Positions 1 to 38,261 of a stretch of 38,261 nt of DNA are shown here, in pieces (the first letter of the stretch is position 1; each line of letters begins with the position of its first letter). Under the pieces are notes generated by a model. It was not told where the DNA came from, made no database searches, and was given only the letters and a program-made list of their open reading frames with translations. Both the position numbers and the translations under genes were made by a program. The DNA comes from an uncultured Ignavibacteria bacterium (GTDB taxonomy: Bacteria > Bacteroidota > Ignavibacteria > Ch128b): positions 1-38,261 of the forward strand of contig CALDZP010000034.1 of the NCBI GenBank assembly GCA_937944105.1, in the 5' to 3' direction.

Positions 1-6
1 CAAAAT

Positions 7-235
7 ATTGCTTTTCCAATTTTCATCGAAACTCGCAATGACAGTTCCTTGTAGCAGTCATTGCGAGAGGCAGCCTCTGGCTGGCTTGAAGCAATCCTTC
101 ACAAAAACACAAAGATGCAAAATGGAAATCATTGGTTTAACCAGAGAAGATTGCTTCCCCGCCTTTGGCGGGTCGAAATGAATGGTATGAGAGAAAAAAT
201 TGCTTTTCCGATTTTAATCGCATCTAGCAATGACA
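7..235. repeat. REP-like palindromic intergenic repeat cluster
   Basis: Positions 7-43 and 199-235 are direct copies of a 37-base unit that begins ATTGCTTTTCC and ends GCAATGACA, and match at 32 of 37 positions. The first copy ends in a palindrome: CTCGCAATGAC (32-42) pairs perfectly with GTCATTGCGAG (57-67) around a 14-base loop. Between the copies, 158-172 forms a hairpin, CCCGCC-TTT-GGCGGG. The stretch is visibly richer in G+C than the DNA around it. The pattern resembles the short palindromic repeats scattered between genes in many bacterial genomes. Whether it is multicopy here cannot be seen from one window. Confidence 0.6.
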
Positions 236-813
236 TGTTTGAGAGGAAAAGACTTTTTAAAAACTACAGTCAATAACATAAAATCAAAAAATGACTTTTA
301 TAAAATCTAAATGTAAAATTAAAAATACAATTGTAAACACAAGATGAAACTTGCAACTATTTAAATCGATAAACTTTAATCTGTTTTAGAAAAAAAATTG
401 AATCGAAATTGAAAAATAGTTTATGGTAGTCGCAGACTTTAGCCTGTAAAGTAAAAAAAATAAAGATATGTACATAAACAAAAGCATGTGACTAATGATT
501 ATCATTAAAGTCTGTTTATTTTATTTTATCATTATTTAATTAGGGACAAAGGGAAGAGACTTATTTTGCAATTATTGAAAGCAATCAAACTTAAAAAAAT
601 CTCAATGCAGGGGGAGATATTTTCCTTTTTAATGAGCAGTAAAAATAACTCTTAAAATTTTTCATTTATTGAGATTTATTTACTCTGTATATGGGAATTT
701 ATTTCTGCAAACTCACTTTTTAATTAATCTTCTGGCACAATTTATGACTATATAATAACGATTTCGAATTTTTTAATTGAAACAAATTAATAAAAAAATA
801 TACATAAATTTTT
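236..813. other. AT-rich non-coding stretch upstream of the PAS kinase
   Basis: No open frame with coding character is present on either strand. Apart from the Fur-box-like palindrome listed separately, only weak structure is visible. CAGACTTT (433-440) is repeated inverted as AAAGTCTG (507-514). A short hairpin ATCTC/GAGAT (599-603/614-618) is followed by a T-rich stretch. TATAAT at 751-756 could be a -10 element for the kinase at 814, but no convincing -35 is seen. Confidence 0.5.
493..507. promoter_or_regulatory. Fur-box-like palindrome
   Basis: TAATGATTATCATTA is a perfect inverted repeat with 7-base arms around a central T. Aligned to the classical 19-base Fur consensus (GATAATGATAATCATTATC) it matches at every core position except the central base. 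The outer two bases on each side do not match. It lies about 310 bases upstream of the kinase at 814, too far for a simple promoter operator of that gene. A Fur-family or other dimeric repressor site is plausible but unproven. Confidence 0.35.
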
Positions 814-2661
814 ATGAATCTTAATTATTCGAAAAATTCCATGGAAAATCTTGAAAAATCTGAGGATTTTATTACCTTTTCCATATTTTGGAGTATGTCT
901 GTACCCGATCAAAAATTTCTCTATATTTCTCCGGATTTCTTCTTAATAACTGGATATAAATTGAAAGATGTATATCTCAATCCGAAACTATGGTTCAATT
1001 TGATACAAAATTATGATAAACCAAAATTCAGTAGAAAGGTAGTTGATGATAAAATTTATTTTGAATCAGGTTATTCATTTAAAAATGCTTATGGTGAAAT
1101 AATTGAGGTAGAAGAAACAATTTTCCCCATTATTGATGAATCTAATCAATTAATTCAAATACAAGGTCATTCAAAAATGAAAATAGAAGATAAACACGAT
1201 TTTAAAATTATAAATGATATAAAGGTACCATATTTTATTGCAGAAAAATTTAATTGCAAATGGAAAGTAACCGCAGTAACAGAAAAATTCAAAAAATTAT
1301 TTGATGAGGCTATCCAATCATATCATTTAAATTCTGGTGATGATAGTCTACTCGAAATTTTAAATGCGAAATTCGAGGATCTTATATCAAAAAATAAGAC
1401 AAGTTTTGAATATAAAATTGAAGATTTAGATTCAGAGAAATTTTACAAATTTGAGTTGACACTTAGCATCGACAATAATGGGAATGAAAAAATTTTTGGC
1501 TGGGCTACTGACATTACTGATATTAAATTAAACGAGATCCGTTTACATAAACTGAACAAGGACAAGAATAAGTTACTCTCAATCGTTTCACACGATTTAA
1601 AATCACCATTTAATACAATATTAAATTTCATAAATCTTTTGAATGAAGGTGTTGAAATTGATGAAGAACAAAAAAGAGAATACTTAAAATTTATTTACGA
1701 TACTTCTAAACAACAAATAGATTTAATTCACGATTTGCTTGACTGGACTAAAGTGGAAGCGGGGTTGCTTGAGTTTTGCCCAAATTTTATTTCGTTCAAT
1801 TCATTAATTAGTAAGATACTTTCTAGCTTTGGTGGTCAAATTTATCAAAAAGGAATTGAAATCATTCAAGACTTTGATAAGGACTTAAAAGTATTCTTTG
1901 ATAGAAATTATCTAAAAATTGTTCTTTCGAATATAATCTCGAATGCAATCAAATTTTCTCACCGTAAAGGTAAGATTATCATATCAGCAAAAAAGGAAAT
2001 AGATTTTATTGAAATTACTATTCAAGATTTTGGGATAGGTTTTTCGCAACGATACTTTGACCAAATTGCTAACTCGCACAACTTTGAGCTTCAGATAGGA
2101 ACAATGGGTGAGAAAGGCACGGGATTAGGATTAAAATTCTGTTATGATATTATTACTTCCAATCATGGAAAATTATCTATAGAATCAGAAAGTAAGAAAG
2201 GAACAAAGGTAGTAATTAAAATCCGAATTCCTAAAATAACTGGAGTATTCCTTGGTGAAGAAAAAGAAATTAGTGAATTGAAAAATTTCTCATGCAAAAT
2301 ATTACCCGATGTTTTTCTGTTTGTTTGCAAAGACATATTTGATTTCTTCAGATTTGTAGAAGAAAATAAAATTGATTTTGTATTTGTTAATGTAGATTTA
2401 ATTAAAGATTTTCAGAGAGCATTTTTAGAGAGAATTTTTTCTGAACTTTCAGAGAAATGTAAAATAATAGGATTTAGTAACTCACCAGAAGATTTAGAAA
2501 GTTTAAAGTCAATTATAAAATTTGAAAGAATTGAAAAATTATCTAAAACGCAAGAAACAATAAAAGAAATTATAAAAGTATTTTTAAAGTCAAAAGAAAA
2601 GCTCTCATTCTCAAAAACAAACAATTATCAATTTAAGACAGATAATCCAAATAATAATTGA
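814..2661 (+). CDS. Soluble PAS-PAS sensor histidine kinase with degenerate receiver tail
   Basis: Predicted cytoplasmic sensor kinase of 615 residues with no membrane segment. A PAS domain of the PAS_3 type covers roughly residues 30-125. A second PAS-like domain covers about 135-243 and ends with GWATDITDIK. The HisKA box is SHDLKSP with the phospho-accepting histidine at residue 260. The HATPase domain shows the N box (ISNAIKFS, N377), the G1 box (DFGIGF, D405) and the G2 box (GEKGTGLGL, 432-440). Residues about 485-590 have the alternating beta/alpha pattern of a receiver domain, but the expected phospho-aspartate position reads FVNVD and no N-terminal acidic pair is seen. This looks like a pseudo-receiver. 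The start has no Shine-Dalgarno sequence, and an in-frame ATG at 841 is an alternative. The signal sensed is unknown. The gene stands alone ahead of the polysaccharide block. Confidence 0.85.
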   Translation: MNLNYSKNSMENLEKSEDFITFSIFWSMSVPDQKFLYISPDFFLITGYKLKDVYLNPKLWFNLIQNYDKPKFSRKVVDDKIYFESGYSFKNAYGEIIEVEETIFPIIDESNQLIQIQGHSKMKIEDKHDFKIINDIKVPYFIAEKFNCKWKVTAVTEKFKKLFDEAIQSYHLNSGDDSLLEILNAKFEDLISKNKTSFEYKIEDLDSEKFYKFELTLSIDNNGNEKIFGWATDITDIKLNEIRLHKLNKDKNKLLSIVSHDLKSPFNTILNFINLLNEGVEIDEEQKREYLKFIYDTSKQQIDLIHDLLDWTKVEAGLLEFCPNFISFNSLISKILSSFGGQIYQKGIEIIQDFDKDLKVFFDRNYLKIVLSNIISNAIKFSHRKGKIIISAKKEIDFIEITIQDFGIGFSQRYFDQIANSHNFELQIGTMGEKGTGLGLKFCYDIITSNHGKLSIESESKKGTKVVIKIRIPKITGVFLGEEKEISELKNFSCKILPDVFLFVCKDIFDFFRFVEENKIDFVFVNVDLIKDFQRAFLERIFSELSEKCKIIGFSNSPEDLESLKSIIKFERIEKLSKTQETIKEIIKVFLKSKEKLSFSKTNNYQFKTDNPNNN

Positions 2662-2709
2662 AAAAATTTTAATTTTTAACTGGCATTTTAATTGAGGTTT
2701 ATAATTATT

Positions 2710-3030
2710 ATGAAAAAACAAATAACAAATACAATGATCAGAGAAATTGAGTCTAAAATCTTTGACGCTTTAATCAAACTTGGATTGAAGCCATCAAAGG
2801 TTTTAGAAGAAAATAATGAGTGTCATTTTATCACCCCAAAAAAATCAAAATATAAATACCTAAGTAACTACTCCCTTCAAAATTTTTATCGCTCTCCTTT
2901 ATTCAAAAAATCAGCACTTGAAAGTGTGCAAATCTGGACTTTCATTCTTCGTCCCAATAATACGGGACGAAGAATTTATCCTTCTCAATCTCAAAAGTTT
3001 TATTACTTCCCACAACACCTTCTTAACTAA
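2710..3030 (+). CDS. Short hypothetical ORF reading into a palindromic repeat
   Basis: This ORF of 106 residues is not recognised. The frame can be extended to a TTG at 2692, but the ATG at 2710 (MKKQITNTMIREIE) is the better start. Residues 1-65 are charged and helical in character and could be a real small protein. The C-terminal part is translated straight through a perfect 12-bp hairpin (2944-2975), giving RPNNTGRRI, and then a low-complexity tail. That part probably reflects repeat DNA inserted in or after the gene. The ORF may be a remnant, an intact small gene with an altered tail, or non-coding. Confidence 0.3.
   Translation: MKKQITNTMIREIESKIFDALIKLGLKPSKVLEENNECHFITPKKSKYKYLSNYSLQNFYRSPLFKKSALESVQIWTFILRPNNTGRRIYPSQSQKFYYFPQHLLN
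2944..2975. repeat. Perfect 12-bp inverted repeat
   Basis: ATTCTTCGTCCC (2944-2955) pairs perfectly with GGGACGAAGAAT (2964-2975) around an 8-base loop. It has the look of a dispersed palindromic repeat rather than a terminator, since no T-run follows. It lies inside the 3' part of the short ORF at 2710-3030. Confidence 0.6.
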
Positions 3031-3034
3031 GTTT

Positions 3035-3049
3035 GGGACTCAAAGTCCC
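3035..3049. repeat. Short hairpin GGGACT/AGTCCC
   Basis: GGGACT (3035-3040), a loop of three bases and AGTCCC (3044-3049) form a compact hairpin just after the stop of the short ORF and directly before the terminator-like stem at 3059. It may belong to the same repeat element. Confidence 0.45.
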
Positions 3050-3058
3050 TAAACCCCG

Positions 3059-3099
3059 GAACTGCAGCCTTCGCTCCCTTCCGCTGCAGTTCTTTTTTT
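3059..3099 (+). terminator. Rho-independent terminator after the kinase region
   Basis: GAACTGCAGC (3059-3068) pairs over ten bases with GCTGCAGTTC (3083-3092), with a 14-base loop, and is followed directly by a run of seven Ts (3093-3099). This is the classic intrinsic-terminator layout on the plus strand. It would separate transcription of the 814-3030 region from the polysaccharide block that starts at 3185. Confidence 0.75.
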
Positions 3100-3184
3100 G
3101 TCTCATAATGATATAAAAAATATTATTTTTTTCGATAATTTAAATTAGACTGTTTCAAAATTAAAAATAATGTTTTAGGTTCAG

Positions 3185-4387
3185 ATGGGAGTAATATTTA
3201 TCAAATCACTTTACTGGTTTTTTTACTTCATCACCAGTTTTATTCTCGTATATGAAATTTTAATTTTCTTTCTCTCAAAACTGGCAAAGCAAAAAAAGAA
3301 TGAAGAAAAAAATAATACTCTTTATAAATACTTAATATTAATTCCTGCCTACAAAGAATCTGAAACTTTGTATTTGACGATAAATGCAATAAAAAAATTA
3401 AACTATCCAACTGATTTATATATGGTAATTTTAATAGCTGATAATTGCGATGAATCACTCTTAAATAAAATTGAAAAGGAAGTAAAAGTCTTACGGCTAA
3501 ATTTAAAAACTCATTCCAAAGTAGAGTCATTGAAGCAAGCAATCCCCTATGTAAGCAATTTTGATTTCGTACTTGTTCTAGATTCAGATAATTTAATTCA
3601 TCCGGAATTCTTGAATGCTTTGAATAGATTTATTAAACCTCAATCAAAAGTTATTCAAGGAATTCGACTTCCTAAAAGTATCAATAATATTTATGAAAGC
3701 CTGGATTCAATTACAGATTTTATCTATAATCAATTAGATAGATTAATACCTTCTTCACTTGGATTAACAGGAACATTAAGTGGATCAGGTTTTGCGGTTA
3801 ATGCAAAACTTTTTGGTGAGGTAATAAGTAAGATTGAAACATTAGGTGGCTTTGATAAAATCTTGCAATCGAAACTAATTTTGGACAGAATACCAATTGA
3901 AATTTGTAAAGATGCAATAATTTATGATGAAAAAGTTTATAATTCGAAAAATTATGTAATTCAAAGAAGAAGATGGCTATATTATCATTTTTATAATGCT
4001 ATAAAGTTTGGTTTCACTCTTACTTTAAAAGGGTTATTAAATTTTGATGCAAACCAAATTCATCTTGGATTGGTTAGCTTAAGACCTCCACTAAATCTGC
4101 TTTATTTGATTGTCTTCGTCCTGCTTATTGCTGGATTTTTCATTAACATAAATTTATCCATAATTCTGTTAGTTATAACTTTAATTTTTTCATTAATTTT
4201 ATTATCAATTTTACTCAAAGAAAAAATTTTATCTTTTCAATTAATATTAAACCTGCCCAGAATTTTCTATTTTCAAATGAAATCTATGCTAAGAATAATG
4301 GATGCTAAAAAAAATTCATTAAGGACAGAACATATAAGTGTTACTTCAATTGATAAAATTTTGAACAATGAACAAATGGAGAAATAA
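3185..4387 (+). CDS. Membrane-bound family 2 glycosyltransferase
   Basis: A GT-A fold family 2 glycosyltransferase of 400 residues, which should transfer sugar from a nucleotide-sugar donor on the cytoplasmic face of the membrane. One membrane segment lies at about residues 8-29. The catalytic domain follows, with ILIPAYKE at the start of the fold, a metal/donor-binding DSDN motif (D133, D135), GSGFAV, and a QRRRW motif (260-264) matching the QxxRW signature of processive enzymes such as cellulose and hyaluronan synthases. Two further membrane segments lie at about 300-341. It opens the ten-gene polysaccharide block, and the next gene starts two bases after its stop. AGGT precedes the ATG at a usable distance. 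Donor and product sugars cannot be read from the sequence. Confidence 0.88.
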   Translation: MGVIFIKSLYWFFYFITSFILVYEILIFFLSKLAKQKKNEEKNNTLYKYLILIPAYKESETLYLTINAIKKLNYPTDLYMVILIADNCDESLLNKIEKEVKVLRLNLKTHSKVESLKQAIPYVSNFDFVLVLDSDNLIHPEFLNALNRFIKPQSKVIQGIRLPKSINNIYESLDSITDFIYNQLDRLIPSSLGLTGTLSGSGFAVNAKLFGEVISKIETLGGFDKILQSKLILDRIPIEICKDAIIYDEKVYNSKNYVIQRRRWLYYHFYNAIKFGFTLTLKGLLNFDANQIHLGLVSLRPPLNLLYLIVFVLLIAGFFININLSIILLVITLIFSLILLSILLKEKILSFQLILNLPRIFYFQMKSMLRIMDAKKNSLRTEHISVTSIDKILNNEQMEK

Positions 4388-4389
4388 AT

Positions 4390-5514
4390 TTGAGAGGAGT
4401 AAAAATTTTATTTATAATCAGGCAGGCAGAATTTGGTGGGGGAGAAACTCACATTAAATATATTTTTGATTCAATTGATCGAGAACTATTTGTTCCTGTT
4501 CTTGTAAGTTTGAAAGAGGGTTTTCTGAGTAACTATGCAAAATCTCTTGGAATTAATTTCTATTTACTACCAAAGGACTCAAGTGATTTACTAAAAAATA
4601 TTTTAAGACTTATTAAGATTATCAAAATAGAAAATATTAAATTTATTCACGCACATGGAACAAAAGGGGCAGCGCTTGTTTTAATTCCAGCATTTTTAAA
4701 ATGGAAAAAATTAATCTATACAGTACATAGTTTTTCATTTCATAGTGAACTTAGTCGTTTGCAGTATATTTTCAGGAAATTTGTGGAGTGGTTAATATGT
4801 TTATATGCATACAAGGTAATTCTTGTATCGGAATCAGATTATAAGATTGGTAATTTTATTTCTCAGAAGAAAAAGATACTCATAAAAAACGGAGTGGATA
4901 CTTCTAAATATTCACCATCTAAAAATAAAAAATTGCGCGAAGAAATGGGTTATTTTCAAAGTGATTTTGTAATTGGGTATTTCACAAGATTTACTCACCA
5001 AAAAAATCCATTTTTTGTTATTGAGTTAATTAAATCTTTGGTTAATGAAAATGACAAAAACAATAAGAACTTTAAACTTTTTATGATTGGCGATGGTGAA
5101 TTAAGAGAAAAAATAATTGAAAAAGTTACACAGTTTCAATTAAATAAAGTCGTTAAAATTCTTGAACCATCTTATGAAATTGAGATTTATTTGAATGTAA
5201 TAGATTGTTATGTTTTGCCATCGTTTTGGGAAGGTTTACCCTATGGAGTTCTTGAAGCAATGGCTTGTGGTGTTCCAGTAATTGCTTCAAATATTCCTAA
5301 TATTGGTGAGATAATTGAATCGGGAGAAAATGGTTTTTGTGAAGAAATTAATGTTGATAAATTTAAAGAGAGAATTCTTCAATTATCGCAAGATCAAAAC
5401 TTATATAACAAAATAAGTACGAATGCAAGACTTACAATAGAAAAAAAATTTAATATTAAAGAATCAATTCTGGAGTTACTAAAAATTTACGAGAAACTTA
5501 AAGCCCATGACTGA
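4390..5514 (+). CDS. Family 4 (GT-B) glycosyltransferase
   Basis: A 374-residue retaining glycosyltransferase of the GT4 type, expected to add a sugar to the lipid-linked polysaccharide repeat unit in the cytoplasm. The N-terminal acceptor domain has the glycine-rich FGGGETH loop (around residues 15-21). The C-terminal donor domain has IKNGVDTSKYSP, GYFTRFTHQKNP, MIGDGELR and the E-x7-E signature in EGLPYGVLEAMACG (E281, E289). The start is TTG, two bases after the previous stop. No in-frame ATG occurs before the conserved N-terminal strand, so TTG is well supported. The gene overlaps the flippase gene by eight bases, which implies translational coupling. Confidence 0.88.
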   Translation: MRGVKILFIIRQAEFGGGETHIKYIFDSIDRELFVPVLVSLKEGFLSNYAKSLGINFYLLPKDSSDLLKNILRLIKIIKIENIKFIHAHGTKGAALVLIPAFLKWKKLIYTVHSFSFHSELSRLQYIFRKFVEWLICLYAYKVILVSESDYKIGNFISQKKKILIKNGVDTSKYSPSKNKKLREEMGYFQSDFVIGYFTRFTHQKNPFFVIELIKSLVNENDKNNKNFKLFMIGDGELREKIIEKVTQFQLNKVVKILEPSYEIEIYLNVIDCYVLPSFWEGLPYGVLEAMACGVPVIASNIPNIGEIIESGENGFCEEINVDKFKERILQLSQDQNLYNKISTNARLTIEKKFNIKESILELLKIYEKLKAHD

Positions 5515-6892
5515 TATTAAGAAATACTGGTTACCTAACGGAGCTTATTCTTTTTTACAAAACGTTGTATTATTTATATCTGGATTTGCTGGATTCGTAA
5601 TGCTTGTCCGGTTTTATGATAAATCTGAATTTGGTTCATGGGCTTTGTATTTAGCATTAACTTCATTTGTTGATGTTGCAAGAGCTGGATTTGTAACAAA
5701 TGCATTGGTGCGTTATGCGTCAATTCAAGATTCGAAAAGTGAGTATTCAAAAGTTTTAAGTGGCTCACTTTTATTGCATGTTATATTTACTGTTGTTTTA
5801 ACAATTGTTATCTATTTACTTGCCCCATTCCTTGGTAGATTATGGTCAAGCTATGAGTTTTATTTACTTTTAGAATATTATCCTATTTACTCTTTTTGCC
5901 AGATTCCATTTTTATATTTCTCGGCTATCGAACAAGCAAATTTTTCATTTCGTAATCAATATTATAGTAATCTAATTCGCAATACACTTTTTATTGGAAT
6001 TATAGCTTATATCGTTTTATTTAAAATTGAATTTCCAGTCTATAAATTACCAATAGTTCAAGCTTTTTCTGTTATAGTTGCTGGAATTTATTTATTAATG
6101 GTGAATAAGAAAAAAATTCATCTATCAAGCGAAATTGATTTCAAATGGATAAAAAAATTGATTGACTTTGGGAAATATGTTTTTGGAAGTAATGTTATCT
6201 CAATTTTATTTACAAATATTGATCAGATTTTACTTGGATATTTTTACAATACAAGGATTGTTGCCAGTTACAATACTGCAATGAGAGTCGGAAACTTTTC
6301 TGATATTCCAATGACATCAATTGCTTCTATTGTTTATCCTAAATCTACACACAGATTACAAAGTGTTGGGATTAAAGGAGTAAGGCATATCTACGAGAGA
6401 TCGGTAGGTTTAATTCTTGCTTTTGTAATTCCAACTTTAATCTTATTGGTTTTATTTGCCCATCATATTGTTAAATTTATTGCTACTGAAGCTTACTTAG
6501 ATGCAATACCGGCGATCTATATTATTTTATTTTTTAGTTTGTTCAAACCATTTATTAAATATTTTGGGATTGCAGTGGAAGTGCTTGGAAGACCTCACTA
6601 TAATTTCAATTTAATGATAAGTTTGTTAATAATTAATTTTGTAATAGATTTGTTTTTGATTCCAAAATACAGTTTAATCGGGGCTGCTCTTGGAAGTATT
6701 ATAACCCTTATTGTTGGTGTAGTAATGGTATTAATAATTTTGAACAAAATGATTGATGTACAATTAAAAAGAATCTTCAAATATACTGTTAGCTTTTATT
6801 TAGAAGCTTTAGAGTTTATAATATTTTTTAATGAGTATAAAGAATCTTTTGAGGGGAATTTAAATGGGGAGAAAGAAGAAAAAATCTTTTAA
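5507..6892 (+). CDS. Wzx-like polysaccharide flippase (MOP superfamily)
   Basis: An integral membrane protein of 461 residues with about 12 predicted hydrophobic segments, matching the O-antigen/teichoic-acid flippase branch of the MOP superfamily. The N-terminus, with PNGAYSFLQNVVLFISGF and then YDKSEFGSWALYLAL, has the family pattern of a first helix followed by a short amphipathic loop. It would move the undecaprenyl-linked repeat unit from the inner to the outer leaflet of the cytoplasmic membrane. It overlaps the upstream glycosyltransferase by 8 bases and the downstream kinase by 29. No Wzy polymerase is seen in the block. Confidence 0.85.
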   Translation: MTDIKKYWLPNGAYSFLQNVVLFISGFAGFVMLVRFYDKSEFGSWALYLALTSFVDVARAGFVTNALVRYASIQDSKSEYSKVLSGSLLLHVIFTVVLTIVIYLLAPFLGRLWSSYEFYLLLEYYPIYSFCQIPFLYFSAIEQANFSFRNQYYSNLIRNTLFIGIIAYIVLFKIEFPVYKLPIVQAFSVIVAGIYLLMVNKKKIHLSSEIDFKWIKKLIDFGKYVFGSNVISILFTNIDQILLGYFYNTRIVASYNTAMRVGNFSDIPMTSIASIVYPKSTHRLQSVGIKGVRHIYERSVGLILAFVIPTLILLVLFAHHIVKFIATEAYLDAIPAIYIILFFSLFKPFIKYFGIAVEVLGRPHYNFNLMISLLIINFVIDLFLIPKYSLIGAALGSIITLIVGVVMVLIILNKMIDVQLKRIFKYTVSFYLEALEFIIFFNEYKESFEGNLNGEKEEKIF

Positions 6893-8021
6893 ACTAGTTG
6901 AAATTCTTAATGAAGGAGTTAAGAACTACGATATGATTATAATTACAGATTCACTTGGAAAGGTTACCCTTTATAATAATTTTTTATCTCAATTGTGCAA
7001 TTCTGCTAACAAAGATGAGATTTTATTGCAGGATATTTATCTGGAACAATTGTTTAAACCAGAAAATGAAAATTTTCTCAGTGTCTTGACAGAACTAAAA
7101 GAACATGGTTCTTTTAGTGGCGATCTGAATTTTATTCTAAGCTTTAATCAATTGATTCCCTTCGAAGTAAAAGCATTTAAAATTAATAGTGAAATAAATG
7201 AGAACTTTAGTTTTGTTTTCTTTTTCAAATTGAAAGAAATTAATGAGATTGAACGAGATCCATTAGAACAGAAAAAATTCAAAAGCGATTCATTTAAAGT
7301 ATCGAATAAAAATCTAAATTTTAATGTGATTACATCGTTGGAAGAATTAGAACAAATGAAGGAAAATTTTCTATCGAGTATATCACACGAATTAAGAACT
7401 CCACTTGCATCTATAATTGGTTTTGCTGAAACTATAAAGAATGATCCAGCTTTACCTCGTGAAATTTTTAATGAATTCATTGACATAATATTGAATGAAG
7501 GGAAACGGCTTGCTGCAACAATAAATGATTTACTTGATATATCTCAACTTTATAAAAATAGTTCTACACTTCAATTTAGAAATGTCGAATTACAGCAACT
7601 CGTTAAAAAAGCATATGAACAATTAAAACCTCTTGCATCAGAAATCGAATTTTCAATTCATATTCAAGAAAAACCAATAATTGTTGCCGCTGATGAATCA
7701 AAACTTCAACAAGCCATTAATAATTTAGTTAGCAATGCTATAAAATTCACTCCTCCAAAAGGGAAGGTAGTGATTTCACTTCATGAAACAGATAATAACT
7801 TTATTATTGAGGTAACGGACACGGGATTTGGGATACCAGAAAAAGATAAAAATAAAATTTTCGATCGTTTTTATAAAGTATCCAGACCTGGAATTGAAAC
7901 GAGAGGAGTTGGTCTTGGTCTGTCTATAACTAAAAAAATTTTAGATCTTCATGGTTACTCTCTTGAATTTGAGAGCAAAGAAAATAAAGGTTCAACATTT
8001 AAAATTTTAATTCCAAAATGA
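6864..8021 (+). CDS. PAS-domain sensor histidine kinase in the polysaccharide block
   Basis: A soluble 385-residue histidine kinase. A PAS-like domain occupies about residues 15-125, followed by a linker. The HisKA domain has the classical SHELRTPL box with H175 as phospho-acceptor. The HATPase domain has NNLVSNAIKFT (N291), DTGFGIP (D319) and RGVGLGLS. The ATG is preceded by GAGGGG at a good distance, although this start lies 29 bases inside the flippase gene. The response-regulator gene that follows overlaps it by four bases (ATGA), so the pair is almost certainly cognate. No membrane segment is present, so the stimulus is intracellular or delivered by another protein. Confidence 0.9.
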   Translation: MGRKKKKSFKLVEILNEGVKNYDMIIITDSLGKVTLYNNFLSQLCNSANKDEILLQDIYLEQLFKPENENFLSVLTELKEHGSFSGDLNFILSFNQLIPFEVKAFKINSEINENFSFVFFFKLKEINEIERDPLEQKKFKSDSFKVSNKNLNFNVITSLEELEQMKENFLSSISHELRTPLASIIGFAETIKNDPALPREIFNEFIDIILNEGKRLAATINDLLDISQLYKNSSTLQFRNVELQQLVKKAYEQLKPLASEIEFSIHIQEKPIIVAADESKLQQAINNLVSNAIKFTPPKGKVVISLHETDNNFIIEVTDTGFGIPEKDKNKIFDRFYKVSRPGIETRGVGLGLSITKKILDLHGYSLEFESKENKGSTFKILIPK

Positions 8022-8398
8022 CTATGAAAAAGAAAATTTTACTCGTGGAAGATGAAAAATCAATTCAAACACTTCTTGTATATCATCTTGAAAAGATGAA
8101 TTATAAAGTTATTGTTAAAGAAAGCGCTGAAGATGCCATTGAATACCTTAAGCAAGAGAAATTTCTTCCTGATTTAATAATAACCGATGTATTGCTTCCA
8201 GGAATGAACGGTATCAATTTTTGTAGATTGGTTAAAACTGATGCAAAAACCTCGAATATTCCAGTAATAGTTCTTTCTTCTGTTGATTTTGATTTTTATA
8301 GGCAGGGCGCCGAAAATTCTGGTGCTGATTATTTTATGACCAAGCCATTTAGAATAAAAGATTTTATTAGTGTCATCAATAATCTAAAAACGGTATAA
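8018..8398 (+). CDS. Single-domain response regulator (CheY-like)
   Basis: A stand-alone receiver domain of 126 residues with all key residues: acidic pair E11/D12, phospho-acceptor D57 (LIITDVLLPGMNG), S87 and K109 (TKPF). It has no output domain, so it acts either through a protein partner or as a phosphate shuttle. It overlaps the histidine kinase gene by four bases, and the sigma-54 activator starts two bases after its stop, so a phosphorelay or a branched pathway from one kinase to two receivers is likely. An in-frame ATG at 8024 is a possible alternative start. Confidence 0.9.
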   Translation: MTMKKKILLVEDEKSIQTLLVYHLEKMNYKVIVKESAEDAIEYLKQEKFLPDLIITDVLLPGMNGINFCRLVKTDAKTSNIPVIVLSSVDFDFYRQGAENSGADYFMTKPFRIKDFISVINNLKTV

Positions 8399-8400
8399 GT

Positions 8401-9795
8401 ATGGAAAAAAAATTAATTTTTCTAATCGATGATGAAATCAATTTTACCAGATTGATGCAACACTGGATTGAAGATAGATGGAATTACTCACTCAAAATCT
8501 TTAATTCTACAGATGAATTTCTTAAGTATGAAGGTGAAGAACCAAATTTAATTTTGCTTGATATTATGTTGCCAGGTGAACTTAATGGCGTAGAGCTATT
8601 GAAGTGGATTAAAAATCATAATCATGAATTACCTGTAATTATGCTCTCTGCTCAAGGGAATGTTGATATTGCTGTTGAAACGATAAAAATTGGTGCATTC
8701 GATTATTTTTCAAAACCTGTTGATTTAACTAAACTTGAAATCGCAATTAAAAATGCTATAAAAAATTATGAACTTCAAAAAAGAGTAAAATTACTCCTTG
8801 AGGAAAGAGAAAAAATTTACCAATTCGATAATATAATCGCGATTGATGATAAAATGCAGGAAGTATTCAAATTGATGAAAAAGGTTTTGAATACAAATGT
8901 AAATGTATTGATTTATGGTGAAAGCGGAACAGGGAAAGAACTAATTGCTCGAGCAATTCATGCAAACAGTGAACGGAAAGATAAACCGTTTGTCGTTGTT
9001 AATTGCGCTTCAATTCCAAAAGATTTACTCGAAAGTGAATTGTTTGGGCATGAGAAAGGTTCATTTACTGGTGCTTTTCAAAGAAAAATTGGTAAGTTCG
9101 AGCTCGCTGATGGTGGAACTATTTTTCTGGATGAGATTGGAGAACTTGAATTATCTCTTCAGGCAAAGTTGCTTCGGGTAATTCAAGATAAAACTTTTGA
9201 AAGAGTTGGTGGAAATGAACCAATTACAACTACAGCGAGAATTATTTCAGCAACAAATAAAGATTTGAAAAAAGCAGTTGATCAAAAATTATTTAGAGAA
9301 GATTTGTATTATCGATTATCAACTTTTCCAATTTTGGTTCCGCCACTTCGTGAAAGGAAAGGAGATATCGTTGTACTTGCTGAACATTTTGTTAGAAAAT
9401 TTGCTGAAGAAGCAAAAACCCCGGTTCCATCAATTACAAGAGAAGTTATTGAAATTTTCTTAAGATATCCCTGGCCTGGAAATGTTCGTGAACTTGAGAA
9501 TGTTTTGCAACGAGCTGTTTTGATTTGTGATAATAATTCAATTCAAATAAAAGATTTACCACTTTCATTGCAAGCGTATGTTGCTGAGACCTTGGGTAGT
9601 TCATCTTCTTTTTTATTTTCTGGTGGTTCCCATGAAATAATTCCCCTTGAAAAAGTAAAAGAAAATGCTCTTCGACATGCATTGAAAATTACTGGTGGGA
9701 ATATTCAAGAAGCGGCTAGAAGGCTTCAAATTGGACGAGCAACAATTTATAGAATGATTAAAGAATATAATATTAAAATAGAACGATCTGAATGA
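8401..9795 (+). CDS. NtrC-family sigma-54-dependent response regulator
   Basis: A 464-residue transcription activator with three domains. The receiver covers about residues 1-125 (D10, D11, phospho-acceptor D54). The AAA+ domain covers about 145-385, with Walker A GESGTGKE (173-180), the sigma-54-contacting loop GSFTGA (220-225, a known variant of GAFTGA), Walker B D244/E245 and the arginine-finger stretch FREDLYYRL. A Fis-type helix-turn-helix covers about 415-460 (GGNIQEAARRLQIGRATIY). It would drive RNA polymerase with sigma-54 at its targets when phosphorylated. The kinase encoded at 6864 is the obvious partner. Candidate targets are genes of this block, but no good -24/-12 promoter was found in front of it. 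Confidence 0.93.
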   Translation: MEKKLIFLIDDEINFTRLMQHWIEDRWNYSLKIFNSTDEFLKYEGEEPNLILLDIMLPGELNGVELLKWIKNHNHELPVIMLSAQGNVDIAVETIKIGAFDYFSKPVDLTKLEIAIKNAIKNYELQKRVKLLLEEREKIYQFDNIIAIDDKMQEVFKLMKKVLNTNVNVLIYGESGTGKELIARAIHANSERKDKPFVVVNCASIPKDLLESELFGHEKGSFTGAFQRKIGKFELADGGTIFLDEIGELELSLQAKLLRVIQDKTFERVGGNEPITTTARIISATNKDLKKAVDQKLFREDLYYRLSTFPILVPPLRERKGDIVVLAEHFVRKFAEEAKTPVPSITREVIEIFLRYPWPGNVRELENVLQRAVLICDNNSIQIKDLPLSLQAYVAETLGSSSSFLFSGGSHEIIPLEKVKENALRHALKITGGNIQEAARRLQIGRATIYRMIKEYNIKIERSE

Positions 9796-11033
9796 GTATT
9801 TACCATTTCATTTTTTGGCTTTCTGCTTTTGTAATTTTTTATACTTTCCTGGGTTATCCTTTAATTATTTACTTGATTTTTCGATTTGAATTTTTGAGAT
9901 ATTTTATAAAAATACCTGAAGGATGGGGTAAAATATTTTTAAATCCTGAAATTGCCGGTCCAATGATATTCGACCAAAGACTTCCACAAAAAGAATTTAC
10001 TCCTTTCGTTTCAATGATTATCGCAGCTTATAATGAAGAAAAATTTATAAAAAGAAAAATTGAGAATTGTCTTGAATTGAACTATCCAAAAAATAAAATT
10101 GAATTTTTATTTGTAACAGATGGATCAACTGATAAAACTCCTGAAATCATAAAAATAGAAGCTTCTAAAAATTCGAGTATAAAATTGTTTCATAAACCTG
10201 AACGAGAAGGTAAATTAAAAGCTATTCAAAGAGTAGTTGATTATGCAAAAGGTGAGATACTTGTTTTTTCTGACGCAAATGCAATTTATAACCGTGATGC
10301 TATTTATTATTTAGTAATGCCCTTCCAATTAGAAAAAATAGGTTGTGTTGCTGGAGAAAAAAAGGTTGTTTCAAAAGAAGGAAAAATTGAGGCAGAAGGT
10401 CTTTACTGGAAATATGAATCATTTCTGAAAAAAATTGATTCTGAGATATACTCAATTGTTGGTGCAGCAGGTGAGATTTTTGCAATTAGAAAAGAGCTTT
10501 TCGATAAAATTCCTGAATATACTATTAACGAGGATTTTATTTTGACAATGAATGTTGTGGCGAAAGGTTATAGAGTTTTGTATGAACCTAGAGCATTTGC
10601 TGTTGAGGAACCTACAAAATCAATTTTTGAAGAATTTAAAAGAAGAATTCGAATATCTACTGGTGGAATACAAGCAATATTTATTTTGAAAAAACTTTTT
10701 GATTTTAAAACTTATAAATTTCTTTCATTTCAATTTATTAGTCATAGAATTTTGAGGTGGACTCTCGCACCTATATCCATAATTTTACTTTTTGTTTCTA
10801 ATTTAATTATTGTGATTACTTCAAATAATTCGTTTTACGAATTTACTTTTTACTTACAACTAATTTTTTACTCATTTTCTTTAATTGGTTTAATTGGAGA
10901 GCTGATAGGTGTAAGAATAAAAATATTTTATTTGATTTTTTCATTCCTCTTAATGAATTTTGCTTCAGTTATAGCATTAATAATTTATCCGTTCAAATCC
11001 AGATCAAACATCTGGCAAAAACCTGAAAGGTAA
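9792..11033 (+). CDS. Membrane glycosyltransferase family 2, cellulose-synthase-like
   Basis: A 413-residue glycosyltransferase with an N-terminal membrane segment (about residues 5-30), a GT-A catalytic domain and three or four C-terminal membrane helices (about 315-405). Visible motifs are IIAAYNEE, TDGSTDKT, FSDANA (D161, N163), GAAGEIFAIRKELF and INEDF (E247, D248, the likely catalytic base region). The expected QxxRW is replaced by RRIRI. This layout is shared with chitin and poly-N-acetylglucosamine synthase relatives. It overlaps the sigma-54 activator by four bases, tying the regulator genetically to polysaccharide production. Substrate unknown. Confidence 0.87.
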   Translation: MSIYHFIFWLSAFVIFYTFLGYPLIIYLIFRFEFLRYFIKIPEGWGKIFLNPEIAGPMIFDQRLPQKEFTPFVSMIIAAYNEEKFIKRKIENCLELNYPKNKIEFLFVTDGSTDKTPEIIKIEASKNSSIKLFHKPEREGKLKAIQRVVDYAKGEILVFSDANAIYNRDAIYYLVMPFQLEKIGCVAGEKKVVSKEGKIEAEGLYWKYESFLKKIDSEIYSIVGAAGEIFAIRKELFDKIPEYTINEDFILTMNVVAKGYRVLYEPRAFAVEEPTKSIFEEFKRRIRISTGGIQAIFILKKLFDFKTYKFLSFQFISHRILRWTLAPISIILLFVSNLIIVITSNNSFYEFTFYLQLIFYSFSLIGLIGELIGVRIKIFYLIFSFLLMNFASVIALIIYPFKSRSNIWQKPER

Positions 11034-11055
11034 TTAAAAACAAAATGAGGTATCT

Positions 11056-11394
11056 ATGAACTTTGTAGAACAAAAAATTGGTAATGTACTTGTTGTAGGA
11101 GTTAATTTAGCGCGCGCAACTCTACAGGAGGCGGAATCTTTCAAACAACTTCTATTTAATGCAATGGAAAGAGGAGAAAGAAAAATTGTTGTTGATTTTT
11201 CTCAATGCGATTTTGTGGATTCAACTTTTTTGGGTTCTCTTGTGGTAAGTCTTAAAAGAATGACTCAGGCTGGTGGTGATATTAGGCTTGTTGGTTTCCG
11301 TCCAGCTGTTCGCTCGATGATGGAATTGACTCGTATGCATAAAGTTTTTGATTGCTATGAAACTGTTCAGGATGCTGTTAAGAGTTTTGAATAA
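11056..11394 (+). CDS. STAS-domain anti-anti-sigma factor
   Basis: A single STAS domain of 112 residues, similar to SpoIIAA and RsbV. The segment CDFVDSTFLGSL carries the phosphorylatable serine S56 after D55. In the family the unphosphorylated form binds an anti-sigma kinase, and phosphorylation releases it. The start has a good GAGGT ribosome-binding site eight bases upstream. The PP2C phosphatase that could reactivate it is encoded two genes downstream, while no RsbW/SpoIIAB-type kinase is in the window. Its place between a glycosyltransferase and a phosphoglycosyltransferase suggests control of polysaccharide output, as in partner-switching systems for biofilm matrix. Confidence 0.88.
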   Translation: MNFVEQKIGNVLVVGVNLARATLQEAESFKQLLFNAMERGERKIVVDFSQCDFVDSTFLGSLVVSLKRMTQAGGDIRLVGFRPAVRSMMELTRMHKVFDCYETVQDAVKSFE

Positions 11395-11396
11395 AA

Positions 11397-13163
11397 ATGA
11401 AAGGAATAATACTTGGTGCAGGTTTGGGAAAAAGGTTACAACCCCTTTCCAACGAAATTCCTGCACCAATGTTACCTATTCTAAACAAACCTCTAATTCT
11501 CTACATAATTGAGCATCTTAAAAAATTTGAAATAACTGACATCAAAATATCTCTTCACCATTTGCCTGAAATAATTGATGCTTTCATTGGTGAAGGTGAA
11601 GAATTAAATGTTAGAATCTCTTATTCCCTTGAAAAAGAATTATTTGGTACAGCTACTGCTCTCAAAAGAGTCACAAGTTTTTTTAATGATACAATTGTTA
11701 TTCATTATGGAAATTGTTTAACCGAAATAGATCTAAATGAATTCTATTATTTTCATAAAAGTAAAAAAAGTATCTTTAGTTATGCTGTAATTGAAAATAC
11801 AATAGCACAAAATACTTATGAAATTATTTTTGATCAAAACTCAAAAATTGTAAACTATAGATTCAGAAGAAAAAGAAGTATATCACCATATATTTCAGCA
11901 GGAGTCTTTTTAGCTGAAAAAGAAATTCTGAATTACATTCCATCAAATTCAAAATTTTCTCTTGATGAAGAGTTGCTTTTTACTATTTGCGAAAAGAAAA
12001 TTGATTCTTTTGCATTTGTTGTTCACGGTGAATATTTCAAAATAGAATATCCCAAAGACTTACTAAAAACCAATATAAATTTATTGAAGCTTTTGTCGGA
12101 ATCCGAAGGACAATTGATAATTGGAGATAAGAGAAAAGTTCATAAAGATTTTCAAAAATCATTAAATGTGCCTGTGATGATTGGAGAAAATTCAGAAATT
12201 AGAAAAAATGTTTTGATTAAAAGCCCGGTTGTGATTGGTAAAAATGTTGTGATAGACGAAGGTACAACAATTTCTAATTCATTAATTCTTGATGACACTT
12301 ATATTGGTAAAAATCTGGAAGTTATTGATTCAATTATTTATAAAAACTTGTGTATAAATACCACTCAAGATTTTGGAATATATGTAACAGATTCTTTTAT
12401 TATTTCTCCGATTAATAAGTCCAGATTAAAAGATAAAATTAAAGGAATGACCTATAGAATTTTCGATTTTGTGATTGCACTTATTGGTCTGATAATTTTT
12501 TTACCTCTGATGCTCTTAATTGCGATTGCAATTAAACTGGACTCTAAAGGACCTATATTTTATAGATCAAAAAGATTAATTAGACCGCTATTGATTGAAA
12601 AAACTCAAAAGTGGTATAAATATGAACCTGAAAAAGAGGTAATTTATTTGAAATTTAGAACTATGAAAGTTTCTCAATTTCCTGAAGAAAAAATCTCAGA
12701 ATTAAATGTTTATAATGAAGGACCATATTTCAAGGCAAAAGATGATCCCAGGATAACTCGAGTAGGAAAATTTTTACGCCGAACAAGTTTAGATGAATTA
12801 CCTCTTCTTTTTAATGTATTAAAAGGTGATATTGGTCTGGTTGGAATCTGGGCACTACCACCTGAAGAAGCTCAAACGCTTTATCAGGAAGGGATCTCAA
12901 AGGATTGGTTAAAATTAAAGGAACTTGCACAGGTTAGATTTAAAGGCAAACTTGGACTCGCAGGTTACTGGCAATCCAGAGGTAGATCAAATTTAACAGC
13001 GGAGGAAAGGGCTATCCACGATAGTATTCAAGCGATTTCTAACATTGAAGATGAAAAACTAAAAAAAAGATTAAAAGAATATAGGTCCGATTCAGTTAAA
13101 GGATATATTTCATTAATTTTGGACACCATTAAATCAGTTATAAAAAGAAAAGGTGCATATTGA
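11397..13163 (+). CDS. Degenerate nucleotidyltransferase - LbH - phosphoglycosyltransferase fusion
   Basis: A 588-residue fusion. Residues 1-230 have the fold of sugar-phosphate nucleotidyltransferases: GAGLGKRLQPLS at the start, LFGTATALK, YISAGVF and SLDEELL. Two catalytic positions are changed: the conserved PKP lysine is alanine (A23, PAPMLPI) and the metal-binding aspartate of the GD motif is asparagine (N106, HYGNCL). Residues about 240-330 are hexapeptide (left-handed beta-helix) repeats. Residues about 345-588 are a bacterial sugar transferase of the WcaJ/PssY family, with one membrane segment (about 355-378), KFRTM, DDPRITRVGKFLRRTS and the catalytic D466-E467. This part should transfer a sugar-phosphate to undecaprenyl phosphate and start the repeat unit. 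The N-terminal half is probably non-catalytic and may sense or bind a nucleotide-sugar. Confidence 0.85.
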   Translation: MKGIILGAGLGKRLQPLSNEIPAPMLPILNKPLILYIIEHLKKFEITDIKISLHHLPEIIDAFIGEGEELNVRISYSLEKELFGTATALKRVTSFFNDTIVIHYGNCLTEIDLNEFYYFHKSKKSIFSYAVIENTIAQNTYEIIFDQNSKIVNYRFRRKRSISPYISAGVFLAEKEILNYIPSNSKFSLDEELLFTICEKKIDSFAFVVHGEYFKIEYPKDLLKTNINLLKLLSESEGQLIIGDKRKVHKDFQKSLNVPVMIGENSEIRKNVLIKSPVVIGKNVVIDEGTTISNSLILDDTYIGKNLEVIDSIIYKNLCINTTQDFGIYVTDSFIISPINKSRLKDKIKGMTYRIFDFVIALIGLIIFLPLMLLIAIAIKLDSKGPIFYRSKRLIRPLLIEKTQKWYKYEPEKEVIYLKFRTMKVSQFPEEKISELNVYNEGPYFKAKDDPRITRVGKFLRRTSLDELPLLFNVLKGDIGLVGIWALPPEEAQTLYQEGISKDWLKLKELAQVRFKGKLGLAGYWQSRGRSNLTAEERAIHDSIQAISNIEDEKLKKRLKEYRSDSVKGYISLILDTIKSVIKRKGAY

Positions 13164-14722
13164 TGGAACAACCCAAACAGATACTTGTAATTGATGATGA
13201 TGCTGCAATAAGGAAACTTATAACTTTTAATTTAAAAAAAGCTGGTTATGAAGTCATAGAAGCTGATGGCCCTGGTCAGGCATTTGAACATCTTGAAAAA
13301 ATTACACCCGATCTTGTTTTATGTGATATAATGATGAGCGGAATGGATGGTTTTACCTTCTGTGAGAAAGTTCGTTCTCAAGATAAATATAAAGCCCTTC
13401 CTTTTATTTTTGTATCTGCTAAGAGTTCACTTGCCGATAAAGAGAAAGCCGTTGCCCTTGGAGCAGATGATTATATAACAAAACCATTTATACTCGATGA
13501 ACTTCTCCTGAAAATTAGATCTTTATTAAAGAGATCAGAAATTTACAAGACATATGGCGCTAAAAAAGTCATTGAGGAACTTACTCAGGTTGAAAAACCA
13601 AAAATTTTAATTGTTGACGATGATAAAATCCTTACAAAAATTTTAGCCTCAGCACTGGAAAAACAAGATTTTGATGTGAAGATTGCTAACAATGCATTTG
13701 ATGGTTTTAATATCGCAAAAGAATTTAAACCTGATCTTATTTTATCTGATATTTTAATGCCTGAAGCAGATGGATTTGAATTCCGAAATTTGTTAAATGC
13801 AGACAAAGAACTAAAATCAATTCCTTTCGTTTTTTTAACTTCTAAGACTGAAGAGCAAGATATCCTTAAAGGGTATGAATATGGCGTTCACGACTATGTT
13901 TTAAAAACTGCTGGAATAAATGTTATTACTGCAAAAGTAAAAGCAATAGTTGATTCACTTAAGAAAGAAAGAAAAAAAGTGGTCGAGGAACTTCAACACG
14001 CAGCAGAAACAATTAAACTTAAAGTTGTTCCCGATAACCCTCCAAAATTTGATGGTTATCTTGTTGAGCAATGGCATCAAACTTACCAGGGGATTCCAGG
14101 TGGCGATTTTCTCGATTATATTAAACTTTCCTCAGATACTTATGCAATTGCTTTTGGTGATGTGATGGGGAAAAAGTGGGGTGCATGGTATTTTGCTTTT
14201 GCCTATGCTGGTTATATAAGAAGTGCAATCAGATTTGTCGCTCAAACTGGTGAAGAACATTCTCCTGCAAAAATTATGGAGAAGCTTAACAGGGCAATAT
14301 ACCAGGATGCAAAAGTTTCAGAAATATTCGCAACGCTTTCATTAATTGTCATTAATACTATAAAAAATGAAATTAAATATACTGGTGCTGGTGATCTTCC
14401 ACTTCTAATTAAGAAAGCTAAAACAGGTGAAATTCTGAAAGTTGAATCTGAGGGTTTGCTTCTCGGATTTCTCGAAGATAGCGAATACGAAGACATTAAC
14501 ATTAAACTAGATTTAAATGATGAGATCGCAATATTTACTGATGGAGTGGTTGAAGCAAAAAATGAAAATGGTGAACAGTTCGGTCATGTCAGAATTCAAG
14601 AAGTTTTTCAAAATTATAAAGGTGATTCATTCCTGAAAGCTCTGAAAGAGCGTTTGTTACAATTTACAAATATGAAACTTGATGATGATACAACTGCTTT
14701 ATGGATTAAAAGAATAAATTAA
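13163..14722 (+). CDS. Dual-receiver PP2C (SpoIIE/RsbU-type) phosphatase
   Basis: A 519-residue response regulator with an enzymatic output. Receiver 1 covers about residues 5-125 (D11-D13, phospho-acceptor D55, K in TKPF). Receiver 2 covers about 145-265 (VDDD, phospho-acceptor D196). The C-terminal PP2C phosphatase domain covers about 285-519 and has metal-binding motifs GGDF, FGDVMGK, FTDGV and DDDTTALW. It should dephosphorylate a STAS protein, and the one at 11056 is the natural substrate. The ATG at 13163 overlaps the TGA of the previous gene by one base (TGATG) and is preferred to an in-frame TTG three bases earlier. It is the last gene of the polysaccharide block. Confidence 0.9.
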   Translation: MEQPKQILVIDDDAAIRKLITFNLKKAGYEVIEADGPGQAFEHLEKITPDLVLCDIMMSGMDGFTFCEKVRSQDKYKALPFIFVSAKSSLADKEKAVALGADDYITKPFILDELLLKIRSLLKRSEIYKTYGAKKVIEELTQVEKPKILIVDDDKILTKILASALEKQDFDVKIANNAFDGFNIAKEFKPDLILSDILMPEADGFEFRNLLNADKELKSIPFVFLTSKTEEQDILKGYEYGVHDYVLKTAGINVITAKVKAIVDSLKKERKKVVEELQHAAETIKLKVVPDNPPKFDGYLVEQWHQTYQGIPGGDFLDYIKLSSDTYAIAFGDVMGKKWGAWYFAFAYAGYIRSAIRFVAQTGEEHSPAKIMEKLNRAIYQDAKVSEIFATLSLIVINTIKNEIKYTGAGDLPLLIKKAKTGEILKVESEGLLLGFLEDSEYEDINIKLDLNDEIAIFTDGVVEAKNENGEQFGHVRIQEVFQNYKGDSFLKALKERLLQFTNMKLDDDTTALWIKRIN

Positions 14723-14832
14723 ATCCTCTGGCATCATGAATTGTTACTAACCTATGCAAATCGATTCTATACCGTAAAAGTTAGTTAAGTTAAATAAATC
14801 TTAAACATCGTCAAAAAAAAATTTAATTTTTA

Positions 14833-16188
14833 ATGGAATCGCGAATTAAAAAATTAAATCACAAACAGTTTAATAATTCAGGCAAATATGTAGTTTATGT
14901 AATGGAAGCAAGTCAGAGAGCTTATTTTAATCATGCATTGGAATTTGCTATTGCACTATCTAATGAAAAGAAAAAACCCTTAGTTGTGGTTTTCAATCTG
15001 ACTGATAAATTCCGATTTAGTAATCTTCGTTATTACACATTTATGCTGGAAGGACTTGTCAAATTAAAATATCTCTTAAATCAAAGGGGTATTAATTTTG
15101 TCATAAAAAAATCTGACTACATTAGTGGTTCAATTCAAATTGCAAAGGATTCTGTTGTAATCGTAACTGATAGAAATTATCTTAAAACTCAAAGACACTG
15201 GCGGCAAAAAGTTGCAGAGCAAATTGACATCCCTTTGTTCGAAATTGAATCAGATTGCATTATTCCAATTGAATTAGTTTCACAAAAAAAAGAACCCTAT
15301 GCTTCAACTATCAGACCAAAAATATTAAACCTTCTCAATAATTTTTTACAACCTGTTGATCATCAAGAACCAAAAATAAAATCAACCGATCTGGAAATTG
15401 AATCTGTTAATTTTAAATCACATCAAGATCTACTAAATCTTATTAATATTGATACAACTGTAAAACCGGTTTCAGAATTTTATGAAGGTGGATACGATCA
15501 AGCGGAAAAATTTTTAAAGATTTTTATTGAACAAAAGCTTTCTCATTATAAAGAATATAGATCAGATCCTACAAAAGATTACCAATCAGAATTAAGTCCA
15601 TATATTCATTTTGGTCAAATCTCAGTTCTTTATATTGTCCTTGAGATACTAAAGCATTATGATATTAGAGATGAAAATGTTCAATCTTTTATAAATGAAG
15701 CAGTTATATGGCGTGAACTTGCAAGAAATTTTTGTTACTATAATCCAATGTATAATCATTATGAAGGAATTCCCGATTGGGCTAAGCAAACTTTAGAAGA
15801 TCATTTGGGAGATCAAAGAGATTATGTTTATTCTCTTGAAGATTTAGAGTATGCAAAAACACATGATGTTTACTGGAATGCTGCTCAAATTCAATTATTA
15901 AAAACTGGTAAGATGCATAACTATATGAGAATGTACTGGGCTAAAAAATTAATTGAATGGACTTCGCATCCTAAAATAGCTTTCGATTATGCATGCTATC
16001 TGAATGATAAATATGAGTTAGATGGAAGAGACCCTAATGGATACGCTGGAATTTCATGGTGTTTCGGAACCCATGATCGCCCATGGTTTGAAAGGCAGAT
16101 CTTTGGAAAAATTAGATATATGAATGATAAAGGACTTGAACGAAAATTTGACATTAAGGAATACGTAAAAAAATATTCTTCGATATGA
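14833..16188 (+). CDS. phrB: Class II CPD photolyase
   Basis: A DNA photolyase of 451 residues that repairs cyclobutane pyrimidine dimers with blue light and reduced FAD. An N-terminal Rossmann-like antenna domain covers about residues 15-140 (SQRAYFNHALEFAI). The helical FAD domain shows the class II pattern: SELSPYIHFGQIS, WRELARNF, HNYMRMYWAKKLIEW, then LNDKYELDGRDPNGYAGI and FGTHDRPW (about 388-425) and KIRYMNDKGLERKFD. These C-terminal motifs separate it from class I enzymes and cryptochromes. The length is typical. It has its own 110-base upstream gap and seems to be a single gene. The presence of the enzyme implies exposure to light. Confidence 0.93.
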   Translation: MESRIKKLNHKQFNNSGKYVVYVMEASQRAYFNHALEFAIALSNEKKKPLVVVFNLTDKFRFSNLRYYTFMLEGLVKLKYLLNQRGINFVIKKSDYISGSIQIAKDSVVIVTDRNYLKTQRHWRQKVAEQIDIPLFEIESDCIIPIELVSQKKEPYASTIRPKILNLLNNFLQPVDHQEPKIKSTDLEIESVNFKSHQDLLNLINIDTTVKPVSEFYEGGYDQAEKFLKIFIEQKLSHYKEYRSDPTKDYQSELSPYIHFGQISVLYIVLEILKHYDIRDENVQSFINEAVIWRELARNFCYYNPMYNHYEGIPDWAKQTLEDHLGDQRDYVYSLEDLEYAKTHDVYWNAAQIQLLKTGKMHNYMRMYWAKKLIEWTSHPKIAFDYACYLNDKYELDGRDPNGYAGISWCFGTHDRPWFERQIFGKIRYMNDKGLERKFDIKEYVKKYSSI

Positions 16189-16282
16189 TGAAATAGAACT
16201 TAATAAGTTAAGTGTAGTAAAAAGATTTGAATAAAATTAAAAGAATTAACCGAAATGTGTTTATCAAAAAATGAGGTAGACT

Positions 16283-16681
16283 ATGAAAAATGTTTTATAT
16301 TATTACTCTATTATTTTTTTCTTTTTTGCTCTTGAACTTTCATTCGCTCAAACTCTTTATTTTTGTGAGGGAGTAGATAAAGATGGGAATGCAATAACTT
16401 CCACGACTTCATTTAATATTTCTTCAAAGGGAGGTTACCTATATTTCCTTGTGGATCTTGGATTTGAGGTAGGTTCTGATGAAGTTTATTATGAAATTTA
16501 TAAAGTTGATAGTAAAGGTAAAGAAATTTATGACAGGACGGTTTATAAAGAAGTAGATCCCAAAGCGAAAAAGTTTGCACACCAAATAATGTTTACTGTT
16601 CCAGGGAAATACAACATTTATGTTTATAAGGGTGATGGAATATATCTAACTTCTAATTCGCTTAGAATTAATCTCAAATAA
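16283..16681 (+). CDS. Small exported protein of unknown function
   Basis: Not recognised. The 132-residue product starts with a clear signal peptide: MKN, then a hydrophobic core of Y/I/F residues to about residue 20, and a likely cleavage after SFAQ (about residue 22). The mature part of about 110 residues is rich in beta-prone, aromatic and charged residues, with one cysteine, and ends TSNSLRINLK. It resembles a small Ig-like or beta-sandwich periplasmic domain. The start is supported by GAGGT seven bases upstream of the ATG. The next gene, a lipoprotein, begins about 15 bases after the stop, so the two are likely co-transcribed. Confidence 0.7.
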   Translation: MKNVLYYYSIIFFFFALELSFAQTLYFCEGVDKDGNAITSTTSFNISSKGGYLYFLVDLGFEVGSDEVYYEIYKVDSKGKEIYDRTVYKEVDPKAKKFAHQIMFTVPGKYNIYVYKGDGIYLTSNSLRINLK

Positions 16682-16696
16682 AAATTGGAAATGCAT

Positions 16697-17851
16697 ATGA
16701 TAAAATTATTACCACTTCTTTTAGTATTTTCATTTATTTCTTGTACATCTATTAAAGAATTAACTCAAGATACTAAAGGAAAAGATGAAGAAATTATTTC
16801 AGAAGATATTTTAGTGGAAGATGAAATTATCGAGGATGAAAAAGCATTGGAAATTCTTGAAAAAGAGAATATTGAAGTAGCAGAATTTAAAGAATTAATT
16901 GAGAAACCATTATATGAATTCACACCTGATGAAGTGGACGAATATCTTGCTTTCCTTTATAATTACGAACCAAATCTCAGAAAAAGAGTTGATCATCTTG
17001 CCAAAAAGTTTATTGGTCAGCAGTATGAAATTTATTTACTTGGTGAGTTCCCATTCGAAATTTATGATCCGCAACCATTATTTTCCCTTGATAAAAGTGA
17101 TTGTGTTGTTTTTAGCGAACATGTATATGCTATGGCTCTTTCTGACAGCTGGAAGAAATTTTTTGCAATGCTTCAACGAATTCGTTATAAAGATGGAATT
17201 ATTGGAATCCTTACCCGCAATCATTATACTGAAGCCGATTGGACAGTAAACAATTCATGGTTAGTTAAAAACATAACCGATAGTCTCCCTGGTGTTGAAT
17301 CGAAAAAAGTTACTACAAAGATTAATCGGGCAAAGTTTTTCAGTAAATTTAAACTGGGACAGGACATTCCCGAAGAAGAACTGAATTGGTCATATATACC
17401 TGCTTCAGAAGTACCAAAAGCTCTTAAATACTTAAAAACAGGGGACTTTGTTAATGTTGTACGTGGATATTCTCCAGAAGATGTTTATGTTGGTCATGTT
17501 GGAATTATTTCCGTTGGTTCTGATGGAACTGTTTACCTGATTCATTCCGCTGAACCGGAAGTAAAAATTGAGAGACTAGTTGATTATATGAATAAATCTT
17601 TAGCGATAAATAAAGTTAGAGAAGAGGAGAATAGAAAAATCATTGTAAAGAATAAAAAAATCATCGCCTATAATGAAGGACTTAGAAAAAAGAACAATGG
17701 ATTACCACATCCAGAAGAAAAAAAATTATCGAATCTTAAACCAATTTTTTATGGATTCAGGTTTTTTGAACTACAAGAAAATGCACTCGAAAATTTGATT
17801 CAAATGGATGGTCCTAAAGCACCAAGAGTTATTATTTATGGTGGTGATTAA
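16697..17851 (+). CDS. DUF1460 (NlpC/P60-like amidase) lipoprotein
   Basis: A 384-residue lipoprotein with a signal ending LVFSFISC (lipidated C16). An acidic, Glu/Asp-rich linker covers about 20-75. The DUF1460 domain follows, a papain-like family related to NlpC/P60 and annotated as N-acetylmuramoyl-L-alanine amidase-like. Visible motifs are KSDCVVFSEHVY with probable catalytic C136, LTRNHYTEADW, and GHVGI with probable catalytic H267. A peptidoglycan-related hydrolase anchored in the outer membrane is the likely role, but the substrate is not proven for most members. ATG at 16697 is chosen because it gives a compact lipoprotein signal. ATG at 16691 and TTG at 16685 are alternatives. Confidence 0.8.
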   Translation: MIKLLPLLLVFSFISCTSIKELTQDTKGKDEEIISEDILVEDEIIEDEKALEILEKENIEVAEFKELIEKPLYEFTPDEVDEYLAFLYNYEPNLRKRVDHLAKKFIGQQYEIYLLGEFPFEIYDPQPLFSLDKSDCVVFSEHVYAMALSDSWKKFFAMLQRIRYKDGIIGILTRNHYTEADWTVNNSWLVKNITDSLPGVESKKVTTKINRAKFFSKFKLGQDIPEEELNWSYIPASEVPKALKYLKTGDFVNVVRGYSPEDVYVGHVGIISVGSDGTVYLIHSAEPEVKIERLVDYMNKSLAINKVREEENRKIIVKNKKIIAYNEGLRKKNNGLPHPEEKKLSNLKPIFYGFRFFELQENALENLIQMDGPKAPRVIIYGGD

Positions 17852-18058
17852 TTTTAATCTTATAGTTATGAATTTAGTGAATTTCTAAATATTCACATTT
17901 TAAGTTGATCGAGTTTTTGGGAAAACTTTATTCTTAACTTGTGAAATTCTGATTTTTCTGGTTTGTTAATAGCTACTTATGATTTATTCAAATCTCATTA
18001 AAAGAGGACTGAATATTTAATACTAGGAAGTTTAAACTTTATTTAATTCTAAGTGTAG

Positions 18059-18721
18059 TTAGTTTTTGATTGCTAATAATTTTTTGCAAAGTTCTACAGC
18101 TTCGATTGCATTTTTTGCATAACCATTGGCACCAATTTCATCTGCAAAGCTCTGGGATACAGGAGCACCACCAACTATTATTATTTTGTTTTGAAATTTT
18201 TCTTTTAATGCCTGCACAGTTTTTTGCATTGAAATCATGGTTGTTGTAAGCATGGCAGAGAGTCCAACAATATCAGGACATTCCTTATCCACTGCGTCAA
18301 TAAATTTTTCAGTTGATGTGTCAACTCCAATATCAACAACATTAAAACCATTCCCTTTCAGCATTATACCGACTAAATTTTTGCCGATGTCATGAATGTC
18401 ACCTTTTACCGTTCCCAAGAGTACTTTACCAATTCCAGACTTATTCGATTTCGTATCTTTTATTAATAAAGGTTCGATTATGTTCATTGCGGCTTTAAAT
18501 GCTCTGGCGGACATTAAAACTTCTGGTAAAAATATTAGACCATCACGAAATTTTATACCTACGATTTCCATCCCTTTAAGTAATCCAGAATTTAAAATCT
18601 CATCTGATGATAGATCATTGTCTAAAGCTTTCTGGGTTATTTCAACAATTAATTTATAGTTACCAGTGATTATTAATTCAGAAATTTGATCTAATATTTC
18701 CGATTTGGATTTATCCATCAT
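18059..18721 (-). CDS. Corrinoid (B12-binding) methyltransferase protein
   Basis: A 220-residue cobalamin carrier of the MtaC/MtbC and MetH-B12 family. A helical cap covers about residues 5-90 (methyl-binding cap). A Rossmann-like B12 domain follows, with the signature GDIHDIGKN (cobalt-ligand H110), DIGVDTS, SAMLTT and the loop VGGAPVS. It would shuttle a methyl group on cobalamin. The ATG at 18721 overlaps the end of the upstream homocysteine methyltransferase gene by 11 bases, so the pair is coupled. An ATG at 18718 is equally possible. No reactivation (AdoMet-binding) domain is fused. Confidence 0.88.
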   Translation of the reverse strand: MMDKSKSEILDQISELIITGNYKLIVEITQKALDNDLSSDEILNSGLLKGMEIVGIKFRDGLIFLPEVLMSARAFKAAMNIIEPLLIKDTKSNKSGIGKVLLGTVKGDIHDIGKNLVGIMLKGNGFNVVDIGVDTSTEKFIDAVDKECPDIVGLSAMLTTTMISMQKTVQALKEKFQNKIIIVGGAPVSQSFADEIGANGYAKNAIEAVELCKKLLAIKN

Positions 18722-19583
18722 AATTAATTTTATTTGCAATTTTTTTTATTATTCTTATGTGTTCAGGATTTGTACCGCAACAACCTCCCATTATTTTCAC
18801 ACAATTATTGAAAAATTTTTCGATTAAAGGTTCAATAAGATCTGGTGTTTCAGGATAAATAATATTTCCATCTTTTAGTTCAGGAATTCCAGCATTGGGT
18901 TTGGCAATCAAAGGTAGTTTAGTGAGTTCTCTCATTTCACATACTATTTCTAACGATTGTTTAAATCCTTCGCCACAATTAGTTCCAACTGCGTGTATAT
19001 CCCATGAGGTTGCTCGATTAATGAAATCAATAATGCTTTCACCCATTATTGTAAAATAACCTCTTGTTGTTTTTTGAAAGGTAACTGTAACAGAAATTGG
19101 TAATTTATTTACTGACCTTACGGCTTTAAAAATAATTTCGGCTTCGTCGAGCGATTGGACGGTTTCAATGTTGATGAAATCAACTTCCGAAAGTCCTTTT
19201 GCCTGTTCTACAAATGATTGGAAAGCTTCTTCTTTAGTTATTTCTCCATACGGTTCCATCAATTCACCAAGAGGACCAATTGAACCTGCAACTATTTTTC
19301 CTCCAGCTGCGTTTCTTGCAATTTCTACAGCTCTGGCATTAATTTCATATGTTTTGTTTTCCAAATTGAATCTTTTTAATCGTAAATAATTAGCGCCAAA
19401 TGTATTTGTCTGAATAATATCCGAACCAGCTTTTATATATTCTTGATGAACTTTTAAGACAACATCAGGTTGGGATAGGTTCAATTCATCGGGGCAATTA
19501 AAATTACCACAGGCTAAGTTTTGTAGCATTGTCCCCATTGCTCCATCGAAAACCCATACTTTTTGTTTATTGAGAAAATGCAT
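18711..19583 (-). CDS. Homocysteine S-methyltransferase, MetH N-terminal module
   Basis: A 290-residue zinc-dependent homocysteine methyltransferase with the Hcy-binding barrel only. VFDGAMGTMLQ is the N-terminal family signature, and ETVQSLDEAE follows in the middle. The three zinc ligands are C203 (GTNCGEG) and C268/C269 (GGCCGTNPEH). With the corrinoid protein encoded just downstream it reproduces the first and third modules of cobalamin-dependent methionine synthase. The methyltetrahydrofolate-binding module and the reactivation domain are not in the window. ATG at 19583 is chosen over an in-frame TTG at 19595. The product would be methionine. Confidence 0.88.
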   Translation of the reverse strand: MHFLNKQKVWVFDGAMGTMLQNLACGNFNCPDELNLSQPDVVLKVHQEYIKAGSDIIQTNTFGANYLRLKRFNLENKTYEINARAVEIARNAAGGKIVAGSIGPLGELMEPYGEITKEEAFQSFVEQAKGLSEVDFINIETVQSLDEAEIIFKAVRSVNKLPISVTVTFQKTTRGYFTIMGESIIDFINRATSWDIHAVGTNCGEGFKQSLEIVCEMRELTKLPLIAKPNAGIPELKDGNIIYPETPDLIEPLIEKFFNNCVKIMGGCCGTNPEHIRIIKKIANKINYDG

Positions 19584-19712
19584 ACTTACTGTCAAACTTT
19601 TATTAAATTGAGCGGTTTTTATTAATTAAAATCTTAAAGAGAAAAACTTAAAAATTTTATCTAAAACCTAATCTTTGTTCCAATTAATTGTCAATCAAAG
19701 ATTTTTTTAGAG

Positions 19713-19748
19713 AAAAAATTAAAAGCTCCTTTATAAAGGAGCTTTTAA
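19713..19748 (-). terminator. Intrinsic terminator after phosphate acetyltransferase
   Basis: Positions 19719-19748 are a perfect 30-base palindrome with arms TTAAAAGCTCCTTTA and its exact complement. Read on the minus strand the stem is followed by a T-run (complement of 19713-19718). It lies 72 bases beyond the stop of the minus-strand phosphate acetyltransferase gene, so it would end that transcript before the methyltransferase genes. Confidence 0.8.
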
Positions 19749-19819
19749 ATTATGTTATTACTCAAAAATTCAAATACCAAAACTTAGAACGATGATGATA
19801 TTTTTCAAACAATTCACTA

Positions 19820-20797
19820 TTAATTACTCATCAAGCATGCAATTGCAGCAGTATTTACAATTTCATCGACACTACATCCACGACTTAAATCAAAAACTGG
19901 TTTACGTAAACCCTGAACGATAGGGCCAATTGCTTCAGCTCCACCAAGTCTTTGAGCTATTTTGTATCCAATATTTCCAGCATTTAAGTCTGGAAATATT
20001 AGAACATTTGCTCTTCCGGCAATTTCACTTCCAGGAGCTTTGGATTTACCAACTTTTTCAACTACAGCAGCATCAAACTGAAGTTCACCATCTACTTTCA
20101 AATCAGGACGTTTTTGCTTTACTATTGCAGTTGCATTTCTAACTTTATCAACCATTTCATGTTCTGCACTTCCTTTGGTAGAAAATGAAAGCATTGCAAT
20201 TAATGGTTCTTCACCAATCAATTTGCTGAAGTTATCAGCTGTTGAAATTGCAATATCAGCAAGTTGTGCTTCATCAGGATTAGGAACAACTGCACAATCT
20301 GCAAATGCATATACTTTTTCTGGTAAAACCATTAAAAAGAAACTTGAAACGATTGAAATTCCTTCAGGCATTCCAACACAATGAATTCCTGCACGTAATA
20401 CGTCAGCAGTAGGTGATGCTGAACCACCAACAAATCCATCTGCCATTCCTTCACGAACCATCATCGCTCCAAAAAATAAATTATTTTTCATTATCTCTCT
20501 GGCTTTATCAAAATCAACACCTTTATTTTTTCTGAGGTTAAAATAAATGTTTGTGAAATCGGTGAGTTTATCAGATTTTAATGGATCTATAATTCTAATT
20601 CCAGTTAAATCAACATTTAAATTTTTTGCATCTTCTCTTATTTTATTTTCATTTCCGAGAAGAATTACTGAACAAATGCCTTCTTTGATTAATTTCTCAG
20701 CTGCCTTAATCACACGCTCATCGTGTGCTTCTGGAAGAACAATAGTTTTTTTTCTTTGTTTAGCTTTAATTTTAATTTGTTCAATTAACCCGCTCAT
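19820..20797 (-). CDS. pta: Phosphate acetyltransferase
   Basis: A 325-residue enzyme interconverting acetyl-CoA and acetyl phosphate, of the short Pta form without the N-terminal DRTGG/BioD-like extension. Family motifs visible are VLPEAHDERV near the N-terminus, ADGFVGGSASPTADVLRAG, SFFLMVLP, ADCAVVPNPDEAQLADIA, MLSFSTKGSA, DGELQFDAA and FPDLNAGNIGYKIAQRLG. Acetate kinase, its usual partner, is not nearby. The ATG has a strong GAGGA site five bases upstream. TAACTTTG, read on the minus strand at 20835-20828, fits the Bacteroidota -7 consensus TAnnTTTG, but no -33 element is seen. A terminator follows the gene, so it is probably monocistronic. Confidence 0.93.
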   Translation of the reverse strand: MSGLIEQIKIKAKQRKKTIVLPEAHDERVIKAAEKLIKEGICSVILLGNENKIREDAKNLNVDLTGIRIIDPLKSDKLTDFTNIYFNLRKNKGVDFDKAREIMKNNLFFGAMMVREGMADGFVGGSASPTADVLRAGIHCVGMPEGISIVSSFFLMVLPEKVYAFADCAVVPNPDEAQLADIAISTADNFSKLIGEEPLIAMLSFSTKGSAEHEMVDKVRNATAIVKQKRPDLKVDGELQFDAAVVEKVGKSKAPGSEIAGRANVLIFPDLNAGNIGYKIAQRLGGAEAIGPIVQGLRKPVFDLSRGCSVDEIVNTAAIACLMSN

Positions 20798-20988
20798 CTT
20801 TTTCCTCTATTTTTGTTCATTTCATTACAAAGTTAAAAAGAAATTAGATAAGAATTTTAAGACAATTATTAACTATAATTTCTCATAAATTTGTTGATTC
20901 TAATTATATCATTTTTTTCTTATGATTTTTTGCTGAAATTGTAAAATAAAATAGATTGTTATTAAAGACTATAGTAATGTGAATTAAA

Positions 20989-21906
20989 ATGGAAATAGTT
21001 TTAGAAACAAAATCGCTGACTAAGAAATTCAAGAATATAACAGCTGTTGATAATCTTGATCTAGTTGTTTACAAGGGAGAGGTTTTTGGCTTTCTTGGTC
21101 CAAATGGTGCTGGTAAGAGTACAACAATTAGAATGTTAACTTCCCTTATTTATCCTGATCAAGGTGAAATTTATCTTTTTAATAAAAAATTAACTGCTAA
21201 TTCAAAATCAATTCTCAGAAAGGTTGGGGCAATTGTTGAAAGTCCTGACTTCTATCTTTATCTCACAGCTTTTAAGAATCTCGAATTTTTATCTCAACTT
21301 TACGGGATTAACCCAACTCGAAAACAAATTATGGAAATTCTTGATTTTGTAGGATTATCGAATCGGTGGAATAGTAAAGTCAAAACTTTTTCTCACGGAA
21401 TGAAACAGCGACTGGGAATTGCTCAAGCTCTTTTACATGATCCAGATTTAATTATTCTTGACGAACCGACCACTGGACTTGATCCACAGGGAATGAAGGA
21501 AATCAGAGAGCTTGTAATCTCTCTTTCAAAAGAAAAAGGTAAAACGGTTTTCATTTCATCACATTTACTTTATGAGGTTGAGTTAATTGCCAATAGAATG
21601 ATAATTATCAATCGAGGTAAAAAAGTTGTAGAAGGTTATGTGAAAGAATTACTCAATGAAGAAAAAGCAACTTATAATTTTAGGCTGTCGAATATTGAAA
21701 GAGCTAAAAACATTTTGATTAGCTTAAATTTTGAACTGAACCATGATTTTGAAGTAAATGGTAATGAAATGCTTATTTCTACTAAAAGAATTTCAGCAAG
21801 TCAATTAAATAAGATTTTCGTTGAAAATGGAATTGAAGTTTTTGAATTTTATCGAAAAAGAACCCTTGAAGAATATTTTCTGGAAATTACCCGAGGACAA
21901 AAATGA
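20989..21906 (+). CDS. ABC-2 exporter ATP-binding subunit
   Basis: A 305-residue ATPase of the CcmA/NatA group. Walker A GPNGAGKST is at residues 37-45. The signature loop is FSHGMKQRLGIAQAL, in place of a strict LSGGQ and as usual in this group. Walker B is IILDEPTTGLDP and the H-loop is SSHLL. A C-terminal extension of about 80 residues follows the nucleotide-binding domain and ends in the family pattern RTLEEYFLEIT. It pairs with the permease gene, which overlaps it by four bases (ATGA). The substrate is unknown. Confidence 0.92.
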   Translation: MEIVLETKSLTKKFKNITAVDNLDLVVYKGEVFGFLGPNGAGKSTTIRMLTSLIYPDQGEIYLFNKKLTANSKSILRKVGAIVESPDFYLYLTAFKNLEFLSQLYGINPTRKQIMEILDFVGLSNRWNSKVKTFSHGMKQRLGIAQALLHDPDLIILDEPTTGLDPQGMKEIRELVISLSKEKGKTVFISSHLLYEVELIANRMIIINRGKKVVEGYVKELLNEEKATYNFRLSNIERAKNILISLNFELNHDFEVNGNEMLISTKRISASQLNKIFVENGIEVFEFYRKRTLEEYFLEITRGQK

Positions 21907-22742
21907 TTTTAAAAATGATTTCTTTTGAACTTTATAAGATTTTTAAGAAATGGCGAACTTATATTGGTTTTCTCGCTCTGAGTATTTTTATACCAATTTT
22001 AATCTATGGAGTAAGTGAGGGAGGTAATCATTATCAAAGAATACTTGACAGAAATATGGGGGATCAATTTTTAATAGTTGGAAATTTGGTAAATGGCTGG
22101 TATGTGGCTTTTATAACAATACAAGCTATGATAATTCACATACCATTTTTTATTACACTTGTCGCAGGTGATTTGTTTGCAGGTGAAGGTTCAGCTGGTA
22201 CTTATCGAATGTTAATTACCAGACCAATTAGAAGAGAAACAATAGTTGTAGCTAAATATATCGCTGGATTTATTTACGCTCTGGTTTTCATTGTCTTTTT
22301 TGGTTTGATTTCAACTTTTCCAGCAATTTATTTTTTGGGAACAGGTGATTTAATAGTTCCACTCGAAAAAATAATTGTTATACCTTCAAATGAAATTTAT
22401 TGGAGATTTTTATTGGCGTATTTTTCATCTTTTATATCGATGTGCCTTGTTGTTAGTCTTGCAGCATTATTTTCTTCTTTAGTCAATAACGCAATTGGTC
22501 CAATTGTGGGAACAATGGCTGTAATTGTAATCTTTTTAATTTTAGGTGAATTACCTTTTGAACTTTTCGAAAAAATTTCACCTTATTTATTTACAAAGTA
22601 TATGACAGTCTGGATTGATTCATTTGATTATCCAGTTGATTTTTCAAGAATATTAAAATCTTATGCCGTTTTAATAGGTCATGGCATTCTATTTTTTGCA
22701 ATTACACTTTTAAATTTTAGAAAAAAAGATATTCTTATCTAG
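21903..22742 (+). CDS. ABC-2 type permease
   Basis: A 279-residue membrane protein with about six hydrophobic segments, of the ABC-2 permease family. The N-terminal pattern FELYKIFKKWRTYIGF, followed by a helix and a long loop, is typical, as is the AGEGSAGTYRMLITRPIRR segment before the third helix. It forms the transmembrane half of the exporter with the ATPase encoded upstream. The downstream LolA-like gene starts seven bases after the stop, which suggests a link to envelope assembly, but the cargo cannot be deduced. Confidence 0.87.
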   Translation: MILKMISFELYKIFKKWRTYIGFLALSIFIPILIYGVSEGGNHYQRILDRNMGDQFLIVGNLVNGWYVAFITIQAMIIHIPFFITLVAGDLFAGEGSAGTYRMLITRPIRRETIVVAKYIAGFIYALVFIVFFGLISTFPAIYFLGTGDLIVPLEKIIVIPSNEIYWRFLLAYFSSFISMCLVVSLAALFSSLVNNAIGPIVGTMAVIVIFLILGELPFELFEKISPYLFTKYMTVWIDSFDYPVDFSRILKSYAVLIGHGILFFAITLLNFRKKDILI

Positions 22743-22749
22743 GTGAAAT

Positions 22750-23427
22750 ATGAAAAAATTTGCTTTAGTTTTATTTGCCTTTATTTGCTTTGCTTTTGCA
22801 CAAGATAAAAATGCTAACAGAATAATTGAGAAGATAAAAGCTAATTATGATATAATTAATGACTATTCTGTTGAAATTAAAGGTAAAGTTGATTTCCCTG
22901 ATGCAGTGATTCCAGAACTAAAGGCAAAAATATTTTTCAAAAAACCAGATAAATTTAAGGTCGAGTCTGATAATTTTATGATAATACCAAGACAAAGTAT
23001 AAAATTCTATCCCGATATCTTAAACGAAAAAGATTATTCAAGTTTAATTTTAGGTGAAGTAGAAATTGATAATTTAAAACATTTTATTATTAAATTAATT
23101 TCGAATAACCCTGAAGTTGAAGAAGTTGTTACAATCTGGGTGAATTCTGAAAACTTTACAATAAGAAAGATGAATTTGATCGGTTCGAGGATTGGTAAAG
23201 TGGAGATTGAATTTTTTTATAAGTTTTTTGATGGTAAGTACTGGTTACCTGAGAAAATGACTGCAACTTTTGAAGCAAGTAAGATTCTTTTTCCAAGAAT
23301 GAGAAGATTTGACAAAAATCAGAAAGAAAATTCTGGTCAGGTTCAAGAAGGGAAAATTTTAATTCAGTATTACAACTATCAGGTGAATAGAGGATTGGAA
23401 GATAAAATTTTTGAAAAGAAAAAATAA
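22750..23427 (+). CDS. Exported LolA-like protein
   Basis: A 225-residue secreted protein with signal peptide MKKFALVLFAFICFAFAQ (cleavage about residue 17-18). The mature part follows the LolA/LolB-type fold: an amphipathic first helix (NRIIEKIKANYDIINDYSVE), a beta-strand with basic residues (KIFFKKPDKFKVES), then alternating strands with IWVNSENFTIRKM and KYWLPEKMTATFE. This is the pattern of outer-membrane lipoprotein-sorting-like proteins. AGGTG precedes the start. The gene ends exactly where the convergent anti-sigma factor gene ends, with no base between the two stop codons. It probably works with the ABC-2 exporter, binding a lipidic substrate in the periplasm. The exact ligand is unknown. 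Confidence 0.7.
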   Translation: MKKFALVLFAFICFAFAQDKNANRIIEKIKANYDIINDYSVEIKGKVDFPDAVIPELKAKIFFKKPDKFKVESDNFMIIPRQSIKFYPDILNEKDYSSLILGEVEIDNLKHFIIKLISNNPEVEEVVTIWVNSENFTIRKMNLIGSRIGKVEIEFFYKFFDGKYWLPEKMTATFEASKILFPRMRRFDKNQKENSGQVQEGKILIQYYNYQVNRGLEDKIFEKKK

Positions 23428-24243
23428 TTATTCCAGAGATGAAATTAATTCCTCGTGTGGGTGTCGATTATGAGCATTTATCGCATAAGCCATTAGAATA
23501 TTTTCCTCAATTCTTAGAATTATTATATAATCATAAAAATTCAATTCAAGGTATTTTTTACTTTTTAAATCCGAGTAGATTTCGTTTACAAAATTTAAGT
23601 AACCAGAATATTTTGCTTTATTAATATCAAATTCCATTAAATAAACGGTATCTTCTTCACATTGAAACAAAAGATGGGCAGCATGAAATTTATCAAAGCT
23701 TTCAATTCCGGCTGCAATAATTGACCAGTCAGTATTTGGCATCTTTGGTGTCAGAATCCCGTTTGAAGAGATAAATTTTTTTACGACATCGTGATTTGTT
23801 GTGAAGATTGTTTTTTCAGGGAAATTGTGATTTTTGAGTTCCCTACAATTTTGATAAACAACGCTTGCAAATTCTTTATAATATTTTTCTTTGTCTTTCT
23901 TAAACGGATTTGAAATAATTATTGATAATAGCAAAATCAAACCAATTGCAAAAGATAATCTTAAATATTTACTGAAAAAAATAATTTTTAAATAACTAAG
24001 TAATCGTTCAAAGAATCCTTCTTGGGAAACGAGGCTAAAGACAATTTGTTTTTTTAGGACATCAGGACAAGCTGTTTTAACAAATTTAAAGCTAACTATT
24101 TTCTTGACTATTGATTCAACCTTGAAATCGAAAAAACATGACGGGCATTGTTGAAGATGTTTCTCTGCTTCTATTCTTTTATTTTCATCGATTTGATTAT
24201 CAACAAGTGGTGAAATGTATTGTTGAAATTCTTTGCAGTCCAT
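23428..24243 (-). CDS. Zinc-finger anti-sigma factor (membrane)
   Basis: A 271-residue anti-sigma factor. A zf-HC2/ZAS domain covers residues 1-40 with C3, H29, C33 and C36 (EKHLQQCPSC) as zinc ligands, which should hold the ECF sigma factor on the cytoplasmic side. One membrane segment lies at about 92-111 (LRLSFAIGLILLLSIIIS). A periplasmic domain of about 155 residues follows, with no recognised family. It overlaps the sigma factor gene by one base, the normal co-expressed arrangement. Release would follow proteolysis or a conformational change triggered in the periplasm. Confidence 0.85.
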   Translation of the reverse strand: MDCKEFQQYISPLVDNQIDENKRIEAEKHLQQCPSCFFDFKVESIVKKIVSFKFVKTACPDVLKKQIVFSLVSQEGFFERLLSYLKIIFFSKYLRLSFAIGLILLLSIIISNPFKKDKEKYYKEFASVVYQNCRELKNHNFPEKTIFTTNHDVVKKFISSNGILTPKMPNTDWSIIAAGIESFDKFHAAHLLFQCEEDTVYLMEFDINKAKYSGYLNFVNEIYSDLKSKKYLELNFYDYIIILRIEENILMAYAINAHNRHPHEELISSLE

Positions 24244-24848
24244 TATTCTTTATCCGCCTCATCTACATTATAACCACGAGATTTAGCATAATCGTATAGT
24301 TTAACGGCTAATAACTTTCTTGCACGATGAATCCTCGATCTAACAGTTCCTATTGGGATATCCATAAAATCAGCAATTTCTTCATAAGACATTCCTTCAA
24401 TATCACACATTAACAAAACGGTTCTAAATTCTTCAGGAAGAGATTTTATTGCTTCCATAACCTCATCATCCAAAACGTTATCAAAAATTTCTCTGTCGAG
24501 GTTGTGCGGATTTTGTTCGTTAGATTTAATTGTTTCATAAATTTCTTCGATTTCATCATAGTCTAATTTTTCAGGAGATTTAATATTCTTTCTATAAAAA
24601 TTGATAAAAGAGTTTTTCATTATTCTGAACAACCAAGCCTTGCAATTAGTTCCTTTCTCAAATTTATCCCAGAATCTATATGCTTTAATGTAGGTTTCTT
24701 GAAGAAGATCAGCGGCATCGTCAGAATCCTGAGTCAATTGAAGGGCAAAGTTGTAGAGTGAATCCATATGTGGAAGGGCTTCCTTTCGGAATTCTTCATC
24801 CAGATTTTCTATAGGGGGTCGAGTAATTCTTTCACTATCTTGAAGCAT
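24243..24848 (-). CDS. ECF-family RNA polymerase sigma factor
   Basis: A 201-residue sigma-70 factor of the ECF (RpoE-like) type. Region 2 shows YNFALQLTQDSDDAADLLQE, then TYIKAYRFWDKFEKGTN and CKAWLFRIMKNSFINFYRK. Region 4 shows LPEEFRTVLLMCDIEGMSYEEI, split here as two parts of the helix-turn-helix, followed by GTVRSRIHRARKLL. It starts at the ATG at 24848; a TTG at 24857 gives three extra residues. It is co-transcribed with the anti-sigma gene and divergent from the DUF4159 gene at 25005, so both may be read from the 156-base intergenic region. Its regulon is likely to concern the envelope. Confidence 0.92.
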   Translation of the reverse strand: MLQDSERITRPPIENLDEEFRKEALPHMDSLYNFALQLTQDSDDAADLLQETYIKAYRFWDKFEKGTNCKAWLFRIMKNSFINFYRKNIKSPEKLDYDEIEEIYETIKSNEQNPHNLDREIFDNVLDDEVMEAIKSLPEEFRTVLLMCDIEGMSYEEIADFMDIPIGTVRSRIHRARKLLAVKLYDYAKSRGYNVDEADKE

Positions 24849-25004
24849 CTTATACAAATTTAATTCAAATAAAAATAATCATAAAGATAAAAATTTCTAC
24901 ATTTTTTATATTTTGAAGGTAGAGAAAAAATTTATTACTTTGGATAATTTATTAACAAAACTCTTTAAGTCTATAATCAACTAAAACAAAAATATATTGT
25001 TCAC

Positions 25005-25661
25005 ATGAAAAAATATTTTTTAACTGTTACTCTAACTTTGATTTTTTTAGTTGAAGTTTATTCTCAACACGAAATCCAAATTGCAAGGTTAAAATATAGT
25101 GGTGGTGGTGATTGGTATAACGATCCAACAGGGGAGGTTAATTTACTTAAGTATATTCAGAATGTCACGGGAATAAAGACAAAACCAGAATATGTCTTTG
25201 TCGATATCAATTCTGATAAAATTTTCAATTATCCAATTTTATTTATGACAGGTCATGGCAATATTTCTTTTACTGAAGCAGAGGCTAAAAGATTGCGTAA
25301 ATATCTTGAGAGTGGTGGTTTCCTTTATGCTGATGATGATTATGGAATGGATCAAGCTTTTCGACGAGAGATGAAGAAAGTTTTTCCTGATCAACAGTTA
25401 CAGGAAATTCCATTTAATCATCCCATTTATCACTCATTTTTTAATTTTGATAAAGGAGTTCCAAAGATTCATGAGCATGATAAAAAGCCACCTCAAGCTT
25501 TTGGTTATTTTATAAACGGGAGATTATGTGTTTTCTATACATATGAATCGAATTTAGGTGATGGTTGGGTTGAACCTGATGTCTATAACGACCCACCAGA
25601 AATTAGAGAACTGGCTTTTAAGATGGGAACAAATATTATAGTTTATGCATTGACTCACTAA
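25005..25661 (+). CDS. Exported DUF4159 protein
   Basis: A 218-residue protein with an N-terminal signal peptide (to about residue 20, VYSQ). The family signature ARLKYSGGGDWYNDPT sits just after it. Further family segments are MTGHGNISFTEAEAKRLRKY and GGFLYADDDYG, a Rossmann-like (class I glutamine-amidotransferase-like) fold. DUF4159 proteins in Bacteroidota are generally encoded beside large membrane proteins and BatA/MoxR-type genes. Here the next gene is a large membrane coiled-coil protein, starting 18 bases later, so the pair fits that setting. The function has not been worked out. Confidence 0.8.
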   Translation: MKKYFLTVTLTLIFLVEVYSQHEIQIARLKYSGGGDWYNDPTGEVNLLKYIQNVTGIKTKPEYVFVDINSDKIFNYPILFMTGHGNISFTEAEAKRLRKYLESGGFLYADDDYGMDQAFRREMKKVFPDQQLQEIPFNHPIYHSFFNFDKGVPKIHEHDKKPPQAFGYFINGRLCVFYTYESNLGDGWVEPDVYNDPPEIRELAFKMGTNIIVYALTH

Positions 25662-25679
25662 ACAAATTAAGTTAAAAAT

Positions 25680-28600
25680 ATGAGTGAACAAAGATTAAAT
25701 AATTTCTTTTCTAGACTGAATGATCTAAAAAAACAGATCACAATCACATTTTTGCTGGAAGGAATTCTTAAAACAATATTTATTTTCATACTTTTTTTCT
25801 TTCTTGTATCTTTATTTGAATTTTTCTTCCTTCTTGATAGAAGCTTAAGAATGATTCTTTTTATTTCAATTATCGTTGTTCTTTCTGGTCTAATTCTTTA
25901 CTTTATTGTTTATCCTGTTTTTACTTTTTATAAAAAAGATAAAAGAGATTTGTATTTATTACTTGGAGAATTAATCGGGCGTCATTTCGATCAAATTAAA
26001 GACAGAATTGTAAATGTAATTCAATTAATATTTAAAGTTGAGAAAGATAATTTTTATTCAAGGGAATTAACATACGCAGCAATCGAACAGAATCTGAATC
26101 TTTTCGATCGATTTAATTTTTCTGAGATTGTCGATAAGAAAAATATCAAGAAATACTTTAAATATTTTTTGTTCACTTTAATTGGATTCACCATTCTTGG
26201 TTTTTCTTTCCCTGAATTACCATTTGCATCTTACAGAATTCTTAATTTTAATAAGGATTTTATTCGACCACCAGAATTTTATTTCATTATTGAACCTGGA
26301 AATACAAAAATTTTAAAAGGTGAAAATTATTTATGCAAAATTAAAACAGCTGGTAAAGTACTTGATAAAGTTGATTTATATTACAGTTTTGAGGGAATGG
26401 ATATTTTTGAAAAAGTAAATCTTAGTGCTGACTCATTAGGTGAGTTTAAATATAATTTTGTTGCACCACAAAGATCATTCAAGTTCTATGTTCAGTCTAA
26501 GGATGTAAAAAGTGAATTATATTTTGTTGAAGTAATTAATTATCCTGTTATCAAAGAGATGGTCTTGAAAATTTATCCTCCTTCTTATACAAAATTACAA
26601 CCTCAAGTTTTGGAAGACGATGGTAATATCAATACAATCAAAGGTTCAACAATAGAACTTTCGATCAAAGCGAGTAAAGAACTCAAAAGCGCTAAAATTA
26701 TTTTTAGCGATTCAACATCTATCAATATGAATGTGAAGGATTTCAAAGCTGAGTTTAAGTTTAGAGCTACAAAAAGTGGATATTATAAAATTGTAATTTA
26801 TGATATCGATGGTTACCAGAATCTTAATCCAGTAGAATATCAAATAAATTTAAGTGAAGATCTACCACCATCAATTACTCTTTTGATGCCTTCGGGGACT
26901 GTTGATTTAACAGAGAATATGCGACTTCCTTTAATTTTTAGAATTCGAGATGATTATGGTTTCAGCCGTTTAAATTTAAATTATAAATTATCTTACTCTA
27001 AATATGAACAACCAAGAGAAAAGTACACAATTGTTGAAATTCCTCATGGAAATTCTCTTGATACTGTAATTACTTATATCTGGAATTTAACAAATATGAA
27101 TCTTGTTACTGAAGATGTTGTAACTTATTATCTGGAAGTTTTTGATAATGATTATATAAGCGGACCAAAATCTGCCCAAACTCCTCTGATGCAGGTTAGA
27201 ATTCCCTCACTTGAAGAAATTTTAGCTGAGGGTAATGAAAAATTCGAGAAGACAATTGATGAAGCTAAATCAATTCAAAAAGAAGTTGAAGAAATAAAAC
27301 AGAAACTTCAAGAACTTGATAAAGAAATTAAAACACCAAAGGATTTAAAACAACAGGATAAACTGAGCTGGGAAGAACAAAAGAAAACGGAAGAGATAAT
27401 TAAAAAACATGAAGATGTTTTACAAAAAATGGAGGACCTGCAACAGAAACTTAATGAACTTCAAAATAAATTGAATGAAAATAAAACCCTTTCAAAAGAA
27501 ACTCTTCAGAAATTTATGGAATTGCAGGAACTTCTTAATCAACTCGATTCAAAAGAATTAAAAGAGGCAATTCAAAAGCTGAACGAAGCATTGAAATCAT
27601 TAAGTCGACAAATGCTACAGGAGGCATTAAAAAATTTTCAATTTAATGAAGAAAATTTCAAAGCTAGTATCGAAAGGACAATTGAACTCTTAAAAAGAAT
27701 TCAAATTGAACAAAAGATGGATGAAGCATTAAAAAGACTTGAACAAATGAATCAAAAACTTGATGATTTGATGAATAAGCTTGATAATACTAATCCACAG
27801 GATCAAAAAACTTTAAATGAATTGAGTAAACAACAAGACGAACTCACAAAAGACATTGATAATCTTGAAAAAAATCTTGAAGATTTATCTGAAAAAATGG
27901 AGCAATTCCCTAATGAAATGCCAACCGAAGAAATGAAAAAGTTATCTGAAGAATTTTTATCTCAAAATCCTCAGCAATGTTCAAAAAAATCATCAGAGCA
28001 ATTGAAAAAAGGAGATATAAAAAGCTCAAAAGAAAATCAAAAAAATCTGAAATCAAGCTTTGGAAAATTACAGGAAGGATTGAATCAATTAAAACAAGAG
28101 ATGATGCGAAATCAAATGATGCAAACTATTGTTCAACTACAGAGATTAACAAATGATTTAATAACTCTTTCAAAACAACAAGAATCATTGAAAAATAGAA
28201 CTTCTGCATTAGAACCTTCATCACCACAGGTAAATGAGGTAACAAGAAAACAAGCTGAATTAATGGACAATCTTAAAAAGTTAATTGATAGAATGATTGA
28301 ACTATCAAATAAATCTTTTGCTGTAACTCCTGAAATGGGTCGAGCAGCAGGAAAAGCAATGATGAATATGAACCAATCAATTGAAAATTTGCTTAATCGG
28401 AATCTTTCACTATCAAGTCAGTCACAAAAACAGGCAATGGGTAATTTAAATGAAGCAGCCGACTTGATTCAAGATATGTTACAAAATATGATGCAGGGGG
28501 GGCAAGGTAGTGGTATGATGTCTTTTATGCAAAGGCTTCAGCAGATGGCTCAGCAACAGATGAATTTGAATAATTTAACTCAAATGCTTGGTCAGGGAAA

Positions 28601-29069
28601 TCTTACCATGGAACAATTAGCTCAATTACAGCGACTTGCAGCTGAGCAGGAGATGATTAGAAAATCTCTTGAAGAACTCAATCGAGATTTAAAAGAAAGT
28701 GGTCAATCAAGTCGTTTGCTCGGTGATCTTGAAGACCTTACTAAAAAGATGGAAGAAGTGGTTCGTGAATTAAAACAAAACAATGTAAATGATGATCTCA
28801 TTCAAAAACAGGAAAGAATTTTAACTCGCTTGCTTGATGCAACAAGATCAATGAATGAAAGAGATTATGAAAAGAGAAGAGAATCAAGACCAGGTGAACA
28901 AATTACGGTTAAACCACCAGCTGATTTAAAATTTGATCAAAATGATTTGTTTTCAAAAATAAGGCAGGATTTTCTAAAAGCCCTTGAGGAAGGTTATGCC
29001 AGAGATTATGAAGTATTGATCCGTAAATATTTCGAAACCCTTCAAAAACAAAATTTAATATTCAGATAG
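25680..29069 (+). CDS. Large membrane coiled-coil protein (DUF4175-like)
   Basis: A 1129-residue protein. Three hydrophobic segments lie near residues 20-42, 52-75 and 155-175, together with a short cytoplasmic stretch. A beta-rich periplasmic part (about 190-500) comes next, with repeats of the Ig-like type. Residues about 515-1000 are strongly predicted coiled coil, rich in Gln, Glu, Lys, Leu and Met. They include runs of QQ and MM and a glycine-rich MMQGGQGSGMMS stretch. The C-terminus ends in a short conserved-looking block (KIRQDFLKALEEGYARDYE). The topology resembles the DUF4175 family, always large and close to DUF4159. I infer a structural or sensing role in the envelope. No enzymatic motif is visible. 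Confidence 0.65.
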   Translation: MSEQRLNNFFSRLNDLKKQITITFLLEGILKTIFIFILFFFLVSLFEFFFLLDRSLRMILFISIIVVLSGLILYFIVYPVFTFYKKDKRDLYLLLGELIGRHFDQIKDRIVNVIQLIFKVEKDNFYSRELTYAAIEQNLNLFDRFNFSEIVDKKNIKKYFKYFLFTLIGFTILGFSFPELPFASYRILNFNKDFIRPPEFYFIIEPGNTKILKGENYLCKIKTAGKVLDKVDLYYSFEGMDIFEKVNLSADSLGEFKYNFVAPQRSFKFYVQSKDVKSELYFVEVINYPVIKEMVLKIYPPSYTKLQPQVLEDDGNINTIKGSTIELSIKASKELKSAKIIFSDSTSINMNVKDFKAEFKFRATKSGYYKIVIYDIDGYQNLNPVEYQINLSEDLPPSITLLMPSGTVDLTENMRLPLIFRIRDDYGFSRLNLNYKLSYSKYEQPREKYTIVEIPHGNSLDTVITYIWNLTNMNLVTEDVVTYYLEVFDNDYISGPKSAQTPLMQVRIPSLEEILAEGNEKFEKTIDEAKSIQKEVEEIKQKLQELDKEIKTPKDLKQQDKLSWEEQKKTEEIIKKHEDVLQKMEDLQQKLNELQNKLNENKTLSKETLQKFMELQELLNQLDSKELKEAIQKLNEALKSLSRQMLQEALKNFQFNEENFKASIERTIELLKRIQIEQKMDEALKRLEQMNQKLDDLMNKLDNTNPQDQKTLNELSKQQDELTKDIDNLEKNLEDLSEKMEQFPNEMPTEEMKKLSEEFLSQNPQQCSKKSSEQLKKGDIKSSKENQKNLKSSFGKLQEGLNQLKQEMMRNQMMQTIVQLQRLTNDLITLSKQQESLKNRTSALEPSSPQVNEVTRKQAELMDNLKKLIDRMIELSNKSFAVTPEMGRAAGKAMMNMNQSIENLLNRNLSLSSQSQKQAMGNLNEAADLIQDMLQNMMQGGQGSGMMSFMQRLQQMAQQQMNLNNLTQMLGQGNLTMEQLAQLQRLAAEQEMIRKSLEELNRDLKESGQSSRLLGDLEDLTKKMEEVVRELKQNNVNDDLIQKQERILTRLLDATRSMNERDYEKRRESRPGEQITVKPPADLKFDQNDLFSKIRQDFLKALEEGYARDYEVLIRKYFETLQKQNLIFR

Positions 29070-29184
29070 TTAGTTGTATCACTCCCATATTTTAAGTATT
29101 TAATGGCTTTTAGAGTTCTTTAAAAAAGAACGGTCAAAGAAGAATTAACTTTTGTAAATTTGTCTTGTATAAAAAAATAAAAAC

Positions 29185-29811
29185 ATGGAAGAACAAAATA
29201 ATTCTGAAGATTTAAAAAATACAATCGAAATTATTCCATCGCGAAAATTGGTGATGGGAGTCTGCTCTGCTTTCGGTAATTATTTAAGTTTAAGTCCAGT
29301 TATTATTAGATTGATTGTTCTACTTGCATTTATTTTTATCGGTCAACCAGTTGTTTTGATATATTCTGCGTTTGGTATCCTTTTACCAGTTAATGATTCA
29401 ATTTTGAATGACGAAAATGATTATTCGAATAAATTGACATTAAATCTATTTTATATTGGTCTTTTGATTTTAATAATTTTACTTCGTTTTAATCTAATAA
29501 CTTTTAATGAAATCTTAGAATTTTTATCTCTTAAAATTGATTCCTTTACTTTGTTAGTTTTTAGCATTGCTTTAATTATTAGTGGATTTCATAAAGAGGT
29601 TACTAAAATTAATGGAACAAATATCAAAAAATTAAGCAGAACTGATAAAAAAATATTTTTGGGTGTATGTGGCGGACTTGCAGAATATCTTAGTATAAAT
29701 CCAAACTTGATGAGAATTCTGTGGATAGTTTTTGGAATATCTTCATTAGGGATAGCAATTATAATTTATTTGATTGTTGGTTTAATCATTCCCAAAAAAT
29801 CAAATTTTTAG
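29185..29811 (+). CDS. Double PspC-domain membrane protein
   Basis: A 208-residue membrane protein made of two PspC domains joined by a hydrophobic linker. Domain 1 covers about residues 15-72 (KLVMGVCSAFGNYLSLSPVI) and domain 2 about 148-206 (KIFLGVCGGLAEYLSINPNL). Each starts with the family pattern GVxxG(L/F)xxYL and contains one or two membrane helices ending in ..PV/..PK. Two further helices lie between them. In enterobacteria PspC senses envelope stress and binds PspA/PspB, but the free-standing forms in Bacteroidota are uncharacterised. The TAAATTTG at 29155-29162 fits the TAnnTTTG -7 element. The next gene starts three bases after the stop. Confidence 0.85.
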   Translation: MEEQNNSEDLKNTIEIIPSRKLVMGVCSAFGNYLSLSPVIIRLIVLLAFIFIGQPVVLIYSAFGILLPVNDSILNDENDYSNKLTLNLFYIGLLILIILLRFNLITFNEILEFLSLKIDSFTLLVFSIALIISGFHKEVTKINGTNIKKLSRTDKKIFLGVCGGLAEYLSINPNLMRILWIVFGISSLGIAIIIYLIVGLIIPKKSNF

Positions 29812-29814
29812 AAC

Positions 29815-30381
29815 ATGGCAAATAATTATTCGATATACTTTAAAGTTGGTATTGGAGGAGTAATAACCAGCCTGATCTGGTTTGGTGTAAAATTTGGATT
29901 ATATTCAATCTCAAATTTTGAGTGGTTAAGTATTGGAGGGATTATTTTGAGTTTTATTCTTTTTTATCATTTTACTGGTACTGATAAAAATTTAATAACA
30001 TTTGTATCAATATTTTGTTTTTTGTTATTCATCTTATTATACATTTTTTTCAATCGAACAGAAGTTTTAGGTAGTCGGTCGAGTTTTGATTTTTCAATGA
30101 TTACTTATGTCTTTGGATTTTCACTGGGCACATTTTTTTTGATTAAGACATTTTCAGAAGAAAAGAAAAGTAGATTTATTCTTGTTTCGATTATCTTCTT
30201 TTTATTTACAATGTCTATTTTGGCTTTTGATGACTTAATTAAGAATTTTCGACTGATTCAAAATTTAATGAATTATTATAAGCAAATTGAAAACCTTATT
30301 GTTACTTTATCCGCATTTTTACTATTAATCTTTCCCGTAAAAAATATTTTTAAGTTAATGCGACAAAAGAAATACGATTGA
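29815..30381 (+). CDS. Six-helix membrane protein of unknown function
   Basis: Not recognised. The 188-residue product is hydrophobic throughout with about six predicted membrane segments (about residues 10-30, 37-52, 60-80, 98-112, 120-138 and 158-178). It has only short loops and no enzymatic motif. It starts three bases after the PspC-domain gene. The MlaE-type permease starts three bases beyond its stop, so the three are almost surely one operon. It may serve as an accessory to either neighbour. Confidence 0.7.
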   Translation: MANNYSIYFKVGIGGVITSLIWFGVKFGLYSISNFEWLSIGGIILSFILFYHFTGTDKNLITFVSIFCFLLFILLYIFFNRTEVLGSRSSFDFSMITYVFGFSLGTFFLIKTFSEEKKSRFILVSIIFFLFTMSILAFDDLIKNFRLIQNLMNYYKQIENLIVTLSAFLLLIFPVKNIFKLMRQKKYD

Positions 30382-30383
30382 AT

Positions 30384-31157
30384 ATGATTTCAAGGATTTT
30401 TGAAAAGCTTGGAAAAACGTTTCTAAATTTTCTTGATGAATTTGGTGAGATTAGCATTTTATTTTTCAAGATTCATTCTCATTTACATAGACTTTATCGT
30501 GATCGGAGATTAATCCTCAGGCAGATGGAACATATTGGAGTTAATTCAATTCCACTTGTGATTGTAATAGCTATTTTTACTGGAGCAGTTTCCGCTTGGC
30601 AAGCTGCTTATCAATTAAAAGGACTTGCTCCTCTTTCATTTATTGGGGGAGCAACGGTTAGAGCAGTGATTACAGAACTTGGGCCTGTTCTTACGGGAAT
30701 TGTTATTGCTGGGCGTGTGGGTGCCTCCATTGCAGCAGAATTAGGAACGATGAAAGTTACTGAACAGATAGATGCATTAGAAGCTATGTCAATAAATCCC
30801 GTTAGATATCTTGCAATGCCAAGATATATTGCTTCGCTCATAATGATGCCTTTACTTGTAATTTTTGCAAATGTGATTGCAACCTTTGGTTCATTTCTTG
30901 TTGCTAATTTTTTCTTAGATATATCTCCATCTGTTTATATTGAATCAGTTAGAAATTTTTTTGCTATTGGTGACTTTATTTATGGAATAATTAAAGCAAC
31001 TTTCTTTGGCTCTGTTACTGCACTGATAGGATGTCATATAGGTTTTAAAACTGAAGGTGGAGCTGAGGGAGTAGGACTTTCAACGATTCGATCGTTTGTA
31101 ATATCAGCTGCAAGCATTTTGATTTTAGATTATATCTTATGGAATTTATTTTTCTAA
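30384..31157 (+). CDS. mlaE: MlaE-type ABC lipid permease
   Basis: A 257-residue integral membrane protein of the MlaE/YrbE family, which moves phospholipids between the inner membrane and a periplasmic MCE protein. Family motifs visible are SIPLVIVIAIFTGAVSAWQ, ELGPVLTGIVIAGRVGASIA and AELGTMKVTEQIDALEAM, then MPRYIASLIMMPLLVIFAN, and about five membrane helices. The start is the ATG at 30384; a TTG at 30378 overlaps the previous stop. The usual downstream ATPase (mlaF) and MCE substrate-binding protein (mlaD) are absent here, since a 285-base non-coding gap follows. The permease must pair with subunits encoded elsewhere. Confidence 0.85.
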   Translation: MISRIFEKLGKTFLNFLDEFGEISILFFKIHSHLHRLYRDRRLILRQMEHIGVNSIPLVIVIAIFTGAVSAWQAAYQLKGLAPLSFIGGATVRAVITELGPVLTGIVIAGRVGASIAAELGTMKVTEQIDALEAMSINPVRYLAMPRYIASLIMMPLLVIFANVIATFGSFLVANFFLDISPSVYIESVRNFFAIGDFIYGIIKATFFGSVTALIGCHIGFKTEGGAEGVGLSTIRSFVISAASILILDYILWNLFF

Positions 31158-31442
31158 TAATCTCTCTTATATAAATTTTTTTTCAAAAACATTTTTTATA
31201 AACTTGTTCTTTATACTTTTTGCTCTATCTGGTTGGGTACAGTTCTTCGTTTGTATTTTAATCAATAAAAAGGATGTTCATTTAGACTAACTAATAATAA
31301 AACATTTAGATTTTCACAAATAAAATTAACTAAAATTAATTCGTGGGTCTAAATTTTTTATGAAAATTATTGGTTATTTTGATTTATAACACTTTACATT
31401 GTGATTAAATTATCTCACATTTACTTTAATTATTAAAAGGAT

Positions 31443-33203
31443 ATGAAATCTTTATTAACCCTTAAAAAATATTTTACGCGTTATAAAACTACAATCTTTC
31501 TTGGATTTGTATTTATATTTTTATCAAATATCACAAGTGTTTTTGTACCTCTTTTTATTCGTGATGGTATAGACGAATTACGTAGACAGATTTCTAAACC
31601 AGCATTATTAAAATATGCCTTTTTAATAGTTGGGGTTACACTAATTAGTGGTGTTTTTAGATTCCTTATCAGGCAGACAATCATAGTGACATCAAGAAAA
31701 ATTGAATTTGATTTAAGGAATGATTTCTGGTCTCACTTGCAAAAACTGTCATTAAGATATTTTCAAAATACCAAAACTGGCGATATTATGGCTCATGCAT
31801 CTAATGATATAAATGCAGTAAGGAATTTCATTGGTCCTGCTGTAATGTATTCGTTTGATACTCTTACATTATTTATTTTCACACTTGTCTTAATGTTCTC
31901 AATAGATGTTCAATTATCATTACTTTCGCTAATTCCATTTCCTATACTCTCGATTTTTGTTTATTATTTTGGGAAGAAGATTCATTTTCTTTTCACTAAA
32001 ATTCAGGAGCATTTCTCAATTCTAACCGCAAGAGCTCAAGAAAATTTGAATGGTATAAGAATAATAAAAGCTTATGTAAGGGAAGAATCTGAAATAAATC
32101 ATTTCAAGAAACTCAGTTATGACTATTTCAAAAAGAATTTAAGTAAGATAAAAATTGACTCTCTTTTCCATCCAACTTTATTTCTGACAATTGGTAGTTC
32201 AATGATTATAATTATGTGGTTTGGGGGATTGAAAGTGATTAATAACAAATTAACTCTTGGTGAATTAACTGCTTTCATCCTCTATATGGGTTATTTGATC
32301 TGGCCTGCAATTGCTTTCGGTTGGATAACTAACTTGACTCAACAAGCTGCAGCCTCTCAAAAAAGATTAAATGCAATCTTTGCAATTGAACCCGAAATTA
32401 AAGATACCAGTTTAACTAACTATGAGATTAAAAATATTATTGGAGAAATTGAATTCAAAAATGTTTCTTTCAGGTACAGAAAAAATCTTCCATTTGTGTT
32501 GAAAAATATAAATTTAAAAATTCCAGCTGGTTCAACTTATGCGATAATAGGTCACACTGGTTGTGGAAAAACAACTTTAGTTAATCTAATTGTAAGATTC
32601 TATGATGTAACTGAAGGTGAGCTATTAATTGATGGCAACGATATTAAAACAATCCCACTAAAATTATTGAGAGAAGAAATTTCAGTTGTACCACAAGAAA
32701 CTTTTCTTTTTTCAGATACTCTTAAAAATAATATTGCTTACGGTTTAAATAATTTTGAGTCAGAAGAATTTATTGATGAAAAAGTTAACGAAGCTATTAA
32801 GATTGCTCATCTAACTCCAGATATTGAATCATTCCCTGATGGAATTAATACCATAATAGGAGAAAGAGGAATTACATTATCAGGTGGACAAAAGCAAAGA
32901 ACATCAATTGCCAGAGCCGTTGCTAAAGATGGTAAAATTTTAATCCTTGACGATTGTCTTTCAGCAGTAGATACAAATACCGAAGAAATTATTCTAAGTA
33001 ACTTAAAAAATTTCATGGCAGGAAAAACTTCTATAATTATAAGTCATAGGATTTCAACAATTAAAGATGCTGATCAAATTATTGTACTTGATAATGGAAT
33101 GATTGCAGAACAAGGAACTCATGAGGAACTTATTGAACTTAATGGTATCTATACAAGAATTTATCAAAAACAATTGCTCGAAAAAGAATTAGAGGAAATT
33201 TGA
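31443..33203 (+). CDS. Heterodimeric ABC exporter, subunit with degenerate ATP site
   Basis: A 586-residue half-transporter with six membrane helices (residues 15-310) and a C-terminal nucleotide-binding domain. Walker A is GHTGCGKTT (370-378) and the signature LSGGQ (479-483) is intact. The Walker B end reads ILDDCLSAVD with D504 where the catalytic glutamate should be. This is the arrangement of the degenerate site in heterodimeric exporters such as TM287/288, BmrCD and LmrCD. The H-loop histidine is kept (ISHRIST). The partner gene overlaps the stop by one base. AAGGA precedes the ATG closely. The substrate cannot be told from sequence. Confidence 0.88.
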   Translation: MKSLLTLKKYFTRYKTTIFLGFVFIFLSNITSVFVPLFIRDGIDELRRQISKPALLKYAFLIVGVTLISGVFRFLIRQTIIVTSRKIEFDLRNDFWSHLQKLSLRYFQNTKTGDIMAHASNDINAVRNFIGPAVMYSFDTLTLFIFTLVLMFSIDVQLSLLSLIPFPILSIFVYYFGKKIHFLFTKIQEHFSILTARAQENLNGIRIIKAYVREESEINHFKKLSYDYFKKNLSKIKIDSLFHPTLFLTIGSSMIIIMWFGGLKVINNKLTLGELTAFILYMGYLIWPAIAFGWITNLTQQAAASQKRLNAIFAIEPEIKDTSLTNYEIKNIIGEIEFKNVSFRYRKNLPFVLKNINLKIPAGSTYAIIGHTGCGKTTLVNLIVRFYDVTEGELLIDGNDIKTIPLKLLREEISVVPQETFLFSDTLKNNIAYGLNNFESEEFIDEKVNEAIKIAHLTPDIESFPDGINTIIGERGITLSGGQKQRTSIARAVAKDGKILILDDCLSAVDTNTEEIILSNLKNFMAGKTSIIISHRISTIKDADQIIVLDNGMIAEQGTHEELIELNGIYTRIYQKQLLEKELEEI

Positions 33204-34987
33204 TGTCAGATTTTTTCCAGGATGATGAGGTAATCGGTAAAGCCTATGACGCAAGATTAATGAAAAGACTTTTGAAATATGTTAAACCATATCGTGGTTA
33301 TATTGTTCTTGCCATAATCTTAAATATTTTAACTGCTGCACTTGAACCAGTAAGACCTTATCTAACAAAAATTGCAGTTGATGAATATATCTCAATTGGT
33401 GATTCAAGTGGGCTATTACAAATTATTGCATTAATTCTTATTTCGTTGGTGCTTCAAGCAATCATTGAATATGCAATGAGGTTTGCAACTCAATACATGG
33501 GTCAGCGAACCCTCCTCGATTTAAGAATTGAAATATTTACACATTTACAGAAATTATCTCTTAAATTTTTTGATAAAAGTCCAGTTGGAAGATTGGTTAC
33601 CAGAGTAACTAATGATGTAGAATCTTTAAGTGAACTGTTCTCATCAGGAATAGTGATGATATTCAGTGATATTTTTATAATAATCTGGATTTTTGTTTTT
33701 ATGATTTTAATGAGTTTTGATCTGGCTATTGTAACTATGAGTGTAATTCCTGTTTTAGTATACGCAACGTTTTTGTTTCGTAAGAAAGTAAGAGCAAATT
33801 ATCGAGATGTTAGAAAGCATCTTGCTCGATTGAATTCATATATGCAAGAGCATATATCAGGAATGAGTGTTGTTCAATTATTTAACAAAGAAAAAGTTGA
33901 ATTTGAAAAGTTTAAATCTATAAATGAAGATTATAGGGACGCTAATATTAAGTCGGTTTTTTACCATGCCATTTTCTATCCATTTGTTGAATTAATCAGT
34001 GCAATAGCTGTTGCCTTAATCATATGGTATGGAGGCGGCGAAGTTGTCCAAAAAAATTTATCCCTTGGAGTACTCTTTGCATTCATTCAGTATACTGAAA
34101 TGTTTTTTAGACCAGTCAGAGATTTAGCAGAAAAATACAATATTCTTCAAACTGGTATGGCTTCATCAGAAAGAATTTTCAAATTACTTGATACAAAAAT
34201 GTTCGTTAATAATCCAGAAAATCCTGAACCACTTAAAGAAATTAAAGGCAAAATAGAATTTAGAAATGTCTGGTTTGCTTATAACGATGAAGATTATGTA
34301 TTGAAAGATATTTCATTTACAATAAATCCGGGCGAAACTGTCGCAATTGTTGGAGCTACAGGCGCTGGTAAATCAAGTATAATTAATGTATTGCTAAGAT
34401 TTTATGATATTAATAAAGGTGAGATTTTAATTGATGACATTAATATTTCCAAAGTAGATAAAAGAGAATTGCGAAAACAAATTGCTCTTGTCTTGCAAGA
34501 TGTCATTCTCTTCAGTGGCGATATAAAATCTAATATTAGCTTATGGAATGAAATTATTCCATTTGAAAAAATTCTTGAAGCAGCAAAAATAGTTGGGGCG
34601 GATAAATTCATTAATGAACTTCCAAAAAAATATGACGAAGAAGTTAAAGAGAGAGGAGCAACACTTTCACTTGGGCAAAAGCAATTAATTTCCTTTGCTC
34701 GCGCGTTAGCTTATAATCCTAAAATATTGATTTTAGATGAAGCCACCGCATCAATAGATACTGAATCCGAAAAGTTAATTCAGAAAGCCATTTCTAAGTT
34801 ATTGAAAGGTCGAACCTCTATTGTGATTGCCCATAGATTATCAACTATTCAGAATTCAGATAAAATTATTGTCTTACATAAAGGCAGAATAAGAGAAATG
34901 GGTAAGCACTATGAATTATTGGAGAAAAAGGGGATTTATTACAGGCTTTATCAATTACAGTATAAAGATCAGGAAATTAATACATAA
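33203..34987 (+). CDS. Heterodimeric ABC exporter, catalytic subunit
   Basis: A 594-residue half-transporter with six membrane helices and a nucleotide-binding domain. Walker A is GATGAGKSS (384-392) and Walker B has a normal catalytic glutamate, E513 (ILDEATASID). The signature is LSLGQ (488-492) in place of LSGGQ. It therefore completes the degenerate site together with the D504-bearing partner, while its own Walker A/B works with the partner's normal LSGGQ. The ATG at 33203 overlaps the previous TGA by one base (TGATG), with AGAGGA a few bases upstream, and is preferred over the in-frame TTG three bases earlier. The usual class is drug or lipid exporters. Confidence 0.88.
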   Translation: MSDFFQDDEVIGKAYDARLMKRLLKYVKPYRGYIVLAIILNILTAALEPVRPYLTKIAVDEYISIGDSSGLLQIIALILISLVLQAIIEYAMRFATQYMGQRTLLDLRIEIFTHLQKLSLKFFDKSPVGRLVTRVTNDVESLSELFSSGIVMIFSDIFIIIWIFVFMILMSFDLAIVTMSVIPVLVYATFLFRKKVRANYRDVRKHLARLNSYMQEHISGMSVVQLFNKEKVEFEKFKSINEDYRDANIKSVFYHAIFYPFVELISAIAVALIIWYGGGEVVQKNLSLGVLFAFIQYTEMFFRPVRDLAEKYNILQTGMASSERIFKLLDTKMFVNNPENPEPLKEIKGKIEFRNVWFAYNDEDYVLKDISFTINPGETVAIVGATGAGKSSIINVLLRFYDINKGEILIDDINISKVDKRELRKQIALVLQDVILFSGDIKSNISLWNEIIPFEKILEAAKIVGADKFINELPKKYDEEVKERGATLSLGQKQLISFARALAYNPKILILDEATASIDTESEKLIQKAISKLLKGRTSIVIAHRLSTIQNSDKIIVLHKGRIREMGKHYELLEKKGIYYRLYQLQYKDQEINT

Positions 34988-34994
34988 ATATATT

Positions 34995-35026
34995 GCATGG
35001 TTCACGAATCAATTCGTAAACCATGC
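34995..35026. terminator. Shared terminator hairpin between convergent genes
   Basis: GCATGGTTCACGAAT (34995-35009) pairs with ATTCGTAAACCATGC (35012-35026), 15 base pairs with one mismatch and a two-base loop. It lies exactly between the ABC exporter stop (34987) and the stop of the convergent lipoprotein gene (35057), so it can serve both directions. A T-rich stretch follows on the plus strand but no long T-run. Confidence 0.6.
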
Positions 35027-35056
35027 TTAAATTAAGTTTTCAAATTCTTCAATTTT

Positions 35057-36106
35057 TTATCGGTAGAAATAAATTGCCCCAGGATTAATCTTTGTCTCAA
35101 ATTTTTTAATGAAATTTCCATCTCGATCGTAGATCTTCACTTCACCATTTTGAGTAAAATTCTTTGGATTTCCAATGTAAAGTTTTTGATTAATTTCATC
35201 GAATGCTATTGAATAAGCAATACCATATATATCATTAATAGCCATTCCATCAATAAAAACTGTATCTACATTTTTTGTATTCAAATTAATTTTACCTATA
35301 CCTTTATCGTTTATGTAGTACAAAATATTATCTTTTGCTAAAGCTAAATCCTGTGGGTGATAACTTAAAATAATTGAATCAGTAATCGTTAGATTTACAG
35401 GATTTATAAAATAATAACCTCCTAATTTTGAAAGATTAAACCAATCTCCAGAACATCCAATAATTATTCTACCATCGTTTGATAAGTTAACAAACCTCGG
35501 GTTAGTTCCCACAGTAATTGTTTTAATTACTGAGTTGGAATTAAGATCTATGACAGAAACGGTATTCCCATTTCCTAAATCTGAGTTTGCAACAAATAAT
35601 TTATTGTTGGCATAAGCTAATCCTTCAGGATAATTCCCAACTGGAATCTCCCGAATAACACTTAAAGTAGAAGGGTTAAATTCAATTACTTTATTTTTAC
35701 TGAAGCTTGTAACAAATCCACGATTAGAATTGAGAATAAAAATTTCTCGGGGACTTCCATTCTGCCCAAGATCAATTATTCCAAGTGACTGACCATTTTC
35801 CAGATCAATAACCTCTATTTTATTGCTACCGTCAACAGCTACAAAACCTTTTTTATCGAAAATGTACATACTATTTGCATTATCACCGATTATCTTCCCA
35901 TTTTTTGATGAATAGAAGTTAGTTATTGTCTGATCGGTTGAAGGATCATAAAATGTAATTTCACTATTATTTTGTTGATACAATCCCTCGTTTATAACAA
36001 ATACACCTTTTGTTACTGGTTGAATGGGTTGAGTAGAATTATCTTTTGAGCACGAATAAAATAAAACAGATAGAACGAAAATGATTATCAGATTTTTTGC
36101 TTTCAT
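35057..36106 (-). CDS. BtuG-like surface beta-propeller lipoprotein
   Basis: A 349-residue lipoprotein with signal ending VLFYSC (lipidated C19). The residues after the cysteine are SKDNS; a lysine followed by an acidic residue is like the surface-export signal of Bacteroidota lipoproteins. The body is a beta-propeller of the YncE/DUF5074 kind, with repeated blades such as KIEVIDLENGQSLGIIDLG, KVIEFNPSTLSVIREIPVG and VSVIDLNSNSVIKTITVG. The gene follows the TonB receptor: its ATG begins at the base after the receptor's TAA, and a strong GGAGGT site lies inside the end of the receptor gene. In gut Bacteroides the matching pair is BtuB-BtuG, where BtuG captures cobalamin at the surface and passes it to the receptor. 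That role is inferred here, helped by the cobalamin riboswitch. Confidence 0.72.
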   Translation of the reverse strand: MKAKNLIIIFVLSVLFYSCSKDNSTQPIQPVTKGVFVINEGLYQQNNSEITFYDPSTDQTITNFYSSKNGKIIGDNANSMYIFDKKGFVAVDGSNKIEVIDLENGQSLGIIDLGQNGSPREIFILNSNRGFVTSFSKNKVIEFNPSTLSVIREIPVGNYPEGLAYANNKLFVANSDLGNGNTVSVIDLNSNSVIKTITVGTNPRFVNLSNDGRIIIGCSGDWFNLSKLGGYYFINPVNLTITDSIILSYHPQDLALAKDNILYYINDKGIGKINLNTKNVDTVFIDGMAINDIYGIAYSIAFDEINQKLYIGNPKNFTQNGEVKIYDRDGNFIKKFETKINPGAIYFYR

Positions 36107-38119
36107 TTATACCTCCATTTGAATAGTTAAACGATATTCCCTTCCCGGCATTGGAAAGGACTGAATTAATTGATACGATTGATTAAAAAGATTTTGTATT
36201 GTAATCTGTGAAATAAATTTTAGTTGATAGATTTCGAAATTAGATGTAATTGAAAGATTTGAAATTGTTACAGGATTCAAAGAGAATAAAATGTCATTAT
36301 CTTCTGTGAAGTACCTTCTACTATAAAAATTAGAAAGAAAATCAACTTCAGCAAATTTTAAATCACAAAAGATTAAAATAGATGCTTTATGTTCTGGAAC
36401 ATATGGAATTTGTTTGTGATATGACTTATCGTCGGGACTTAAACGAGTATTCTTGATTGCTTTTGTATAAGTATAATTACCGCTTAGAGATATAAGTTTA
36501 TTCAATTTAATATTTTCGATATTGAACTCGACACCAGTAGATTTTGTATTTCCAAAATTTACTGGACTAAAGAATGCAACTCTTTGAGGTTTCCATATAA
36601 TTTTATTTTTTACATTAAATGTGAAATAGGTTATTTCAACAAGATAGCTCTCTTTTTCAAAACGAATACCAGCTTCATAATTAAAAATTTTTTCTGGTTC
36701 TAGTTTTCGGTTGCTAAGGGATGTTAATCGTGCTAAGGAATATTCATAAAAGTTTGGTATTCTGATTCCTGATCCAGCATTAAAGAAAGAAATTAGACAT
36801 AAGGAATTTGATTTGAATGAAACGCCCATCCTCCAATTTGGAAATTGATAATATTCAATTCCCGATTGATATTTATTCGAGACATAATTATATGAGAATA
36901 AAAAGGCTGAATTAATTTTTAAATCCTGGTTAAGATTTAAAGTTTGACTTGATCTGAAATTTGAACTAATTGTGGTTCTGTTTAAGTCTTCAATATATGA
37001 ATTAGAATTCTTTTTTGTCTCGGACTTTTGAAAATTTTCCATGCTCAAAGAGAATCCACCAGTTAATAAGAAAGCTCTGTTATCAATATTCATAAAAATT
37101 TTTGTATTGAATGAATTATTGTATAAATCAAAACGATTGGTTTGGAGGTTAATGGAAAGCATAGGGTCATTGATAGTTAATCGATTCTGTTGTAATCCAA
37201 ATATCCCATTTACATAACTATTGTTTGAAATAAAAATTTTTGAATTAAGCGAATAAGAAAAATCTCTTTCTTTTTGCCGTGTTCCACTATCGTAATGACG
37301 ATTTGCAGAAACAAAATTTGGTAGTCCCAGTTCTTTATCAAGAAAATTGAAAAATGAATAAAAACGCACCGGTTCATTGAAAATTTTGAATTGATTTATA
37401 AATGCTAACTGTAATGAATTTTGATTGACATCAGCATTTTTTCTTATGGCACTTTCGTCATTAAAAGTATATTCATAATTATTTTTCGCCGATTTATGAG
37501 AGAAGTAAATCTTATAGTAAGTATTAACAATAGAACCACTTTGTTTTAATTGAATTCCTTGATAGCCAAAGCTACCAATTTGAAATTTCATCAAACCCTT
37601 TGTTGTATCATTTTTTTCGAATGGATTAAGTATGATTACACCACCAAATGAGTTATTATTAAAAGGTTCGAAGTCATTTCCTTTTTTAACAATTATTTCG
37701 GAAACTTCATCCGCTGAAAATTTACTGAAATCAAATATTCCATTAAGTGAATTGTTATAATTTATACCGTTGATAAAAACAGATGTATATTCCGAACCAG
37801 AACCTCTAATTGAAATAGTTTGAAGACTCCCTTCACTCCCGTAAGATTTTGTAAAGATACCTGGCTTTGATACGAGTAAGTTTCCTATTGAAACGGATGA
37901 TAGTTGTTCTTTAAGAGAAAATCTTTTTGTAAACCCACTTGAATATTTATCAAAAATATCTGTTCGATCTGAAACAATAATTTCGGATGTTACAAAAGTC
38001 TTAACTGAATCATTCGAAGCTAATATAGAATCCTTTTTAGAGTACGAAAATACATCAGCTGAAAAAAGATTAATTGCAATGATATTTAAGAGAAATATTA
38101 TCAAATAAAACAATCTCAT
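36107..38119 (-). CDS. btuB: BtuB-like TonB-dependent outer-membrane receptor
   Basis: A 670-residue outer-membrane receptor with signal peptide (residues 1-21, ending NLFSA). A TonB-box-like stretch lies near residue 45 (TSEIIVSDR). The plug domain covers about 60-165, with ISIRGSGSEYTSVFINGI and GNDFEPFNNNSFGGVIILN. A C-terminal 22-strand barrel of alternating aromatic strands ends in YRLTIQMEV. The cobalamin riboswitch directly upstream points to vitamin B12 as ligand. The final residue is valine, not the usual phenylalanine. The start at 38119 lies about 25 bases past the riboswitch terminator, and no strong ribosome-binding site is seen. Confidence 0.88.
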   Translation of the reverse strand: MRLFYLIIFLLNIIAINLFSADVFSYSKKDSILASNDSVKTFVTSEIIVSDRTDIFDKYSSGFTKRFSLKEQLSSVSIGNLLVSKPGIFTKSYGSEGSLQTISIRGSGSEYTSVFINGINYNNSLNGIFDFSKFSADEVSEIIVKKGNDFEPFNNNSFGGVIILNPFEKNDTTKGLMKFQIGSFGYQGIQLKQSGSIVNTYYKIYFSHKSAKNNYEYTFNDESAIRKNADVNQNSLQLAFINQFKIFNEPVRFYSFFNFLDKELGLPNFVSANRHYDSGTRQKERDFSYSLNSKIFISNNSYVNGIFGLQQNRLTINDPMLSINLQTNRFDLYNNSFNTKIFMNIDNRAFLLTGGFSLSMENFQKSETKKNSNSYIEDLNRTTISSNFRSSQTLNLNQDLKINSAFLFSYNYVSNKYQSGIEYYQFPNWRMGVSFKSNSLCLISFFNAGSGIRIPNFYEYSLARLTSLSNRKLEPEKIFNYEAGIRFEKESYLVEITYFTFNVKNKIIWKPQRVAFFSPVNFGNTKSTGVEFNIENIKLNKLISLSGNYTYTKAIKNTRLSPDDKSYHKQIPYVPEHKASILIFCDLKFAEVDFLSNFYSRRYFTEDNDILFSLNPVTISNLSITSNFEIYQLKFISQITIQNLFNQSYQLIQSFPMPGREYRLTIQMEV

Positions 38120-38143
38120 ATCTTTCTTTTTAAGTTATTTTTT

Positions 38144-38176
38144 AAAACAAAAAACCTCTTCGAGTGAAGAGGTTTT
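38144..38176 (-). terminator. Riboswitch expression-platform terminator
   Basis: On the minus strand AAAACCTCTTC pairs with GAAGAGGTTTT (plus 38166-38176 and 38151-38161) over 11 base pairs with a four-base loop, and a T-rich tail follows (plus 38144-38150). It sits between the cobalamin-binding part and the receptor start, where premature termination would switch the operon off when cobalamin is bound. Confidence 0.8.
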
Positions 38177-38261
38177 AAAAACTCATTAGAGTTTCTGAAA
38201 CCTTCCTTTCCCTCGAAGGAAAAAGTTTCGAGCTTTACTGGCAGGTCTCCTGACTTGTGCA
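38177..38261 (-). promoter_or_regulatory. Cobalamin riboswitch, 3' part (truncated by window edge)
   Basis: Reading the minus strand from the window edge, the leader contains GTCAGGAGACCTGCC (plus 38240-38254), the conserved 3'-end block of the cobalamin riboswitch family (the E. coli btuB leader has a very similar block ending GAAGACCTGCC). The rest of the aptamer lies beyond the window. Between this block and the terminator are two alternative pairings described in the findings. Direction and position fit control of the receptor and lipoprotein genes. Confidence 0.85.

Follow-up and report, generated by a model that had tools for sequence, protein, structure and literature searches.

A predicted riboswitch-controlled BtuB-BtuG operon for vitamin B12 uptake in an Ignavibacteria genome

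Genes and regulatory elements of the locus

The btuB-btuG operon, encoded on the minus strand, occupies the right end of the window (the whole 38,261-nucleotide stretch of DNA that was analyzed) in an Ignavibacteria MAG with a genome of 2.74 Mb, and runs in the order riboswitch, receptor gene, lipoprotein gene (Table 1). The original prediction, based on the letters of this stretch, had described a conserved aptamer block, a terminator, a TonB receptor and a lipoprotein gene whose ATG directly follows the TAA of the receptor gene, with GGAGGT inside the latter. All of these elements were recovered; the ATG (36104–36106) abuts the TAA (36107–36109). The same gene order, with the riboswitch in front and gaps of 1 and −4 nt between receptor and lipoprotein gene, is kept in two congeneric genomes. 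No BtuC, BtuD or BtuF was found within the operon, and a hairpin beyond btuG is probably the operon terminator.

Table 1. Features of the btuB-btuG operon (positions in the window unless stated otherwise)
Feature	Position	Strand	Basis or remark
Cobalamin riboswitch aptamer, 3' end in window	38223–38261 (full: 38223–38403 on contig)	−	RF00174
Predicted antiterminator hairpin, outer stem CTTCGAG...CTCGAAG	38158–38218	−	Fold of post-aptamer leader, −32.0 kcal/mol
Intrinsic terminator hairpin and T tract	38151–38176	−	Scan; same sequence element in congeners
btuB-like TonB-dependent outer-membrane receptor gene, 670 aa	36107–38119	−	Pfam Plug and barrel
EL8-equivalent extracellular loop, residues ~508–523, IWKPQRVAFFSPVNFG	36551–36598	−	Alignment to BtuB3; aromatic F517
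GGAGGT, predicted ribosome binding site for btuG	36111–36116	−	Sequence; inside btuB gene
btuG-like seven-bladed beta-propeller lipoprotein gene, 349 aa	35057–36106	−	DUF5074, BtuG similarity, AlphaFold/Foldseek
Lipoprotein signal peptide, lipobox FYSC (Cys19), then SKDN	36050–36106	−	Sequence
BtuG ligand loop, residues 39–49 NEGLYQQNNSE (BtuG2 Asn54–Thr64)	35960–35992	−	Alignment to BtuG2
Strong hairpin, 14-pair stem (probable operon terminator)	34995–35026	−	Scan; between convergent btuG and ABC-exporter genes

An Rfam search of the window alone gave no riboswitch match, because the aptamer is cut by the window end and only 39 nt of it are present. Extended along the contig, the aptamer is complete (model positions 1–189 of 189; 119.6 bits against an RF00174 gathering score of 31.5 bits), and it is the single RF00174 match in the whole genome. 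The terminator hairpin follows ~50 nt past the aptamer, in a scanned region that held five terminator-like sites versus 1.4 expected. In the predicted fold of the leader, a CTTCGAG close to the aptamer forms base pairs with a CTCGAAG that belongs to the terminator, so that the overlapping terminator and antiterminator are mutually exclusive. Two congeners have the same alternative pair of hairpins (antiterminators of −29.1 and −28.8 kcal/mol), with a changed inner stem sequence. The leader thus fits a transcription-terminating OFF switch, a direction suggested by these folds.

A Bacteroidetes-type promoter (TTTG-N21-TAAnTTTG) is located 15 nt before the aptamer, beyond the window (contig C34 ~38411–38443; L002 ~10411–10443), and its boxes (−7 TAnnTTTG, with TTTG 21 nt farther up) are kept in all three congeners. 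Near the aptamer, TAnnTTTG was present in 7/30 relatives, versus 1.6% of random 45-nt stretches, while a scan for sigma-70 consensus promoters showed no excess (18 found versus 19.8 expected).

Similarity of the two proteins to BtuB and BtuG

The best PDB sequence matches of the receptor are BtuB1, BtuB2 and BtuB3 of the BtuBG complexes (E ~5e-27), whereas E. coli BtuB is a much weaker match (1e-5). The ranking by fold is similar: with the AlphaFold model (pLDDT 86), the top six Foldseek matches are Bacteroides BtuB1/2/3 chains, followed by E. coli BtuB. The receptor is therefore nearer to Bacteroides BtuB than to E. coli BtuB by both sequence and fold, which supports the BtuB identity assigned to it at the outset. 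Its score against the NCBIfam equivalog for BtuB (TIGR01779; 54.2 bits) is far below the curated cut-off of 599.7 bits, hence it is not filed under that family. Extracellular loop EL8 aligns without gaps (BtuB3 WLPTSKGFYSPVN versus WKPQRVAFFSPVN in the window receptor), F516-F517 occupy the place of BtuB3 F537-Y538, and the aromatic position of the loop is W or F in 34/40 sequences. In Bacteroides, EL8 is believed to displace B12 from BtuG, and growth on the vitamin depends on the tip of this loop (PMC10404256).

The lipoprotein matches Pfam DUF5074 (PF16819; 66.2 bits, cut-off 27.2), and among solved sequences it is nearest to BtuG1 (E 1.3e-24), BtuG3 and BtuG2. Its AlphaFold model, built from an alignment of 61 window and locus sequences, has a mean pLDDT of 95 and 28 strands, as fits seven four-stranded blades. 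The 16 best Foldseek matches in the PDB are all BtuG chains (E 1e-22 to 1e-27, TM 0.81–0.83), and the first match to another protein follows at E 3e-16 and TM 0.69. Cys19 of the lipobox is conserved in at least 90% of the 61 homologs, a lipobox-like Cys occurs in 73/77 sequences, and the SKDN behind it resembles the signal for lipoprotein export in Bacteroidetes that has been described for BtuG (PMC6143338). From these signals, the lipoprotein is predicted to be surface-exposed.

In BtuG2, the loop Asn54–Thr64 holds the vitamin together with loop beta-5A (PMC10404256). The equivalent loop of the window protein is strongly conserved among the 61 homologs (N39 in 60, E40 in 56, G41 in all 61 and N47 in 58), and BtuG2 Tyr316 corresponds to Y298, kept in 58/61. 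Other positions differ: Trp194 is replaced by Ser175 (Ser also in BtuG1 and in 51/61), Tyr335 by Phe317, and Trp272 probably by His250, in an alignment column that is uncertain because of gaps, while the loop bearing Tyr239 is shorter. The pocket is therefore not identical to that of BtuG2, in a comparison that covers part of the contacts behind the 13 hydrogen bonds between BtuG2 and cobalamin. The predicted site is conserved in outline, and at Trp194 it resembles BtuG1 more than BtuG2. The BtuG-like propeller proposed by the original prediction thus agrees with BtuG in its predicted fold, in the number of strands and over most of the ligand loop, but departs from BtuG2 at some pocket residues.

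Distribution among relatives

Among 61 genomes of the same class, 56 had an RF00174 match and 49 a BtuG match, the weakest of which may be other propellers. A receptor of the btuB type directly adjoined btuG in 59 of 80 named genome loci (upstream in 58), and several of the loci with no adjoining receptor are cut contigs. RF00174 was located upstream in 29/34 scanned loci, seven Calditrichota included. The riboswitch-btuB-btuG unit thereby recurs in Ignavibacteria, Kryptonia, Calditrichota and Bacteroidota. The window protein clusters with Ignavibacteriota (99) in a quick, unrooted tree, which also unites the Calditrichota in a single group (97). GTDB may count Ignavibacteria among the Bacteroidota, but it does not count Calditrichota among them.

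Several loci vary in arrangement. Two Thermochlorobacter loci (L103 and L124, Chlorobiota) have the riboswitch immediately ahead of btuG, with no btuB-type receptor gene adjacent, while one from an uncultured Ignavibacteriae (L093) has two tandem cobalamin riboswitches (772–956 and 1618–1798) upstream of btuB-btuG. In two Kryptonia loci (L081 and L084), only a few bases separate the cobalamin riboswitch from the end of a tRNA gene in front of it. The gene pair also occurs in MAGs named Ectothiorhodospiraceae and Verrucomicrobia (L090 and L116); each pairs with a Bacteroidota-labeled sequence in the tree, which makes misnamed bins likelier than transfer. A long open frame in L044 was considered as a BtuB-BtuG fusion and rejected, as its matches to BtuB and to BtuG are not in the same reading frame.

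Wexler et al. (2018) described BtuG as exclusive to Bacteroidetes, based on 313 human gut genomes (PMC6143338). A full-text literature search, with subscription papers outside its range, returned no paper naming BtuG together with Ignavibacteria. The predicted B12-riboswitch operon of Caldithrix abyssi (PMC5317091) is similar in having a riboswitch upstream of a btuB-like gene outside Bacteroidetes. The part of that paper describing the operon names BtuB and BtuF and does not mention BtuG, whereas other Calditrichota carry a btuG homolog behind the riboswitch.

Proposed cobamide capture and its wider meaning

A probable consumer of the vitamin is encoded in the same window. Separate genes for a homocysteine S-methyltransferase and a B12-binding protein (cap and cobalamin domains) at 18059–19595 on the minus strand probably encode a split methionine synthase, which would likely use imported B12. 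The rest of the B12 pathway was sampled in the genome by four families, which gave one FecCD permease and two Peripla_BP_2 proteins elsewhere, and several B12-binding proteins, the probable split synthase among them. CbiC had no match in the genome; on this single marker, de novo B12 synthesis is probably absent and the host is probably a B12 auxotroph. The original prediction had also taken the host for a seemingly free-living, light-exposed relative of gut Bacteroides. The only hint of light exposure is a photolyase-family gene (14833–16188, where only PF00875 matches), situated beside polysaccharide genes.

Taken together, we consider the locus to be a two-gene cobamide scavenging operon, with a probability of roughly 0.9. 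It is very likely a vitamin B12 uptake operon of a kind so far demonstrated in gut Bacteroides only. At low cellular cobalamin, the leader would form the antiterminator and btuB-btuG would be transcribed, whereas cobalamin bound to the aptamer would let the terminator form. BtuG would be exported as a surface lipoprotein and act as a hinged lid over the BtuB barrel, capturing cobamides in the central hole of its propeller before the lid closes. Loop EL8 of BtuB would then push the vitamin off BtuG and into BtuB, from which TonB energy would move it to the periplasm. Homology, folds and gene linkage favor the capture pair envisaged by the original prediction. That the two proteins bind and capture B12, form a complex, move as a lid and barrel and pass the vitamin on is inferred from B. 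thetaiotaomicron.

The locus resembles BtuB1G1, BtuB2G2 and BtuB3G3 of B. thetaiotaomicron (PMC10404256, PMC6143338) in its riboswitch-linked btuB beside btuG, its lipobox and export-like signal, the seven-bladed propeller, the ligand loop and the aromatic residue of EL8. Unlike those systems, the window proteins stand at ~20–25% identity, the lipoprotein does not have the extra C-terminal domain of BtuG1, and the host has only one such locus, in which BtuH, BtuFCD and other lipoproteins are missing. A TonB-dependent cobalamin receptor and cobalamin riboswitch control are shared with E. coli BtuB, but E. coli, unlike the window operon, has no BtuG (PMC6143338).

Other explanations would change the role of one or both proteins. 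The receptor could be a B12 transporter with which a generic YVTN/YncE-type surface propeller merely travels along, without forming a capture lid. YVTN and PQQ-type propeller models also match the lipoprotein, as does an archaeal S-layer propeller (1l0q) by sequence (E 1.8e-17), and several BtuG2 pocket residues differ. Nonetheless, a generic YVTN identity was rejected on the fold ranking, in which the generic match lies ten orders of magnitude below the best of the BtuG chains. The loop with which BtuG2 holds B12 is, moreover, among the most conserved parts of the protein, and its gene stays linked to btuB and the riboswitch across several phyla, making a mere passenger propeller very improbable. 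Less probable still, and in our estimate highly improbable, is that the pair imports another ligand under cobalamin control, for example, a cobalt chelate or another tetrapyrrole. Cobalamin riboswitches control cobalt and other transporters too, and the receptor has diverged from E. coli BtuB, but among solved structures the two proteins are most closely related to the cobalamin-binding BtuB and BtuG, the genome has B12-binding enzymes, and a host without CbiC would have little use for cobalt in de novo synthesis.

A further alternative concerns regulation only and is compatible with the B12 uptake reading of the proteins, namely that the riboswitch is translational or non-working and the terminator a leftover. 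Both the direction and the mechanism of the switch are predicted by folding only, but the terminator and its competing antiterminator are kept in three congeneric genomes despite the inner-stem change, and we regard this alternative as improbable, if less so than the two above.

With known parts found well outside gut Bacteroidetes, the predicted B12 uptake operon is a well-supported and useful extension of a known system. The origin of BtuG has earlier been discussed as a matter of competition in the gut. The occurrence of the riboswitch-btuB-btuG unit in Calditrichota, in Kryptonia and as the sole cobalamin-riboswitch locus of this Ignavibacteria genome suggests that its role in vitamin scavenging is older and more general. 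We lean toward the view that the lid-type BtuB-BtuG system is old and general in Bacteroidota, Ignavibacteria, Kryptonia and Calditrichota and mostly vertically inherited, that environmental lineages carry its minimal single-locus form, and that Bacteroidetes are not alone in having lipoprotein-capped TonB transporters. If so, the system did not evolve for gut competition. These relatives also offer minimal and thermophilic versions of BtuB-BtuG for structural work.
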